From: Fibrobacter sp.
GTDB lineage: Bacteria > Fibrobacterota > Fibrobacteria > Fibrobacterales > Fibrobacteraceae
Assembly (NCBI GenBank): GCA_017412605.1
Contig: JAFPWY010000015.1
Span: forward strand, 1-64,000
Direction of reading: 5' to 3'
DNA length: 64,000 bases
Within the stretch, counting starts at the first letter, position 1; the number at the start of each line of letters is the position of its first letter. The position numbers and the translations under genes were made by a program. Below, piece after piece: positions 1-64,000 of this stretch. The notes beneath the pieces were generated by a model. The model made no database searches. It had not been told where the DNA came from and saw only the letters and a list, made by a program, of their open reading frames with translations.

Positions 1-1
1 C

Positions 2-1018
2 CCGGGTTCTAAACCAGACAAAGTTTCTGCCTGTTATGCGCACAATGGGTCTTGTTATGTGTGCGATAACAGCAAGGACTACATAGATTGCAATGCAGAT
101 TGGCTATGGAATTACAATTTCCCCACTCACAGTTGGTTCAAGCAGGTGGATTGCTATGACCCGTTTGAAGAACATAGTGGCCAATGTCCTGATGGGGTTG
201 CGTTGAAGAAACAAATGGCTGATTTTGGTGAAGAAGGAGATGAGAGGGGGGATGTCTATTCCATTGATTTATTTAATACGGCAAAATACTTTGATGTTCT
301 AGGCAGAAAAGTCTCGAAAAGAAACTCTACTCAGCAAATTACCTATAAAAAGAGTAATGATAAATTACATAATCGAAACACAAACGATCGATTACAGCGA
401 ACCATCGAGAATATTTTTGAAGGGATAAACCAAAGAAATTCTAGACGAGCCCTTTTTAAACGAGATGATTGCGGGCATCTTCGAGGTGATTATGGAATAA
501 TAGAGAATGGTCAAAGAGTTGGGGGGATTACATGTCCTGATGCAGGACCTCTCTTTAGCACTCCCAATGTATTAGATAACAAATTTTTAGAGGAAACATG
601 CATCGTTAAGGACTGCGAATATAAGAAAGTTTGGGTGAGAGTGGGGACAACACTTCAAATGAGTCTTACTAGTATTGATTATTATGTTGTGGATGTTGGT
701 TTTGTTTTTCCTGACGGATATGTTACTACGCAAAACGACCATAATGCAGTAGAAAAACATGAAAAAGGGCATGTGGAAGATTTTAAATGTATTGTAAAAA
801 AATTCCCTGAAGAAACTAAGTATATTGAAGTTGAAGTGGAGGCTTGTAACGAGAAGGATGCTTTGAATGCGGCTATAACAGAAAGTGTACAGCCATATTT
901 GGATGAAATGAAAAAAGAGTATGATAAACGGTTTAAAAGAGCGACGGATCGATATCATAAAAAATACGATTCGTTTAAATATCCTGAGGATAATTATGTC
1001 TGTCCGAGTGATTTATAA
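2..1018 (+). CDS. 5'-truncated hypothetical protein with HExxH motif
   Basis: The frame is open from the left edge of the window (position 2), so the true start lies upstream; the GTG at 59 is only the first internal start-like codon. The visible part is Cys-rich near its N-terminal end and carries the motif HEKGH at about residue 233 counted from the GTG. That is an HExxH pattern as in zinc metallopeptidases; DUF922-type secreted proteases have a similar HE..H site. Cys-rich composition suggests an extracytoplasmic protein, but the signal peptide would be off-window. The last 23 bases overlap the next gene, so the two are probably co-transcribed. Function is not established and the protease reading rests on one short motif. 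Confidence 0.6.
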   Translation, partial: PGSKPDKVSACYAHNGSCYVCDNSKDYIDCNADWLWNYNFPTHSWFKQVDCYDPFEEHSGQCPDGVALKKQMADFGEEGDERGDVYSIDLFNTAKYFDVLGRKVSKRNSTQQITYKKSNDKLHNRNTNDRLQRTIENIFEGINQRNSRRALFKRDDCGHLRGDYGIIENGQRVGGITCPDAGPLFSTPNVLDNKFLEETCIVKDCEYKKVWVRVGTTLQMSLTSIDYYVVDVGFVFPDGYVTTQNDHNAVEKHEKGHVEDFKCIVKKFPEETKYIEVEVEACNEKDALNAAITESVQPYLDEMKKEYDKRFKRATDRYHKKYDSFKYPEDNYVCPSDL

Positions 1019-1574
1019 AATTTGCATCATTATCGCATGTGCGTTCGCATTTTGCAATGCTGCCGATTATCCGGATGAAAAATCGGATGATGACCCTATC
1101 TTTGCCTATTTTTGTTTTTACAAGGATTCTATTTCTTGGATTCATGGAGAGGATAGTGTTTATGCTCTAACCTATTATGAAATGAAGAACGAAATCACAT
1201 TTTCAATCAATTTTAAGAGTACTACGGATGTTTCTTCTTTTTGGGTAAGTCTTCCAGATCTTGATAGAAATAAAATTATCATAAATCCTTTTCGAGGTAC
1301 GCAAGGACGTGGTTCTGGATTTTATCGAGGTCGGAAATATTTAGAAAACAGGACTGTAACGCCTTATGACTTAATTGATTTTTACATTCTTCAAAAAGAT
1401 TCATTGCTTGTAAAATCTCTTTTGGGAACGACGAATCGATTGAAATGGGATTACGATTTAAAAATGGGAAAACAAAAACAAGAATTTTCTGGTGACAATA
1501 CCATCTACATTTCCGGCTTCTGCACCGAAGAACAACTGAAAGCGATAAGAGAAAGAAAAAAGAAGAAGGAATGA
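996..1574 (+). CDS. Small exported hypothetical protein
   Basis: The ATG at 996 is chosen over upstream starts because GAGGA lies at 986-990 and the product then opens with a clean signal peptide (MSVRVIYKICIIIACAFAFC, then NA). The mature part, about 170 residues, ends in a Lys/Arg/Glu-rich tail. No family is recognised. It overlaps the end of the HExxH gene by 23 bases in another frame, which suggests translational coupling and a joint secreted product pair. Confidence 0.65.
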   Translation: MSVRVIYKICIIIACAFAFCNAADYPDEKSDDDPIFAYFCFYKDSISWIHGEDSVYALTYYEMKNEITFSINFKSTTDVSSFWVSLPDLDRNKIIINPFRGTQGRGSGFYRGRKYLENRTVTPYDLIDFYILQKDSLLVKSLLGTTNRLKWDYDLKMGKQKQEFSGDNTIYISGFCTEEQLKAIRERKKKKE

Positions 1575-1692
1575 TTCCTACGGCCGGCTGCAATCCCCCA
1601 AATTGCCCGAATTTCCCCAAAAATCGCTGTTTTTCCGCGAAAAAAAGTGTTTAAAAGCTCTACAACGCAAAAAAGGGCCTATTTACCCTCTT

Positions 1693-1707
1693 TTGACATT
1701 TTGTCAA
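1693..1707 (+). promoter_or_regulatory. Palindrome upstream of GH8 gene
   Basis: TTGAC-ATTTT-GTCAA forms a perfect 5-bp inverted repeat 37 bases before the GH8 start codon. It could be a -35 element or a small operator; no convincing -10 at the usual distance was seen. Confidence 0.3.
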
Positions 1708-1743
1708 TTATCTTTTGTTCGGTATGTAAAAAAAAGGAGTACC

Positions 1744-3438
1744 ATGAGGAGATCAAGAACAACCATCAAGGCAGCATTGTGCCTTGGCATATGCATGGCT
1801 TCGGCCATGGCTCAAGAAACCACCGCGGCGGCAACGTCCGTACCCACCAAATTCTTCGACGAGAACGGCGCCTACTATGGCCCGGACTGCGACAAGGACA
1901 AGAACTACAGCGGCGCCTACTATACGGGCGATTACACCAGCGCCTTCAAGAAATACTTGGGCAAGACCGATGAAGAAATCCAGGAAAAAATGGATGCTCT
2001 TTGGAATCACTACTTCAAGGGTGATGATAATTCCAAGGTCTTTTACGACAAGGGTAACGAAGGCTACATCAAGGACATCAACAACAACGACGTCCGTTCC
2101 GAAGGCATGTCCTACGGCATGATGATTGCCGTGCAGACGGGACACAAGGAAGAATTCGACAAGCTCTGGAACTGGGCCAAGAACCACATGTGGCACAAGG
2201 GCGGCGACTGGGACGGCTACTTTGCGTGGCAACGTAACGACAGTGGCACCGGTGGCGATGACAACTGCGCGCCGGACGGCGAAATGTACTTCATGATGTC
2301 CCTCCTGTTCGCAGCAAACCGCTGGGACGATGATCAGTACAGAAAGGACGCCCATTATATCATGGACAAGATGTGGAACAACCCGAGCCACAAGCTCTTC
2401 AACCAGGGCAACTACATTATCGTGTTCCAGCCGCTGGGTAGCGGTAACGATTTCTCCGACCCGTCCTATGACTTGCCGGCTTACTTGGAATTGTTCTCTC
2501 GCTGGGCCGAAAAGGATACCGACAAGTGGAAAAGGGCTGTGTCCGCCGCACGCGATCACCTTTATGTGTCTTCCAACAAGAACTCCGGTTTGTTCGCCGA
2601 CTACAGCGCCTTCAATGGCCAGCCGCAGTCTTATTCGTACAACTCGAATTCGACCAAGTACATGTACGACGCCATGCGCTCCGCGATGAACTTCGGTATG
2701 GACTTCTACCTGTTCGGCGCCGACTCTGTTCGCGAAGTTGAGATGGCAAAGCGCATTATCGACTTCTTCGAGAAGGATGGCTACAAGCATGCCCGCTTCA
2801 ACTGGGAAGGCACGGGTGGTTCTGAAGAATACACGCAGGGTGAAAAGGGCGCAAATGCCGTGGCCGCCCTGGCCCTCAAGGACGTGAGCGGTTACGATGA
2901 AATTATCAAGAAGAACCTGCAGATGGCCTGGGACGAACCGTTCATGACCGGTCAGTACCGCTACTACGACGGCCTAGTCCACTACCTCGCCATGCTCCAC
3001 CTCTCCGGTACCTTCAAGATTTGGAAGCCGAAGCCGAAGGACGTGAAGGAAAAGACGATGGAAGCCACCAAGATCGGCGATACCGACTACAAGGAAGGCG
3101 ACACCATCGACTGGTTCGAAGATTGCCAGCTTTACAAGGTGACCTTCACGGCCGCTTCCACCATGCCGACGCCCGGCGACTCTACGACCACTACGCCGAC
3201 ACCCGGCGATTCCACGACCACTACGCCGACACCGGGTGATTCTACGGCTGTCACGACGAATCCTGGCGTCACCACGCCGACCCTGACACCGGGCGACACC
3301 ACGGATGCGATTCGCCAGATGTACATGCGCGATTACGGGTACACGATGCAGCGTGACTACAACCTGAAGGGTTGCAAGGTCAACAGCACGAACAGGGCCC
3401 GCGGCGCCTACTACGGCAGGATGGTCCCGGCCAAGTAA
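1744..3438 (+). CDS. Secreted GH8 family glycoside hydrolase
   Basis: Start ATG 1744 follows GGAG at 1736-1739 and gives a signal peptide ending near AMAQE. The catalytic domain spans about residues 30-440 with GH8 landmarks: SEGMSYGM with the probable acid Glu120, DWDGYFAWQ around Asp155, and PDGEMYFM around 178-184. GH8 enzymes are inverting endoglucanases, xylanases or reducing-end xylosidases; the SEGMSYGM/AWQ pattern fits the xylan-active branch as well as endoglucanases, so the substrate is left open. A Thr/Pro/Asp linker (TPTPGDSTTT repeats, about 474-520) leads to a basic Tyr/Arg-rich C-terminal segment of about 40 residues, a feature of Fibrobacter glycanases. A strong terminator follows. 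Confidence 0.9.
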   Translation: MRRSRTTIKAALCLGICMASAMAQETTAAATSVPTKFFDENGAYYGPDCDKDKNYSGAYYTGDYTSAFKKYLGKTDEEIQEKMDALWNHYFKGDDNSKVFYDKGNEGYIKDINNNDVRSEGMSYGMMIAVQTGHKEEFDKLWNWAKNHMWHKGGDWDGYFAWQRNDSGTGGDDNCAPDGEMYFMMSLLFAANRWDDDQYRKDAHYIMDKMWNNPSHKLFNQGNYIIVFQPLGSGNDFSDPSYDLPAYLELFSRWAEKDTDKWKRAVSAARDHLYVSSNKNSGLFADYSAFNGQPQSYSYNSNSTKYMYDAMRSAMNFGMDFYLFGADSVREVEMAKRIIDFFEKDGYKHARFNWEGTGGSEEYTQGEKGANAVAALALKDVSGYDEIIKKNLQMAWDEPFMTGQYRYYDGLVHYLAMLHLSGTFKIWKPKPKDVKEKTMEATKIGDTDYKEGDTIDWFEDCQLYKVTFTAASTMPTPGDSTTTTPTPGDSTTTTPTPGDSTAVTTNPGVTTPTLTPGDTTDAIRQMYMRDYGYTMQRDYNLKGCKVNSTNRARGAYYGRMVPAK

Positions 3439-3466
3439 GGCTCGCTGAAATCATTTGAAACGATTT

Positions 3467-3497
3467 GCCCGGCTTTTTGGCCGGGCATTTTTCTTTT
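3467..3497 (+). terminator. Rho-independent terminator after GH8
   Basis: Stem GCCCGGC (3467-3473) pairs with GCCGGGC (3480-3486) around a 6-base loop and is followed by a T-rich run. It closes the GH8 transcript and lies between it and the convergent GH26 gene. Confidence 0.85.
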
Positions 3498-3561
3498 CAA
3501 ATAGAAGAAGGCCGCAACCTCGCTGGTTACGGCCTCTGTTGGTGTGAAGAAGGGTATTTTT

Positions 3562-4773
3562 TTACGGAAGCACGTTCAGTTTATAAATGCTGCGTGTGCC
3601 TGCTTCCGGCGTGTCGACCGAGTGTTCGCCGGGAAAGAACTGGCGTACGGGGCTCTGCCACAGGACGCGGCCCTGGTAGTCGAACTGTACGACGCTTGCG
3701 CTGATGGGCCTGGCGGTGCGCACGTAGAGCTTGCCGTCGCGGTAGGCGAGCGATCCCTGGCCAGGCTGGCGGACTGTCCCGATTCCGGTTGTCTGGCCTT
3801 CGCCCGATGAGCTCGATGTAGCCGGATTGACATCGCCCGTGCCGCTGGAAGATGACGGCTGTGCGCTCTGCATCTTGGCGATGCCCGCCTTCCAGGCGTC
3901 CACGGCGGCCTGCGACGTGTTGAGCGCCCAGTCTGCCTCGTTGTCTTCCTTGCTCTGGCTGAACCACATCACCGCGAACACGCGCGAGAAGTCTGTGGCG
4001 AAGTGCTCGAACATGTCGGTAATCCATTCGGCCTTGTTGCCGCCCTTCTCGGAGCTCGAGATTTCGGCGATAAAGAGGGGCTTGTTTATGTTGGCAAGTG
4101 CGTCGTAGGCCTTCTTGAACACCTGCGAGAACGACTGCCAGCTAGACCAGCTTTGGCACGTGCCCCAGTTGTAGCCGTCGATGGAGATGTAATCGACGTA
4201 TTCGTCGCCGGGGTAGTTGCCCGTGAGCGTGGTTCCGCTGCCCTGGTTCGATGCGTTGGTGGTCCATACCCACTTGACGTTCGTGACGCCTTCCTCCTTG
4301 AAGATTTTCACGATGTGGCGGAAGGCCTCGGCGACATTCGCGTCGGTGTTACCGGCACCGGATTTCCCTACCCCCCAGTCGTACCAGTCTCCGTTCGCTT
4401 CGTGGAGCGGCCTGAGCCAGATCTCGTCGCCGAAGCCCTTCACGCCTTTTGCATAGTCACGGATGTAGGTGTCGGCCTTGCCGTCCACCAGTTCCTGCGC
4501 CTTGTAGCCGTTCGCCATCCATGTGACGACCAGCGTGGAGCCGTTGTTCTTCGCAACATTCGCATACTGCGCGGTTGCGTCCCAGTCGTTGATGTCGAAG
4601 AGCGCAAAATAGCTGATGAGGTCGAGGTGCGTGCCCTGCAAATCCTGGAATGCCTGCACGTTCTGCTGTGTGGGCTGCGGGTATTGCCCGGGCCCGCCGA
4701 CCCAGGCGCCGATCTGGAAAGCTAAAGTAGTCATAGGCAGGATTCCCAGCGTGAAAAGGAGATTCTTGAACAT
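3562..4773 (-). CDS. Secreted GH26 family beta-mannanase-type hydrolase
   Basis: The protein (403 residues) starts at 4773 after GAGGACC and has a signal peptide ending at about LAFQ. GH26 catalytic motifs are visible: RPLHEANGDWYDWG with acid/base Glu125 and PLFIAEISSSEKGG with nucleophile Glu237. WVWTTNA and YISIDGYNWG are further family landmarks. GH26 retaining enzymes mainly cleave beta-1,4-mannan. A Ser-rich linker (about 305-330) joins a C-terminal module of about 70 residues with a short beta-strand pattern (VVQFDYQGRVLWQ) that resembles C-terminal secretion/anchoring domains of Fibrobacter enzymes; this last point is inference. Convergent with the GH8 gene. Confidence 0.9.
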   Translation of the reverse strand: MFKNLLFTLGILPMTTLAFQIGAWVGGPGQYPQPTQQNVQAFQDLQGTHLDLISYFALFDINDWDATAQYANVAKNNGSTLVVTWMANGYKAQELVDGKADTYIRDYAKGVKGFGDEIWLRPLHEANGDWYDWGVGKSGAGNTDANVAEAFRHIVKIFKEEGVTNVKWVWTTNASNQGSGTTLTGNYPGDEYVDYISIDGYNWGTCQSWSSWQSFSQVFKKAYDALANINKPLFIAEISSSEKGGNKAEWITDMFEHFATDFSRVFAVMWFSQSKEDNEADWALNTSQAAVDAWKAGIAKMQSAQPSSSSGTGDVNPATSSSSGEGQTTGIGTVRQPGQGSLAYRDGKLYVRTARPISASVVQFDYQGRVLWQSPVRQFFPGEHSVDTPEAGTRSIYKLNVLP

Positions 4774-4913
4774 AAGGTCCTCAATTTTGATGGTGTGCGG
4801 AAGGGTCCGCTTTGTACACTAAAAAATAAGTCGGCCGGAGCCCTTCGTTAACGGCTGTTTTGTATGATTTTGCCAAAGTGTATCTAGTGTTTGCTCAAAA
4901 AGCTAGGCGGGGA

Positions 4914-4948
4914 TAAAAAAACACCCGAAGCCATTTGTTGACCTCGGG
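4914..4948 (-). terminator. Terminator of the FISUMP lipoprotein gene
   Basis: On the minus strand CCCGAGG pairs with CTTCGGG (4942-4948 with 4924-4930, one G-T pair) and is followed by TGTTTTTT. It sits 32 bases past the stop codon at 4980. Confidence 0.75.
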
Positions 4949-4979
4949 CGAGATTTTTAATGCGGCAATCGCCTTACTG

Positions 4980-6476
4980 CTAGTCCTTCAAGCAACGAAT
5001 TGACAATTTGTAGTTTGGGTTAAGAACATCGGACACAACCGCCTGTTTGCTGTCGTAGCCCAAGACCATAAAGAACGGGTGATTGTCATTCCCGGATATA
5101 GTGACACTCCAGAAATATGCGCGTTCGGTCTCGAATTCGCGCGTGGTTTCAGATGTCATGAAGCCAGCAGGAAGCGCCGTGAAGCCAGTCTCGTTGGTTC
5201 CTTTGTATTCGTTGTCTCCTCTCCAAACAACAGAATCCTTGAGCACCGCACCCGCCTCAAGTTTCCCCTTTTCATGCGCATTCGAAATCAGCTGTTCCCA
5301 CTCGTCTTTTGTAGGCAAGTGCCATCCGTCGGGGCAAGCCCCCTGAATGTTTCCGTTAGCATCAGGCGTGCTACTGTTTATAGCAGCGTTCCAGCTATAG
5401 TAGCGGCCGTACTGGGAGCAGTCTCCGTTATAGCAGGCGCTGGCAGGAACCTCGTAATCCAAGTTTTGCGCCATCCAGGTCTGCGCTTTATCACCAGTGC
5501 CGATCGTTACCATTTTATAAGTGCCAATCTCGACCGATCCCTTCGTTGCGCAGAATTCGTTTTGCGAGTTGTATTGTATTCCTTTGCAGGTCTTTTTTTC
5601 CTGTGTCTGATTTTCAACGCAATCATACTTCGTGGGGTCGTAATCCTCGCCGCCACAAAGTTCATACACCTTCTCGCCATAACAGAAGTGAGTTTGTACG
5701 TCATAGCGGATTGGATCGTTGCCATCAAAATAGCAGAGCTTCTTCAACTTTCCACTTTCGCAGAGGTCTTTGCCGGGAGTATAAGCCTCGCCGTCGCACA
5801 AGTCGTACAGTTCCATATCAAAGCAGAACTTCTTCGCCGGGTCATACGGTGTTGCGCCGCATACAGCCTTGTAGAGCTCGGTCTCCACGTCACCGCATTT
5901 CAAGGTGACAATGCCGTCCTTGTCGCTCACAATCTCGCAGCTTGTGCTACTTGTTCCATTCTTTACGGTACCCTTGACAGTGCCCCCGCATACGATATCG
6001 TAGCCGTTGTCTGTTGCATTTTCAACGGCAGTGCAGCTTTCACCGTTATCGCCATTCAGCGACTTAAGCCAATCTTCCAGCGAAAGCTGGGAACCAGACA
6101 GTTCATAAGCGGACTCGCCGTCTTTTCCATCCTTTCCGTCTTTACCGTCCCTGCCGTCCTTTCCATCCTTGCCGTCTTTACCGTCCTTGCCATCCGACCC
6201 GTTCTTACCGTCGGAACCGTCTTTTCCGTCGGAGCCGTTTGTGGTCGAGGCGCTCATTTCCTTCCACACGCTGTCGGCGCAGAAGTATATGGATGCTTGG
6301 TCCTTCACGTAGACCATGTCGCCGGAATTGTCCGCAGTACACTCGCCCAGGTCTTTGAACTTGGTGACCGAAGTCGGGCCAGTGGTTTCGGTGACGTTGG
6401 TAGTTTCGTCACCGCAGGCCGTAAGAAAAGCTGCCGTCGCCAGAGCAAGGGACGATGACCATAATAATTTGTTCAT
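4980..6476 (-). CDS. FISUMP-domain lipoprotein with collagen-like repeat
   Basis: The 498-residue product has a lipoprotein signal with lipobox ending LTAC21. Residues about 85-120 are a run of G-x-y triplets, mostly DGK (NGSDGKDGSDGKNGSDGKDG and onward), a collagen-like rod. A Cys-rich middle follows with repeated units of the type C-x-G-x-x-Y-D-P-x-x-x-x-C. The C-terminal 190 residues are a FISUMP domain (TIGR02145-like): TWMAQNLDYEVP, CPDGWHLPTKDEW, SIRCLKD. Likely an outer-surface anchored protein; FISUMP domains have no firmly assigned activity. An AGGAGT Shine-Dalgarno precedes the ATG at 6476. Confidence 0.85.
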   Translation of the reverse strand: MNKLLWSSSLALATAAFLTACGDETTNVTETTGPTSVTKFKDLGECTADNSGDMVYVKDQASIYFCADSVWKEMSASTTNGSDGKDGSDGKNGSDGKDGKDGKDGKDGRDGKDGKDGKDGESAYELSGSQLSLEDWLKSLNGDNGESCTAVENATDNGYDIVCGGTVKGTVKNGTSSTSCEIVSDKDGIVTLKCGDVETELYKAVCGATPYDPAKKFCFDMELYDLCDGEAYTPGKDLCESGKLKKLCYFDGNDPIRYDVQTHFCYGEKVYELCGGEDYDPTKYDCVENQTQEKKTCKGIQYNSQNEFCATKGSVEIGTYKMVTIGTGDKAQTWMAQNLDYEVPASACYNGDCSQYGRYYSWNAAINSSTPDANGNIQGACPDGWHLPTKDEWEQLISNAHEKGKLEAGAVLKDSVVWRGDNEYKGTNETGFTALPAGFMTSETTREFETERAYFWSVTISGNDNHPFFMVLGYDSKQAVVSDVLNPNYKLSIRCLKD

Positions 6477-6630
6477 GAGATACTCCTTCGATACTCACAA
6501 AAAAGGTTGTAAAAAACATTCCTAAAACTACGCTTTTGTGCACCGCCTGTCAATAGGGGGGGGATGTCTTTTCGTGAGAAAAAGGTGTGTTTTCCCTAGC
6601 AATTCGTGCTTCCCGGGCAATTGGAATAAA

Positions 6631-7962
6631 CTACAGTTCTTCCAGTGCAAACGGCAACATGTACAGGGGCTTGAGTTGCAGCGTCCCTACATGGTCCACG
6701 TCTTTTTGCGAGAAAAGGATTCTGCGGTAAATCTTTTTGGAAAACTTTTCTGCGAACTGGTCGATGGATTCGTGGTTTCGCGTTGCCGATGACTTGATTT
6801 CGACAGGGACAACCTTATTGCCGTGCGACAGCAGAAAGTCAATCTCGTAGTAATGCGTGCTGTTTTCTTTTTGCCAGGTGTGGTAATACAGCTCCCTGTC
6901 GCTTGCCGCTATAATCTGGGCCGCGATGTTTTCGTACAGGTAGCCTAAATCGGCATCCAGTTTGTCGCTTAGGAGTTTCTTGTAAATCTCGTTGGTCTGT
7001 TTCGAGTTGTCGAACATCAGCGAAATAAAAATTCCCGTATCGGCGGTGTAAAGTTTGAATTTGTTCAAATCCTTTGTCTGCGCGAGGGCCGTGCCCGGGT
7101 TGGTCACGTGGTAGCAGGCGAGCACCGTCTTGGAGTCCATCAATTCAAAAAAGCGTTCCTCGTCTTTTGGCGTTTTCTGCTTACCCGTCGCTTTAGTGAT
7201 TGTGAAATTCTTTTTCTTCAGCGCAAGTTGGCTTGGGATGGCCTTGTAAATGTTGGACAGGCGGCCCGTCGGGTCCAGTTTTTTTAAGTCGTCAAAATAC
7301 AGGTCGTTGATTTTCCGCTTGATTCCGTCGATGGTCTCGAAGTTTTCTTTGCGGATGTATGCGTCAACCGCTTGCGGCATGCCGCCGACAGCCATGTAAA
7401 GCCTGAAATCACGCATCAAGCTCCTGTTGGTTGCATTCCCGATGGCGGTCTTAGCTTTATAGATTTCGCGTATTACGGAAGGATCCTTGCCGATGGCCCA
7501 CATGAACTCTTCGTAATCCATAGGATAGACATTGATCTTGTGCTCTTCGGAAGGGATGACTATCCCCTGGACATTCTTTTTGATGGATATGAGCGAACCT
7601 GTTTCGATATAGTCGTAGCGGCCGTCTTGGACAAGGTATTTGATCGCTTGGCGCACCTTGGGCTGGAGTTGGATTTCATCAAAGATAATTGCGGACTTGC
7701 GTTTTTTAAGAGTTACGCCCGTTTCTGCCTGAAGCCGCAAAAAGAAAAGGTCCGGCTTGGAGATGTCGCGAAAAACATCCAGCATCTCGTTCGTGACATT
7801 GGCGAAATCGATCCGGATGTAGGATTCGTATTCGTTCTTGGCGAATTCCTCGGCGATGGTGGATTTGCCTACACGTCGAGCCCCTTCCAGAAGGCAGGCG
7901 TACCGCCCGGAGTAAGTCTGTTTCCACTCCTTCATTTTGTCATACGCCTTGCGCTTGAACAT
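6631..7962 (-). CDS. AAA ATPase with DUF4143 domain
   Basis: A 443-residue protein with P-loop GARRVGKST (about residues 27-35), Walker B-like AIIFDEIQ, and the C-terminal DUF4143 fold ending with a PD-(D/E)xK-like segment (YYEIDFLLSHGNKVVPVEIK). This family is common in gut anaerobes as stand-alone ATPases of unknown role. The 110 bases upstream hold three regularly spaced direct repeats, described separately, which are probable regulatory sites. A second, divergent member of the family lies at 40757-42028. Confidence 0.85.
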   Translation of the reverse strand: MFKRKAYDKMKEWKQTYSGRYACLLEGARRVGKSTIAEEFAKNEYESYIRIDFANVTNEMLDVFRDISKPDLFFLRLQAETGVTLKKRKSAIIFDEIQLQPKVRQAIKYLVQDGRYDYIETGSLISIKKNVQGIVIPSEEHKINVYPMDYEEFMWAIGKDPSVIREIYKAKTAIGNATNRSLMRDFRLYMAVGGMPQAVDAYIRKENFETIDGIKRKINDLYFDDLKKLDPTGRLSNIYKAIPSQLALKKKNFTITKATGKQKTPKDEERFFELMDSKTVLACYHVTNPGTALAQTKDLNKFKLYTADTGIFISLMFDNSKQTNEIYKKLLSDKLDADLGYLYENIAAQIIAASDRELYYHTWQKENSTHYYEIDFLLSHGNKVVPVEIKSSATRNHESIDQFAEKFSKKIYRRILFSQKDVDHVGTLQLKPLYMLPFALEEL

Positions 7963-7984
7963 GCTTCCTCGTCTTTTTTAGAAG

Positions 7985-8069
7985 TTACAGATTTTTCAAC
8001 ATAATTATACCATAAAATTATAGATTTTTCAATATAAAAACTATCAGAAATTATACTTTTTTCAATATG
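7985..8069 (-). repeat. Three 19-bp direct repeats with 33-bp period upstream of DUF4143 gene
   Basis: Units start at 7985, 8018 and 8051 on the plus strand (consensus TTAtAGATTTTTCAAtATA). The period is exactly 33 bp, about three helical turns, so a protein bound to them would lie on one face of the helix. They occupy -23 to -107 relative to the ATPase start at 7962. Confidence 0.7.
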
Positions 8070-8081
8070 AGCGCTAAAATT

Positions 8082-8141
8082 GCCACGAATTTGACGATGT
8101 TTTATACGTGTTTGACGAAATTACGCTAAAAACGGCAATTT
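8082..8141. repeat. Repeat copy a (shared with 9360-9420)
   Basis: GCCACGAATTTGACGATG at 8082-8099 followed by a GACGAAATTACGCTAAAAAC-type tail. The same core occurs at 9328-9345 and 9360-9377, and the copy at 9360 also shares the tail. The segment forms the 3' end of the ORF6N remnant on the minus strand. Confidence 0.65.
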
Positions 8142-8327
8142 GATGAGTCTTGCAACAGCTTCTCGAACAGTGGGCGGTCGCCTGTTCGCCCTTGAGGACC
8201 GTCATGAGCATGTAGATGCCCTGCTCCGTGAAGGCGTAGGGAGCGTACCTGGCTCCACCCCAACTTGAGGCCGATTTTTTCGACCTCGATAAAAACGAAA
8301 GCATTCAGTAATTGTGCTGTGTTGAAT

Positions 8328-8352
8328 GGTTGTCAAGTATTCCTTGACAACC
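8328..8352. repeat. Palindrome 3 in ORF6N remnant
   Basis: GGTTGTCAAG and CTTGACAACC form a perfect 10-bp inverted repeat around a 5-base loop. Read on the minus strand it encodes VVKEYLTT. Confidence 0.8.
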
Positions 8353-8386
8353 ACTTTAGGGGTTTAGTTCTCCATCTCCGCCCCAT

Positions 8387-8413
8387 CTTGATATCCGAAT
8401 TTCGGACATCAAG
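8387..8413. repeat. Palindrome 2 in ORF6N remnant
   Basis: 13-bp arms (CTTGATATCCGAA and TTCGGACATCAAG, one mismatch) around a single base. The minus strand encodes LMSEIRIS. Confidence 0.8.
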
Positions 8414-8443
8414 ATTTCTTGCGGTTCATTTCGCATCCCTAGT

Positions 8444-8468
8444 GTGAAGTCACAATTTGTGACTTCAC
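8444..8468. repeat. Palindrome 1 in ORF6N remnant
   Basis: 12-bp perfect arms (GTGAAGTCACAA and TTGTGACTTCAC) around one base. The minus strand encodes VKSQIVTS, matching the usual ORF6N peptide before the WGG motif. Confidence 0.85.
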
Positions 8469-8553
8469 GAAGATTTTTTCGTCAAAATGGATATTTAAAT
8501 TCTATATTCCCTCTAGTACCAACTTACGGAGACTGGATGCTGTTTAGCAAATC

Positions 8554-9183
8554 TTGGTTCATTGTCTAGGGCCTTGGGACGTCTTCCAAGGCGACTTTAA
8601 GACCGTCGAAAACCTTACCCGCGAAGCCTTCTGGAACGTTTACCGTCCCGGATGCACCGAGCATTACGTGCTGCACTGCTACAGGAGCGAGCCCGACTTT
8701 GTGCCGGAACTCTCGCTCGTGCTGGAAGTGGACGGCGAAATCATCGGGCACGTGATGTACGCGTGGTCGCACATCGACGCCGACGACGGGCGCAAAATCC
8801 GCATGATGACCTTCGGGCCCATCAGCATCCGCCCCGACTGCAAGCGCAAGGGATACGGGAAAACTCTGCTCGACCATTCCATGCGAATTGCCGCCGAGAT
8901 GGGCGCGGGCTGCCTCCTGATTTGCGGGAACATCGCGTTCTACGGCAAGAGCGGCTTCGTGGTCGCGAGCACCAGGGGAATCCGCTATGCCGACGACCCC
9001 GAAAGCGACGCGCCCTACTTCCTCTGCAAGGAACTGCAGGAAGGGTTCCTCGACGGAATCACCGGCAGCTACCGCGACCCCGAACCGTACTTTGTCGCGA
9101 TGCGCAACCCCGAGGCGTTCGAGAAGTACGACGCGGAATTCCCGCCGAAGGAAAAGCTCAAATTGCCTGGGCAGTTAGGGTAA
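8554..9183 (+). CDS. GNAT family N-acetyltransferase
   Basis: About 209 residues with the GNAT core: beta strand ISIRPDCKRKGYGKTLLDH, containing the acetyl-CoA loop KRKGYGK, then CLLICGNIAFYGKSGFVVAS. The C-terminal part (PYFLCKELQEGFLDGI) fits predicted acetyltransferases of small molecules. Start choice is uncertain. The open frame begins with TTG 8554 without a nearby Shine-Dalgarno, while an ATG at 8537 with CGGAGA in front opens a different frame that stops after 10 codons. A one-base indel near 8550-8570 may have damaged the N-terminus. GC-rich codon use contrasts with the AT-rich flanks. Confidence 0.75.
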   Translation: MVHCLGPWDVFQGDFKTVENLTREAFWNVYRPGCTEHYVLHCYRSEPDFVPELSLVLEVDGEIIGHVMYAWSHIDADDGRKIRMMTFGPISIRPDCKRKGYGKTLLDHSMRIAAEMGAGCLLICGNIAFYGKSGFVVASTRGIRYADDPESDAPYFLCKELQEGFLDGITGSYRDPEPYFVAMRNPEAFEKYDAEFPPKEKLKLPGQLG

Positions 9184-9199
9184 ATTGCGATTGAGTCAT

Positions 9200-9240
9200 C
9201 TTGAGCGAAGAATCTTGCTTGTCATTGCGAGGAGCGTAGC
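9200..9240. repeat. Dispersed intergenic repeat-like sequence
   Basis: The text TTGTCATTGCGAGGAGCGTA followed by GCGACGAAGCAATCT is of the REP-like kind seen scattered between genes in many bacteria. Only one copy was noticed in this window. Confidence 0.4.
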
Positions 9241-9287
9241 GACGAAGCAATCTCTACTTAAATGATACGCAAGATTGCTAGAAGCAG

Positions 9288-9322
9288 GCGTCAGGAGGAA
9301 CCCTTCTGGCGCTTTTTCTTTA
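9288..9322 (+). terminator. Terminator downstream of GNAT gene
   Basis: GCGTCAG (9288-9294) pairs with CTGGCGC (9306-9312, one G-T pair), followed by TTTTTCTTT. Confidence 0.65.
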
Positions 9323-9327
9323 AAAAT

Positions 9328-9420
9328 GCCACGAATTTGACGATGTTTTTCTAAAAAATGCCACGAATTTGACGATGGATTGGCGCATTTGCCGAAATTT
9401 TGCTAAAAAACGGTATTTTT
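9328..9420. repeat. Repeat copies b and c; probable second ORF6N 3' remnant
   Basis: The 18-bp core GCCACGAATTTGACGATG occurs twice (9328-9345, 9360-9377). The second copy continues into CCGAAATTTTGCTAAAAAAC, matching the tail of the 8082 copy. This part of the 387-base gap between the GNAT gene and the next gene holds no other coding signal. Confidence 0.6.
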
Positions 9421-9433
9421 GTCTTGGATTCAA

Positions 9434-9524
9434 AAATACACATAATGTATAAAAAATGTTGTATTTTTTGCTCTCTTCCCTTGTTTTTTCTTTCTAACAA
9501 ATCTATATTACACATAGTGTGTAA
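9434..9524. promoter_or_regulatory. Two related palindromic operator-like sites
   Basis: A perfect palindrome TTACACA-TAG-TGTGTAA lies at 9508-9524 and a similar imperfect one (ATACACATAATGTAT) begins near 9436. Both precede the three-gene cassette starting at 9572, as expected for autoregulation by its HTH protein. Confidence 0.5.
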
Positions 9525-9571
9525 TTTGATATAGGAGAAGCGAAATATCTTAAAAACATAAAGGAGTCAAA

Positions 9572-9973
9572 GTGGATTGTGGTGAGAAAAAAGATGAACT
9601 AAAAGTTGCACCGTCTCGTAATCCGTATATTGTGTGGGATGATTTTGTTGCTCTGTGCAAATCAGGTGAAGGAATTCTTGTGTATGAAGATGCCCCCTCT
9701 GATGATGCCAATAGGTTTTTAAAATTGTACACGGATGAGGATATTGCTTCTTGGTTTGCTTCGTTGACGTCGAAACCCAAATTTATAAAGGTTGTCAAAC
9801 TGGAAAAAAATATAATGGAAGGCCCGGCAGGGACACCTGTATATTCTTATTCATTGAACTATGGTACTCATAATCTTTATGTGGCGATATTTGAACGATT
9901 AAAAAGTGAAGAACTACAGCAGATTCTTAAATCGCTGAAACTAAACAAGCCAAAACTCAAAATCATAAATTGA
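9572..9973 (+). CDS. Hypothetical protein, first gene of a regulator cassette
   Basis: 133 residues beginning with GTG 9572 behind AAGGAG at 9561-9566. No family is recognised. The centre (FIKVVKLEKN ... YSYSLNYGTHNLYVAIFERL) looks like a small alpha/beta domain. It precedes a zinc-ribbon/HTH protein by 40 bases, the gene order of some toxin-antitoxin pairs, and sits behind palindromic operator-like sites. A toxin role is possible but not shown by any motif. Confidence 0.65.
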   Translation: MDCGEKKDELKVAPSRNPYIVWDDFVALCKSGEGILVYEDAPSDDANRFLKLYTDEDIASWFASLTSKPKFIKVVKLEKNIMEGPAGTPVYSYSLNYGTHNLYVAIFERLKSEELQQILKSLKLNKPKLKIIN

Positions 9974-10013
9974 TTTTACTTTAAGAATGACGAAAACAAA
10001 AAGGAATGCTTAT

Positions 10014-10604
10014 ATGAAAAATGTATCTGAATGCCCTGTTTGTGATTCTAAAAATATCGAAATCATTCATAAGGTTAAAAAAATTTTCGTGCCTATGGCA
10101 GAATTTGCCAATCAAAATGTTTGCGTTTGTCATTGTAAAGAATGCGGCGCAAGAATTCGATTGGATTCGGACTCTCGAGAAGAAGTAGAAAAACAAAAAA
10201 AGATAAAAGGCGACGAAAGCATGCCTTCGTTGATTGAAAAAATCAATAATGCAGGCTATTCCGATGCCCGTTTGGAGCGGGCCCTTGATTTGGCTCCGCA
10301 TACGGTGTATCGCTGGAAGCAGGGAAAGCAGATTTCTGCAACTGTGTTGGCCTTGGCTCGTTATATTGCATCTCAGCCGAAATTGATTGATTTTGCCGAA
10401 GAAGGCTTTGCCGATGGCGATTTGAAAGTCAATGTCGAAAGTCCGGAAGAGGATTCCCGGGAATTAGAAAATGATGAATATCAAACGGATGGGCATTATC
10501 AGCTTGGTAATGCTGATGTTGCCCATGGTGAAAATGTGATAGATCTTTATGCCTATTTTAATCCTTGTTCTGCGTATGAAGGAGCGTTTGCCCTATGCAA
10601 GTAG
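10014..10604 (+). CDS. Zinc-ribbon plus HTH protein (MqsA/YgiT-like arrangement)
   Basis: The ATG at 10014 has AAGGA at the right distance, better than the ATG at 9987. The N-terminus has a four-cysteine zinc ribbon (CPVCDSK and CHCKECG). Residues about 70-115 form a helix-turn-helix (YSDARLERALDLAPHTVYRW then KQGKQ). A YgiT-type zinc finger joined to an XRE-like HTH is the layout of MqsA-type antitoxins, which bind operator palindromes. The C-terminal 80 residues are acidic and unassigned. The gene overlaps the next by 10 bases. Confidence 0.7.
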   Translation: MKNVSECPVCDSKNIEIIHKVKKIFVPMAEFANQNVCVCHCKECGARIRLDSDSREEVEKQKKIKGDESMPSLIEKINNAGYSDARLERALDLAPHTVYRWKQGKQISATVLALARYIASQPKLIDFAEEGFADGDLKVNVESPEEDSRELENDEYQTDGHYQLGNADVAHGENVIDLYAYFNPCSAYEGAFALCK

Positions 10605-10996
10605 AATCCAAAGTCTTGAGTGAAGAATTTCGCCAGGAGGCGAATGGAAGATATATGCTTCTTGGCATTTATCGAACAGGAAAAGTTGTGAACAATCTTC
10701 CAAAGGAAAAGCGCTGGAAAGACCCGATGCGTTGGTGTTTTTTTGCCGGTGTAAAGTTGGATCGTTCTGTTGATGCGAATCATTATGTCGTCAGGTCCAT
10801 CTCGACGAATGGCACGAGCCTTATGTCTGATATCCCTCTGGAAATCAGAGCGGAGGGCGACGACTTTGTCCAGCTTCCGATACGGGTAATCATGGATATG
10901 AAGGGTCCCGGAGAAATCATCGTCAATGTTTGTAAAGTTGATACCGGTGAGGTTTATTGCGAACTGGGCCGCTTTACGGTGGTCGAAAACGACTAG
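10595..10996 (+). CDS. Small hypothetical protein (DUF6941-like)
   Basis: 133 residues, ATG 10595, overlapping the zinc-ribbon/HTH gene by 10 bases, so translationally coupled. The sequence (YMLLGIYRTGKVVNNLP ... LPIRVIMDMKGPGEIIVNV) suggests an all-beta domain resembling DUF6941-type proteins. This is a weak family call; its role with the two preceding genes is unknown. Confidence 0.6.
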   Translation: MQVESKVLSEEFRQEANGRYMLLGIYRTGKVVNNLPKEKRWKDPMRWCFFAGVKLDRSVDANHYVVRSISTNGTSLMSDIPLEIRAEGDDFVQLPIRVIMDMKGPGEIIVNVCKVDTGEVYCELGRFTVVEND

Positions 10997-11007
10997 ATGA
11001 ACTTATA

Positions 11008-11222
11008 ATGCTTATCATTTCTTACAGACCGGGCGATGACCAGTTCTGGATCGGCTGCACGATGGCCGAGGCCCGCGCGACTTGAAGGTGTGCTACTACG
11101 ACGTGCCGCACCATCCGTTTCACCACCTGTGGAATGCCTACAGCCCGTTTGCAAAGTGCGACATCATCGAAATCTCGGACATCTCCGAACTGAAAACCGT
11201 CAAGCCTGTCGTGAGGGACTAG
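11008..11222 (+). pseudogene. Frameshifted small gene remnant
   Basis: ATG 11008 opens MLIISYRPGDDQFWIGCTMA and hits a stop at 11083. The adjacent frame continues seamlessly with DLKVCYYDVPHHPFHHLWNA onward to 11222. Codon use is GC-rich like core genes, not like the AT-rich neighbours. One indel near 11078 would restore a single 70-residue product. Family not recognised. Confidence 0.55.
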
Positions 11223-11226
11223 GCGC

Positions 11227-11346
11227 ATGGCCGAATTCTTCAGGTACTTCAAGGCGCTACTGTTCAACCGGTACATGAGAACGGCCTATTCCGTGAGCGA
11301 CGAAATCCCCGCATTCAAGGCCTTTTACGAGAAGTGGTACGGGTGA
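11227..11346 (+). CDS. Short ORF, 39 residues, following the remnant
   Basis: MAEFFRYFKALLFNRYMRTA then YSVSDEIPAFKAFYEKWYG, ATG four bases after the stop of the frameshifted remnant. Core-like codon use suggests both belonged to one former locus. Too short to assign and may itself be a fragment. Confidence 0.4.
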   Translation: MAEFFRYFKALLFNRYMRTAYSVSDEIPAFKAFYEKWYG

Positions 11347-11391
11347 TATTGCGGGAGGGGGATGTCCCTAAAATCCCGAACTCGGTGGTGT

Positions 11392-11616
11392 TTAATCTTT
11401 CCGTTTAGATTCGTGGCTCAAATCGTCAAGTGTTCGCAATTTGAATGAGCCCATGGTCCCTGCACGGCATTCTGCACAAATCTCTTGCTCTGGATGTTCT
11501 GCTGCCATCTGCTCGATGTCTCTAGCAAAAGATTGTACCGCTGAAATAACATCCTTAATCGTTCCGCTGTGAACGCACGCAGCCGACCAACTTTGTTCTA
11601 AGATTTCATTCGTCAT
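11392..11616 (-). CDS. Small CxxC hypothetical protein
   Basis: 74 residues from ATG 11616 (GAGGG in front). The start MTNEILEQSW is preferred to one 16 codons earlier that lacks a ribosome site. Contains one CAEC pair. It lies 7 bases downstream of the UDG-like gene and is the last gene of a three-gene unit with EcsC. Confidence 0.55.
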   Translation of the reverse strand: MTNEILEQSWSAACVHSGTIKDVISAVQSFARDIEQMAAEHPEQEICAECRAGTMGSFKLRTLDDLSHESKRKD

Positions 11617-11623
11617 CTTACCC

Positions 11624-12451
11624 TCAAGGTTTAGTGACGCCAAGATTCTTGAGTGTTGCGGCAAGGATGTCGAGGATTTTCAAGTAACCCTTCTTCTTGT
11701 TCCTGGTCAAAAAACCCGGATGGTAACTTCTGATGAAGAGTGTGTTATTCCAGTTGAAGACTTTCACGAATTCAAGTAGTGGCTCATTCGGGTTGGTGCA
11801 TTCGGGCAGGGAGCGAAGGTCGGTGTCTTTCCAGTTCTTGGGCAAGTTAAACCAATCCTCTAAAATCCAATCGTAGTTTGGTCCAGTGAACAGCATGGCC
11901 ACCTTTGGTCGTGTGAGTTCAAGAAGTCCTTTGAACGCCTTGTTTGAGTAGTCCAGGAGCGCCGCCAGTTCATCGCGGTTCATTGCGCCTTTTCTCAATG
12001 GGGACTTTCCATCAAGATCGCACGCCAGGAGGTTTCCCCAAGCCACCCCTGCAGAGAGCAAGTCAGCCATGTTATCTGCGCCTGAAACTTTGACATTGGC
12101 TTTCCAGAAGGGAGAGTTGATGGTTCTAGCCGAAGTTGATCCATATCGGTTCAATAGAAAGTCGGTCTGCCCTTCCATTAGGATGTAGTCGCTCGAATAT
12201 TTGCCGTGGTACGATTCGGAACTGTGGAAGGATGAACCTATGGTTTCAGGATTTCCGCCCCAACCATTGGTTTCCTGACCCACAATAAGTAAGGACTGGC
12301 CGGGTACGTAATTGGGCCCAACCATTGTCCTTAGCGGAGCGGAAAGCCGCTTCTTGATGGCCTCGCTCACATTCATAGTTCCAAGAGATTCGTACATGCG
12401 GCGAAGCATCTTGTTCAGCTCTACGCTCCAAAGGTCTGCTTGGTTGATCAT
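11624..12451 (-). CDS. Uracil-DNA-glycosylase-fold-like protein
   Basis: 275 residues with a clear GGAGG before the ATG. Landmarks resemble the UDG superfamily: LLIVGQETNGWGG (residues about 54-66, where glycosylases have GQDP), SPFWK, RPKVAMLFTGPNYD, and SYHPGFL near the end (the HP motif). The Asp of the classical motif is replaced by Glu and the linkage to uracil excision is not established; diverged UDG-fold proteins of unknown activity are common in accessory regions. Located between EcsC and a small CxxC protein in one operon. Confidence 0.6.
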   Translation of the reverse strand: MINQADLWSVELNKMLRRMYESLGTMNVSEAIKKRLSAPLRTMVGPNYVPGQSLLIVGQETNGWGGNPETIGSSFHSSESYHGKYSSDYILMEGQTDFLLNRYGSTSARTINSPFWKANVKVSGADNMADLLSAGVAWGNLLACDLDGKSPLRKGAMNRDELAALLDYSNKAFKGLLELTRPKVAMLFTGPNYDWILEDWFNLPKNWKDTDLRSLPECTNPNEPLLEFVKVFNWNNTLFIRSYHPGFLTRNKKKGYLKILDILAATLKNLGVTKP

Positions 12452-12461
12452 CTGTTGCCTC

Positions 12462-13127
12462 CTATGCTGCTATCCGGGAATCGGTTTCGTCACATCCTCT
12501 CAAGAAAGTTCCGATAGCGATGTTGCCAATAATATTTGATGTGACGCCATCTACTACACCGCCTAGTACCCCACCAGCAAAAGGAATGAGTTTTCCGAGC
12601 TGGATTATGGACTTCTCGCTGAATTTTGAGATGAGTTTGAGTCCAACCATGGAGTTGATGCGTCCTAGTAGGCTTCGGGGAATCGCTTTGCAAATCGCTC
12701 CGCGGGCGATTGCTTCTGCTACGGAGATTCCCATCGGGCGCAGCATCTTGTCAAGAGATTCCCCGGCTAGCGATAGGAGGACTAGAGATTGGACCCTGTC
12801 ATCCTTGAGGTCGTAACCACCGATTGCGGCAATCGCGGCAATCATCCTCAGATGGATGATGTAGGTGGACATGATGTTTGCTGGCAGGGTTACGGGAAGC
12901 GCGGGCAATCCGGGGACGCCCGTGATAAAGCCGTCGATAGCGCACTTGACATTCTGCCAGCGGACAAGGGCGTTTGCGGCGTCCTTCCGGTCGGTGTAAT
13001 CTTTGAGGTAGGATGCCGCCAGTTCTTTGGCCGATTCCATGCCGGGGATGTTTCCGTCTACGACGGCCTCGTAGCCCTTTTGGAGAAGGGTCACGAGTTG
13101 GGAAGGGGTTGTTGCATTAGTGTCCAT
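12462..13127 (-). CDS. EcsC family protein
   Basis: 221 residues, start behind AAGGAGTT. The sequence fits EcsC: ESAKELAASYLKDY, GFITGVPGLPALPVTLPAN, then a hydrophobic Gly-rich C-terminal part (IPFAGGVLGGVVDGVTSNII). EcsC-family proteins are membrane-associated and of ill-defined function, and are frequently found among defence genes. Ten bases separate it from the UDG-like gene downstream. The 193-base gap upstream is divergent with the 13321 gene and probably holds both promoters. Confidence 0.75.
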   Translation of the reverse strand: MDTNATTPSQLVTLLQKGYEAVVDGNIPGMESAKELAASYLKDYTDRKDAANALVRWQNVKCAIDGFITGVPGLPALPVTLPANIMSTYIIHLRMIAAIAAIGGYDLKDDRVQSLVLLSLAGESLDKMLRPMGISVAEAIARGAICKAIPRSLLGRINSMVGLKLISKFSEKSIIQLGKLIPFAGGVLGGVVDGVTSNIIGNIAIGTFLRGCDETDSRIAA

Positions 13128-13320
13128 TACGGAACTCCTTATTATGTTTAACTTTGTTACATCTCTCTATGTCGCTTATAGAGTTTTGATTTAAAAATAC
13201 ACTTATTTTTTAAAATTTGCAACATTTTTTTTGTTTTTTAGAAAAAAGTTTATAAAAGGCTTCTAAATGTTTAAATTGTGCTATATTTATACCATCTGGT
13301 CAATATCTTTGGAGGTCAAA

Positions 13321-14469
13321 ATGTCCCAGGGTCTGATTTCTCTCGTTGACGAATTATGGGAAGAGCTGGAAATCCCTGTATGCATGGCCGCGTATGTCGG
13401 GGAAAAATATGAAGAGCAAGATGAAAAGATTCTTGTTATTGGTGATGGAATGTATGTGGCGGAAGAGATCACGCCTGAGCAATTTTACGGAAACGAAAAT
13501 GGCTTGTCTACCGGGCAGCAGCAGTGGCTCAATTACCGTGCTGCTGTAAAATTGAGAAAAAGCCGATTCTTTCGGAATATTGAAAGATCCTTAAAAAGAG
13601 CTGGCTACTCTATGGACGATATTGCCATGTTCAACTTTTTTCAACGCCCTATAGCAATGCATGGAGCTGGCGATCATAAATGCGTTGATGCTGCTATTGA
13701 CATTGAAATGGGTATGAAAACATGTCACAGGGCAATAGAATTGCTTTGCCCTACCAAAGTTGTAGTTACGTCAAAAAAGATTATGACTTTGTTGGAAACG
13801 TTCCATTCCCGTTACTTTTCAGATGAATTTTGGACTTTTGCGGAGAAAACAAACTTCAAATATATTTGGGTAAGCCACCCATCGTCGCTTCATTGGAATA
13901 AATCTCAGCCAGGGCAACTGTATTCTTCAAGAGAAAGATTTGAGAATTTTATAACGCACGGCCAAGAACGTTTCCGGTCGTTGTCGGAGCAATTCCAAAC
14001 AGCTATCGATAGGCGTGATTTGGATGAGCTTATTCGCCTTGCAAAAGATTTTCAGGCAGAAGTTGATTTTATGGATAGAAAGCGAAAGGGCAAATGTGGT
14101 GTAGTAAAAACCGCGGAAGATGAAGAAAAATATGTCATTAATTGCAAAAAAGCTCGCATCGCCAAAAAGGCGAATAAAGTGTGCGTTGTAATAACGGACC
14201 TTTTACAAAGATGCCTTAGCGACATAAGGCAGGTTCAGGAAACGGTTGTTCCTTCCCTAGATAACCTTCATCAAGAAGAAATAAAGATGGAAATGACTAT
14301 ACGGCGTAAGATGGCGCATAAAGACGCCGAAGTTGAAATCACTAAATTTAAGGAAGAGTTTGCGCAGGAGGACGTGGTAAGAGAACAGGTTGAGAAAGGT
14401 ATAAATCAGATTTCGAATGTTCTCGATACGCAGTTGGCCGCGATTGACGCTCTGATAGCTTCGATATAG
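13321..14469 (+). CDS. Second UDG-fold-like protein with C-terminal coiled coil
   Basis: Start ATG 13321 is preceded by GGAGG at 13310-13314; 382 residues. The N-terminal 200 residues show a UDG-superfamily-like pattern: KILVIGDGMY (about 37-45), SRFFRNIERSLKRAG, IAMFNFFQRPI, PTKVVVTSKKI, and WVSHPSSLHWN (HP motif). The C-terminal 160 residues are Lys/Glu-rich and predicted coiled coil. It faces away from the operon that carries another UDG-like gene and EcsC. Enzymatic activity unknown. Confidence 0.55.
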   Translation: MSQGLISLVDELWEELEIPVCMAAYVGEKYEEQDEKILVIGDGMYVAEEITPEQFYGNENGLSTGQQQWLNYRAAVKLRKSRFFRNIERSLKRAGYSMDDIAMFNFFQRPIAMHGAGDHKCVDAAIDIEMGMKTCHRAIELLCPTKVVVTSKKIMTLLETFHSRYFSDEFWTFAEKTNFKYIWVSHPSSLHWNKSQPGQLYSSRERFENFITHGQERFRSLSEQFQTAIDRRDLDELIRLAKDFQAEVDFMDRKRKGKCGVVKTAEDEEKYVINCKKARIAKKANKVCVVITDLLQRCLSDIRQVQETVVPSLDNLHQEEIKMEMTIRRKMAHKDAEVEITKFKEEFAQEDVVREQVEKGINQISNVLDTQLAAIDALIASI

Positions 14470-14494
14470 CGTTAAGACGGCAGGGATAAATTTA

Positions 14495-14524
14495 GGGCGT
14501 CGGAGTATTCCGGCGCCTGTTTTT
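14495..14524 (+). terminator. Terminator of the 13321 gene
   Basis: GGCGTCGG (14496-14503) pairs with CCGGCGCC (14510-14517), one G-T pair, followed by TGTTTTT. Confidence 0.75.
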
Positions 14525-14530
14525 ACAGGA

Positions 14531-15280
14531 TCACTTTGATTTTTTTCTTTTTCGTTTAGCTTCTGCTTCAAAACCTAATTGCCAAAATCCCATATCGATT
14601 AGTTTCATTTGAGGGTATTTGATTTTGTGATTAATCTTCATCTCTTTACGGATGGCCTCAAGATCTTTGCTATGGGTGTTGTAAAAATCACAGAGTTGTT
14701 TAATAGATTTCTCTGAAAATGTGTTAGAAGGTTTTTCTTCGTCCGTTTTTTTCTTACGTTTAGTGCCTTTTACAGCCTTCTTAAAAAAACGATCATACGC
14801 TGGGGCGCAACCTAAAGTTCCCATTAAAACTTTTGTAACTAGGACATCTGAAATTTTATGGCTTACATCGGCATATTCAGGCAATTTTTTTCGAAGAGTA
14901 TCATATGATTCCCTTATTTCCTCCTTTAAATCTTTTAAGAGAGCCCAGTTCTCCACAACTTGTTTGCAGGAAGCTCCTAATAGACAATCATATTTGTTTT
15001 TTAGAATGATTTTTATTACGTCATTATGGATTTTATAATCTCTTTGCAGTAGGAATGAATTTCTTAACATCCCCCAACTTGCAAGATAAAAGGCCAGATG
15101 CAGGCACAAGGCGTCGTAATCTTTATTGTTAAGTCTCTTCTTGCGTGCTAGATAAAATTGCTCATAGCAGTGTTCCCAAGATTTATACCGGCTATTTTCT
15201 TCTTTGCAATTATTATAGAAGGTTATGAGGGCATTTTTAAATGCCGTATATCGATCGATTTGATTGTTTGTGTTGGCCAT
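14531..15280 (-). CDS. Helical hypothetical protein, last gene of ATPase-TOPRIM operon
   Basis: 249 residues, strongly basic and alpha-helical, ending in a Lys/Arg tail (AEAKRKRKKSK). The middle contains LCLHLAFYLASWGMLRNSFL and DYKIHNDVIKIIL. No family name recognised. Its ATG is one base after the stop of the ExoX_C-like gene, so the two are translationally coupled. A basic tail suggests nucleic-acid contact (inference). Confidence 0.65.
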   Translation of the reverse strand: MANTNNQIDRYTAFKNALITFYNNCKEENSRYKSWEHCYEQFYLARKKRLNNKDYDALCLHLAFYLASWGMLRNSFLLQRDYKIHNDVIKIILKNKYDCLLGASCKQVVENWALLKDLKEEIRESYDTLRKKLPEYADVSHKISDVLVTKVLMGTLGCAPAYDRFFKKAVKGTKRKKKTDEEKPSNTFSEKSIKQLCDFYNTHSKDLEAIRKEMKINHKIKYPQMKLIDMGFWQLGFEAEAKRKRKKSK

Positions 15281-15281
15281 A

Positions 15282-15980
15282 TTACAGTTCCTTAAAGTCT
15301 ACGGCGAATCCACTGATATTCAAAGTTGCCCATTTAAGATAGTCCATATCGTTCTCGGCGACATACCTTATTGTCTTGCCTTTATATTTTCCGAAGGTTA
15401 ATGTGTCGTCTGGATGTTGATCCTCAATATGATAGCTTTCAAGGTCTTTTGATCTTTCTTTTACCAATGCGTCCATATCAAAGAACGCAAAATAATACGC
15501 GATGTTCTGAGCTGCCCATTGTACCCATGGCCAATCTGTGTGAACCACCTCTGCTAAGGTTCTCCCTTTATATTTGCCCATTTCCAAAACATCGTTGATG
15601 CCGATTAATTTAGCGGGTTCAGCTGTTGGGTCATTTAGAATATCCAACAGCACCCATGAACCGCATGCTGCACAAGGAATGCCTCGAGGCGTTGTGTCGC
15701 TCTTTAGGCACCAGCTTTGTTCTGGATCGTTTTCCCTTGCATCAGCTCTTTCGCCATTCCGATAATAGAAACCATAAGCGTCTCCGTATTTTCCGCCTTT
15801 TCCGCCGGGCTTCACTTCGTGCACTTCTACGTATTGTGATTTGTAGTAATTAGATATTCTACCGTCAGGATATCGCTGCGCGCGAAACGGTAAGACCCTG
15901 CCTATGTCATAATAGATGGAAATAAGGCTATTGCGAAGACCTTTTTTGTTGATGCTTCTTATTAGTTCGTTTTTATCCAT
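15282..15980 (-). CDS. Protein with two ExoX-C-like GKYKG motifs
   Basis: The start at 15980 (MDKNELIRSINKKGLRNSLI) is chosen because GGGAGGAACC precedes it. The 232-residue product has a Cys pair (PCAACG) in the middle and two copies of the short exonuclease-X C-terminal-type module: MGKYKGRTLAEVVHTDWPWV and FGKYKGKTIRYVAENDMDYL. This module normally accompanies DnaQ-type exonucleases and may bind nucleic acid ends; no exonuclease catalytic domain is visible. It is the third gene of a four-gene operon, 11 bases after the TOPRIM gene. Confidence 0.6.
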   Translation of the reverse strand: MDKNELIRSINKKGLRNSLISIYYDIGRVLPFRAQRYPDGRISNYYKSQYVEVHEVKPGGKGGKYGDAYGFYYRNGERADARENDPEQSWCLKSDTTPRGIPCAACGSWVLLDILNDPTAEPAKLIGINDVLEMGKYKGRTLAEVVHTDWPWVQWAAQNIAYYFAFFDMDALVKERSKDLESYHIEDQHPDDTLTFGKYKGKTIRYVAENDMDYLKWATLNISGFAVDFKEL

Positions 15981-15991
15981 GGTTCCTCCCG

Positions 15992-16708
15992 CTACATAAA
16001 CGCTAATCCAAAATTCGTACGTCGTTCCAAAGAATTGCGACCTACCTGGATTTCTTTCCACGATTCCTTGTGATTATCCGTCAGCGACAATTCAGGTTTC
16101 GGTTTGTATGCGAAGTCGGACTTTGAAATAAAATTGATGAATCCGGGAATGTTTTCCCTGTAATGCAGGGCGAAATTTACGGCATCAATCTCTTTGTCCT
16201 TGTCGTTGGAATTTTGCTTGTTGTAAAGCACGTGATCCAAGTTGCACGACATGTAGTAGGCGTTATAGGGGACTTTCCAGATTGTCGGTGTGCTCGCCAA
16301 ACGCAAAAGGTTTTTCGCCTTTCTTGAATTGCGCTCGATGATATTTTCCCGAACAGGGCATAGGATTTTGTCCAGGGTGTAGAAGGGTGCATCCACATTG
16401 CCCTGCACTACATAGCTTTCCGCGACAAAAGCGCCATCGGTATCTACGATGTGGATGATGCGTTCGAAATGCTCCGGTTTTAAGCGGTAGGAATCGGCCC
16501 ACCTCTTGACGACCTCGGCAATCTTCTTCGTGATATCTGCTGTGCCGACTTTTTGGTGCGTGTCCTTGTCGAACTCCGTCGTGATATCGCAATGCATCAC
16601 GTGGGTATAGACGGTATCCTTGTCGAAATGGCGGGAAAGGAGCACGCCGAGGGCGGTTTCGTCGGAGGGACCTTCAACAATGACGAATATGACTTTTTTA
16701 CGAGGCAT
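15992..16708 (-). CDS. TOPRIM-domain protein paired with AAA ATPase
   Basis: Start ATG 16708 lies 5 bases after GGAGG. The 238-residue protein opens with KKVIFVIVEGPSDETALGVL, giving the TOPRIM Glu12, and continues to IIHIVDTDGAF with the D-x-D pair Asp89/Asp91. These are the metal-binding residues of TOPRIM nucleases such as those of OLD/GajA-like, PARIS AriB and RloB-related proteins. It overlaps the ATPase gene by 11 bases. In such pairs the ATPase commonly senses and the TOPRIM protein acts as nuclease effector; that role here is inference. Confidence 0.7.
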   Translation of the reverse strand: MPRKKVIFVIVEGPSDETALGVLLSRHFDKDTVYTHVMHCDITTEFDKDTHQKVGTADITKKIAEVVKRWADSYRLKPEHFERIIHIVDTDGAFVAESYVVQGNVDAPFYTLDKILCPVRENIIERNSRKAKNLLRLASTPTIWKVPYNAYYMSCNLDHVLYNKQNSNDKDKEIDAVNFALHYRENIPGFINFISKSDFAYKPKPELSLTDNHKESWKEIQVGRNSLERRTNFGLAFM

Positions 16709-18071
16709 TGGAACCTCCGGCAAGTTTGAAAGCCAGGGCGATTTCGGAATTGTTGGTCGATTCGTAAACGGGTTCGCTCTGTTCGCCCAGGATAATGTCG
16801 CGGTAATAGAAGTCGCGCAGGTTGTTGGTCGTCTTCACGCCGCTGAAGCGGATGTACCTGTTCATCGGGTTTGTGGTAGTGAACACGATGAAGTTCTTGT
16901 CCAGCGTTTCGAGGGGCCGCAGGTTGTGCGACGTGAACAGCAGCTGCCCCTTGCCCTTCTCGGAAATGACGCGGAGAATTTCGCCCAGCAGGTATTCGAA
17001 GATGCCGGAATCGAGCTCGTCTATGGCGACCGTGATGGAACGGTTGTTATAGACATCGATAAGCAGGGAGAGTATGGATATGATTTTCTTGATGCCGTCG
17101 GATTCCATCACGAGCGGGAATTCATGGCCTTCCTTGCAAGATGTCATCTGCACGATATAGCCCAGCGTACCATCGGGCATAAGTTCCTTGCCGAGAATCT
17201 TCAGGCCGACCTTGAGATTGGGAATAATCTGCGGCAGAACGATGTTTATGCTGTTGATTGTTTTTTTCAGAATCTCCAAAACAATCGAAGAAACAGGTGT
17301 TGATCTTCTTAATGCGAGCAACAGGCTTAGGGACGTATGGTTTTCGCCGTGGTCCAGAGAGATATGGAGCGGCATGTCGTTTAAGTTGATGCGCCCCGTA
17401 GAAGCCGTCCTGATTACAAAAAGTTCACGTGCGCCATACCACGCCAATCGTGCCAAAATAGAATTAGTTTCTCCAGGTATAATGGCATCGTTCATTTCCT
17501 TCGAGAATATAAAGGAGGCGGTATTTGCTTCGGCCATTTTTTTTGCGACGAGCAGGGCGGTCTTTTTGTTTTTGTCTTTGCCCATGAGCGCGTCGTATTT
17601 CGCTTTGGGGACAAAAGGGGCTTCGCTGTCGGTGTCTATGTAATCGACAAACTTGGTCGCAGAATCCTTATTTTTGCTCGAATAAGAAATCTTCTCGTTG
17701 CAAATGACTAATCTGGTGAGGTGTTCGCTTTCGGCTTTCTTTAGTGTGAAGCTATAGACTACTTTGTAGCTGGTTCCGCTATCGTTATCTTCGATGGCGA
17801 ACTCGAATTCAAGACGGGCAGACTCGCTATCGACATTGATGCAAGATATGAAATAGTTGGCGACGTCTTGGGGCATGGGGTATCCCATAAGGCAATGCCT
17901 CAGCAAGACCAGGGCTTCGATAATCGCTGTTTTACCGGAACCGTTTTGCCCGTAAATACCGGCAATACAGGCCTCGTTTTCGTCCTTGCGAACCAGAGAA
18001 ATTTCGCCTTTTTTGACGTTTTTGAAGTTTTCAAGGAGGATTCTCTTCAATATGACCGTTGAGTTCTTCAT
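16698..18071 (-). CDS. AAA15/RloA-like ATPase, first gene of the operon
   Basis: 457 residues. P-loop GQNGSGKT at residues 41-48 follows LENFKNVKKGEISL, the usual SMC/RecF-like opening. The second half holds the ABC-type core with TVAIDELDSGIFEYLLGEIL (Walker B/D-loop region) and QLLFTSHNLRPL (switch His). The end (RFSGVKTTNNLRDFYYRDII) resembles RloA/AbiL-type ATPases of abortive-infection systems. It is followed by TOPRIM, ExoX_C-like and helical genes with overlaps or gaps of a few bases. Confidence 0.8.
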   Translation of the reverse strand: MKNSTVILKRILLENFKNVKKGEISLVRKDENEACIAGIYGQNGSGKTAIIEALVLLRHCLMGYPMPQDVANYFISCINVDSESARLEFEFAIEDNDSGTSYKVVYSFTLKKAESEHLTRLVICNEKISYSSKNKDSATKFVDYIDTDSEAPFVPKAKYDALMGKDKNKKTALLVAKKMAEANTASFIFSKEMNDAIIPGETNSILARLAWYGARELFVIRTASTGRINLNDMPLHISLDHGENHTSLSLLLALRRSTPVSSIVLEILKKTINSINIVLPQIIPNLKVGLKILGKELMPDGTLGYIVQMTSCKEGHEFPLVMESDGIKKIISILSLLIDVYNNRSITVAIDELDSGIFEYLLGEILRVISEKGKGQLLFTSHNLRPLETLDKNFIVFTTTNPMNRYIRFSGVKTTNNLRDFYYRDIILGEQSEPVYESTNNSEIALAFKLAGGSNAS

Positions 18072-18538
18072 ACCCCTAAAATAGCTTAATCAGCCGAAAA
18101 AGTCAACGCCAAACGCAAAAACGATATAAAAAATATCGAAAATGGCTTTGATTAGTTGAAAAATAGGTGTGGTGAAGCCGGGACATAGTCCATATAATAC
18201 CTCTTTTTTTTGATGCTGGGGGTGGGGAAGGGCTTCCCCTCGCGAGAAGTCCGTGGAAGGAGATTTTCGTCCTTCTCGGACAGTTGGGGTAAAAAAAATG
18301 AAGGCTCTGGAGCAATCAGGTGCTTATTTTAAAGGGTAAAGTAAAAATGTGCCAGTGCCATTTGTTCTAATTTTGTGAATTTGTGTTATATCTGCAACAA
18401 AGTATTTGGAAAATGATTGCGTTTCTTGTGATGTAGCATATTTATAATAAATTTTTCGGATAAGTTACTTTTGCAAATGAATGAATGAGTATACATTTAG
18501 AGCGTTATAAATTGACTAGATAATTAGAGGTTATGATA
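18072..18538. other. Intergenic region between divergent defence operons with hairpins
   Basis: 467 bases with no credible ORF. From left: a palindrome CGATAT-AAAAA-ATATCG (18122-18138), 51 bases before the ATPase start; a G-rich hairpin GGGGAA/TTCCCC (18224-18239); and a longer hairpin with arms GTCCG..GAAGGA and TCCTTC.CGGAC (18249-18281). The last 200 bases are AT-rich and should contain the promoter of the reverse transcriptase operon. The hairpin block could be part of an RNA or a degraded element. Confidence 0.5.
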
Positions 18539-20149
18539 ATGGATTTTGCTAAAATAGCTATAGATAATATATCAAAGTGGGGTGATACGGATATTTTCCC
18601 TTTTTCTGTGGAAAATGCTCTTTTTTATGACAAACCTGATTTGGTTAGAAATCTCATTATAGATATGGAACGGAATTTTGATGCTTGGATGGCTGATTAT
18701 CCGGTTAAATGCGTAAAAACGTGTGTTCCTGTGGGGTATACTGGTTATCGTTGGGCCTCTTCCATTGATCCGTTATGGAATTGTTTTTTATTGTATCAAA
18801 CGCTTAAGATATCAGAGAAGTTGGAAAAAAATCGTATTCCGATTAGTAAACAAAGTGTTTTCTCGTATCGATTAAAAATAGATGAAGAATCTGGTAAAAT
18901 TTTTGATCCCGATCAGAATTGGAGAGCATTTTGCACAAAAGCTGTTGAATATGCTGAATCAGGAAAATATCGATTTGTTGTGCGTTTTGATATATCAGAT
19001 TTTTATAATCGTATCTATCATCATCGTCTTGAAAATAATTTGATTAGATGTAAGGCTGATGGCAATGTAATACATCGAATAATGAAGATTTTGCAAGCGT
19101 TATCAGATGATGCCTCTTATGGACTTCCTGTAGGTGGAAATGCTTCAAGAATTTTGGCAGAAACACTTTTAACATCCTTTGATCAGATGTTAGCAATAAA
19201 AAGAATTGTTTTTTGTCGTTATGTAGATGATTATATATTATTTGCGGATTCACGAGAAGATGCGTTTAAAAAACTAAACTATTGTGCAAAGTATCTTTTG
19301 CAGAATCAGGGATTAGGACTTCAGAAAAGTAAAACACAAGTGATGACTATTTCTGAATTTATATCGCAAACAAAAAATGTTCTTGAATCAATGGAAGAAG
19401 AAAGTGATGAAATCTCCAAAAAACGTGCTGAGTTTTTAAGACTTCATATACATTATGATCCGTATTCTGCTACAGCAGAAGAAGATTACGAAAAATTAAA
19501 AGAGAATATAAAGAGTTTTGATGTTCTATCTATATTAAAAAATGAAGTGCGGAAAAGTAGGATTCACCACGCTTTGGGAAAACAAATCCTAAATGCAGTA
19601 TCCTTTTTAGATGGAAGGAAGCTAGATCTCGCATTTAGCGTGATTGGTGCGAATATTGAAAATTTGTATGCAATTTTTCCCTCTGTTATGCAGATTGTTC
19701 GTAAAAAAATACAGGAAGTTTCACCAGATATACAAAAAGAATTTATTTCGACTTTGTTTGATTTAGTTGAAAAAGATTCTTATATTCTTCAGACGGAAAA
19801 TAACGCTTCTTACGCAGTCCGCGTGTTTGCTAAGTATAATGATGAAGTGAGTTATCAGGCTATTGATAAATTATATTCTAGAGAAGCGTCGTCTTTAGTC
19901 AGGTCTAATTGTCTATATGCAATGGCTAATTTAGGTAATGGTCCGTGGTTGTCAGATAAAAGACCTGATTTTCCATCATTTTCTACTTGGGAACGAAGAG
20001 CTTTTATTGCTTCATCCTTCTTTTTAAATGATGAAGGAAAACATTGGCAAATACATGCAAAGAAACAATTCTCTAAATTTGAAACCATTGTTATGGATTG
20101 GGTTGGTGAAAAAATTAGAGAAAATAAGGATTGGAAATTTCCAATATGA
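18539..20149 (+). CDS. UG/Abi-type reverse transcriptase (defence-associated RT candidate)
   Basis: ATG 18539 has AGAGG 8 bases upstream (the ATG at 18533 is too close). In the 536-residue protein, the N-terminal DTDIFPFSVEN and GYRWASSIDP are typical of the unknown-group/Abi RT class. RT motifs follow: RFDISDFYNRIYHHRLE with catalytic Asp151, GLPVGGNASRILAE, RYVDDYILFAD with the YVDD box at 228-231, and LGLQKSKTQ. The C-terminal half (about 300-536) is alpha-helical with HEAT-like character, the known layout of Abi/UG RTs such as AbiK. No maturase, integrase or retron msr-msd gene was recognised. Its stop codon overlaps the start of a nuclease gene (ATGA). Confidence 0.85.
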   Translation: MDFAKIAIDNISKWGDTDIFPFSVENALFYDKPDLVRNLIIDMERNFDAWMADYPVKCVKTCVPVGYTGYRWASSIDPLWNCFLLYQTLKISEKLEKNRIPISKQSVFSYRLKIDEESGKIFDPDQNWRAFCTKAVEYAESGKYRFVVRFDISDFYNRIYHHRLENNLIRCKADGNVIHRIMKILQALSDDASYGLPVGGNASRILAETLLTSFDQMLAIKRIVFCRYVDDYILFADSREDAFKKLNYCAKYLLQNQGLGLQKSKTQVMTISEFISQTKNVLESMEEESDEISKKRAEFLRLHIHYDPYSATAEEDYEKLKENIKSFDVLSILKNEVRKSRIHHALGKQILNAVSFLDGRKLDLAFSVIGANIENLYAIFPSVMQIVRKKIQEVSPDIQKEFISTLFDLVEKDSYILQTENNASYAVRVFAKYNDEVSYQAIDKLYSREASSLVRSNCLYAMANLGNGPWLSDKRPDFPSFSTWERRAFIASSFFLNDEGKHWQIHAKKQFSKFETIVMDWVGEKIRENKDWKFPI

Positions 20150-20835
20150 TTTCTGAAACAACATTTGCAAGAGGTTATTCATCCTTTTGGATGGAATGTT
20201 TTCCGTGGCTAAATTCGTATTCTCAAACTGTGAATGAATATCAGTTAAATAGGTTTTCTGCGCCCTTTTCTAAATTTGATAAAGCAGAGCATCGCTCTAT
20301 TAATAATACGATTGCTTTTTTTCATTTTCGAAATTTGGTGTCAAACTTGAATTTTTCTCTAGAAAAATCAAGGGATGAAGCGCTCCAGTACATGATGCGT
20401 TTCCCAAGAAATAATGTGTTAACATATGAGTTTAATTTAAATGATAAATATGTTATTGAAACGTTGTTGAAAAATTTGCAGAAAATTCCTAAAACAAACC
20501 TTGTTTTGGATCCATTCTTTTCTGGTTGTGGAATAATTGATAATTGTAGAGGAGATATTCTTCAAGGAAATAAGCTCATAGAAGTTAAGGGTGGAAATAG
20601 GTATATTCAGCCTGCAGATATCAAACAACTAATTGTTTATTTGGCTCTTGATTGGATTTCTTCAAATAAGCACAATATTTATCAAGTAGAAATTTACAAT
20701 CCTCGTGTTGGTTTTTCATGGACAACGGATACGGATGATTTGTTTCGTTCTGTAACGAATTTCACAAAGGAAGAAGCTCTTGAACAGCTGACTAAGTATT
20801 TGGTTATGCAATCTGAAGAAATGGTAATAGAATAA
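20146..20835 (+). CDS. PD-(D/E)xK nuclease-like protein coupled to the RT
   Basis: Start ATG 20146 overlaps the RT stop (ATGA), so translation is coupled. The 229-residue product contains GDILQGNKLIEVKGGNR: Asp137, then Glu146-Val-Lys148, followed by PADIKQLIVYLAL with a conserved-type Gln. This is the core of PD-(D/E)xK nucleases (D, ExK, Q). The N-terminal 130 residues are helical and unassigned. The tight coupling suggests the nuclease acts in the same system as the reverse transcriptase, possibly as effector. Confidence 0.7.
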   Translation: MISETTFARGYSSFWMECFPWLNSYSQTVNEYQLNRFSAPFSKFDKAEHRSINNTIAFFHFRNLVSNLNFSLEKSRDEALQYMMRFPRNNVLTYEFNLNDKYVIETLLKNLQKIPKTNLVLDPFFSGCGIIDNCRGDILQGNKLIEVKGGNRYIQPADIKQLIVYLALDWISSNKHNIYQVEIYNPRVGFSWTTDTDDLFRSVTNFTKEEALEQLTKYLVMQSEEMVIE

Positions 20836-20864
20836 AACGCTTAAACTTTTTTAAGGAGATAAAA

Positions 20865-21293
20865 ATGGACATGATTTGGACCATAATAGAAAAGTTGACT
20901 AGTCTAATGGGCCCGATAGCGACTCTCGGTAGAGAAAAAAGGGAACTGCAGGATAACGCTCTTAGGGCGATTTCTCATGCGTTGCATGAGACTCAAATTT
21001 ATTATGCAGGATTAAGAAGAGGAAATGAAATAGATCGTGAAATAGAGAAGCAATTATCTCGTTATTGGTCGGCAGCAGCGATTCCTCTTAGGCATATAGA
21101 TCGAGATTTGGCGATGCTTTGTGAAGAAAAAAGTAATTATTGGATTTGTCCAGAAGAATGGCGTGGAGATAATGTGACAAAAATAAGTATTCAGTTGGAC
21201 AATCTAGCTGATGCATACAGGCGTTTAATTAAACCGGGCTATAAAAGAGCGGCTGTTGTTAATCGGAATGAAATGTTTAATGATAACCCTTAG
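20865..21293 (+). CDS. Small helical protein, third gene of the RT cassette
   Basis: 142 residues behind a good AAGGAG (20851-20856), 29 bases after the nuclease gene. All-helical composition (TLGREKRELQDNALRAISHA, then LHETQIYYAGL) with a conserved-looking ICPEEWRGD stretch. No known family recognised. Its position at the end of the RT-nuclease transcript suggests a regulatory or structural partner. Confidence 0.6.
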   Translation: MDMIWTIIEKLTSLMGPIATLGREKRELQDNALRAISHALHETQIYYAGLRRGNEIDREIEKQLSRYWSAAAIPLRHIDRDLAMLCEEKSNYWICPEEWRGDNVTKISIQLDNLADAYRRLIKPGYKRAAVVNRNEMFNDNP

Positions 21294-21511
21294 TTCATTC
21301 TTTTGCGCAAGTAAGTAAAGATTCTGAAAATGTAACGATTTATATTAATTTGATGTGCAGGTAAATGACGAAGGGGCTTTGTATTGTAAAAATCTTCGGC
21401 AAGATTAGATGAATTGTTCGGCAGAAAACTTTTCTCGCGAGTTTTCAGTGCATGCTGTTGCAAATGAAATCTGACTAGGACTGCGCGCACCACATTTTTT
21501 ACTTTCCATAA

Positions 21512-21530
21512 CCGCCCTTATGAGAAGATA
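21512..21530 (+). repeat. Inverted repeat IR-L of hsdS inversion cassette
   Basis: CCGCCCTTATGAGAAGATA, 19 bp, perfectly repeated in inverse orientation at 22596-22614. It encodes RPYEKI at the start of each half-hsdS cassette. Confidence 0.9.
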
Positions 21531-22079
21531 ACTGTTGAAGATGCGCCTTTTGATATTCCTAGTTCATGGAAATGGGTAAAATTGGGCGATGTATGCACTT
21601 TTTTAAATGGTTTTGCGTTCGATAGTAAAGATTTTCAAAAAGAAGGAATTCCTATTATTAGAATTTCTAATATCGGAAAAGAATCTATTGATTTATCTAA
21701 TTGCGTGTATTCAAAAGATATACTGAGCTCAAATTTCGAGGTCATTGATGGTGATTTGCTTATAGCGATGTCCGGAGCTACAACCGGGAAAATGGGTATT
21801 TACACAAATTGCGACAAGGCTTATCTGAATCAACGAGTTGGAAACGTTAAAATCAAGAATGAAGAAGTGCTTATACGTGGCTATAGGAACATATTCCTTT
21901 TTTCACAAAGCGATCGCATTCTTGCTGATGCATATGGAGGAGCCCAACCTAATATTAGTAGTAAGGCTATATGTGAAATCCCTATGCCTCTTCCACCTTT
22001 AGCAGAGCAGAAACGAATCGTAGACAAGGTCGAAGAGCTTTTCAAATCGCTAGATGAGATTTTGCTCCATCTGATCTAA
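21512..22079 (+). pseudogene. hsdS: Silent hsdS half-cassette A (one target recognition domain)
   Basis: The frame is open from the inverted repeat (HNRPYEKITVEDAPFDIPSS, then WKWVKLGDVCTF) to the stop at 22079 and encodes one DNA target-recognition domain plus the C-terminal helix PLPPLAEQKRIVDKVEELF. It lacks a start codon with ribosome site and the first half of HsdS, so it is a storage copy. It matches the arrangement of the second half of the complete hsdS at 23504-25018. Its end overlaps the end of cassette B, which lies in the opposite orientation. Confidence 0.8.
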
Positions 22080-22614
22080 TGTGGAATACAATTCTTCAAT
22101 CTTTGAAACAATACGAGATTGCTCATTTAAGGGCGGGATTGGTAATTCATATTTTTTTACTTCATATGGTTTTGCCCTAGTTAAAGAGCCGCCAACACCT
22201 GATGTGTTTGAAAGCATTTTATTCAAAAAATAATTAGATTGAAGTACATAAACTAGATATTGCGGATTCAATCTAGAATTTCTAATAATAACCCATTCCG
22301 AAGATGCAATCATCCGGTGTTCCGTAAATTGAGGAACGCGCCATACTCTGTTTAAGTGTGGATTTATTTTGCTAATTAAAACATCGTCTTTTTTTACTAA
22401 AACTTTTGTAGATCCTATTTCTGATCCAGTTACAATTTCCGGATGCCTTACTTCAAAACACGGGACGCTATATAATTCATATACGCGATTCTTATTTTCT
22501 TTTAACATCGGATTTTCAGTATATGACTGAAAATCATTAATATCGTCCATTCTTACCCAACGCCAACTTTCTGGTATTTCAAAGGGAATGTTCTCTATCT
22601 TCTCATAAGGGCGG
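22050..22614 (-). pseudogene. hsdS: Silent hsdS half-cassette B
   Basis: On the minus strand from the inverted repeat at 22614: RPYEKIENIPFEIPESWRWV then RMDDINDFQSY and a different target-recognition domain, ending with PIPPLNEQSRIVSKIEELY. No start or first half is present. It is convergent with cassette A, overlapping by 30 bases in the shared C-terminal helix region. Confidence 0.8.
22596..22614 (-). repeat. Inverted repeat IR-R of hsdS inversion cassette
   Basis: Reverse complement of 21512-21530, identical over 19 bp. A related site with a few differences lies in the active hsdS at about 24077-24097 (minus strand CCGCCCCTACAAGAAGA), encoding RPYKK. Confidence 0.9.
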
Positions 22615-22680
22615 CAGTGTAAACTTGCAAAATGATTCTTTGTTATAAATCGATATCATCATTTAAACAAAGGAATCAAC

Positions 22681-23502
22681 ATGCCAAAACAAAAACGAGA
22701 ACAAACGCCTTTTGAACGGTATCTGCGAAAGCAGAATCTTTCTGAAAATACGCTAACATCCTATTTATGGACTGTCAAATACTATTCCGAGCATTACGAG
22801 GATTTTTCAAAGGAAAATCTTTTGGCGTATAAGGAATATCTTATTGAATTCTTTAAGCCCAAGACGGTTAATCTTCGCTTGCAGGGATTGAACAAGTATT
22901 TGATTTTTATCAAGAAAGGAAAATTGCAACTGAAATTCGTCAAGGAACAGCAGAAAAATTTCTTGGAGAACGTCATCAGCAATGCGGATTATCAGTTTTT
23001 TAAATCAATGCTTAAGGCTGATTGTAATTTGGAGTGGTATTTTGTGGTGTGGTTCCTGGCGGCAACGGGAGCGCGTGTCAGCGAACTGACGCAAATCAAG
23101 GTGGAACATGTGAAAATCGGCTGGTTTGATCTGTATTCCAAAGGCGGTAAACTTCGGCGACTGTATATTCCTAAAATTCTCCGCAAAGAAGCGCTTGAAT
23201 GGTTGTCTAGTATTAATCGACATTCAGGATTTATCTTCTTGAATCGTTTTGGCAAGCGGATTACTACAAGGGGGATTGCTTCGCAATTAAAGACTTACGC
23301 CATCAAATATGGAATTAGCACCAAGGTCGTGTATCCACATTCTTTCCGACACCGTTACGCAAAGAATTTTCTAGAGAAATTCAATGACATCTCGCTACTT
23401 GCCGATTTGATGGGTCACGAAAGCATTGAAACGACTAGAATCTACCTTCGCAGAACCGCGAGCGAACAACAGGAAATTGTCGATACAGTCGTAACTTGGT
23501 AA
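22681..23502 (+). CDS. Tyrosine recombinase, probable hsdS invertase
   Basis: 273 residues. The N-terminal SAM-like domain (FERYLRKQNLSENTLTSYLW) is followed by the catalytic domain with ATGARVSELTQIK (first Arg), PHSFRHRYAKNF (H-x-x-R), LMGHESIETTRIYLR (GH and the nucleophilic Tyr). Lying between silent hsdS cassettes and the complete hsdS, and ending 1 base from it, it fits the tyrosine recombinases that invert hsdS segments in phase-variable type I systems. Its own promoter should lie in the 66 bases between IR-R and the ATG. Confidence 0.85.
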   Translation: MPKQKREQTPFERYLRKQNLSENTLTSYLWTVKYYSEHYEDFSKENLLAYKEYLIEFFKPKTVNLRLQGLNKYLIFIKKGKLQLKFVKEQQKNFLENVISNADYQFFKSMLKADCNLEWYFVVWFLAATGARVSELTQIKVEHVKIGWFDLYSKGGKLRRLYIPKILRKEALEWLSSINRHSGFIFLNRFGKRITTRGIASQLKTYAIKYGISTKVVYPHSFRHRYAKNFLEKFNDISLLADLMGHESIETTRIYLRRTASEQQEIVDTVVTW

Positions 23503-23503
23503 T

Positions 23504-29266
<5,763 letters not shown>

Positions 29267-29523
29267 AGCTTTTTTCAGTGTAAATATATATTAGGGATCA
29301 GTTGTTGGAAATGTAAGGTGGCGATTTCTGCGGTATTTGAGGGTTAAATCGGCCTAATTCTGCGAAAAATGAGGAAAAACATTGATTTTTTTGTTGTTTT
29401 GGAGGAAATGGAATGTAGTTTTAGAGGCGTAATCAAGAGAATGTTTTATATCATCTGCTCCTAATGAACGGCCAGGTGGCGGTAGGGTAAAAGAAGTAAA
29501 ATATTTTTATATAGAGTTAGAAT

Positions 29524-30789
29524 ATGCAATTAGGTTGGATTGATTTTTCAAAAGAAGATAAGGACAAGGCGTTAAAAGTAATGTGGCTCTTAAAAGAATC
29601 AGACGTTCTTGATGAACTTGGTTTTGGCGTGCTTAGAAATGCTTTTGCGAATGATTTTTTCCCTGGAATATCAACGCTTCATACACGTCCTAAATACTTA
29701 TATCTCGTTTACTATATGCTTCTTGATTTTCAAAAAAAGTGCAGAGATCAGAACGGTTCTAAAATTCCATTTGATGTAAATCCTTCTGTGTTTAAAGAAA
29801 AAATGAGAAAGTTGATTGACTCAGAAGAACATAGTGTGAAAAATTGTTTAATAAAAAACAAATGCGAAGAGGGTGTTTTTGGAAGTTCTAAAAAACAAGA
29901 AAGCTATTGGGTAGATAGAACCCCTTTAGTTGTGTATTGGACTGGTCTTAGAACATACGGTTTTTTGAAAAAAAAGGAAAATCTAGTTTCCTATAATGAT
30001 GTTCTTGTATTTTTTTATGAAATAGCGAAGGATAAAGATGCTAAGAAAAACACATGGAAAAAACTAAGAACAGATGATGAAGATGAACATAATCTTGGAA
30101 AATCATTTTCTAGTCCGTTGAATGAATTTAAATATGATTCAAATTGGAAAAAAAATGCCGTTATTGATTTGTCGAATGAAGAAGCCAAGGATTTGAAAAA
30201 TAGAATCATTAATGGTGAGTTCTCAAAGAATTCTCTATTCGCCTTGCTTTTAAAAATGAATGATTTGTCAGATGTTTTTTATAAAATGGATTTTGCAACC
30301 TTTGTAAATGTGTATAAGAATCAATTTCCCGACGAAGTCAAAGAAAAGCTAGTGCTAGCGACACAATTGAATGACTTTTATAATATGGTAATGGTTCGCT
30401 ATTCCTTTCTTCTTGATAAGGAACGTTTTAAAGACAATTGGGAAAAAATGGCGAAGGACGCCCTAAAGATTTGCAGACAATTCAATCCTCAAAAAATTTA
30501 TTCAGTAATGAATATACATAGAGATCCCTTGGAAATTTTTTTGAATAATTTGAAAAAGGCGATTCCAGTAGCCATAGAATCTGGAGATTATCGTGAAGTG
30601 GATCGCTTAATAAAAGAGCGAGAACTGAAAAAGAAGAAAGAAAAAAATGCAAAAATTGGTCACCCAGATAGAATTTCAAGCCAGGATTTAAAAAAATATG
30701 AAAATATGACTAATTTAAGATTTAACTTCCGATTTGATAGAGCAAAACAATATATTGAAGATATTAAAAAGGGGCTGAATAATGCTTGA
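29524..30789 (+). CDS. DUF6361-like protein, first gene of a four-gene defence-like operon
   Basis: 421 residues. The opening LGWIDFSKEDKDKALKVMWL then VLDELGFGVLRNAFANDFFP and TRPKYLYLVYYML matches the DUF6361 pattern known to me. The C-terminal part is helical and very basic (RELKKKKEKNAKIG). No catalytic motif is visible. It overlaps the PLD gene by 8 bases. DUF6361 proteins are often found beside PLD-family nucleases and helicases; molecular role unknown. Confidence 0.7.
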   Translation: MQLGWIDFSKEDKDKALKVMWLLKESDVLDELGFGVLRNAFANDFFPGISTLHTRPKYLYLVYYMLLDFQKKCRDQNGSKIPFDVNPSVFKEKMRKLIDSEEHSVKNCLIKNKCEEGVFGSSKKQESYWVDRTPLVVYWTGLRTYGFLKKKENLVSYNDVLVFFYEIAKDKDAKKNTWKKLRTDDEDEHNLGKSFSSPLNEFKYDSNWKKNAVIDLSNEEAKDLKNRIINGEFSKNSLFALLLKMNDLSDVFYKMDFATFVNVYKNQFPDEVKEKLVLATQLNDFYNMVMVRYSFLLDKERFKDNWEKMAKDALKICRQFNPQKIYSVMNIHRDPLEIFLNNLKKAIPVAIESGDYREVDRLIKERELKKKKEKNAKIGHPDRISSQDLKKYENMTNLRFNFRFDRAKQYIEDIKKGLNNA

Positions 30790-32710
30790 TCCCCAAAACA
30801 GAAAAGAGCATATTGTTTATAGTGATTCTTTGATTCCACCCAAAGATTTCCCTATTTTAGAAAGGGCTATAGCGACATCCTATTCATTGGATGCCTCCGC
30901 TTTAATTTCATGTATGGTTCCGTTGGCTTTTTCAGATGATGTGAATAGTAAATTATTTGAAAATAAGGTTTGCCTTCTTTCTGCAATGCGCCAACTTTCG
31001 GAAAAACTTATAGTTTTTTGTGACCCTGGGCAAATAAAGGTACTGAAAAAAACGAACCAGGAATTTGCTTTGATGTTGGAGCAGATTATTGTTCCTGTTT
31101 ATAGGGAAAAGGTCAATAAGGTATATCCTGCATTTCACCCTAAAATGTGGCTATTGCAATTTGCTGATGAAAAGAGGAAGAAACATAATTACAGATTAGT
31201 TGTTCTTAGTCGAAATATTTCGTATGATAACACTTTTGATGTTGCGCTTGTTTTGGATAGTTGTGGCCCAAAAGAAAAAAATAGTTCTTTAAATAAGACA
31301 AAGTCGTTGCTGGAATATCTGCAATATTTGATATCTATAGAAAACTTAAATAAAAAACAAACTGAAATGCTTAACTCCTTATTGGAAGATATGAAAAAGG
31401 AAGGAGTATGCTTTGATTTAAGTGATTCAATATTTAATAATGCTGAATTTGATTTTTATCCTTTATATGGGAAAGATCAGGAAAAAAAGAATAGATTTGA
31501 AGAAGTAGTTTTGCCGCAAAGTGGCGATTATGATAAAATTTTTGTAATGTCTCCCTTTCTTTCGTGGGATATCCTATGGAAATTAAAGAAAGCGTTGAAT
31601 AATGATGAACAGGAAAATATCAAGATTGTCACAAGGCAAGAATCATTAAATTCTGTTTTTGAATCTCAAAAAAAATGGAAAAAAGAAGAATTCCTTTCAA
31701 ATTTTGAATTCTATAAATTGAACCCGGATATCAATTTTGTAAATGATGAAGAAAGCGAAACAAATGAGGTTGAAATAGAGGAAGACGGAGCGGATAAGGC
31801 TGAAACAGAGCGAAATAGATATGATATTCATGCGAAAATATTCGTGACAGAAAAAAAGATTGGAAAGGGTTCGGAAAAGGAGTTGTTTATCGGTTCTGCC
31901 AATGCAACAAATTCTGCTTTTTTTAGAAATAGTGAGCTTTTAGTAAGGCTGAAATCGACATCAAAAGAATTAAATGTAGATCAACTTATTGAATCGTTAA
32001 ATTCTTCAAATAATGATATGTTTATTCGGATTGATGATGTCGAGAAAACGGATCTGGAAGAAATCATAAATAAACGGGTTGAAGACTTGATGAGGTCTTT
32101 AGTCCATGTTAAGGCAAAAGCAATTGTTGAAAAAGAACAGGATAAATATCGTGTTAGCATAAAAATTGTGGATTTACCAGATTTTAATGGAATAAAAGTT
32201 ACTATTGGAACAATAATAGGGTTGCATGTAAAAGATCTTGTTAGTTCGGTTGTTTTTGATGATTTGGAAGTAGAAGAATTGTCGATGTTTTATGTTGTTT
32301 CTGCAACAGAATGCATAGAAGGTAAAGATGTAAAAGTAGAACGCCTTATAAAGATTCCTACGGAGGGGCTTCCGGAGCAAGAGCGGCGCGATGCTTTACG
32401 AAAGAAAGTCATTACTGATAATGACTCTTTTGCAGAATTCTTTTCATTAATGTTGGCTTCCAATTCTGTAGTAGCTCAATTGGAAAGACGAAAAGATAAA
32501 CATGATTCTGCTAAGTGGAATATTACTTCGGGAAGCAAGGGACTTTACGAATCTCTCTTGGAAGCGAGTGCTTCAAATCCACAGGCAATTATTAATCTTG
32601 GTCAAGACGTCGCTGAAATAGATGATGAAAAAATTGTTCCCACGACATTAAAAAAATTGTTCGGTCTTTTTGAAACTGTGGCAAAAAAAGAGGTGGAACA
32701 TGACGTCTAG
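30782..32710 (+). CDS. Phospholipase D-family (HxK) nuclease-like protein
   Basis: 642 residues. Two HxK-type sites suggest the two halves of a PLD fold: FHPKMWLLQF near residue 119, and DIHAKIFV near 350 followed by LFIGSANATNSAFFRNSELL, the H-K-N/E pattern of phospholipase D-like nucleases. The C-terminal 250 residues have no recognised domain. Overlaps of 8 bases upstream and 11 bases downstream place it firmly in one operon with the DUF6361-like and helicase genes. DISARM and several restriction-type systems also use PLD proteins. Confidence 0.8.
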   Translation: MLDPQNRKEHIVYSDSLIPPKDFPILERAIATSYSLDASALISCMVPLAFSDDVNSKLFENKVCLLSAMRQLSEKLIVFCDPGQIKVLKKTNQEFALMLEQIIVPVYREKVNKVYPAFHPKMWLLQFADEKRKKHNYRLVVLSRNISYDNTFDVALVLDSCGPKEKNSSLNKTKSLLEYLQYLISIENLNKKQTEMLNSLLEDMKKEGVCFDLSDSIFNNAEFDFYPLYGKDQEKKNRFEEVVLPQSGDYDKIFVMSPFLSWDILWKLKKALNNDEQENIKIVTRQESLNSVFESQKKWKKEEFLSNFEFYKLNPDINFVNDEESETNEVEIEEDGADKAETERNRYDIHAKIFVTEKKIGKGSEKELFIGSANATNSAFFRNSELLVRLKSTSKELNVDQLIESLNSSNNDMFIRIDDVEKTDLEEIINKRVEDLMRSLVHVKAKAIVEKEQDKYRVSIKIVDLPDFNGIKVTIGTIIGLHVKDLVSSVVFDDLEVEELSMFYVVSATECIEGKDVKVERLIKIPTEGLPEQERRDALRKKVITDNDSFAEFFSLMLASNSVVAQLERRKDKHDSAKWNITSGSKGLYESLLEASASNPQAIINLGQDVAEIDDEKIVPTTLKKLFGLFETVAKKEVEHDV

Positions 32711-35700
32711 AGATTCAAAAGAAAAAGTGATTGAAAAGCAGTTGAAAAACATTAATGATGCGTTATTTGGAATAGATTGCCAAAAGGGTTCCTTGAAGGA
32801 CTTTCAAAGGGAAACCGTAAATCGTGTAGATTTTCTTTTTTCAAATGAACAAAATAGAGTTCTTGTTGCTGATGAAGTCGGATTAGGCAAGACAATGGTG
32901 GCAAGAGGCGTTATTGCAAAACTTGCTCAGAAACAAATAAAAAAACAGTCTTTTAAGGTTGTTTATATTTGTTCTAATCAATCTATTGCAAAGCAAAATA
33001 TTCGAACTATCGACATTTTAAATTCAGATCCATATATTGGAGATGCGCGACTTTCTATGCAACATTTGAATATCATGCGCATGGAATGTCAAGATGATTT
33101 AGAGAAAAAATTTATTCAACTTATACCTTTAACGCCTGGGACTTCTTTTGATGTTGATGGCGGTGGAGATGTGAGAGAAAGGGCTCTTATTTACGTATTA
33201 CTTGGTAGATGCAAAGGGATATACCGAAAGGATAAAAAGAATCTACTGGGTAAATTGCTGTCATTGACTTGCGGACATAAATCTTGGAAGGAAAGCGTTG
33301 AAAAAAAACGAAGCGAACTTAATATGGTTATCAGAATGTGTAAAAAAAAGCAGTCTGATGGCTCTTGTGATTATAAATTAAATTATCCCAAGAATATTCT
33401 TTTGTCTCTTAGCAAAGAGACTATGCCTGATGGGCGAAAAATATTTGATTCAATTGATAGTTGCCGAAAGAAAATAAAGAAGAACAAGTGTGGTTGGACG
33501 CCTGATTGTGGCAAGTGTCAAAAAAAAGGAAAAGGTTGTGAACGAAGAGAAATAGTATCTGTGCTGCGAAAATTTTTTGCAAGGGTTGGTGCAGAAATGC
33601 TCAATCCAGATTTAGTGATTATGGATGAGTTCCAAAGATTTAGTAAACTGATTCAAATAGATAATCAAAGTGATGAGGCTGTTCTTGCAAGAGAATTTAT
33701 TCGTGAGAACGACGCTTCTGGAAGTACAAAGACGCAGGTTCTTCTGCTCTCTGCCACTCCATATAAATTGTTCTCAACAATAGAAGAATTGTATGAATCT
33801 AAGGATGATGATTCTTGTAAAGAATTTCTTGCTGTTGTAAATTTTTTGTTTGAAAAGAAAAATTTGCCTTTTGACAAACAATGGGAAGTCTATTCTAAAA
33901 GATTGAAGGCCTTTTCTGATAAAAACAAAGCTCAGAAAAAGATTACAGATTTGGATATAAAAGAACTGCTTGAGGGGGCAAGAAATTTAGAAAACGTACT
34001 ATATGGAGGAATATGCCGAACGGAACGCATTTCCGTAATGGATGACAATGAATTCTATAAAGTGAAAGGTGTTGAAGATAATCAACATTTAGATGTTTCT
34101 CGCGAGGATATAGAATCGTATGTTCAGGCGCATAATTTAATTAGTGAATGCGGTATACCTAGAAATATTCCTCCTGATTATATAAAAAGTTGTCCTTATA
34201 TAATGTCTTTTATGGAAAATTATGTTTTGAAAAAAAACATTGTAAAGGCGTTTTCAGAAAAAATGGTTAGCGATATTCAAGTTGCAAACAAACCTCTTTT
34301 ATGGTTAGAAAGGCCTCAGATACAGAAATATGGTGAACTTCCTGAATCGAATGCAAGATTAAAAAGATTAAAAAAAATTGTATTTGAAAACAATTCGGAG
34401 AAATTGTTGTGGTGTCCGCCCACAAAACCTTATTACTCATTAGAAGGGGCGTATCTTGATTCAGATGGTTTCTCAAAAACCTTGGTTTTTTCTGCGTGGG
34501 AAATGGTTCCTAGAATGCTAAGCTGCTTAGTATCTTATGAAGAGGAGCGCAGAATACGATTGAATAAAAAGCAAAAAGGAAGCTATTTTAAGAGGAAGCG
34601 TTCTAGTCAATTGAAATTAGACATGAGGAATAGATATGGGAAAAAACTGTTTTCAGAACTGTACCCGTCAGAATTTTTGGCAAATTTATATAACCCAATA
34701 TTGTATTTAAACAATGGGATTTGTTCAAAATCTTTAATAAAAGATTCTCTTCGCGAAAAAATCAACAAAAAATTAAATTCATTAAAACATAGGGTGAATT
34801 CAGAATGGCCTGAAGATACAGATTGGTATATCGCGGCCTTAATCTTTTTAGATAATCGTAAATATGTTCAAGACTGGCTGGATCGTTTGATGTCAGATAA
34901 AAGTGTAGAGAAAGAAGAGATGTCTAACGATCTATATGAGGAGGATATTTATCAAGAAATTGATGAAGAATTGTTTAATGATACGGAAAATGATGATGCT
35001 GAAGAAAATGATATTGATGATGACGATGATGAAGACGAAGAAGATGATGAAAATGAGGAAAAATCGGCAGAAAAAGAAACAAATGTTCTTTTTTCACGTT
35101 GTTTGAAATACGTTGAAAATATTTTGGAAAAAAAGAAATTTGGTCAAATGCCGAAAGATTTGGAAGATTTCCTTGTTGATGTTACGATGGGGTCTTTCGC
35201 TACATGTTTTTATCGATCATTTAAGACAGGTGAAGCATGCATTGATGTAACAAAAGTAAACGCAACAAGATTCGGCCGTACTTTTATAAAGAATTTTAAT
35301 ATTCCTGAAACAATGGAAGTTCTGGATAGTATAAATCGTGATAATGATACTACGGGTATAGAAAAAAAATATATTGAATATGTTTACGATTATTGTATCG
35401 AAGGATGTTTTCAGGGGATGCTGGACGAATATGTTCACCTGCTTATGAAAAATGACGTTGAGTTGTGTCAGGAAGATATTATAGAGAATATGGAGTTGCT
35501 AAAAAATCCGCCTTATTCGATTGATACTTTTAGAGCCTTTGAAAAGACGGTGAAGCATAGAAAACTAAAAAAAGGTGATAGAATTAATATGTATCCTCAT
35601 TTTGCGGTATGCTTTACCGAATCGTCCGAAAAGAAAGAAGGAAATCGTAAGGACAAGATTCGCAATGCCTTTAATTCTCCGTTGAGACCTTTTGTGTTGG

Positions 35701-36215
35701 CTTCAACATCAATTGGCCAAGAGGGATTGGATTTTCACAATTATTGCCGGAAAATTATGCATTGGAACTTGCCTTCTAATCCAGTTGATTTGGAACAAAG
35801 AGAAGGGCGAATAAATCGATATAAGTGTCTTTCTATTCGTCAAAATGTTGCAAAATTACATGGAGATATTCAATTGGATGACACAAAGGATATGTGGTCT
35901 CAATTGTTTGACGAGGCACTTGCAAGAGAAAAAGGCCCCTGTGATCCAGAATTGATTCCCTATTGGGTATTTGGAAAAAATCAGCAGGTCAAAATTGAGA
36001 GACATGTTCCTGTTTATCCTATGAGCCGTGATTCTATGCGTTATGAGCGCTTGATAAAGATTCTATCTCTTTATCGATTGACATTAGGTCAGCCAAATCC
36101 CGAAGAACTCCTTGAGTACATGTATAAAAACTGTAGCGAAGAAGATATAAAGAAGTTGACTAAAGGGCATATTGATTTGTGTCCTTGGAATAAAAGAGAT
36201 TTGACAGAGAATTAA
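32700..36215 (+). CDS. Large SNF2/DEAD-type helicase with acidic insert
   Basis: Start ATG 32700 follows GAGGTGG; about 1171 residues. Walker A VADEVGLGKTMVARG (about 57-70), Walker B VIMDEFQRF (near 305), LLLSATPYKLFS, and C-terminal lobe TSIGQEGLDFHNYC with EQREGRINRY (motif VI, near 1030). Two inserts are unusual: a Cys cluster (CGWTPDCGKCQKKGKGC, near 265-285) that could hold zinc, and an acidic run of Asp/Glu (about 760-790). It overlaps the PLD gene by 11 bases. The helicase probably supplies ATP-driven DNA translocation for the system. Confidence 0.85.
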   Translation: MTSRDSKEKVIEKQLKNINDALFGIDCQKGSLKDFQRETVNRVDFLFSNEQNRVLVADEVGLGKTMVARGVIAKLAQKQIKKQSFKVVYICSNQSIAKQNIRTIDILNSDPYIGDARLSMQHLNIMRMECQDDLEKKFIQLIPLTPGTSFDVDGGGDVRERALIYVLLGRCKGIYRKDKKNLLGKLLSLTCGHKSWKESVEKKRSELNMVIRMCKKKQSDGSCDYKLNYPKNILLSLSKETMPDGRKIFDSIDSCRKKIKKNKCGWTPDCGKCQKKGKGCERREIVSVLRKFFARVGAEMLNPDLVIMDEFQRFSKLIQIDNQSDEAVLAREFIRENDASGSTKTQVLLLSATPYKLFSTIEELYESKDDDSCKEFLAVVNFLFEKKNLPFDKQWEVYSKRLKAFSDKNKAQKKITDLDIKELLEGARNLENVLYGGICRTERISVMDDNEFYKVKGVEDNQHLDVSREDIESYVQAHNLISECGIPRNIPPDYIKSCPYIMSFMENYVLKKNIVKAFSEKMVSDIQVANKPLLWLERPQIQKYGELPESNARLKRLKKIVFENNSEKLLWCPPTKPYYSLEGAYLDSDGFSKTLVFSAWEMVPRMLSCLVSYEEERRIRLNKKQKGSYFKRKRSSQLKLDMRNRYGKKLFSELYPSEFLANLYNPILYLNNGICSKSLIKDSLREKINKKLNSLKHRVNSEWPEDTDWYIAALIFLDNRKYVQDWLDRLMSDKSVEKEEMSNDLYEEDIYQEIDEELFNDTENDDAEENDIDDDDDEDEEDDENEEKSAEKETNVLFSRCLKYVENILEKKKFGQMPKDLEDFLVDVTMGSFATCFYRSFKTGEACIDVTKVNATRFGRTFIKNFNIPETMEVLDSINRDNDTTGIEKKYIEYVYDYCIEGCFQGMLDEYVHLLMKNDVELCQEDIIENMELLKNPPYSIDTFRAFEKTVKHRKLKKGDRINMYPHFAVCFTESSEKKEGNRKDKIRNAFNSPLRPFVLASTSIGQEGLDFHNYCRKIMHWNLPSNPVDLEQREGRINRYKCLSIRQNVAKLHGDIQLDDTKDMWSQLFDEALAREKGPCDPELIPYWVFGKNQQVKIERHVPVYPMSRDSMRYERLIKILSLYRLTLGQPNPEELLEYMYKNCSEEDIKKLTKGHIDLCPWNKRDLTEN

Positions 36216-36231
36216 AAAAGAGGATGTGATT

Positions 36232-37209
36232 ATGCCCAATTACTTCGGATACCGAATCGATACATCTAACAGAGAATTCTTTCAAAAAGAATTGCAGAAA
36301 CATAAACGACTTCGCCAAGGGTGGGGGTATGACCCTGGGCAAGATTTAAGAAATATGACTGTAAATGAAGGTGCATCTCGTAATAGGAGCATGTTTAAGG
36401 TTAAACAGGGAGATATTCTTCTTGTTCCTGGTCTTTGTTCTCCAGATACAGTTGCGATTGTTCGTGCAACGCAAGATTTTGCGACCGGTTATCGGTTTGA
36501 AATTGATCCAACCTTAAAGGACTTTGGTCATATATTCCCTGCAGAATATGTTACAGAGTTCCGCCGTCATAATTCTCTTGTTGGCAAGCTTAAGGCTTCG
36601 CTTCGCACACCCATGCGGTTTTGGAGTCTTAATGATTTTGCAGAGACCATAGAAAAATTAATTGCGGCACCAAGGGAATCGTTGCTGGAAGTTAAAGATT
36701 ATGTTGATAGATATGAGGAAATAGAAGAATCTGTTTTTGATTTATTTGCCAATGAAATAAAATCTAAACTTTATGAAAAAATGTATTCCCAATTTTCAGA
36801 ATCTGAATGGGAATTTGCTTTAGTTCATGGTTTGCGAAAATTGTATCCCCATTATAAGGTTGAGCGAGTGGGTGGCAAGATAGAGAAGGATCATGGCGCG
36901 GATATCGTTATTAAAATTCCATCGCCGCTCACTTACGATGAATCCTATTATATCATTGCAATTCAGGTTAAAGATTATACTAAAGTCGTTGGTTATGGGC
37001 CAATTGATCAAGTGTCAAAAGCAGATTCCTATGATGAGTGGGAAAATGAACAAAATAAGCTACTTGAGAAATGGGTTATTCTGACTGGTTGCGAAAAACA
37101 ATTGAATCTTGAGTTTGAACAATATGCGGCAAGTAAAAATGTGAAAGTCATTTGGGGCAATGATTTGAAAGAATTATTATATAATATTGCAATGAAAGCA
37201 AATGGATAA
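36232..37209 (+). CDS. Mrr-like PD-(D/E)xK restriction endonuclease
   Basis: 325 residues from ATG 36232 (AGAGG in front). The C-terminal third carries the Mrr-type nuclease core: DHGADIVIKI (Asp near 224) and IIAIQVKDYTKVVGYGPIDQ (Q-V-K near 245, then Gln). The N-terminal 200 residues may recognise DNA or partner proteins. It begins 16 bases after the helicase gene, completing a four-gene operon. Confidence 0.75.
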   Translation: MPNYFGYRIDTSNREFFQKELQKHKRLRQGWGYDPGQDLRNMTVNEGASRNRSMFKVKQGDILLVPGLCSPDTVAIVRATQDFATGYRFEIDPTLKDFGHIFPAEYVTEFRRHNSLVGKLKASLRTPMRFWSLNDFAETIEKLIAAPRESLLEVKDYVDRYEEIEESVFDLFANEIKSKLYEKMYSQFSESEWEFALVHGLRKLYPHYKVERVGGKIEKDHGADIVIKIPSPLTYDESYYIIAIQVKDYTKVVGYGPIDQVSKADSYDEWENEQNKLLEKWVILTGCEKQLNLEFEQYAASKNVKVIWGNDLKELLYNIAMKANG

Positions 37210-37270
37210 AACTGTATAGCTTACCTCCAAAAAATGCTCTGACATTTTTTTTAATTGCATCAAGTACTGT

Positions 37271-37897
37271 ATGTTCTCCTTCATCAAAAAATTCTTTGAA
37301 CGCCGCAAGGCCCTTGCCGTTGAACGCGACAGCTTATGCAACGAGTTGCTACGACGGGTTTCTTGGGCGTTGTCGGACTATATTGATGCAAGCAAAACGA
37401 AGGAATCAATTCAAAAGTGGCTTGAGGATAATAGTAAGTTACTTGTTGAGCTGAGTGATATTCGAGGATTTAAAAAGTCGCCTTATTATGGGCTGCTTTT
37501 ACAGCAAAGAAAAAAATTTGATGAATTCTATACGCGGGTTCCTAGCAGGATTAATTATTTTGTCGCTGCAGAACAGAAGAAGCGTGCAGATGCCGAGTAT
37601 GTCTCAAAGAAAGTGAATCAATGGGCTTCGGAACAAAAGTCACAAAAGATTAAAGCATCGAAATCGAAGGAATTAGGTCGGAAAATAGCGAAGTTGACCG
37701 TGAACGCGGATGATTCAATCCCTGCAAATGACAAGTGCTCTTGTTGCGGCAAAGATGGCAAGAAGAAGATGATGTATTCAACGGAGGGTGAGGCGCTTAT
37801 TGTTGCGGAGCACCGCTCTAAAGAAATCGGGGTTCCGCTACACGTTTATCCATGTCCCAATGGCTGTGGTTTCCACCTCACGAGTAATCAGGAATAA
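37271..37897 (+). CDS. Hypothetical protein with C-terminal zinc-binding cysteines
   Basis: 208 residues. The first 150 are helical; the end holds KCSCCGKDGKKKMMYSTEG and VYPCPNGCGFHLTS, a probable four-Cys zinc ribbon. No Shine-Dalgarno is obvious. Not assigned to a family. Confidence 0.6.
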   Translation: MFSFIKKFFERRKALAVERDSLCNELLRRVSWALSDYIDASKTKESIQKWLEDNSKLLVELSDIRGFKKSPYYGLLLQQRKKFDEFYTRVPSRINYFVAAEQKKRADAEYVSKKVNQWASEQKSQKIKASKSKELGRKIAKLTVNADDSIPANDKCSCCGKDGKKKMMYSTEGEALIVAEHRSKEIGVPLHVYPCPNGCGFHLTSNQE

Positions 37898-37945
37898 GCG
37901 ATATTTATTTGTCGTTTCCTCCCCAAAAAAGCTTATTTTTGTGCT

Positions 37946-38746
37946 ATGGGCATTATTATAATCTTGGCATTTTTGATTATCGCGTTATTTGCGCTGATTT
38001 CGATTATGTCGCAAAAGAGCGTGGGATCTCCGGCCTATGTTCCTCCGAAACTGGAAGGGAATCGCCCATTTGCCGAACAGAATAAGATTAAGGAAAATCA
38101 GAAATATTACGAGTCGTTAGTCCTGCAGAGCCCTTATAATGTGAACGATTGGCTGAATATTCACCCTGGAGACGAGAACCTTGGCCCGTACGGAGAATTT
38201 CTGACTATAAAGCAGATTGTGAGGGCGTGCGGGGAAACTCAATCTTTTTACAAAATTTTGAATAACATATACCTTCATAGTTCTGATGTAACAACCGAGG
38301 TTGATATCGTCTTGATCCATGAGACTGGGGTCTATGTTTTTGAAAGCAAGAATTATGCGGGCTTTATTTTTGGATCTGCAGAGCAGAAGGAATGGACTCA
38401 GTCACTTAATCCACGCGAGAAGCATCGTTTCTACAATCCTCTTTGGCAGAATCGCGGCCATATAGCGGCGCTTAAGCGTGTCCTTGGCCAGAACCTGCAA
38501 TATTATTCCTTCATTGTCTTTAGCGAACGCTGCCAACTCAAAAAAGTGCCGCCAGATAACGCATCTACATTTATCTTGCGGCGGCATAATTTAAGGGACT
38601 CTCTTGTGAAAAAACTATGCACAACGTCAACGGCTCTTTCGATTGACCAAATAGAACAATTGTACCAAAAGCTTGTCCCTTTTTCAAATGTGTCCGAGGC
38701 AGAAAAAGAATCGCATATTCAGCGTGTTAACGGGAAGAAGAATTAA
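37946..38746 (+). CDS. Membrane-anchored NERD-domain protein
   Basis: 266 residues. An N-terminal transmembrane helix (MGIIIILAFLIIALFALISI) precedes a NERD domain: EVDIVLIHETGVYVFESKNY with the D..ExK nuclease-type core, then GSAEQKEWTQ. NERD domains are related to PD-(D/E)xK nucleases and often stand near defence and DNA-processing genes. Biological role here is not known. Confidence 0.75.
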   Translation: MGIIIILAFLIIALFALISIMSQKSVGSPAYVPPKLEGNRPFAEQNKIKENQKYYESLVLQSPYNVNDWLNIHPGDENLGPYGEFLTIKQIVRACGETQSFYKILNNIYLHSSDVTTEVDIVLIHETGVYVFESKNYAGFIFGSAEQKEWTQSLNPREKHRFYNPLWQNRGHIAALKRVLGQNLQYYSFIVFSERCQLKKVPPDNASTFILRRHNLRDSLVKKLCTTSTALSIDQIEQLYQKLVPFSNVSEAEKESHIQRVNGKKN

Positions 38747-38787
38747 GATTGTATAATTAGGAACGCACTGCGTTCCCAATTTAGGAT

Positions 38788-38885
38788 TTATTTCTTCCTC
38801 ATCTTCCCGCCGGCAATTACCACCAACAACGCGCCAGCGGCTACGCCGCCGACTTTCTTGAGGTTGTTTCATTGTTCCAGAGGTT
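38788..38885 (-). repeat. 98-bp coding-like repeat, copy 1
   Basis: On the minus strand the last 81 bases encode NNLKKVGGVAAGALLVVIAG then GKMRKK and a stop. The same 98-bp segment recurs at 40634-40731. Nine codons differ, eight of them synonymously, but an in-frame TGA stands immediately upstream in both. Confidence 0.75.
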
Positions 38886-38933
38886 CTGAGTCATTGGCCT
38901 TTCCTTTCCCGAAGATTTGTAATCGTTATCATT

Positions 38934-39527
38934 TTACCGGCTTTCTTGGATAACAATCTTTCCGGATCCGCTTTCCTGAATCACGATTCCTGCTTCTTCG
39001 CCGTTCTGGATGGCTTTCGACTTGCTTTCGCTGATGTAGCCGTTTTTGCCGCGGATGTTTTTGACTCCGAATGTCGGGTTGAAGCGGAATTCCCCGTTCC
39101 TCTTTTCAAAATCGTATCCCGTTCTGTTTCGCCAGTGCAAGCTGGGAAATAGTTCGGACGATTTCCAGTCGCTCCACTTTCCATTGTAAGGCCGGGTCCT
39201 GAAGGAGTTTCCTTCAATCCAAACCGATCCCTTGATTTCGATGCCGTTCAATCGGTCTGCCTGACTATATACTTTTTGCTGGGAAGTCTCCATACGGCAC
39301 TTGTCGATTTCGTATTCTAGGTCTGCGCCCCTGGCCTGCTTTTCAAAGAAATGGCACCGTCCGTCTTTGACGATGATCTTGTTCCCGTAAACTCTGTCCA
39401 GCGCCTTTGCCAAGGTTTCGCCCTTCTTGTCCTTGGTCTGCAACAAGAACGGGTTATACTGGAGGCTGTTCGCTCCCGACAAGGTGAACCCGCAAAGAAA
39501 CAATATGGAGAATAACTTCAATCTCAT
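38934..39527 (-). CDS. Secreted hypothetical protein
   Basis: 197 residues with a signal peptide (MRLKLFSILFLCGFTLSGAN). The rest is polar with two widely spaced Cys residues and no recognised domain. The C-terminal 30 residues contain the duplicated phrase IVIQES. Codon use is closer to core genes than to the flanking AT-rich genes. Confidence 0.6.
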   Translation of the reverse strand: MRLKLFSILFLCGFTLSGANSLQYNPFLLQTKDKKGETLAKALDRVYGNKIIVKDGRCHFFEKQARGADLEYEIDKCRMETSQQKVYSQADRLNGIEIKGSVWIEGNSFRTRPYNGKWSDWKSSELFPSLHWRNRTGYDFEKRNGEFRFNPTFGVKNIRGKNGYISESKSKAIQNGEEAGIVIQESGSGKIVIQESR

Positions 39528-39574
39528 ATAATTGAATATATATTTATTTCCAGGATTTAAGAGAGGTTTTGCTT

Positions 39575-40207
39575 ATGTCCGGTGTTTTTGAAAAAAAGAA
39601 AGCAAAGGAACCTACGCAAGCGCAGGTTTTTGAGTTGTTGGGCAGATTGCTTTATGTTTGCAATGTTATAGAGTTGAGATTGCGCTGGATGTATAAGCAT
39701 CGCGGAGGCATTTGGACAGGCAAAACCCCTAAAGAACTTATAAATGCAATGAGTAAGGCTGTTAATGAACAGCAAAAAGAGAATAAATCTCCCCTTGTGG
39801 ATGTGGGACGGGAAATATTTGACGCCATTTATACGCCCCGTTGTAATGAGGATATAAAAGATGCTAAAAAGAAAAACCTTTTTGCTTGCAAGATAGATAT
39901 TAAGATAGACTGGAAAGGGCGTAGGCGCCGGGCAACTGCAAAATTCGAAAAATTTCGTAAAACGAGAAATTACTTGGTTCATGGGTTTGCTGGGACCTAT
40001 AATCTTACAAATACTGAACAATATCAACAAGCCTATGATGACTTGAAAAAGAAAAGTGAAATTATCAAGGATGCGGCAGAATTTTTCGATGAGGATTATA
40101 GCTGCATGAGGAATCTGCTTCTGCTTCGTCGTGATGAGTTGCTGAAGTCTTTAGAAAAAAAGATGAAAGAGCAACTTGCTCATTCGCAAGATGGTCAAAG
40201 TAGATAA
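39575..40207 (+). CDS. HEPN-like helical protein
   Basis: 210 residues from ATG 39575. An all-helical protein with RKTRNYLVHGFAG, where Arg131-x4-His136 fits the R-x(4-6)-H motif of HEPN ribonucleases or RNA-binding proteins. No adjacent nucleotidyltransferase antitoxin (MNT) is seen, so the toxin reading is tentative. Confidence 0.55.
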   Translation: MSGVFEKKKAKEPTQAQVFELLGRLLYVCNVIELRLRWMYKHRGGIWTGKTPKELINAMSKAVNEQQKENKSPLVDVGREIFDAIYTPRCNEDIKDAKKKNLFACKIDIKIDWKGRRRRATAKFEKFRKTRNYLVHGFAGTYNLTNTEQYQQAYDDLKKKSEIIKDAAEFFDEDYSCMRNLLLLRRDELLKSLEKKMKEQLAHSQDGQSR

Positions 40208-40389
40208 GGGTATCTTGAACTACGGCTTTTGCGTTAGGGATGGTTACCCCGTGAGCCAAACACGACTCGTATAGACGAGTCGCGTTGGCGAGAGAGAGAC
40301 GTTAGCCGAACGGTCGTTAAGGGGCCGAGACTACAGGCTCCGTGAGCGAAGCGAGTATAGCCCGACCCCACGCAGTGGGGGAACGCTCG
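40208..40389. repeat. Structured intergenic element with several hairpins
   Basis: A 182-base GC-rich block in an AT-rich setting. CGACTCGT-ATAG-ACGAGTCG (8-bp perfect stem, near 40264-40283) is the clearest hairpin, with further pairing such as CCCCACGCAGTGGGG. Phrases such as GCGTTAGGGATGG and GAGTATAGCCCGACCCC remind me of dispersed repeats in Treponema/Fibrobacter genomes; no ORF is supported. Confidence 0.5.
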
Positions 40390-40611
40390 TTAGAACGGGA
40401 GGGCTTTGACAATCCAGCGACCGTCTCTTTTTGAACCGACTCGTTCAAGCGTTCCGTTCTGCTGCAACTTCGCTAGATCACGTTCAATCGTCCTTGGGGT
40501 GACGGCAAACTTTTCTGCCAATTCCTTTTCGGTAAGGAAGTTGTTCTTTTTCAGCGCTGCGATAATCTTTTCTTGACGGGCGGTCAAGTGGATGGTTTCT
40601 GCAACTGGCAT
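40390..40611 (-). CDS. Winged-helix protein, possibly a truncated AlbA_2-type ATP-binding protein
   Basis: 73 residues: TARQEKIIAALKKNNFLTEK, then ELAEKFAVTPRTIERDLAKL and a wing LERVGSKRDGRWIV. This is a DeoR-type winged helix. The same module ends many AlbA_2/RecG-like (Schlafen-related) proteins, and the frame stays open 14 codons upstream to a stop bordering the 98-bp repeat, so it may be the C-terminal remnant of a longer gene. It could still act as a small regulator. Confidence 0.5.
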   Translation of the reverse strand: MPVAETIHLTARQEKIIAALKKNNFLTEKELAEKFAVTPRTIERDLAKLQQNGTLERVGSKRDGRWIVKALPF

Positions 40612-40633
40612 CTCGACTTCAACAAGAGGTCTT

Positions 40634-40731
40634 TTATTTCTTCCTCATCTTCCCGCCAGCTAGTACCACCAAGAGTGCTCCCGCAGCCACACCGCCGACT
40701 TTCTTGAGGTTGTTTCATTGTTCCAGAGGTT
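40634..40731 (-). repeat. 98-bp coding-like repeat, copy 2
   Basis: Encodes NNLKKVGGVAAGALLVVLAG then GKMRKK on the minus strand, with the same upstream TGA as copy 1. It lies between the DUF4143 ATPase and the winged-helix ORF. Confidence 0.75.
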
Positions 40732-40756
40732 GTGAATAGACTTTAGAAAGAACCAA

Positions 40757-42028
40757 TTAAACTCCCAGGCTCCTTACGGGCACAACAAGAATACCGTCAG
40801 GGCGCTTGAATGCGTAGTTCCCGACGCCGGTCAGAACCATCTTGAAGCTGGGGGATTTCATTTTAGTCGTGTCGATGATTTTTTCGAATTTGTTTAAGGT
40901 CGCGCAGCCCTCTTCAATTAGCTTGTCGCCACCGAGCTTGATTTCTACAAGCCCGTAGGAGCCGTTACGTAGGTGAACTACCGCATCGCATTCCAGCCCG
41001 CTCTTGTCGCGGTAATGATAAATTTCGCCGCCAATAGATTGTGCATAAATGCGCAGGTCTCGGACGCAAAGATTCTCAAAAAGCAACCCCATGGTGCTTA
41101 GGTCGTTAATTAGATCCTTGGGGCCAAGGCCCATGCTGGCGGTGGCGATTGACGGGTCGACAAAGTAGCGCGTGTCCGTATTTCGGATGGCCGCCTTTGA
41201 ACGGAGATTCGGGTTCCATGCGGGCGCGTCCTCTACCACAAAAATTTTCTTGAGCGCATTCAAGTAGTCGTACAATGTGTCAATGCTGAACGAATCAACA
41301 TCGTTGCCTAGAATATCCTGACGGATCTCTTCGAATTTTGCCTGCGACCCGATGTTCCTAGAATACGAGCGCATAAGGAGCTTGGCCCGCTCGGGATTGC
41401 GCTCCTTGCCGTCAACTCGAGAAATGTCCGAATTCACGACGGCATCGTAATAATCCAGCGCCTGTTGAAGTGCGACCTTGACGGATTTGCCTACCGCTTT
41501 CGGCCAACCGCCACGGCATATCAAGAACGCGAGTTTTTCTATGTCGGATTCTACAGAGGCGGAAACTTCGTAATCCGTATTGAACAGGCCTTCAAGGGAA
41601 ACGCTCCCGTTGGATTCCCCCGATTCAAAAAGCGACATGGGCCGCATGAGCATTCTCGAAATACGGCCTGTTCCGGAATGGGAAATTTCTGATGTATCGG
41701 GTGGGACCGCGGAACCGGTAAGAATAAACTGCCCGAAATCGTCCCTCTGGTCCACTTCGAAGCGCACTGCATCCCAAAGCTTTGGGGCGAGTTGCCATTC
41801 ATCAATAAGGCGGGGAGTATTGCCCTGCAAAAGTAATGACGGATTCGTGTCTGCCATTAACAAGTTCTGCTTTTTTTGCGCCGGCTCCTGCATGTAGAGT
41901 ACGCTTTTCGCGATTTGCTTGGATGTGGTGGTCTTTCCGCACCATTTGGCCCCCTCGACCAGGACCGCTCCGGAGGCCTCGAGTTTGTCCTTTAATACTT
42001 CATCTGCTAGGCGTTTTCTGTATTCCAT
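40757..42028 (-). CDS. Second AAA ATPase with DUF4143 domain
   Basis: The start at 42028 (MEYRKRLADEVL) is preferred; the frame is open 8 codons further to a TTG. P-loop VEGAKWCGKTTTSKQ, RLIDEWQLAP (Walker B), FILTGSAVPPD, then the DUF4143 C-terminal part with LECDAVVHLRNGSYGLVEIK, a PD-(D/E)xK-like remnant. Only the general layout is shared with the 6631-7962 gene. Direct repeats sit upstream, as for the other gene. Function of the family is unknown. Confidence 0.85.
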   Translation of the reverse strand: MEYRKRLADEVLKDKLEASGAVLVEGAKWCGKTTTSKQIAKSVLYMQEPAQKKQNLLMADTNPSLLLQGNTPRLIDEWQLAPKLWDAVRFEVDQRDDFGQFILTGSAVPPDTSEISHSGTGRISRMLMRPMSLFESGESNGSVSLEGLFNTDYEVSASVESDIEKLAFLICRGGWPKAVGKSVKVALQQALDYYDAVVNSDISRVDGKERNPERAKLLMRSYSRNIGSQAKFEEIRQDILGNDVDSFSIDTLYDYLNALKKIFVVEDAPAWNPNLRSKAAIRNTDTRYFVDPSIATASMGLGPKDLINDLSTMGLLFENLCVRDLRIYAQSIGGEIYHYRDKSGLECDAVVHLRNGSYGLVEIKLGGDKLIEEGCATLNKFEKIIDTTKMKSPSFKMVLTGVGNYAFKRPDGILVVPVRSLGV

Positions 42029-42047
42029 GGTCTTAATATAATCTAAA

Positions 42048-42112
42048 ACCAAGACTTTGGCAAGTTTTTAACCAAGACTTTGGCGAATTTTCGACCTATA
42101 TTTTGGCAAAAT
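42048..42112 (-). repeat. Direct repeats upstream of second DUF4143 gene
   Basis: ACCAAGACTTTGGC starts at 42048 and 42071, and a degenerate unit (GACCTATATTTTGGC) starts at 42093: period 22-23 bp, about two helical turns. They lie within 85 bases of the start codon and are probable operator or promoter elements. Confidence 0.65.
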
Positions 42113-42252
42113 AGGCTTTTTGAACCGCATGAATTTCCATTTTGGAAACAGTCCAGTTGCCGAGGAAATCTCGGTAGTTCAAAAAAGATTCCCGTTCTGT
42201 AAATCTTATATTTCCTCCAAACTGTATCTACTGTTCTTTTTCGAGGCTCACC

Positions 42253-43575
42253 ATGACTGTCGAGGATTTTTGCAAGTGGATTGAATCGTCGGGGTTCAAG
42301 GACGGGGACCGGCTCCCTTCGGTGCGCGAGGTGTCGGCGTCTTCGGGGGCGTCGACGTTCACGGTTTTCCGGGCGTACAAGAACCTGGTCGCCCAGGGGA
42401 AGATTTATGCGGAGCACGGCAACGGCTACTTTTGGGGCCGCAAGCCCGAGATTGCGGTTGCTGTCCACGAGCGCGAGGGCGCTCGTTTGGAACGCTTGCT
42501 GCTGGAGGGCTGGAAATCGGGGAAGATTTCTGCGGATGGCCCGCTGCCTTCCATAAAGGACCTGTGCGCGTCTTTCGAGACTTCGGCGGGCACGCTGCGG
42601 CGCACGCTCGAGGCGCTGCGGGGCAAGGGCATCCTCGAACGCAAGGGGCGTGGGCGTTACTGGTTCGCGAATGCGCGGCGCATGTCGGAGGCGAGACTAA
42701 AGGAGATCCTGCTGATCATGCGTTGCAACCCGGGCGGGGATTTCAGCTGCCTCGGCGAACGCGAGCTCACGTTCATGCAGAAGGTGTATGCGGAGGCGCA
42801 CCGCAACAATCTCAAGGTCAAGCTGCTCGGCTATTTCGAAGATGGCTGCGTGTTCCTGGATGCGGGTGGCAACCGTGTGGATATGGAAGATTGCCGCGGG
42901 TGTTTTGGCGCGGTCGTCTCGACGATGCTTGTGTTCAACGTGAATCGCCTTTTTGCGGAGCTGGCGTGTACGCGCTTTCCGGTGGCGGTGTGGTGGGAAC
43001 ACCCGCTGTACGATATCCCGCGTGCGCTGAAAAAAGAGAAGCGATTTGCGTTTTTTAATCTCGCTTTTGGTGAATTCCCGGGGCGCACTGTCGGGCGTTT
43101 TTTGAAGAAAAAGGGTTTGACGAGGATTGCCTTTGTGTCTCCGTATCACATGAGCATGTGGTCGAGGGACCGCTTGAAAGGGCTCAAGAAGGTGGGGCTC
43201 GAGGTGTTCGAGGCGACCGATGCATCGCATGCGAGCCCTTATGACTTTTCGCTGGAACCGCATGCGCACGCTCGCTATAGGCAGATTTTAATGTCGCTCG
43301 TGAAGAGAATCCCGCCTGTGGATGCGTGGGTGGTGTCGAACGACAGGGTCGGAGTCGAGCTGATATCGCTTGCGAACCAGGGCAAGATTCCGCGCCCGCC
43401 TTACATGGTCTCGTTCGACAATTCTACGGACAGCTACCGCATCCGCCTGGATTCCTTCGAGTTCAACTTGGAGGCGCTCGCCGTGCAGTCGGTGTACCAC
43501 TTGGTTTCCCCTGGCGTTACCTTGTACAAAACGAACGATTTCCGGGAGCTCTCCGGCCGCGTGGTGGAAAAGTAG
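42253..43575 (+). CDS. GntR-type regulator with two winged helices and LacI-like sensor domain
   Basis: 440 residues. The first winged helix (about 1-66, DRLPSVREVSASSGASTFTV) and a second (about 75-135, GPLPSIKDLCASFETSAGTL) are both GntR-like. The remaining 300 residues resemble a periplasmic-binding-protein/LacI sensor (RIAFVSPYHMSMWSRDRLKG, DAWVVSNDRVGVELI). Such regulators usually respond to sugars. GC-rich codon use marks the return to core-like DNA. No obvious target gene is adjacent other than enolase, which follows in the same direction. Confidence 0.8.
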   Translation: MTVEDFCKWIESSGFKDGDRLPSVREVSASSGASTFTVFRAYKNLVAQGKIYAEHGNGYFWGRKPEIAVAVHEREGARLERLLLEGWKSGKISADGPLPSIKDLCASFETSAGTLRRTLEALRGKGILERKGRGRYWFANARRMSEARLKEILLIMRCNPGGDFSCLGERELTFMQKVYAEAHRNNLKVKLLGYFEDGCVFLDAGGNRVDMEDCRGCFGAVVSTMLVFNVNRLFAELACTRFPVAVWWEHPLYDIPRALKKEKRFAFFNLAFGEFPGRTVGRFLKKKGLTRIAFVSPYHMSMWSRDRLKGLKKVGLEVFEATDASHASPYDFSLEPHAHARYRQILMSLVKRIPPVDAWVVSNDRVGVELISLANQGKIPRPPYMVSFDNSTDSYRIRLDSFEFNLEALAVQSVYHLVSPGVTLYKTNDFRELSGRVVEK

Positions 43576-43722
43576 GTGCAGAGGGGGAGGCTCCCCCCCC
43601 CTTGCCTAAAAAAAGACTTGTCTTTTTTAGGAATATCTCCAGCCTCTAGCCCCCAGCCCCTATTCTCTATTGCTATATTTTCGCGCAACAAATATTTTTC
43701 ACCCTAACAGAAGGTTAACAAA

Positions 43723-45132
43723 ATGGCTAAAATCGCTAAAGTTTGGGCTCGTCAGATTCTGGATTCCCGTGGCAATCCGTCTCTCGAGGTCGATGTAACT
43801 CTTGACAACGGTATCGTTGGTCACGCTGCTGTTCCGAGCGGCGCTTCCACCGGTGAACGCGAAGCTTGCGAACTCCGCGACGGCGACAAGAAGACTTACT
43901 GCGGCAAGGGCACGCAGACTGCTGTCAAGAACGTGAACACCAAGATTGCCAAGAAGATCGTCGGCATGGATCCGTCCAAGCAGACCGAAGTCGACGACGC
44001 CATGATCGCTCTCGACGGCAACCGCATGCTCAAGAACACGCTCGGTGCAAACGCCATCCTCGGCGTTTCCATGGCTGTTTGCGTTGCTGCCGCTAAGGAC
44101 GCTGGCCTTCCGCTCTACCAGTACATCGCCAAGCTCCATGGCACCAAGAAGCTCACGCTCCCGTGCCCGATGTGCAACGTGATCAACGGCGGTGCTCACT
44201 CCTCCGCTCCGATCGACTTCCAGGAATTCATGATTGCCCCGGTTGGCGCCAAGACGTTCTCCAAGGGCCTCCAGATGGTCACCGAAATCTTCCACGCCCT
44301 CAAGTCCGTGCTGAAGAACGGTGGCTTCGACACCACCGTCGGTGACGAAGGTGGCTTTGCTCCGGGCGTTGCTATCAAGCCCGCCAAGAACAAGTTCGGT
44401 TACGAAATCAAGGACGTGATGACCCTCGAAAAGGCTCTCGCCGCCCTCAAGACCGCTACTGAAAAGGCCGGTTACAAGTTCGGTACCGACATCAAGATCG
44501 CTCTCGACGTTGCTTCTTCTGAATTCTGCGACAAGAACACCAAGAAGGGCAAGCCGGAAACCTACACCTTCAAGAAGAGCACCAAGAAGACTGTCAAGTC
44601 TGCCGACATGGTGAAGCTCTACGAAAAGCTCATCGACAAGTACTCCATCTTCTCCATTGAAGACGGTCTCGACGAAGCTGACTGGGCTGGCTGGAAGGTC
44701 ATGACCGACAAGCTCGGCTCCAAGATCAACCTCGTCGGTGACGACCTGTTCGTTACCAACCCGACCATCTTCGACGAAGGCATCAAGGCCGGCATCGCCA
44801 ACGCCATCCTCATCAAGGTGAACCAGGTCGGTTCCGTGTCCGAAACTCTCGCCGCCATCAAGCGCGCCCAGAACGAAGGCTATGCTCCGATCGTTTCTCA
44901 CCGCTCTGGCGAAACCGAAGACACCTTCATCGCTGACCTCGCCGTCGGTACTGCCGCTGGCCAGATCAAGACGGGTTCCCTCTCTCGTACGGACCGCGTG
45001 TGCAAGTACAACCGCCTCCTCCGCATCGAAGAAGAACTCGGCAAGGCTGCCGTCTACGCCGGTGACCCGCGCAAGGGTGCCAAGGCCGCTAAGAAGCCCG
45101 CTTGCAAGAAAGCTTGCAAGTGCAAGAAGTAA
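43723..45132 (+). CDS. eno: Enolase (phosphopyruvate hydratase)
   Basis: 469 residues. Glycolytic conversion of 2-phosphoglycerate to phosphoenolpyruvate in the cytoplasm. Family signatures include [57 protein letters not shown], and [20 protein letters not shown] with GSLSRTDR. It is about 35-40 residues longer than typical enolases because of a Lys-rich insert ([19 protein letters not shown]) and a C-terminal Lys/Ala/Cys tail (KACKCKK). Highly biased codon use suggests strong expression. A strong terminator follows. Confidence 0.97.
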
Positions 45133-45159
45133 TTTTCTAAACCATTAGAATTACTAAGA

Positions 45160-45192
45160 GAAACCGTCCCCACTCGGGACGGTTTCTTTTGT
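45160..45192 (+). terminator. Terminator of eno
   Basis: GAAACCGTCCC (45160-45170) pairs perfectly with GGGACGGTTTC (45176-45186) around CACTC, followed by TTTT. Confidence 0.9.
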
Positions 45193-45195
45193 ATG

Positions 45196-45225
45196 GAGAT
45201 CCCCGCCTGCGCGGGGATGACAAGA
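45196..45225. repeat. Short dispersed hairpin repeat
   Basis: GATCCCCGCCTGCGCGGGGAT is a compact hairpin of the kind scattered between genes in many bacteria (on the other strand it reads GTCATCCCCGCGCAGGCGGG). Confidence 0.45.
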
Positions 45226-45280
45226 AGAGGCGCGGTTTCTTTTGTATGTAAAATTTTTAGAATTACTTTTTTCGTAATTC

Positions 45281-46243
45281 CTAGAACCTTCTCACGGCGA
45301 GCGTTTCGAGGGCGCTCGTGTTTTTCCGTTCGCTGTGTTCTCCGTACAGGACGATGGAGTAACCCGATTTGAGCACGATGTTCCACGACCATTTGTCTCC
45401 AAGATACCCGAATGCGCTGCGTATGTCGAATTCGGGAAGCAAAACGTTGTCGTCGTTGTCGTTGTCGTCGTCGGTGACGATGCGGCCGTAGGCGAGCCCG
45501 AGGACTCCCCACAGGTTCACGAAATAGCCCCTCCTGAAAATAAAGCTGTAGGTGTATCCCACGTCGCCCCAGGTCGTGGTGATGTCGCGGCGGTTGTTCT
45601 CGTAAAGGAGTATCCCGTCATTGTCCTTGGCGATGTTCCGTTGCAGTCTACCGCCCACGATGATGCTCCCTGCGGAATGCTTTTGCCGCCGTTCCAGGAA
45701 GTAGGCGCTGCGCGGGGTGAATTTCCCGTTGGCGCTCGCCATCCACAGGGCCGAAAAGTACATGTCGTAGATGGAGAGGTCCACGAACTTGATTCTGTCC
45801 CTGGGTTCGTCATGGATTTTTGTCGTGAAGCCGCTGTAAAGGCGCAGGTTCCCCGAAAGCCACCAGTCGTCCGGGAAAAAGTTGATCCCCGTCTCGAAAG
45901 CGCGGAAATTTGAATGCCCGTTGGATGTCGTGAACGGGAGGTTGTACCGGATGTCGAACGACAGGTCCCAGGACTTGTCGAATAGAGTAAAAAGACTGTC
46001 GTATCCGAATCCGATGCCCAGGTTCAAGGGGCGGTTGGATCGTAGCGGTTCATCGCCGTAGGCCGAGTTCTGTATCGACATGTAGTTGTAAGAGCCAAGG
46101 AACCGGAGCGAGAACCGGTCGCGGAAGGTTGAAATCTCGGGTTCTTGCTCGGTTTGCTGGCTGCTCCCCGTTGTGGGTTCACTGGCGAGGCTTGTTCCCG
46201 CGAGTGATAGAACCAGCAGTAGGGCTTTCGGTATGGATTTCAT
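45281..46243 (-). CDS. Outer-membrane protein, DUF4421-like
   Basis: 320 residues with a signal peptide ending near SLAS. Alternating aromatic beta-strand patterns (FSLRFLGSYNYMSI, WDLSFDIRYNLPF, GVLGLAYGRIV) suggest a beta barrel, and the overall form resembles the DUF4421 family. Function unknown. Convergent with eno. Confidence 0.65.
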   Translation of the reverse strand: MKSIPKALLLVLSLAGTSLASEPTTGSSQQTEQEPEISTFRDRFSLRFLGSYNYMSIQNSAYGDEPLRSNRPLNLGIGFGYDSLFTLFDKSWDLSFDIRYNLPFTTSNGHSNFRAFETGINFFPDDWWLSGNLRLYSGFTTKIHDEPRDRIKFVDLSIYDMYFSALWMASANGKFTPRSAYFLERRQKHSAGSIIVGGRLQRNIAKDNDGILLYENNRRDITTTWGDVGYTYSFIFRRGYFVNLWGVLGLAYGRIVTDDDNDNDDNVLLPEFDIRSAFGYLGDKWSWNIVLKSGYSIVLYGEHSERKNTSALETLAVRRF

Positions 46244-46522
46244 GGTGGCCTGCCGCTAAAATATAGAAAGGTGCTGTGCTCCGGGGCTACCTGCGGAATC
46301 GCGTTTCCGCTGTTGCGGAAAATAGGGCGTTTCTCGCGTTTCTTTGTAAATTTTGAGATACATTGCAGACGATTTGCCCGTTTTATGCGGTTTAGGCGCT
46401 TTCTGTCGTAGCGCTGTAAACAGTTTTTTTTCGGTCTTTAAAAACAACGAAAAATTTTAAATCTATATTACGAAAGAATTTTTTAATCACAAGCATATCA
46501 ATGCTTTATAAAAGAGGACACA

Positions 46523-48361
46523 ATGATTGGATTGAAATCGATTGCCAGAACGGCTTTAGTGCTTTCGGCAAGTGGAGCAGTTTTTTCAGGGTGCGGTGGC
46601 AGTGATCAGGCTGAAGGGGCTTTGCCTCGTCAGGAAACCCTGTACCTGTCCGGCCAGCAATGGGGCGCCCCTGCGACATTTAATCCGCTTGCAGAAAGCT
46701 GGATGGCCGCATGGCCTGTCGGCGGACGCTTCAACCTGGTTTACGAACCGCTTGTTACTTATAACACTCTGAACGGTCAGATTGAGGACCTCCTGGGCCA
46801 CCTGGTCGAGGAACTGTCCAACAACGACAGCATCGTGGTTGACTTGAACCCGGCCGCGACCTGGAGCGACGGCAAGCAGGTGAACTCGAACGACGTGAAG
46901 TTCATGTTTACGAAGGGTTCCATCAACACCGCCGAACAGATTTCCGCAATCCATGTGGACACACTTTATGCCGAACCGGCAGCCGAGGACTCGTCTGCCG
47001 AGCGCAAGATGATTGGCGAACGCCTCGCTTTCATCGTGAACAAGGCCCAGAGGAACAACCCGCTTTCTGTGCGTGACTTGCTCCAGGCTATCCGTATCGC
47101 CCCGGCCCACGTTTTCGAACCGCTTATTGCCGAAAAGGGCCTCGACGAAGTCAAGAAGATGATGATGGACAAGAACCCGGTGGTTTCGGGCCCGTACAAC
47201 ATCAAGGACTATTCTGCAAACAAGATTATTCTTGAACGCCGCGACGACTACTGGGGCAACGCCGCCCTCCACAACGGCCAGCTCCCGGCTCCCAAGTACA
47301 TCGTTCACCCGATCTACAAGAGCAACGACCACAGCACGATCGCGCTTCGCGAAGGTGCCCTGGACGCTTCCATGAGCTTTGTCCCGCGCATTTGGCACAA
47401 GAAGGGCGCCGGTGTCCATACCTGGTTCAACGACCCCCCGTATTTTGCTCCGGGTGCCATGCCGATGATGATGATCAACACGATGAAGGAGCCGCTTAAC
47501 GACAAGCGCTTCCGCCGCGCCCTCGCGACGGCCATCGACTATACGGCTATCCGCATGTTCGCCGTGTCCAACTACACGACGCCGCTCCAGCCGGGCCTCA
47601 TCATGCCGACGAACCTCGAAGGCAAGTACATCAACGCCGAAGACCAGAAGCTGGGCGTGAACCTCGGTATCACCGACGAGGCCCAGCGCATCAACCAGGT
47701 CAAGTCGATGCTCGCCGAAGCCGGTTATTCGTCCAAGTTCACCGACGGTGGCGAACTTATCGGTACTTATAACGCCAAGGGCGAAAAGATCCCGACCCTC
47801 TTCATCACGTCTCCTGCCGGCTGGACCGACTGGGAATCTATCGTGACCATCGCCGTCGAAGGCATGCGTAAGGCCGGTATCGACATCCGCGAAGGTTTTG
47901 TGGACGGTGGCCAGTACTGGCCTGCGATGGGTACGGGTAACTTCGACCTCATCATGCACAAGCCGACTGCCGACGTTTCCCCGTCTCTCCCGTGGAGCCG
48001 CTTCAACGAAGTCATGGCCAGCCGCGACTGGCAGCCGCTCGGCGCCTGGGCCGGTACCAACATCGGCCGTTACAACCAGCCGGGCACTCCGGAGTTCCGT
48101 CCCGAAGTGGACAGCCTCCTGGGCCTCATCCCGCTCATGACGGACGAAGAAGCCAAGGCTTCCGCCTACCGCGAACTGAACAAGATCTTCATGGAGGACC
48201 AGCCGTCCATTCCGCTGACCTACCTCCCGGAACAGTATTACGAATTCAGCGACCGCGTGTGGACCAACTGGCCCACCGCCGAAAATCCGTACGCTCCGCC
48301 GCAGCTGCCGTGGATTGCCTCGGGTACGAAGGTCCTGTGGAACTTAAAGCTTGCTAAATAG
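46523..48361 (+). CDS. oppA: Oligopeptide-type ABC transporter substrate-binding lipoprotein
   Basis: 612 residues with lipobox VFSGC (Cys24) and an AGAGGA ribosome site. SBP_bac_5 hallmarks: GRFNLVYEPLVTYNTLNGQI, DLNPAATWSDGKQVNSNDVK, and FRRALATAIDYTAI. It captures peptides or other large solutes for the membrane complex encoded by the next four genes. The gene name is by family; the true substrate is unknown. Confidence 0.9.
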   Translation: MIGLKSIARTALVLSASGAVFSGCGGSDQAEGALPRQETLYLSGQQWGAPATFNPLAESWMAAWPVGGRFNLVYEPLVTYNTLNGQIEDLLGHLVEELSNNDSIVVDLNPAATWSDGKQVNSNDVKFMFTKGSINTAEQISAIHVDTLYAEPAAEDSSAERKMIGERLAFIVNKAQRNNPLSVRDLLQAIRIAPAHVFEPLIAEKGLDEVKKMMMDKNPVVSGPYNIKDYSANKIILERRDDYWGNAALHNGQLPAPKYIVHPIYKSNDHSTIALREGALDASMSFVPRIWHKKGAGVHTWFNDPPYFAPGAMPMMMINTMKEPLNDKRFRRALATAIDYTAIRMFAVSNYTTPLQPGLIMPTNLEGKYINAEDQKLGVNLGITDEAQRINQVKSMLAEAGYSSKFTDGGELIGTYNAKGEKIPTLFITSPAGWTDWESIVTIAVEGMRKAGIDIREGFVDGGQYWPAMGTGNFDLIMHKPTADVSPSLPWSRFNEVMASRDWQPLGAWAGTNIGRYNQPGTPEFRPEVDSLLGLIPLMTDEEAKASAYRELNKIFMEDQPSIPLTYLPEQYYEFSDRVWTNWPTAENPYAPPQLPWIASGTKVLWNLKLAK

Positions 48362-48372
48362 AAGGACGAGAA

Positions 48373-49758
48373 ATGCTTACACAATATCCTATGCTACGCT
48401 ATGTCCTGCAGAAGGCGTTCTGGTATCTCCTGACGTTTGTTGTCGCTGTCGCGATTAACTTTACTCTGCCGCGTATGGGTGAAAACAACCCGGTGGACAT
48501 TATCATGGGTAAGGCCGCACAGGGTCTTTCTCCCGAAGAAGCCAAGCTCAAGAAGGAAGGCCTGCTCAAGGCCTTCGGTATGGCCGAACTCGATGACCAG
48601 GGCAACGTTGTCTATGAACCCGAAGTCGACGAAAAGGGCCAGATGAAGACTGTCAAGGTGCCGAAGCTCGACGAGAACGGCGCCCCGGTGCTCAAGACTG
48701 TCAAGGTGACTGACGCCGATGGCAACCCGGTCATGGAAGAACGCCAGGCCGTCGATGCCGAAGGCAATCCGGTGTTCGAAGAAAAGCCCGTCCTCGACAA
48801 GAAGGGCAATCCGGTCATGGTCAAGGACCCGAAGACCAAGAAGAAGGTCGAGAAGATCGAAAAGGTCGCTGTCATGGAAAAGTTCCAGGTCGAACGCCAG
48901 GACACGGTCATGATCGATCAGGTCGTCGTGAAGGACGATCCGAAGCTCGCCTCCGGCATCTCCCAGTTCTTTGTCTACATTGGCAACGTGTTCAAGGGTG
49001 ACCTCGGTCTGTCTTACAGCCAGTACCCGAAGCCGGTCGCCGACATCATCAAGGAATCCGTGCCTTGGACGCTCGCCATTCAGGCCCCGACGATTCTCCT
49101 TGGCTGGATTATCGGTAACCTCCTCGGTGCCTTCGCTGCCTACAAGCGCGGCATTTTCGACAAGGTGTTCTTCCCGCTCGCCATGTTCTTGAACGGTATC
49201 CCGTTCTTCGTGTTCGGTATGCTCTTGGTGGCTCTGTTCTCCATCACGTTGGGCTGGTTCCCCGCGATGGGCGCCTACAGCCCCGACATCCCGGAACTCT
49301 CGTTCAACTGGAACTGCATCAAGAGCGTCGGGTTCTACTACGTGCTCCCGTTCTTCTCTGTGTTCCCGATCCTGCTTTCCGGTCAGGCGACGGGTATGCG
49401 CTCCATGTCGATTTACGAACTCGGTACCGACTACATGAAGTACGCCAAGTGGCTCGGTCTGCGTGAAGGCAAGATTATCAGCTACGTGTTCCGCAACGCC
49501 ATGCTCCCGCAGCTCACGGGTCTCGCCCAGTCGCTGGGTACCATGGTGGGTGGCGCTCTCATTACCGAAATGATCTTCTCCTACCCGGGTCTCGGTATGG
49601 CAATGCTTACCGCAATCCAGCAGAACGACTACGCGACCATTCAGGGTTGTACCTTGATGATTTCGACCTGCGTGCTCGTCGCGAACTTCGCAGTTGACGT
49701 TTTGATCGCTGTCTTTGACCCGCGTGTCAAGGCCGGTCTCCAGATGGGAGGTAAGTAA
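48373..49758 (+). CDS. oppB: ABC transporter permease (OppB-type) with long charged insert
   Basis: 461 residues versus about 310-330 in ordinary OppB proteins. After the first membrane helix, residues about 60-185 hold a charged insert built from imperfect repeats (DADGNPVMEER, DAEGNPVFEEK, DKKGNPVMVKD). The rest is a normal permease: GDLGLSYSQYPKPV, helices, the coupling loop AKWLGLREGKIISYVFRNAM, and ITEMIFSYPGLG. Gap to oppA 11 bases, to oppC 2 bases. The insert should lie outside the cytoplasmic membrane if topology is normal. Confidence 0.9.
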   Translation: MLTQYPMLRYVLQKAFWYLLTFVVAVAINFTLPRMGENNPVDIIMGKAAQGLSPEEAKLKKEGLLKAFGMAELDDQGNVVYEPEVDEKGQMKTVKVPKLDENGAPVLKTVKVTDADGNPVMEERQAVDAEGNPVFEEKPVLDKKGNPVMVKDPKTKKKVEKIEKVAVMEKFQVERQDTVMIDQVVVKDDPKLASGISQFFVYIGNVFKGDLGLSYSQYPKPVADIIKESVPWTLAIQAPTILLGWIIGNLLGAFAAYKRGIFDKVFFPLAMFLNGIPFFVFGMLLVALFSITLGWFPAMGAYSPDIPELSFNWNCIKSVGFYYVLPFFSVFPILLSGQATGMRSMSIYELGTDYMKYAKWLGLREGKIISYVFRNAMLPQLTGLAQSLGTMVGGALITEMIFSYPGLGMAMLTAIQQNDYATIQGCTLMISTCVLVANFAVDVLIAVFDPRVKAGLQMGGK

Positions 49759-49760
49759 TC

Positions 49761-50606
49761 ATGGTTAAGCTTTTAAGAAACCTTCTCAAGTCCCCGATGT
49801 TCGTCGTGGGTATCTCGATTTTCATTCTCACGCTGTTGATCGCAATTTTCGGACCGTTGTTCTACCATGTGGATATCAACGCCCGTGACATCGTGGCTGG
49901 CCCGTACGCCGGTTCCAGTGCAGACCACCTGCTCGGCACCGACCACCTCGGCCGCGACTACGTGTCGCTCCTGATTGCTGGTCTGCGCTCCTCGCTCTAC
50001 GTGGGCCTCGTGGCTGGCGTCATCGCGACGACCATCGGCGTGCTCATCGGCCTGTTCGGCGGTTTCCGCGGCGGCTGGATCGACGAAGTGCTGAACATGC
50101 TCACCAACATCTTCATCGTGATTCCGCAGTTCGTGATTCTCGTGCTCATCAGCTCCGCTGTGAAGGACGGCCGTTCTCTCACGCTCATCGGCCTTATCAT
50201 CGGCCTTACGGCGTGGAGCTGGTCTGCCCGTGCAGTGCGTGCCCAGGCATCGTCCCTGCGTAGCCGCGACCACATCGCGCTCGCCCGCATCAACGGTGCT
50301 TCCACGCTCACGATTGTGATCAAGCACGTGCTTCCGTATTTGCTCTCGTACGTGTTCATGGTGTTCATCATGCAGGTGTCTTCCGGTATCCTTTCCGAAG
50401 CCTCCATCTCCATGATCGGCCTCGGACCTCTGGATTCCACGTCCCTCGGCATCATCCTGAACCAGGCCAAGGACCAGGGCGCCCTTTCGGACGGCATTTG
50501 GATTGCCTTCCTCCCGGCGACCATTATCATCACCCTTACGGTGTTCGCCCTTTACCTGATCAATACTTCCATGGAAGGCGTCTTTAACCCGCGCCTGCGC
50601 AAGTAA
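49761..50606 (+). CDS. oppC: ABC transporter permease (OppC-type)
   Basis: 281 residues, about five to six membrane helices. LLGTDHLGRDYVSLLIAGLR and the EAA-like loop ALARINGASTLTIVIKHVLP are family markers. It pairs with the OppB-type permease to form the channel. Confidence 0.93.
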   Translation: MVKLLRNLLKSPMFVVGISIFILTLLIAIFGPLFYHVDINARDIVAGPYAGSSADHLLGTDHLGRDYVSLLIAGLRSSLYVGLVAGVIATTIGVLIGLFGGFRGGWIDEVLNMLTNIFIVIPQFVILVLISSAVKDGRSLTLIGLIIGLTAWSWSARAVRAQASSLRSRDHIALARINGASTLTIVIKHVLPYLLSYVFMVFIMQVSSGILSEASISMIGLGPLDSTSLGIILNQAKDQGALSDGIWIAFLPATIIITLTVFALYLINTSMEGVFNPRLRK

Positions 50607-50617
50607 GAGGTAACGAA

Positions 50618-51616
50618 ATGTCTGAAAATGTTTTTGAAGTAGAAAACCTCAGCCTCTATTACCTTGGACGCTTCGGCGACAAGACGCACGCCGTGACCGA
50701 CGTGTCCTTCACCATGAAGCAGGGCGAAATCCTCGGTATCGCCGGTGAATCCGGCTGCGGCAAGTCCACTCTCGTTTCCGGCCTCATGGGCATGTGCATC
50801 CCGCCTCTCTATCCCGAGAACGGCGATGTGCGCGTCAAGAACGGCAACAAGATGGAATCGCTCATGAACCGCTCCATCGAGGATGTCCGCGCCAACGTGC
50901 TCGCCCAGAAGGTCTCCATGATTCCGCAGGGCGCCTTCAACGCCTTGAACCCGGTGCGCAAGATCAAGGACATCGCTGCCGACGTGATCGCCGCCCACCA
51001 GCAGCCGGGCAAGAAGCTCGACCACAAGGAAATCTACGACCGCCTTTGCGAACGTTTCGACTTGTTCGGCATGGACACGAAGCGCGTGCTCGACTCCTAC
51101 CCGATCCAGCTCACCGCCGGTGAACGCCAGCGTTCCGTGATCGGCATTTCCACCTTGCTCAACCCGCAGATGGTGATTGCCGACGAACCGACTTCTGCTT
51201 TGGACGTGTCCACCCAGAAGGAAGTCATCAAGTTGATTTTCGACCTCTTGGACAAGGGCATCTTCTCCACGATGATCTTCATTACCCACGAACTTCCGCT
51301 CCTGTACCACGTGGCCGACAACATCGCCATCATGTACGCGGGTGAAATCGTCGAGAAGGGTACTGCAGAACAGGTCGTGAAGGATCCGCGCCATCCGTAC
51401 ACGCAGGCCCTCATGGGCGCCATGCTCAGCACGGAAGCCAGCCAGCGTACCCGCCATCCGGTGGCCATCGAAGGTGCTCCTCCGAGCCTCAAGAACAAGA
51501 TTGTGGGTTGCCGCTTCGCCCCGCGTTGCAAGAAGGCATGCCCCGACTGTAAGAAGAATACCCAGAATCTCCGCATTGTCGGCGATCGTGACGTGAGGTG
51601 CGATTATGCTCAGTAA
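50618..51616 (+). CDS. oppD: Peptide-type ABC transporter ATPase (OppD-type)
   Basis: 332 residues. Walker A GESGCGKST, signature LTAGERQRSVIG (slightly divergent from LSGGQ), Walker B VIADEPTSALD, and the C-terminal oligopeptide-transporter segment with clustered cysteines (CRFAPRCKKACPDC), which binds an iron-sulfur cluster in some homologues. It overlaps the next ATPase gene by 11 bases. Confidence 0.93.
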   Translation: MSENVFEVENLSLYYLGRFGDKTHAVTDVSFTMKQGEILGIAGESGCGKSTLVSGLMGMCIPPLYPENGDVRVKNGNKMESLMNRSIEDVRANVLAQKVSMIPQGAFNALNPVRKIKDIAADVIAAHQQPGKKLDHKEIYDRLCERFDLFGMDTKRVLDSYPIQLTAGERQRSVIGISTLLNPQMVIADEPTSALDVSTQKEVIKLIFDLLDKGIFSTMIFITHELPLLYHVADNIAIMYAGEIVEKGTAEQVVKDPRHPYTQALMGAMLSTEASQRTRHPVAIEGAPPSLKNKIVGCRFAPRCKKACPDCKKNTQNLRIVGDRDVRCDYAQ

Positions 51617-52415
51617 TAAGCCAGTTGTATTTTCTGCCAAGCGCATCAGCAAGGATTTCGGTGCCGGCAAGACTTTGAAGACGGCCGTCCGCGACGTGTC
51701 CTTTGATATCTACGACGAAGAATTCATCTCCATCGTGGGTGGCTCGGGCTGCGGCAAGTCCGTGCTCGCGAAGATCATGCTGGGCCTTTACCAGCCGACT
51801 CGCGGCCAGTTCCTCTACCGTGACCACAAGATTACGAACCTCAAGGCTCACTGGAACGAAGTGCAGTCCGTGTTCCAGGACCCGTTCGGATGCTTCAACC
51901 AGTTCTTTACGATTCGTAGCCAGCTGGAAGATTCCCTGAACATCCTGAAGAACAAGCCGAGCAAGGAAGAAGTCCGCCGCCGCGTGGACGAAGGCCTCCT
52001 GGCCGTGAACGTGACGCCTGCCGATATCGAAGGCAAGTACCCGTTCGAACTTTCCGGTGGCCAGATGCAGCGTATGTTGCTGGCCCGTATCTTCGCGCTC
52101 CGCCCGAAGGTGCTGATTGCCGACGAAGCCACCTCCATGGTGGACGCCTGCGTGCGCGCCAACATCCTCGATTACCTGCGCAAGTTGAAAGACGAGCTCA
52201 AGATGACCGTGGTGTTCGTGACTCACGACATCGGCCTTGCCAACTACGTTTCTGACCGTATCTTCATCATGCACGACGGCAAGATCGTGAACCAGGGTAC
52301 CCCTGCCGAGGTGCTCGACAATACGGACGAACCGCATACGCTCCGACTGCTCGACGACATCCCCGAAGTCCACAAGACCGAGTGGATCAAGAACAGCCAC
52401 CGCAGCAAGAAGTAA
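51606..52415 (+). CDS. oppF: Peptide-type ABC transporter ATPase (OppF-type)
   Basis: 269 residues. Walker A VGGSGCGKSVLAK (Ser-Val after the Lys instead of Ser/Thr-Thr), signature ELSGGQMQRMLLAR, Walker B VLIADEATSMVD. Shorter than typical OppF because the C-terminal cysteine extension is missing. Last gene of the transporter operon; a terminator follows. Confidence 0.92.
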   Translation: MLSNKPVVFSAKRISKDFGAGKTLKTAVRDVSFDIYDEEFISIVGGSGCGKSVLAKIMLGLYQPTRGQFLYRDHKITNLKAHWNEVQSVFQDPFGCFNQFFTIRSQLEDSLNILKNKPSKEEVRRRVDEGLLAVNVTPADIEGKYPFELSGGQMQRMLLARIFALRPKVLIADEATSMVDACVRANILDYLRKLKDELKMTVVFVTHDIGLANYVSDRIFIMHDGKIVNQGTPAEVLDNTDEPHTLRLLDDIPEVHKTEWIKNSHRSKK

Positions 52416-52472
52416 TGTTCCCGGAAAAGTACACTGAGCTCGCCGAAGTGTACTAGCCGAAGGATTTAAGGA

Positions 52473-52501
52473 AACCCGACTCTCCGGAGCCGGGTTTTTT
52501 G
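52473..52501 (+). terminator. Terminator of the ABC transporter operon
   Basis: AACCCG pairs with CGGGTT with an extended CTCCGGAG top, followed by TTTTTTGTT. Confidence 0.8.
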
Positions 52502-52522
52502 TTGCTGTGATTTTGTCTAGAT

Positions 52523-52555
52523 AAAAAAAGAACCCGCTTTTGCGGGTTCCTTTTA
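52523..52555 (-). terminator. Terminator of the outer-membrane barrel gene (bidirectional look)
   Basis: GAACCCGC (52530-52537) and GCGGGTTC (52542-52549) with an A-run on the left and a T-run on the right, so it can work both ways. It lies 24 bases past the stop at 52579. Confidence 0.8.
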
Positions 52556-52578
52556 AGTTCTTAGAACTTCAGGTTCGA

Positions 52579-53175
52579 TTACATGAACCAGTAGGTGGCA
52601 CCAACCTGGAACTGGATGTGCTTGATGTCCACGTCGATGTCGTTGCCGAGCATGTCCTTGCCGTCCACGATGGAGGTAAGGCCGAAGACAGAACGGAAGT
52701 TAACATCCAAGCTCGGGAGGACGGAGAAGCCAACACCAGCGGCCAGGCCGAATTCAAAGGTGTTGAGCATGTCGAGATCACCGTAGTCGGTGGTGACTGT
52801 TTCACCGGCAAATTCAACTTCCTGCTTGGAGCTCAGGAGGAAGGCGATCTGCGGACCGGCTTCGATGAAGAGGATCGGGAGGACGTTGATGCGGGCGAGG
52901 ATAGGAATTTCGAGAGCCAATGTCGTCCAAGTTGCATCGTCGTCCGATTGACGGCGCATGTCGAAATCAACTTCCGGTGCGACAGCGATTATGCCGGCAA
53001 TGCCAATCTTGGCAGCAACACCGGCATTGAAACCGAGACCCCAAGGAACGTCATCAGTGTCATCACCATAGAGAGAGCTGAAGTTGGCGGCTGCGTGACC
53101 ACCGAGATTGAACTGGGCAAATGCAGAACTAGCTGCGAAAAGCAGAACTGCAACGAGGATGAAAAGTTTTTTCAT
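52579..53175 (-). CDS. Outer-membrane beta-barrel protein (PorT/OMP_b-brl_2-like)
   Basis: Start at 53175 behind TAGGAGT yields MKKLFILVAVLLFAASSAFA, a clean signal peptide, and 198 residues. Features fit small eight-stranded barrels: LGFNAGVAAKIGI, IPILARINVLPILFIEAGPQ, HIQFQVGATYWFM ending in Phe-Met. Strong codon bias suggests good expression. Function not known. Confidence 0.75.
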   Translation of the reverse strand: MKKLFILVAVLLFAASSAFAQFNLGGHAAANFSSLYGDDTDDVPWGLGFNAGVAAKIGIAGIIAVAPEVDFDMRRQSDDDATWTTLALEIPILARINVLPILFIEAGPQIAFLLSSKQEVEFAGETVTTDYGDLDMLNTFEFGLAAGVGFSVLPSLDVNFRSVFGLTSIVDGKDMLGNDIDVDIKHIQFQVGATYWFM

Positions 53176-53509
53176 GTGTACTCCTATTGTTTTTTTGAGT
53201 TGCTTAACTAAATATAGTAACGAAACGTAAAAAAGAATCAACAAAAATAAATTTTTTAAAAAAAGTGCCCGAATCGCTGTTTTTTTTAATAAAAAACTTG
53301 TTTTATGCGTGAATAATGCGAAAAAAAATTATATAGGCGCTTGTTTTGGCTGTAAATTGACGGCTTGTCCGCATTTTTCTGCTCAAAGTTGCAAATGACG
53401 CTTATTTTGAACAAAAAGTGAATTTGTTTTCGGTTGTTTCTGATAACAAATTAAATTTTGGTAGAAGAAAATAATATATATTGTACTTTGTTTAGAAAGG
53501 GAAAATTGC
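53176..53509. other. AT-rich divergent intergenic region
   Basis: 334 bases without a credible ORF between the barrel gene and the amidase. It should carry promoters for both; no clear palindrome or RNA was seen. Confidence 0.4.
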
Positions 53510-54607
53510 ATGAGGCCAGAAACCATTAAGAAACGTGAAGATGAATTTTTTTCGAACCTGACAAATTCGTCTGGAGTCAAGTACAAACTGACTGCGACGA
53601 CCGATATCGGCAATGACGTGAAGGTTTATTCTATCCGGCCAGATTTCACCAGCTACTATTACAATGCCAGAACCGTAAAGAAGAGTATTTGCCTGCACTT
53701 TACCGTCGGCTATATCAAGTCCGATACGAGTTCCCTCTCCAAGGCAGACAACCACGTGTCTGTATCGTACGTTGTTGACCGCTCGGGAAGGATCTACGAA
53801 ATGTTCCCGGACACCGAATGGAGTTACCATCTCGGTAGCGGTGCTATTGGCGGAAACGGAGCCATGTCGAAGCAGTCCATTGGCATCGAGATTTCGAATT
53901 ACGGTCCGCTCAAGCTTTCTGGCGAGAACTTGGTCGACGCCTACAAGAACGAATACTGCAAGGTGTCCGAGACGGAATTCTATTACAAGCACAGCTACAG
54001 GGGCTACGACTACTACGCCTCGATGACGGATGTCCAGATTGATGCCGTTGTCGCGCTCGTCAAGTACCTGGGCCGCAAGCACAACATCCCGATGAACTTC
54101 AAGCCGGACGATAATCCGTTTGCAACCGATGCAGAAGCGCTGGCGTTCAAGGGCGTGTTCTACCACACCAACGTCAGGAAGGACAAGTTCGACTGGCCCT
54201 TTACGCCGTCGCTGAAGGCCATCATTTCCAAGTGTACCGACGTGCTCCCCGAAGTGCCCGAGAGTGCTCCGGATGCTACGGCAACGGAACCGCAGCCCGC
54301 TGAACCGCCTGCAAGCGTTGAGCCTGCCGTGGAAGAGGCGAAGTCCGCACCCGCGCCTGCGCCCGAAGTGGAACCTGTCCAGGAACCGACACCGCAGCCC
54401 GCTCCGGAACCGGCCGCACCCGCACCGCAGCCCGCTCCCGTGCAGCAACCCGCTCCCGCACAACAGCCGCAAGCGGCTCCTAAGGCGCAGACCGCATCGC
54501 AGAAGCCCGCCCAGGCAAGTACCGCAAAGCCGGCGGCAAGCAAGCCGACGTCATTGTTCGATATGATTATTTCTTTGATTCTCCAGTTGCTCGGGCTGAA
54601 GAAGTAA
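53510..54607 (+). CDS. N-acetylmuramoyl-L-alanine amidase (Amidase_2) with Pro/Ala-rich tail
   Basis: 365 residues, AAAGGG before the ATG, no N-terminal signal peptide. Residues about 55-200 are an Amidase_2/T7-lysozyme-like domain: SICLHFTVGY (zinc His), SYVVDRSGRIYEMFPDTEWS, YHLG and SIGIEISNYG. Such enzymes cut the bond between MurNAc and the stem peptide. A Pro/Ala/Gln linker (about 250-340) ends in a short hydrophobic stretch (SLFDMIISLILQLLGLKK) that may be a membrane anchor. Two coiled-coil/membrane genes follow. Confidence 0.85.
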   Translation: MRPETIKKREDEFFSNLTNSSGVKYKLTATTDIGNDVKVYSIRPDFTSYYYNARTVKKSICLHFTVGYIKSDTSSLSKADNHVSVSYVVDRSGRIYEMFPDTEWSYHLGSGAIGGNGAMSKQSIGIEISNYGPLKLSGENLVDAYKNEYCKVSETEFYYKHSYRGYDYYASMTDVQIDAVVALVKYLGRKHNIPMNFKPDDNPFATDAEALAFKGVFYHTNVRKDKFDWPFTPSLKAIISKCTDVLPEVPESAPDATATEPQPAEPPASVEPAVEEAKSAPAPAPEVEPVQEPTPQPAPEPAAPAPQPAPVQQPAPAQQPQAAPKAQTASQKPAQASTAKPAASKPTSLFDMIISLILQLLGLKK

Positions 54608-54656
54608 CACTTTACATCACCGATTTTAAAACTCAACCTAAGGAACAGGTAACAAA

Positions 54657-55088
54657 ATGGCAGAACAGGTAAACAACGATTCCACCGCAACGACTGCATC
54701 TGCAGCGTTTAAGAAGGGCGACTTCAAGAGCATGGAAATGTTCAAGAAGGCAAAACATCATGCGGATAGCGTCCAGAAAGTTATCATCAATCTCCAGAAG
54801 GATTCGCTCTTGCTTGCGAAGGATGTCCAGGTGCTGAAGATTGAAAATGCCAATTTGAAGGTGAAAGTTGATCAGCTGGAAGCGGACAAGGCAAATCTGA
54901 CAACTCAGCTCCAAGATGCGAAAGCCAACCAATCTCCGGTTGCAGCTCTTACCTCGCCGAGTGGTTGTGCTGTGCTGATTGTGCTTATCCTTGCGATAAT
55001 GGTCATCGCCCTCAAGAAGGGATTCTCGTTCTCGAAGAACGGGACCGTTGTTGCAATCGGTGAAAATAAGAAAGAAGAACAGAAGTAA
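54657..55088 (+). CDS. Coiled-coil protein with C-terminal membrane helix
   Basis: 143 residues. Residues about 25-95 form a coiled coil (NLQKDSLLLAKDVQVLKIEN), then one membrane helix (CAVLIVLILAIMVIALKK) and the tail GFSFSKNGTVVAIGENKK. The same helix-tail ends the next gene. Fifty bases after the amidase, so co-transcription is likely. Tail-anchored layout recalls spanin- or holin-like helpers, but no family is recognised. Confidence 0.65.
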   Translation: MAEQVNNDSTATTASAAFKKGDFKSMEMFKKAKHHADSVQKVIINLQKDSLLLAKDVQVLKIENANLKVKVDQLEADKANLTTQLQDAKANQSPVAALTSPSGCAVLIVLILAIMVIALKKGFSFSKNGTVVAIGENKKEEQK

Positions 55089-55251
55089 ATTCTTTTTTGT
55101 GAAAACCTTTCAACACCTTTGCCGGGCTGGTTGAAAGTGGCCCCGAATCGCATGTGTGCTCCCAGGACTTGCAGGTTTACCTGTAAGGATATATAGCGTA
55201 TAAAAAAATAACCCTTCACATATCCCGCAAAAAAAAGGTACAGGTAAAAAA

Positions 55252-55908
55252 ATGACCGAATCTGCAGACTCCAATCCGTTGTCCCAAGGAAATGAAACTT
55301 CAAATTATGTTCTTTTGTCATCATCAGAAAAATGCTATAGTAAATATGTAGTTGATTCGCTCAATAATTCGTATAAGAAAAAATTGGATTCGTTAAATGA
55401 GCAGCATACAATAGATTCGATTGTGTATAATTTCAAAATTGACTCTCTCCAATTACAGCAAAAGATAAATTTGCTTGAAAATCAGAATCATGAAATGAGT
55501 GATATGTGGGATACAATTATAAGTCAAGGGAAGAAGATTGAAAATTACGAGAAGACTATTAGTGAATTTGCAAACGCTAAACCGGAAAATGCAAACTTGG
55601 TCAATCACGTACAAGAAATCAATAAATTAAGGGGGGATTCCTCAACATTGGAAAGTCAGATTACAGATCTGAAAGAACAATTAAGAAAAATAGAAGAATC
55701 TCAAGGAAAAAAGAATGTGGAACATTCAGGAAAGGAAAATAACCCGATTATATCTTCGGAGAATGTTCCGTATGTGTGTGGCCTGCTCATTGTCCTTATC
55801 ATAGCGATAACAATCATTTCCCTCAAAAGAGGCTTGACGTTCTCAAAGGGCAACACGAGTATTTGTATCGGTGAGAAGAAGAAAACAAGAACGAAAAAAG
55901 CAGATTAG
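55252..55908 (+). CDS. Paralogous coiled-coil protein with C-terminal membrane helix
   Basis: 218 residues with a longer coiled coil (INLLENQNHEMSDMWDTIIS) and the shared end: membrane helix LLIVLIIAITIISLKRG then LTFSKGNTSICIGEKKK, parallel to the preceding protein. Its codon use is more AT-rich than its paralogue, suggesting separate acquisition. A third short membrane remnant (EFWIVLIIALTIIVSY) lies at 55909-55982 in another frame. Confidence 0.65.
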   Translation: MTESADSNPLSQGNETSNYVLLSSSEKCYSKYVVDSLNNSYKKKLDSLNEQHTIDSIVYNFKIDSLQLQQKINLLENQNHEMSDMWDTIISQGKKIENYEKTISEFANAKPENANLVNHVQEINKLRGDSSTLESQITDLKEQLRKIEESQGKKNVEHSGKENNPIISSENVPYVCGLLIVLIIAITIISLKRGLTFSKGNTSICIGEKKKTRTKKAD

Positions 55909-55982
55909 TCTACAACACGGCGGACGATGCCGAGTTTTGGATCGTCCTCATTATCGCCCTGACAATCATCGTCTCATATTGA
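55909..55982 (+). pseudogene. Membrane-segment remnant of the same family
   Basis: Reads VYNTADDAEFWIVLIIALTI then IVSY and a stop, with no start codon. Likely the leftover of a third coiled-coil/membrane paralogue. Confidence 0.35.
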
Positions 55983-55989
55983 TTGGGAA

Positions 55990-57741
55990 CTAGAAGTAGT
56001 TTACGACGCAGCGGACACTGCCAAACTGGTCATCATCCGGAGCAATCGCCGGTTCGCCGTTGAGCCTGTAGTAGTTTTTAGGCGATGTCCGAGGCCATCC
56101 ACCATGGTAGAAAAAGTACGTGAATTCCGAGCCGATGAGGTAGCCGGCCCGACTCATTTCGCTCCATTCTTCTAAATAATACGATGAGCGTGCATTTTTG
56201 CTGTAATATCCGCCAAACAGAAGGCTTACGCCTGAATTGTTTGTGAATGTCCCGAATTCCCCGGTGAGATCGTATTCGACATAGCTGCTAAACATGTCTT
56301 CTGTGCTGTAAGCTTCTTGGAGCGCATTGTATTCGGCGAGTGTGACCAGATGGGTTCCCGGAGGGCATATTCCCTCCGTTCTGCGATCGGGAACGGTATC
56401 GATGCCTCCAAGAGCCTGCTTTTGTGTGTACATCCTGCCGTAGATGTCGCAGTAAGACGGCTTGTTGTCGTAACAGATAGACCCTGGTACATCGTAGTTG
56501 AGGTTTTCGGCAAACCAGGTGGAGCCTTCTACCGTGATGGTCTTGTAGTACTGCCCGTCACGAGGATCCTGGAATAAACCATAAGTCTTTTGCGGGTTCA
56601 AGATCTTCCAGGAAATTTTGTAGACAGAGTCGGTGCCCCGCTCATAGATAGTGTCGTTCCTGCATTCGTATTTTGTCCCGTCGTATTGGTGCCTTTGGCA
56701 AATGTCGTATATGGCTCCGTCCTGGCAGAATTGCTTGGTGTTGTCGAACGCCGTACCGTTGCATTCCTGGATATTGCTCAGGCAGCGGACGGAAATTCGG
56801 GAGTCCGGCTCGGCATTGATGAAGCAGGCCAATGACGAGAGTTCCGCAGAAGTCAGAGCCACCCTCGTGTAGCAGAAGGGACCGAAGTCTCCGAATTGGG
56901 GTTGCGGTGCGGTCGAGTCCATCTTGGATGTGGGATGCGGTTCTATCTTGAAGATATTTACCGATGCATAATTGTAGAAGTTGTGCATTGTTGTCCAGAA
57001 GTTTTCGTCCGTACCTGTGCCGTTGCCGCTTTCGACAGGTTTCGCATTGAAGCCGTAGTCGTCGGTGCCGTTCCAGTCGCCATAGGTCGAGTCGTTTGGC
57101 CAGCCCGTGGTGCTCTTCAATTTTTTTGCGGCGACCTCCATCCCGCCGGCGTATTCGACGAGGGCTTCGAATTCTTGCATGCTTGGCAGGTGGAATCCCT
57201 GGGGACATACGACTTCTGCATCCATAAATGTATAAAGGCTAGAATCTCCGTATTGCAGGTCTTCGGCCATCCAGATTTGTCCGTTGATGTTGACCAGCTT
57301 GTATGTCTTGCCGTCGCGGGAATCTGTGAAGGAGGTCGTTGGAACCTTGAGGATCTCACTGGAGGAGGATTCCTGGGAAGAGGAGCTTTCGACTGCAGTA
57401 GAGTCGGTTCCTTTTACGTCGGATGAATCCTTGGGATTTTCTTTTGACGAAGACGAATTTGTCTTTTTAGTAGACGATGTGTCGGTAGACGATTCCGGCT
57501 CGTCAGTGGAGGTGGAATCGGCTTTGCTGCTGGATAGCTTGGTTTCTTTGGAAGAAGACGATTTTGCCTTGGAATCCGTCTTTCCCGAAGAGGAGGAGTC
57601 GTCTTCTTCGGAGCTGGAAAGGGAAATCTGGACCTCTTCAGGACTGTCGACCGACGAGGAATCGTCGCCGCAGGCGATAAGCGTAAACGGCAGGGTACAA
57701 CAGGCGAGAAAAAGGGCTATTTTGTGTAGACCTATGTTCAT
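55990..57741 (-). CDS. FISUMP-domain lipoprotein (two domains)
   Basis: Start at 57741 is chosen since GGAGGA lies before it; the ATG 24 bases upstream lacks one. 583 residues with lipobox LIAC, a Ser/Asp/Glu-rich linker of about 110 residues, and two FISUMP domains: TSFTDSRDGKTYKLVNINGQ with IWMAEDLQYG, CPQGFHLPSMQEF and SVRCLS; then FQDPRDGQYYKTITVEGSTW, ENLNYDVPGSICYD, CPPGTHLVTLAEY and SVRCVVNYF. Presumably displayed on the outer surface. Divergent from the GH9 gene. Confidence 0.85.
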   Translation of the reverse strand: MNIGLHKIALFLACCTLPFTLIACGDDSSSVDSPEEVQISLSSSEEDDSSSSGKTDSKAKSSSSKETKLSSSKADSTSTDEPESSTDTSSTKKTNSSSSKENPKDSSDVKGTDSTAVESSSSQESSSSEILKVPTTSFTDSRDGKTYKLVNINGQIWMAEDLQYGDSSLYTFMDAEVVCPQGFHLPSMQEFEALVEYAGGMEVAAKKLKSTTGWPNDSTYGDWNGTDDYGFNAKPVESGNGTGTDENFWTTMHNFYNYASVNIFKIEPHPTSKMDSTAPQPQFGDFGPFCYTRVALTSAELSSLACFINAEPDSRISVRCLSNIQECNGTAFDNTKQFCQDGAIYDICQRHQYDGTKYECRNDTIYERGTDSVYKISWKILNPQKTYGLFQDPRDGQYYKTITVEGSTWFAENLNYDVPGSICYDNKPSYCDIYGRMYTQKQALGGIDTVPDRRTEGICPPGTHLVTLAEYNALQEAYSTEDMFSSYVEYDLTGEFGTFTNNSGVSLLFGGYYSKNARSSYYLEEWSEMSRAGYLIGSEFTYFFYHGGWPRTSPKNYYRLNGEPAIAPDDDQFGSVRCVVNYF

Positions 57742-57864
57742 GGGGCAAATTCCTCCTGCTTTCAAATATAAAAAAGGGCTTGCGGATAGTCTTTGTTTCC
57801 CGCTGAAAACGGAATGTGATGCGTGTTACGCCCTACAGGGGGCATTTTAAAGTATATTCTGGGC

Positions 57865-59622
57865 ATGAATATGTCATGGAATGTTTGTTTTTGTACGGCC
57901 GCTTTGGCGGTTTCCTTGTCTGTCTCTTCGGCTTTTGCTGGCCCCCTCGTGAACCAGCTGGGTTATTATCCCGATGCCGAAAAGACGGTCGTTTTCCCCG
58001 GTAACGATGCGAACGGGCTCGAAGTCCGCGACCTGAAAGGAAAAACGGTCCTGAAACTCAAGGCACCCCTAGTGTACGACTGGGATTACAGCGGCGAGGA
58101 AGTGCAGACCTTCGATATTTCTGCCGTGAAGACTCCTGGAACTTATCGGCTTTTCCGTGGTGGCGAATATGTGGGCACGCCCGTTGTCGTCGGGAAAAAT
58201 GTATACGGCGACCTGGTGAAGGCTTCCCTCAAGTGGTTCTACTACCAGCGTGCGAGCATGGCGCTGGAACCGCAGTATGCGGGCAAGTGGGCGCGTGCCG
58301 CGGGCCACAAGGACGATCACGTGATTGTCTACGGCTCCGACAAGGTGACGGGCGGCAAGGGTAATGGCAAGACCATCAAGTCGCAGCGCGGTTGGTACGA
58401 TGCGGGCGATTACGGCAAGTACATCGTGAACTCCGGCATCACCGTGTTTACTTTGCTCGAAATTTATGAACATTTCCCGAAATATGCGGATTCCCTCAAG
58501 TGGAACATCCCGCGCGAATTCCCGAAATACCCGGAGCTCCTCGAAGAGGTGCGCTACAACCTGGACTGGATGCTGACCATGCAGGACAAGGACGGCGGCG
58601 TGTACCATAAGGTGACTACGCTGAAGTTCGGCGGGAGCGTGCTGCCCGAAAACGATATCGCTCCGCGTTACGCGATTATCAAGAACGTGACGGCCTCGCT
58701 GGACTTTGCTGCCGTGATGGCGCAGGCGAGCGTGGTGTACAGGAATATCGACAAGGCTTATGCCGACAAGATGCTCAAGGCTGCCGAGAGTGCGTATGCC
58801 TGGGCCAAGAAGAATCCGGAAGCTTTCTACAAGCAGCCCGACGACGTGCAGACGGGTAGCTATATGCCCGGCGACGAGAACGGCAAGGACGAATTCCGCT
58901 GGGCGGCTGCCGAGCTCTTCCGCGCGAAGATTGCCGCAGGTGCAAAGGCCGACAAGGCGACTGCCGCTTATCAGGAAGACCTGAAGGCAAATCCGTTCAC
59001 GCCCGATGGCGCCTGGTGGGGCAATGTGAACATGCTTTCCGCTTTCCGTGTTGCGCTGGATTCCGCAGATTTTGATGCCGAGCTGGTTGCTGCTGCAAAG
59101 AAGGTCGTGCTGAACGAGGCGAACAACCTCCGTGCTGTAGGTGACACGAGTGCTTACCGCTTGCCAGCATTCCCGTGGAGCTGGAACTGGGGCAGCAACA
59201 GTGCGATGTCGAACAATGGCATTGTGCTGGTGCATGCTTACCTGCTTACCAAGGACAAGAGCTACCTGGATGGCGCACAGCAGTGCCTGGACTACTTGCT
59301 CGGCAAGAACCCGCAGGACATTACCTACGTGACCGGTTTCGGTTACCGTAGCCCGCGCAACCCGCACCACCGCCCGAGCGAATCGGACATGGTGGACGAT
59401 CCGGTGCCGGGAATGCTCGTGGGTGGGCCGCACCTGGGCAAGCAGGATATCAACCTGGATGGCAAGGAAAACTGGAAGTGCCCGAACTATGCCGCTGCCG
59501 ACAAGCCTGCACTTGCCTATATTGATGATCGCTGCAGCTATGCGACGAACGAAGTGGCCATTAACTGGAACGCTCCGCTTGCATACCTTGCCGCCGCGCT
59601 CGAAGCGATTTATAATAAGTAG
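57865..59622 (+). CDS. Secreted GH9 endoglucanase
   Basis: 585 residues. Signal peptide to about AFAGP, an Ig-like CelD_N domain (about 26-105, VNQLGYYPDAEKTVVFPG), then the GH9 (alpha/alpha)6 barrel: GWYDAGDYGKYIVNSG with catalytic-base Asp179/Asp182, NPHHRPSESD (the GH9 His motif), and YATNEVAINWNAPL with acid Glu563. An inverting cellulase acting on beta-1,4-glucan. No carbohydrate-binding module or dockerin is visible. The expansin-like gene follows after 14 bases, a natural pair for loosening and cutting cellulose. Confidence 0.93.
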   Translation: MNMSWNVCFCTAALAVSLSVSSAFAGPLVNQLGYYPDAEKTVVFPGNDANGLEVRDLKGKTVLKLKAPLVYDWDYSGEEVQTFDISAVKTPGTYRLFRGGEYVGTPVVVGKNVYGDLVKASLKWFYYQRASMALEPQYAGKWARAAGHKDDHVIVYGSDKVTGGKGNGKTIKSQRGWYDAGDYGKYIVNSGITVFTLLEIYEHFPKYADSLKWNIPREFPKYPELLEEVRYNLDWMLTMQDKDGGVYHKVTTLKFGGSVLPENDIAPRYAIIKNVTASLDFAAVMAQASVVYRNIDKAYADKMLKAAESAYAWAKKNPEAFYKQPDDVQTGSYMPGDENGKDEFRWAAAELFRAKIAAGAKADKATAAYQEDLKANPFTPDGAWWGNVNMLSAFRVALDSADFDAELVAAAKKVVLNEANNLRAVGDTSAYRLPAFPWSWNWGSNSAMSNNGIVLVHAYLLTKDKSYLDGAQQCLDYLLGKNPQDITYVTGFGYRSPRNPHHRPSESDMVDDPVPGMLVGGPHLGKQDINLDGKENWKCPNYAAADKPALAYIDDRCSYATNEVAINWNAPLAYLAAALEAIYNK

Positions 59623-59636
59623 ATAGTGGTTCGTAA

Positions 59637-60755
59637 ATGCCTAGATTTTGCAGTTTAAGAGTCCTGTTTTTTTGCTTGGGCATAGTGCTCGTTGCTTGCG
59701 GTGATGATTCCAGTTCCAGTACGGGTGCTCCTGCAAACGAGAGCTCCCAGCCTGCGTTGAGTTCTGCCGAAGCAACCTCTTCTGAAGAGGGCGAAACGTC
59801 CAGCTCGCAGGAAGCTACAAAAGAGAATAGTAGTGCTGCAAAGTCTTCATCGAGCAAGGCGCCTGAATCGAGTGCCGCTCCGGCTTCGTCTACCACATCT
59901 TCGTCCAGTGCTGAAAAGCCTTCGTCTAGTGCTGCTCCGGCATCGAGTGCTGAAACTCCGGCGTCCAGTGGTGAACCTGCGTCTAGCGCGGCTCCGGCCT
60001 CTTCCGACGATGACGGTGGCGACGATGGCAAGTGTACCGACTGCGACAGCTTTACCGCTGCAGACCCCGAGCTTACCGAAAAGGGCGGCAAGGGTTCCGT
60101 GACCACTTACGGTAGCGTCACGGCAAAAGAGACGAGCTTGGGTGGCGCTTGTAATTATGGACAAACCAACATTCAGTATTATGCAGCTATCCACGTGAAT
60201 GTTTCGCCGGGTGATGATAAAGGTCCGTGGGATGGCGGTGCGGCCTGTGGCGGTTGCGTGCGCGTGAAGGCGAAGACTCCCGATGGCTGGAAGCGCGTCA
60301 CGGTGCGCATTACCGACCGTTGCCCCGATGCGAATTGCGGCGTGGACTTGGGCGGTGCTCCGGCGTCCGATATCATGGGCATTACTGTTGGTCGCTACTA
60401 CGGCGAATGGGAATTCGTGAGTTGCGAAGGCGTCGAAGGCGTGTGGGGCGATTCCACGTCGCTCTGGGTCAAGGAAGGCGCGAGTACGTTCTGGAGCATT
60501 GTCCACGTGCGAAACCCGAAGGACATGGTCAAGTCTATTTCGATTCACGGAGTCGATTCCGAAGAATCCTATGAACTTGAAATGGTTGTGGGTACGGAAA
60601 ACTTCTGGACGGTTCCGCCGGAAGTTCTGCAGACCGATAAAAAGTACCGCGTCGTCGTGAAATACCGCACCGGAACGGATGACGAGTGGCATATCAAGGG
60701 TTCCGAACTTGCCGTGGGCGAGGCGAACCTGTACCTGTACGAACACAGGGAATAG
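59637..60755 (+). CDS. Expansin-like lipoprotein
   Basis: 372 residues. Lipobox LVAC (Cys20), a Ser/Ala-rich linker of about 100 residues, then an expansin layout: D1 double-psi barrel with GGACNYG, GGAACGGCVRVKAK, VRITDRCPDANCGVDLG and YGEWEFVSCEG, followed by a D2 (CBM63-like) beta-sandwich with exposed Trp residues (STFWSIVHVRN, NFWTVPPEV). Bacterial expansins loosen cellulose without hydrolysis. Membrane-anchored expansins with a long linker are unusual. Likely co-transcribed with the GH9 gene. Confidence 0.85.
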   Translation: MPRFCSLRVLFFCLGIVLVACGDDSSSSTGAPANESSQPALSSAEATSSEEGETSSSQEATKENSSAAKSSSSKAPESSAAPASSTTSSSSAEKPSSSAAPASSAETPASSGEPASSAAPASSDDDGGDDGKCTDCDSFTAADPELTEKGGKGSVTTYGSVTAKETSLGGACNYGQTNIQYYAAIHVNVSPGDDKGPWDGGAACGGCVRVKAKTPDGWKRVTVRITDRCPDANCGVDLGGAPASDIMGITVGRYYGEWEFVSCEGVEGVWGDSTSLWVKEGASTFWSIVHVRNPKDMVKSISIHGVDSEESYELEMVVGTENFWTVPPEVLQTDKKYRVVVKYRTGTDDEWHIKGSELAVGEANLYLYEHRE

Positions 60756-60768
60756 TTTCTAGAAATTT

Positions 60769-61686
60769 TTAACGCTGTTTCCGCCGGAATTCGGCCATGA
60801 CCATTCCGGCGATAGTCGCTGCCGCACCCGCGATGGCGACGATGGTGATGCGCTCGCCAAGCGCGATGACCGCGGTGATGATGGTGACGAGCGGAATGGC
60901 GTAGAGGTAGTTACTGGCCAGCACCGTGCCGATTTGTTTCATTACCTTATTCCATACAAGGTAGCCGAACAGCGACGAGAAAACCGTGAGGCAGAGGAAG
61001 TTGAGCGTCACGACAGGTTCAGCAAAATTCTGCCACGGGATGTCGGCCACTTTCGCTAGGTTGCCACCCGCCTCGATGAACAGCGCAGGGATGGACGTGA
61101 GCGCTCCGTAGAAGAAAATCTTGCGTGTGATGAACAGTGTGGAATACTCGCCGTTGAGCTTGCGGACGACAAGCGAATAGATGGTCCATACAAATGCCGC
61201 GCTGATGGCGAGGAAGTCGCCGAACGGGGAGAGCTTCAGGATGAATTTTCCGTTCAGCACCACGAGCACCATGCCGATGAACGTGATGATGCAACCGAAA
61301 ATCTGCCGCCTGCCGAGTCGTTCGCTCTTGTAGAAAAGTCCACCAAAAATCATGATGAGCAGCGGCGTGATGCAGACGATGAGCGAGACGTTGCTCGACG
61401 GCGCGAGCGAAAGAGCGGTGTTCTCCGTCCAGAAGTAGAGCGTGCAGCCCGTGATGCCGCAGATGAAGAGGATCAGTTCGTGCTTCCAGTTCTTGCTGCG
61501 GAACTGCTTGTGGGATGCCGCGAGCAGCAGCAGGTAGGTAACCACGAAACGCATCGTGAATATCTGCACGGCGGAGAACCCATGGTTCAAAAGTACCTTC
61601 GTACTCACGAAGCTTGTGCCCCAGAAGGCAACCGTCACGACGGCGAGCAGGTGCCAGAGGGCCATATTGTTGCGCGAGGGAGTCAT
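60769..61686 (-). CDS. EamA/DMT family transporter
   Basis: About 305 residues from ATG 61686; the next Met (MALWHLL) at 61665 is also possible. Ten membrane helices in two EamA repeats (VTVAFWGTSFVSTKVLLNHG, and VVTLNFLCLTVFSSLFGYLV). Drug/metabolite-type exporter of unknown substrate. Convergent with the expansin gene. Confidence 0.85.
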   Translation of the reverse strand: MTPSRNNMALWHLLAVVTVAFWGTSFVSTKVLLNHGFSAVQIFTMRFVVTYLLLLAASHKQFRSKNWKHELILFICGITGCTLYFWTENTALSLAPSSNVSLIVCITPLLIMIFGGLFYKSERLGRRQIFGCIITFIGMVLVVLNGKFILKLSPFGDFLAISAAFVWTIYSLVVRKLNGEYSTLFITRKIFFYGALTSIPALFIEAGGNLAKVADIPWQNFAEPVVTLNFLCLTVFSSLFGYLVWNKVMKQIGTVLASNYLYAIPLVTIITAVIALGERITIVAIAGAAATIAGMVMAEFRRKQR

Positions 61687-61797
61687 CGGGGGCAAAGATA
61701 AAATTTTTTTATCATACTTTGATATTTTTTTGTTATTGTCAATGTTTTCTTGGGGTTTAGGGCCCAAGATTCCTCAAAAAAAAATATATTGGGTCGT

Positions 61798-63411
61798 GTG
61801 AAGAAGCTTTTGACCCTATTGATGTTTGCTGTTTTTATTGCGGGCGTCCCGTTTTCCCATGCAATTACGTCTATCCCTATTGACGGAGTCAAGGCTTCGG
61901 CGACCTTGCTGGACAAGGGCAAAGAGAGTTTTAGGCCCGAAAACCTAATCATGAAGAAGAACGTGCCCCCGTTTTTCCAGGTATGGGGAGCTCCGTTCAA
62001 CGACAATACGGTCACTCTTGAATTCACGGTAGGAGCGCAACAGGTCAATGTAATCACGTTGTTTAACGGGAATACGCTCGATTCGGCTGCTTACGAGAAC
62101 TACAGCCTTGCGAAGACCATCAAGATTTACTTGAACTCAAAAAGCAATCTCGTAAAAACGGTCAAGCTCGCCAAGCCGAAATGGTTTGGGCGTGGAAAAA
62201 ATCATCCCGACGTTATCGTGTTCGACCCGCCTCTCGAAAACGTGCGCAAGATAATCATCGAGATTGAGGACATCTACCCGGGAAGGAAATGGACCGACGT
62301 GTGCCTTGCCATGGTCAAGTTCTGGGGATTCGTCAAGGCGCCGCGTAAGGTGAAACTGGGCAAGATGACAGACGCCCGCGACGGGAAAAGCTACAATACC
62401 GTCAAGGTCGGGGACCAGGTCTGGATGGCTCAGGATTTGCAGTACAGGACTCCGGGAAGCCGCTCGTTCACGGACCCCCATAAAAAGAAGATGAGGGAAC
62501 TGCCTGCGGATGCCGGCTACGAGTACCCGGAATCGGAAATCGACGGCGGAATCTGCCCCGAAGGCTGGCGCCTGCCCAAGGCTGCCGAGTTTGCTGGGCT
62601 CATGGCGCAATTCCCCGAAACGGCCTCCTTCGACGACTTTTTCGCGACATCGAAACTCAAACCCTTCTATGCCATATACGGGAATCGCAGGGGCGACCCG
62701 TCGGCCCCGGCAAACGTCGAGATATTCTTTTATCCGACCGACGCGTACGGGCTGAATTTCTCCACGTTGACCCGCCGCTATTACGAGGGCGAATGCTCCG
62801 AGGACCATGGGGAATATCTGGCTTTTTCTTCTTACTGGACTTTGGATTCGAAAAAAATTTCCCTTTGGCCGGATGATGAAGGCAATGTCGAGGTGAAGAC
62901 GTTGAAACATTACCGGTTCGGCGGCAGCGATTATTGCGAAGCCCTGTTGAGCCCCGACAGTTTCCACTTTGTCCGCTGCATCCAGGGCGATGTCATGAAG
63001 GATCCGCGTGACGGCCAGATGTACAAGACGGTCAAGATCGGGGGCCGGATGTGGATGGAAGAGAACTTGCGCTACGAAGCCGCCGAGGGCGGTTGCTATA
63101 ACGGTCTGAACGAATACTGCACGGAATATGGCCGGATGTATTCCTGGAATGCCGCCCAGACGGTGTGTCCCCAGGGTTGGCACCTGCCTAGCGATATGGA
63201 ATTCCGTTCGCTGATCGAGTCTTCGGGGGAGTGGAAAACTACGAACGAAGTCGACGAGCTCGGCTTTTGGGCGATTTCGCGCCCCGAATGCGAAACGGAA
63301 GGTTGCGAAGCACCGAAGCCCGCGCGTTATGATGGTCGCAGCGCAAGCATCAGCGAAGAGGCGGGTCTCAACAGCACCATGACTCTGCCGGTCCGCTGTA
63401 TCAAGGACTAA
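61798..63411 (+). CDS. Secreted protein with glycan-binding-type domain and two FISUMP domains
   Basis: GTG 61798 gives the signal peptide MKKLLTLLMFAVFIAGVPFS, HA. Residues about 25-180 form a discoidin-like domain matching the NADase-type glycan-binding pattern (NVITLFNGN, IIIEIEDIYPGRKWTDVCLA). Two FISUMP domains follow: DARDGKSYNTVKVGDQVWMA with GICPEGWRLPKAAEF, then DPRDGQMYKTVKIGGRMWME with CPQGWHLPSDMEF and LPVRCIKD. About 537 residues. It suggests FISUMP proteins may act together with glycan binding at the surface. Confidence 0.8.
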   Translation: MKKLLTLLMFAVFIAGVPFSHAITSIPIDGVKASATLLDKGKESFRPENLIMKKNVPPFFQVWGAPFNDNTVTLEFTVGAQQVNVITLFNGNTLDSAAYENYSLAKTIKIYLNSKSNLVKTVKLAKPKWFGRGKNHPDVIVFDPPLENVRKIIIEIEDIYPGRKWTDVCLAMVKFWGFVKAPRKVKLGKMTDARDGKSYNTVKVGDQVWMAQDLQYRTPGSRSFTDPHKKKMRELPADAGYEYPESEIDGGICPEGWRLPKAAEFAGLMAQFPETASFDDFFATSKLKPFYAIYGNRRGDPSAPANVEIFFYPTDAYGLNFSTLTRRYYEGECSEDHGEYLAFSSYWTLDSKKISLWPDDEGNVEVKTLKHYRFGGSDYCEALLSPDSFHFVRCIQGDVMKDPRDGQMYKTVKIGGRMWMEENLRYEAAEGGCYNGLNEYCTEYGRMYSWNAAQTVCPQGWHLPSDMEFRSLIESSGEWKTTNEVDELGFWAISRPECETEGCEAPKPARYDGRSASISEEAGLNSTMTLPVRCIKD

Positions 63412-63485
63412 TTCTTTAATTCGGAAACCAAAAACTGCGCGAAGGCCGTGTTATAGTAAAAAGCTATAGCTAGATATCAAAATTA

Positions 63486-63507
63486 TTTATGCGAGTATTT
63501 GCATAAA
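63486..63507. promoter_or_regulatory. Palindrome upstream of the sulfhydrylase promoter
   Basis: TTTATGC (63486-63492) and GCATAAA (63501-63507) form a 7-bp inverted repeat just before the -35 box. It may bind a regulator. Confidence 0.4.
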
Positions 63508-63511
63508 CGCA

Positions 63512-63539
63512 TTGACGGGTGATAGGCTTTTTCTATATT
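63512..63539 (+). promoter_or_regulatory. Sigma70-type promoter of the sulfhydrylase gene
   Basis: TTGACG (63512-63517), a 16-base spacer and TATATT (63534-63539), 53 bases before the start codon at 63593. Confidence 0.55.
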
Positions 63540-63592
63540 TGGTAATAAAAAAAGTTTTATATTTGAATTTGAAACTAACAAGAGGCTAAAAA

Positions 63593-64000
63593 ATGGCTAA
63601 GACCGAAACTTTATGCGTCCAGGGCGGCTGGCAGCCGAAAAACGGCGAACCGCGCGTCCTCCCCATCTACCAGAGCACCACTTTCAAGTACGAAACCACC
63701 AACGACATGGCGGACCTGTTCGACTTGAAAGCTTCGGGCTATTTCTACACCCGTCTGCAGAACCCGACGAACGACGCCGTGGCATCGAAGATTGCCGCTC
63801 TCGAAGGCGGTGTGGCGGCCATGCTCACCAGTTCCGGTCAGGCTGCGAACTTCTACGCCGTTTTCAACATCTGCGAATCCGGTGACCACTTCATTAGCAC
63901 TTCTGCTATTTACGGCGGCACGAGCAACCTCTTCTCCGTTACCATGAAGAAGCTCGGCATCGAATGCACGTTCGTCGACCAGGATGCCTCTGACGAAGAA
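63593..64000 (+). CDS. O-acetylhomoserine sulfhydrylase, 3'-truncated by the window
   Basis: ATG 63593 with AGAGGC in front. The visible 136 residues (ETLCVQGGWQPKNGEPRVLP, IYQSTTFKYET, GYFYTRLQNPTNDAVASKIA, ALEGGVAAMLTSSGQAA, AIYGGTSNLFSVTMKKLGIE) match Cys/Met-metabolism PLP enzymes of the O-acetylhomoserine aminocarboxypropyltransferase type, which make homocysteine from O-acetylhomoserine and sulfide. The PLP lysine lies beyond the window edge. Confidence 0.9.
   Translation, partial: MAKTETLCVQGGWQPKNGEPRVLPIYQSTTFKYETTNDMADLFDLKASGYFYTRLQNPTNDAVASKIAALEGGVAAMLTSSGQAANFYAVFNICESGDHFISTSAIYGGTSNLFSVTMKKLGIECTFVDQDASDEE

Follow-up and report, generated by a model that had tools for sequence, protein, structure and literature searches.

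A Fibrobacter reverse transcriptase and its overlapping nuclease gene very probably form a two-protein DRT type 8 system, with a probable passenger gene behind it

A contig of Fibrobacter sp. (JAFPWY010000015.1) carries, in close succession, genes for a reverse transcriptase (RT), a predicted nuclease and a small helical protein. The question raised by this locus is whether the three genes form a defence cassette of a new kind, as proposed in a first-pass annotation, or whether they represent a known system. In the window, which is the whole stretch of 64,000 nucleotides that was analysed, the following features were located.

18072..18532, no strand: intergenic stretch upstream of the RT gene; nothing in Rfam at gathering scores, and no long stretch shared with the upstream flanks of relatives
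18539..20149, forward strand: Drt8 reverse transcriptase, 536 amino acids; PADLOC Drt8 match, YVDD at 19220-19231
20146..20149, forward strand: ATGA overlap of the nuclease start with the RT stop, seen in the sequence; presumed translational coupling
20146..20835, forward strand: predicted Drt8-partner PD-(D/E)xK nuclease, 229 amino acids; PADLOC RTasPDDEXK match, AlphaFold2 model, invariant residues
20554-20556, forward strand: nuclease Asp137 (Met = 1)
20581-20583, forward strand: nuclease Glu146 (Met = 1)
20587-20589, forward strand: nuclease Lys148 (Met = 1)
20626-20628, forward strand: nuclease Gln161 (Met = 1)
20853..20858, forward strand: Shine-Dalgarno-like AAGGAG before the third gene, seen in the sequence
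20865..21293, forward strand: 142-amino-acid helical protein of PHROG 12412/28881 (PHROG 12412, E 2.2e-20); probably a passenger

The first protein is an RT of the UG/Abi type with a YVDD box, as had been suggested, and a putative HEAT-like C-terminus. It matches the PADLOC model Drt8 (PDLC03783) with E 4.7e-150, the runner-up being RT_UG21 (E 4.7e-36); we take DRT8 to be the group UG7. There is a further in-frame ATG at 18533, and the TGA stop is at 20147-20149. The catalytic site (YxDD) is intact, with D230 and D231 present in 85 out of 85 distinct RTs and D151 in 83 out of 85. The second protein matches PADLOC RTasPDDEXK (PDLC03797) with E 1.8e-52. An association of DRT8 with PD-(D/E)XK is already in print (PMC12596737). 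Since both proteins match catalogued models, and gene order and overlap are as in the relatives, the suggestion of a new DRT subtype is not supported; on sequence comparison, the cassette is a further example of the known DRT type 8. The features of all three ORFs are far beyond chance, given their specific profile matches, and the proposed defence-island setting is supported. A broken or decayed cassette was also considered and rejected, both the RT and nuclease ORFs being full length with conserved residues.

The third gene is a different matter. The 142-codon ORF does begin 29 bases past the nuclease stop, as first described. Its product matches PHROG 12412 across residues 18-120 (positions 12-114 of 118) and PHROG 28881 with E 2.6e-9; there are no matches in PADLOC, Pfam or NCBIfam up to E 1, PDB matches are at chance level only, and the predicted model is all-helical and of low confidence (pLDDT 63.9). 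No homologue was found among the ORFs of 94 RT loci by phmmer or by profile; as a control, the same profile gave 22 matches in a 22-locus set, three of those loci being part of the profile. The gene is therefore probably a passenger. The expectation that both downstream genes would be found beside homologues of the RT thus holds for the nuclease, present in 80 out of 80 of the best relatives, but not for the 142-amino-acid gene (0 of 94 loci); among the related loci examined, the window alone has it. On this absence and the PADLOC matches, the three-gene set as a new DRT subtype was rejected.

It is very unlikely that the 142-amino-acid protein is a real DRT8 component, such as a regulator, membrane anchor or infection sensor. 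Its gene is on the same strand, behind a gap of only 29 bases, with its own Shine-Dalgarno-like site, and in a phylum sample this gene and the Drt8 RT were each found in one out of 167 genomes, in both cases the window's own, therefore they may have arrived together. However, a homologue was found in only one of the 28 DRT8 genomes searched (out of 30 taken from the 80), where it is on a 1.3-Mb contig and DRT8 is on an 892-kb contig. Elsewhere, relatives of the gene occur in phages of Escherichia and Klebsiella, on 18 viral contigs and on two plasmids, in one setting next to a ParDE pair; none of the fetched stretches contains an RT or a DRT8 nuclease. The locus is almost certainly a two-protein DRT type 8 system, predicted to be anti-phage, with a passenger gene behind it.

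The pairing of RT and nuclease is, by comparison with the third gene, constant. The reported stop/start overlap is present in the window, where the nuclease ATG (20146-20148) and the RT TGA share four bases, and 77 out of 86 related loci likewise have an in-frame nuclease start at a 4-base overlap, the start being taken as the in-frame start codon closest to such an overlap. The nuclease is directly 3′ of the RT in all 80 genome relatives, supporting the view that it is the constant partner of the RT; because these 80 loci were chosen from 172 as those most similar to the RT of the window, this is valid for that clade only. The nearest among them (L016, L017, L018, and L020; 55-59 % RT identity) are mostly from Bacteroidota, plus one contig labelled as a Euryarchaeota MAG. 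Distances between RTs and between nucleases correlate (r 0.88, 83 pairs), with none of 1000 permutations as high. Residues W80, N81, W128, H161, D307, and P308 of the RT, and further S310, Y317, D328, K339, and G500, are conserved among RTs of the nuclease clade but seldom found in nuclease-free RTs (L017, L020, L049, and L088 were left out of the residue and distance comparisons).

In the tree, the 83 nuclease-coupled RTs all fall to one side of a branch that has an SH-aLRT value of 91, the window RT being within a set of five with support of 100; near copies and contig-cut or broken genes (L009, L010, L017, L020, L043, L049, and L088) were left out. The nuclease-coupled clade, with a nuclease beside every sampled RT, spans 11 phyla by the tree labels. 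Across one branch from it lie distant RTs matching the Drt8 model that have no nuclease. Twelve of these were collected, seven of them from the 15 Drt8-model loci of evenly drawn samples, in which the nuclease is present in eight; five of those eight are genomes already reached via nuclease-bearing loci, three being search centres, which leaves three out of ten. The nuclease-free RTs may be a different type, in which case the single Drt8 model of PADLOC would take in both a nuclease-coupled type and a nuclease-free one. A DRT8 nuclease profile gave seven matches in 395 genomes, four of them strong (E below 1e-50) and all four with an RT; the other three are weak (35 to 42 bits), longer, and without an RT in the fetched stretch, and were taken as another family. 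Plasmids searched with a single Citrobacter nuclease gave no match; however, this search is insensitive, as three plasmid loci do carry a diverged nuclease.

The nuclease had been recognized by a D-x8-E-x-K motif and a following Gln in a 229-codon ORF, and these residues were located as Asp137, Glu146, Lys148, and Gln161. Together with Y165, they are invariant in 86 out of 86 distinct sequences. The AlphaFold2 model (pLDDT 95.4) has a predicted PD-(D/E)xK core, in agreement with the fold that had been expected, formed by strands 137-139 and 142-146 and helix 155-170. The D and the E-x-K are on neighbouring strands and the Q-x3-Y is on the helix, an arrangement of the RecB/Cas4-like group core; Q-x3-Y after E-x-K is, we assume, a RecB/Cas4-type signature. 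With VIA-align, the model matches AdnA (Z 9.6), MGME1 (9.4), the Cas4-family ACE1 (9.1), AddAB chain A (8.5), RecBCD chain B (8.3), Dna2 (8.0), and lambda exonuclease (6.4), all presumably DNA-end-processing enzymes, whereas restriction-type chains rank lower (restriction-endonuclease-like 3ijm, 4.7; BsaXI, 4.5). Z scores between 8 and 9.6 are modest: the list also has unrelated helical chains at 4.4 to 5.9, and the program itself warns that Z below 8 can be generic. Foldseek gave nothing at E 0.001 or better and a nuclease profile found no PDB sequence up to E 1; a family missing from such lists is not thereby ruled out. Although the predicted fold and the order of catalytic motifs are shared with RecB/AddA/AdnA, MGME1, Cas4/ACE1, and Dna2, sequence identity is just ~8-15 % in the structural alignments. 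From the model, we predict that the DRT8 partner acts on DNA ends, as a RecB/Cas4/MGME1-like nuclease, and is not a cutter of the restriction type.

No match to Rfam was found upstream of the RT at gathering scores, and blastn of 500-base flanks among the relatives gave only near-relative matches and short isolated ones, in a comparison that would miss an RNA within ORFs or one too diverged. The window's flank has a single match, of 33 bases in L032 (E 9e-4), which was put down to chance. At L008-L010 and L040 the RT start overlaps an integrase gene by 8 bases, and L012 has phage genes on both sides with gaps of 125 and 47 bases; any ORF of at least 100 amino acids was counted in flank gap lengths, so that spurious ones are possible, and these loci were checked by eye. 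Among solved structures, the RT has sequence matches to AbiK (E 4.6e-8) and to UG15 (E 6.7e-6), which we take to be DRT4. These are template-independent RTs; however, RTs of group II introns and of the retron type rank above them (down to E 5.4e-10), and that the best solved relatives are template-copying, group II intron-type enzymes counts against template-independent synthesis in DRT8.

The reading we prefer, tentatively and at somewhat less than even probability, is of a DRT8 pair in which the nuclease restrains the DNA product of the RT, with the 142-amino-acid protein as a passenger. The RT would make DNA, probably without a dedicated ncRNA, like AbiK and DRT4, and the end nuclease, translated in step with it, would trim or destroy this product, keeping the cell safe. 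Upon infection, the product would build up and arrest the cell, owing to phage proteins that protect DNA ends or block nucleases of the RecB type. It is a serious but rather doubtful possibility that DRT8 is in this way a self-contained toxin-restraint pair, the RT constantly writing toxic DNA that its RecB-like partner erases, until a phage with Gam-like or ORF55-like proteins unleashes it.

There is precedent in other systems. AbiK is a single-gene system. DRT4 and DRT6, both template-independent RTs, are described as such (PMC13213688), whereas DRT8 has a dedicated nuclease. According to PMC13213688 and PMC13314766, phage ORF55 shields DRT4 DNA from exonucleases, and according to a preprint (PMC13174585) RecBCD restrains DRT3 and ExoI restrains DRT9. 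The likeness to DRT3 and DRT9 is the model of a product held low by an exonuclease; however, these systems use a nuclease of the host and require an ncRNA, whereas in the window the operon itself encodes the nuclease and neither Rfam nor flank blastn detected an ncRNA. Other DRTs are reported to lean on host exonucleases and DRT8 would carry its own; if so, the RecBCD logic of DRT3 and the ExoI logic of DRT9 would have been moved into one operon. The points counted for restraint are this DRT3, DRT9, and DRT4 precedent, the PADLOC identity, the constant pairing with correlated distances, the end-processing fold matches with the invariant Q-x3-Y, the AbiK and UG15 matches of the RT, the lack of an ncRNA signal, and tolerated breaks in the RT. 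Counted against it are the modest Z values, the Foldseek result at E 0.001, and the nuclease-free Drt8-model RTs, which live without such restraint.

An effector nuclease would be equally coupled and conserved, which also counts against restraint. Doubtful, though possible, is that the nuclease is a killing effector, held inactive by the RT or its DNA, or activated on infection, to cut phage or host DNA by a retron-like logic; the first-pass annotation had proposed an effector controlled by the RT or its cDNA. Abortive infection often ends in damage to host DNA, and the constant pairing, the co-variation and the complete set of PD-(D/E)xK residues fit this equally well; however, the better fold matches are to end-processing enzymes, with restriction-type chains lower. 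Natural breaks also bear on it. In E. coli EN-1077, an IS3 is inside the RT, and in L049 there is an in-frame stop in the RT, the nuclease ORF being intact in both; the nuclease alone therefore does not look lethal. These two loci speak against an effector in so far as the RT is at least not required to restrain a toxic nuclease, although activation by the RT is still compatible with them. The natural breaks number three, and the third is the opposite, the nuclease of L043 being shortened after the active site with the RT intact; in addition, the IS3 in EN-1077 may have silenced the nuclease as well, and the L049 sequence comes from a metagenome contig. For restraint, these are points on the other side.

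Less probable still, and in our view unlikely, is a role for the nuclease as a processing factor within one synthesis pathway, making 3′ ends or primers for the RT, or releasing or trimming protein-linked DNA into its active form. Cas4, Dna2, MGME1, and AddA/RecB-type enzymes, which the nuclease matches, serve to trim ends during recombination, replication, and the acquisition of spacers, and the clade-specific RT residues from W80 to G500 could form a contact surface. However, the nuclease-free Drt8-model RTs show that related RTs manage without a nuclease.

Two papers from 2026 call the mechanism of DRT8 unresolved, and a literature search, with subscription papers and most preprints outside its scope, found no paper on it. 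A partner predicted to be a DNA-end nuclease, as preferred here, provides a concrete and testable frame for this mechanism, and the third gene is removed as a false lead. A related RT-nuclease pair, whose RT is ~40 % identical to that of the window (through L040) and which can lie in a P4-like satellite, is present in 105 out of 5426 complete E. coli genomes, assessed from annotation and single-piece matches with small frameshifts outside the scope, making a laboratory test easy.

The three open reading frames of the candidate cassette, the YVDD box, the ATGA overlap at 20146-20149 and the 29-base gap, all described in the first-pass annotation, were verified in the window, as was the D-x8-E-x-K motif with its following Gln.

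18539-20149, plus strand: reverse transcriptase (RT) gene
20146-20835, plus strand: PD-(D/E)xK nuclease gene
20865-21293, plus strand: open reading frame for a helical protein of 142 aa

Against PADLOC, the RT matched Drt8 (E 4.7e-150; runner-up RT_UG21, 4.7e-36) and the second protein matched RTasPDDEXK, the model for the DRT-associated nuclease (E 1.8e-52; runner-up PDC-S61, 6.8e-6). In Pfam, RVT_1 was the sole family above its cut-off for the RT, and the one match for the nuclease, DUF1186 (E 3e-4), was under the cut-off of that family. Based on these PADLOC matches, and on a PD-(D/E)XK domain association of DRT8 already published (part of the text of PMC12596737), the pair is assigned by sequence to DRT type 8. 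By the same matches the cassette is of a catalogued type and not the new DRT subtype that had been suggested.

A single-sequence scan of genome contigs returned no relatives of the RT. Six plasmid loci were fetched; alignment of the window with five of these led to eight viral loci. A further alignment, joining the window RT with RTs from four viral and two plasmid loci, detected 172 genome-contig relatives, and the 80 best were retained. The nuclease gene lies directly behind the RT in all 80, and an in-frame nuclease start is present at the same 4-base overlap in 77 of 86 loci when six nuclease-bearing viral loci are included. RT and nuclease distances are correlated (r 0.88 over 83 pairs, equalled in none of 1000 permutations). 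Among the best 80 of the 172, the top RT identities (55-59 %) are in three Bacteroidota loci (L016, L018 and L020) and in a contig labelled as a Euryarchaeota MAG (L017). Of 5426 complete E. coli genomes, 105 carry copies of a Citrobacter pair (L040; 40 % RT identity to the window). The copy in strain H3 occupies a known defence hotspot of a P4-like satellite, with an integrase gene next to a tRNA on one side and the phage polarity suppression gene on the other. Confinement of the RT (E up to 1e-60) to 1 of 167 genomes of the phylum, that one being the window's own, points to horizontal arrival.

Some distant RTs matching the Drt8 model have no such nuclease alongside (loci L003, L006, L007, L014, L015, L121, L122, L123, L127, L128, L129 and L134). 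The 95 RTs were placed in an unrooted maximum-likelihood tree by a quick search, and a single branch with support of 91, under the 95 mark, has all 83 nuclease-coupled RTs to one side; this clustering was matched by none of 500 shuffles, and there are several long branches within the 12 nuclease-free RTs. W80, N81, W128, H161, D307, P308, S310, Y317, D328, K339 and G500 are almost constant among the nuclease-coupled RTs and seldom occur in the 12 others. The PADLOC Drt8 model therefore spans at least two architectures, and the window RT falls in the nuclease-coupled part.

Behind the nuclease-free RT of L123, after 54 bases, lies a gene matching PADLOC PD-Lambda-3_A (3136-3633, E 3.4e-51), whose product resembles, by eye, another D...E-x-K protein. 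The nuclease-free RT of L122 (556-3039, minus strand) reaches 827 aa through an extended C-terminal part, in which a membrane helix is probable by eye and similarity to DUF3108 is weak and below threshold. In L006 (4968-8653), the nuclease-free RT is followed by a second, different RT gene, reminiscent of two-RT systems.

The third gene is co-directional with the pair and probably co-transcribed, yet the three-gene set originally proposed did not recur in the loci compared: the 142-aa protein was unmatched in the ORFs of 94 RT loci, by single sequence (E up to 10) and by profile, a few of these stretches stopping shortly past the nuclease (L024, for example, after 97 bases). The profile gave 22 matches in a 22-locus control set, three loci of which are in the profile itself. 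Among 28 searchable DRT8-bearing genomes the protein was found in one, on a different contig from DRT8. It is most likely a passenger. Its PHROG matches are to two function-unknown families, 12412 (E 2.2e-20) and 28881 (E 2.6e-9), and homologues occur in E. coli and Klebsiella phages, in 18 viral contigs and beside a ParDE pair on a Salinivibrio plasmid. Another is embedded in a 576-aa Rhizobium alpha/beta-hydrolase protein (L100, 4071-5801), which provides a lead to the function of the family.

Seven nuclease residues are invariant in 86 distinct sequences: G126, D136, E145, K147, D157, Q160 and Y164 (+1 if Met is counted). The AlphaFold2 model has a mean pLDDT of 95.4. Foldseek gave no match at E 0.001 or better, the top match being the Cas4-family protein ACE1 (E 1.3e-3). 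VIA-align gave AdnA (Z 9.6; 173 aligned, 4.4 A), MGME1 (9.4; 155, 4.0 A), ACE1 (9.1), AddAB chain A (8.5), RecBCD chain B (8.3), Cas4 (8.1) and Dna2 (8.0), values within 1.6 of each other so that their order is not meaningful; unrelated helical chains appear from Z 5.9 down. These are enzymes acting on DNA ends, and the group is more telling than any one match. The invariant residues and predicted fold uphold the PD-(D/E)xK motif noted at first pass, and the model narrows the nuclease to the RecB/Cas4-like branch.

The mechanism of DRT8 is described as not established in parts of two 2026 papers (PMC13213688; PMC13314766). According to sections of the same papers, DRT4 DNA becomes toxic when a phage protein shields it from exonucleases, and part of a preprint (PMC13174585) reports that DRT3 and DRT9 products are held down by RecBCD and ExoI, respectively. 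Because its partner resembles nucleases that restrain or degrade the products of other DRTs, the simplest reading by analogy is that DRT8 carries its own restraint and the nuclease would keep the RT product down. Natural breaks agree weakly with this: E. coli EN-1077 (the sole two-piece match among 60 E. coli records in the matches listed) has an IS3 inserted in the RT, and L049 has an in-frame stop in the RT, both with the nuclease ORF intact. Counting against restraint, L043 has an intact RT and a nuclease shortened past its active site, and the three cases together decide nothing. It is almost as likely that the nuclease is the effector, and a processing role is possible. The window pair is of value for placing the nuclease, for dividing the Drt8 family and for setting up a clear-cut test between restraint and effector. 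Synthesis by the RT may be template-independent, since no ncRNA signal was found at the RT (Rfam; comparison of locus flanks), some loci have no room for one upstream, and solved relatives include AbiK and UG15, although group II intron-type RTs score higher.

The DRT8 pair is located in a defence island. Upstream, a minus-strand AAA ATPase matches PADLOC AbiLi (E 2.2e-31); the gene after it has a weak, sub-threshold DUF4276 match, and by sequence the two (together 15992-18071) are a possible AbiL-like pair. Downstream of these (14531-16061) lie two more proteins, one carrying a pair of ExoX-like C-terminal repeats and the other, of 249 aa, matching nothing in Pfam. Downstream of the DRT8 pair is a type I restriction-modification set (specificity subunit, methyltransferase and restriction subunit), in which hsdS fragments are oppositely oriented around a tyrosine recombinase.

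22681-23502: tyrosine recombinase, inside the type I restriction-modification region
21534-21596 and 23999-24061: 63-nt inverted repeat (83 %) in the region of the hsdS fragments

This region (21503-25018), which borders the DRT8 pair, is a candidate for a type I restriction-modification locus that undergoes phase variation.

What the first reader, a model, noticed from the sequence alone, without database searches (positions are those of the whole stretch)
29524..37209. Four-gene DUF6361-PLD-helicase-Mrr operon
Four plus-strand genes with overlaps of 8 and 11 bases and a 16-base gap encode a DUF6361-like protein, a PLD-fold protein with two HxK sites, a 1171-residue helicase and a Mrr-like nuclease. 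Two nuclease types plus a translocase in one operon next to a type I system strongly suggest anti-phage or anti-plasmid function. The helicase has a Cys-cluster and an acidic insert. It resembles DISARM only in having a helicase and a PLD; there is no methylase or DrmB-like gene.
Basis: partly seen in the sequence, partly recalled or inferred. Interest (0 to 1): 0.8.

Follow-up and report, generated by a model that had tools for sequence, protein, structure and literature searches.

The report
Azaca defence system beside a nuclease
Three of the four genes are a textbook copy of a known bacterial anti-virus system called Azaca, and the fourth is a separate DNA-cutting gene that happens to sit behind it, so the find is ordinary.

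Summary
The interpretation 'unnamed four-gene DUF6361-PLD-helicase-Mrr operon' does not hold. Genes 1-3 match PADLOC ZacA, ZacB and ZacC over nearly their full length (E 4e-64, 3e-110, 3e-278). These are the genes of the published anti-phage system Azaca. The A-B-C order was found in 80 of 88 loci (window included), spread across bacteria and archaea; the other 8 are cut off at a contig edge. The fourth gene is not part of the unit. Among those 88 loci a gene-4 relative occurs only in this window. Its nearest relatives (81-86% identity, three genomes of the same genus) stand alone in genomes without a ZacC of family strength. The two other genomes of the genus with a full Azaca lack it. Its predicted structure is a YTH/EVE-like modified-base reader fused to a PD-(D/E)xK nuclease, which suggests a self-contained type IV-like restriction enzyme. 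Minor novelties are a Cys4 motif in ZacC shared only with two Treponema ZacCs, and a longer acidic insert. Likely mechanism (inferred): ZacC translocates on DNA, ZacB cuts it, and ZacA is an all-helical partner of unknown fold.

The parts
29524..30789 (+). ZacA of Azaca (DUF6361), 421 aa
   Evidence: PADLOC ZacA 4.2e-64, residues 2-419 on profile 4-395/396; Pfam DUF6361 6e-13; all-helical model, mean pLDDT 88.8
30782..32710 (+). ZacB of Azaca, double-HKD PLD-fold protein, 642 aa
   Evidence: PADLOC ZacB 3e-110, residues 1-637 on profile 1-584/586; PLDc_2; both HxK halves conserved in 74-75 of 75 aligned sequences
32700..36215 (+). ZacC of Azaca, SF2-type helicase, 1171 aa, with a Cys4 motif (residues 264-280) and an acidic stretch (around residue 773)
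   Evidence: PADLOC ZacC 3.1e-278, residues 31-1164 on profile 12-1018/1019; GxGKT, DEFQ, SAT and QREGR motifs conserved in 77 of 77
36232..37209 (+). Stand-alone YTH/EVE-like plus PD-(D/E)xK (Mrr-like) nuclease, 325 aa; not part of Azaca
   Evidence: Absent from the other 87 Azaca loci; homologues of 81-86% identity stand alone in G060, G073 and G090; fold matches to YTH domains and to MspJI-type nucleases

Best explanation
Genes 1-3 are a complete, apparently intact Azaca (ZacABC) anti-phage system carried in a defence island. Most likely ZacC is an ATP-driven SF2 translocase that loads on or scans invading DNA, ZacB is the nuclease that cuts it through a two-HKD PLD active site, and ZacA is an all-helical adaptor or recognition subunit. 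The ABC unit and the conserved motifs are shown here. The anti-phage role comes from the literature on the family. The division of labour is inferred and has not been shown for Azaca in any paper I could read. Gene 4 is an independent passenger: a YTH/EVE-like domain that probably reads a modified base, fused to a PD-(D/E)xK nuclease, acting as a type IV-like restriction enzyme (inferred from fold and motifs).
For: Near-full-length PADLOC matches to ZacA, ZacB and ZacC. ZacC is listed as the Azaca helicase in PMC12278908; a PLD-like domain is listed for Azaca, citing Millman et al. 2022, in PMC10952713. A-B-C occur in the same order and on the same strand in 80 of 88 loci, and the 8 exceptions are truncated at contig edges. 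The nearest relative of all three proteins is the same Treponema locus L056 (47, 45 and 55% identity), and identities of A and B to the window track those of C across 67 loci (Spearman 0.83 and 0.80), so the three travel as a unit. Catalytic motifs of ZacB and ZacC are intact. Gene 4 is found alone in G060, G073, G090 and G138, on four IMG/VR records next to an integrase-like gene, and on a Nitrosococcus plasmid. No recurrent gene follows ZacC: 26 of 75 loci have a plus-strand ORF within 100 nt, and the proteins look unrelated by their starts. Gene-4 fold: residues 1-150 match YTH domains (Z 8-9) and residues 172-325 match 1y88, MspJI and AspBHI (Z 9-10), with E218, D224, Q245xK247 and W31/W131 invariant.
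Against: The 16-base gap suggests genes 3 and 4 may be co-transcribed here, so some functional coupling cannot be excluded. No activity was tested. The ZacA model has no informative fold match. The gene-4 model has a modest pTM (0.56), so its domain arrangement is uncertain.
Confidence: 0.93

Rival explanations
1. A four-component variant of Azaca in which the YTH/EVE-PD-(D/E)xK nuclease is a local accessory effector or sensor that works with ZacABC.
For: 16-base gap, same strand; no terminator-like site was found between the genes.
Against: No other Azaca locus of 87 carries a gene-4 relative; close gene-4 homologues occur without a full ZacC in the genome; its fold looks self-sufficient.
Confidence: 0.05
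2. A new, unnamed four-gene defence system, as first proposed.
For: DUF6361 itself has no function name in Pfam, and NCBIfam has no full-length model for these proteins.
Against: PADLOC names genes 1-3 as ZacA, ZacB and ZacC at near-full length, and the fourth gene is not conserved with them.
Confidence: 0.01
3. A degenerate DISARM or PLD-helicase system.
For: ZacB has a weak DrmC match (5e-4) and ZacC matches DrmD over about 60 residues (7e-14).
Against: ZacA-C matches are vastly stronger; no DrmB and no methylase among the four genes, and only a short local DrmA match.
Confidence: 0.01

Closest known systems
Azaca (ZacA, ZacB, ZacC)
   Same: All three proteins at near-full length, same order and strand, overlapping or nearly touching genes, same catalytic motifs.
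   Different: This ZacC carries a Cys4 motif (C-x5-C-x2-C-x6-C), shared only with two Treponema ZacCs, and a longer acidic stretch; a fourth unrelated gene follows.
MspJI/AspBHI-type modification-dependent endonucleases and Mrr (for gene 4)
   Same: A predicted modified-base reader domain joined to a PD-(D/E)xK nuclease; invariant D224 and QxK.
DISARM
   Same: An SF2 helicase and a PLD-fold protein.
   Different: No DrmB or system-specific methylase; only weak local similarity to DrmA, DrmC and DrmD.
PLD-helicase anti-phage protein (PADLOC PLD_Helicase, NCBIfam NF042964)
   Same: PLD and helicase activities combined.
   Different: One fused polypeptide there (from the family name and length, not examined), two proteins plus ZacA here; only a local match to the helicase C-terminal part.

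Membership tests
Azaca | ZacA homologue (DUF6361) at full length | tested here: met
   4.2e-64, profile 4-395 of 396
Azaca | ZacB PLD-fold protein at full length with both HKD halves | tested here: met
   3e-110, profile 1-584 of 586; H119xK121 and H350xK352 conserved
Azaca | ZacC helicase at full length with intact SF2 motifs | tested here: met
   3.1e-278, profile 12-1018 of 1019; motifs conserved
Azaca | Contiguous A-B-C operon on one strand | tested here: met
   Overlaps of 8 and 11 bases; same arrangement in 80 of 88 loci
Azaca | Protects against phage | not testable with these tools
   Needs an infection assay; the family is listed as anti-phage in the papers
DISARM | DrmA, DrmB, DrmC plus a methylase | tested here: not met
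   Only weak local DrmA, DrmC and DrmD matches; no DrmB match
Type IV-like modification-dependent restriction enzyme (gene 4) | PD-(D/E)xK nuclease core with catalytic residues | tested here: met
   Fold matches Z 9-10; D224, Q245 and K247 invariant in 10 of 10
Type IV-like modification-dependent restriction enzyme (gene 4) | Modified-base reader domain | tested here: inconclusive
   YTH-like fold, Z 8-9, for residues 1-150; base binding not testable here
Type IV-like modification-dependent restriction enzyme (gene 4) | No cognate methylase needed; gene stands alone | tested here: met
   Stand-alone in several genomes and on four IMG/VR records

The most novel reading that the evidence does not exclude
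In this lineage the YTH/EVE-PD-(D/E)xK nuclease has been recruited behind ZacC as a working accessory of Azaca, giving an Azaca variant that also senses modified phage DNA.
Probability: 0.05. Interest if true: 0.35.

Novelty: new member of a known kind. Interest (0 to 1): 0.15.

Why it matters
It adds one more intact Azaca locus, closest to Treponema Azaca loci, and shows that the conserved unit is three genes. The alignments of 75-77 diverse homologues give precise residues (ZacB H119/K121 and H350/K352, ZacC K64 and D309/E310) for testing the mechanism of Azaca, which a 2026 review lists among systems of unknown mechanism (PMC12926258).

Tried and rejected
Four-gene unit: rejected, because gene 4 is absent from the other 87 Azaca loci. 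DISARM relationship: only weak local matches. Recurrent fourth partner behind ZacC: none seen in 75 loci with downstream sequence (judged from the starts of the downstream proteins; they were not clustered or domain-scanned). ZacA function from fold: Foldseek gave no match under E 1 and the VIA re-alignment no Z over 4.3, so nothing was learned. Profile search of ZacC and ZacA against PDB sequences: no match at the limits used; ZacB gave 7clg 'putative helicase' and NucT only. A viral-contig scan for ZacC relatives found none, although one unverified GenBank 'Bacteriophage sp.' record carries a full ZacABC (L043). The Azaca discovery paper (Millman et al. 2022) is not in the library, so its gene-level description was not read directly; that 'Zac' means Azaca rests. 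My first guess that Zac meant a Zorya-associated cassette was wrong.

Full report
Observation. The four ORFs are real and at the stated places: 29524-30789, 30782-32710, 32700-36215 and 36232-37209, all plus strand, with overlaps of 8 and 11 bases and a gap of 16. The domain calls are right: DUF6361, PLD-like with two HxK sites, an SF2 helicase, and a weak Mrr_cat match just below Pfam's cut-off.

Identity of genes 1-3. PADLOC matches them over nearly their whole length to ZacA (4.2e-64), ZacB (3e-110) and ZacC (3.1e-278). ZacC is given as the helicase of the anti-phage system Azaca in PMC12278908, and a PLD-like domain is listed for Azaca, citing Millman et al. 2022, in PMC10952713. A 2026 review lists Azaca among systems of unknown mechanism (PMC12926258). 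The DISARM, Dpd and BREX helicase hits of gene 3 cover short local stretches, mostly 50-100 residues of the C-terminal motif region.

Conservation of the unit. A scan of genome contigs with a ZacC profile returned 80 loci from bacteria and archaea. With the window, two genomes of the same genus, four plasmids and one unverified phage record this makes 88 loci. ZacA, ZacB and ZacC profiles find A-B-C in that order on one strand in 80 of them; the 8 without ZacA all begin at a contig edge inside the operon. A few carry A, B or C in two pieces. Identities of ZacA and ZacB to the window rise and fall with those of ZacC across 67 loci (Spearman 0.83 and 0.80), and the nearest relative of all three is the same Treponema locus L056 at 47, 45 and 55%. 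The genus-mates G135 and G136 have a much more distant Azaca (26, 26 and about 35-40%), so this copy was probably acquired horizontally (inference).

The fourth gene. No gene-4 relative occurs in any of the other 87 loci, and no other gene recurs visibly behind ZacC. Close gene-4 homologues (81-86%) occur in G060, G073 and G090 of the same genus, none of which has a ZacC match of family strength, and there they sit among unrelated genes. More distant relatives lie in G138, G056 and G139, on four IMG/VR records next to an integrase-like gene, and on a Nitrosococcus plasmid as a lone 'restriction endonuclease'. The AlphaFold2 model (mean pLDDT 84.9, pTM 0.56) has an N-terminal domain resembling YTH/EVE readers (Z 8-9, residues 1-150) and a C-terminal PD-(D/E)xK fold resembling 1y88, MspJI and AspBHI (Z 9-10). 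E218, D224, Q245 and K247, and W31 and W131, are invariant in ten aligned sequences. This reads as a self-contained modification-dependent (type IV-like) restriction enzyme; that function is inferred.

How Azaca most likely works. Shown here: ZacC keeps its SF2 motifs (GxGKT 61-65, DEFQ 309-312, SAT 351-353, QREGR 1033-1037) in 77 of 77 aligned sequences, apart from E1035, which is nearly invariant, and ZacB keeps both HxK halves plus N145, D153 and GSxN in 74-75 of 75. Inferred: ZacC uses ATP to move on DNA, ZacB forms a composite HKD active site that cuts DNA, and ZacA, an all-helical protein with confident predicted structure (pLDDT 88.8) but no informative fold match, bridges or licenses the two.

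Features peculiar to this copy. ZacC residues 264-280 form C-x5-C-x2-C-x6-C; the same arrangement (last spacing 5) is present only in the two closest Treponema ZacCs (L056, L057) among 77. The acidic stretch around residue 773 is part of a 98-residue segment with 40 Asp/Glu; L056 has a shorter one (73 residues, 21 Asp/Glu), and the others printed have 16-57 residues with 6-17. Both look like lineage-level elaborations.

Setting. The locus lies in a defence island: an AbiLi/OLD-like ATPase (16698-18071), a DRT8 reverse transcriptase with its PD-(D/E)xK partner (18533-20835), a type I RM system with extra hsdS fragments and a tyrosine recombinase (21582-29266), then Azaca, gene 4, a 208-aa protein and a NERD protein. 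DNA conserved widely across the genus resumes near 42.2 kb.

Verdict. This is a new member of a known system with an unrelated neighbour.

Noticed in passing
window 21503-25018: Two partial hsdS specificity genes in opposite orientation plus a tyrosine recombinase gene (22681-23502) near a full hsdS, with inverted repeats of 63 nt (83%) and 28 nt (86%) between them: looks like an invertible, phase-variable type I RM specificity locus.
   Followed up: partly
window 18533-20835: DRT8 defence reverse transcriptase (PADLOC Drt8, 4e-150) followed by its RT-associated PD-(D/E)xK protein (2e-53).
   Followed up: partly
window 16698-18071: OLD/AAA ATPase with best PADLOC match AbiLi (2e-31), oriented away from DRT8.
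   Followed up: no
window 37946-38746: Protein with a hydrophobic N-terminus and a NERD nuclease-related domain (1e-24), directly after a 208-aa unknown gene (37271-37897) whose DNA recurs at 71-81% identity in other genomes of the genus.
   Followed up: no
L112:5749-21150: A Gemmatimonadetes contig carries two Azaca loci in opposite orientation within 16 kb.
   Followed up: no
L040:1377-15001: In Haliscomenobacter pHALHY01 the Azaca operon is nested inside a type I RM operon, between hsdS and hsdR.
   Followed up: no
L043:4918-11195: An unverified 'Bacteriophage sp.' scaffold from human faeces carries a full ZacABC next to an hsdS-like fragment and an hsdR-like gene; it may be a host or mobile-element fragment rather than a phage.
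   Followed up: no
L136, L137, L138, L139: Relatives of gene 4 (44%) lie shortly after an integrase-like gene and a small protein on four IMG/VR records, a typical passenger-gene position.
   Followed up: partly
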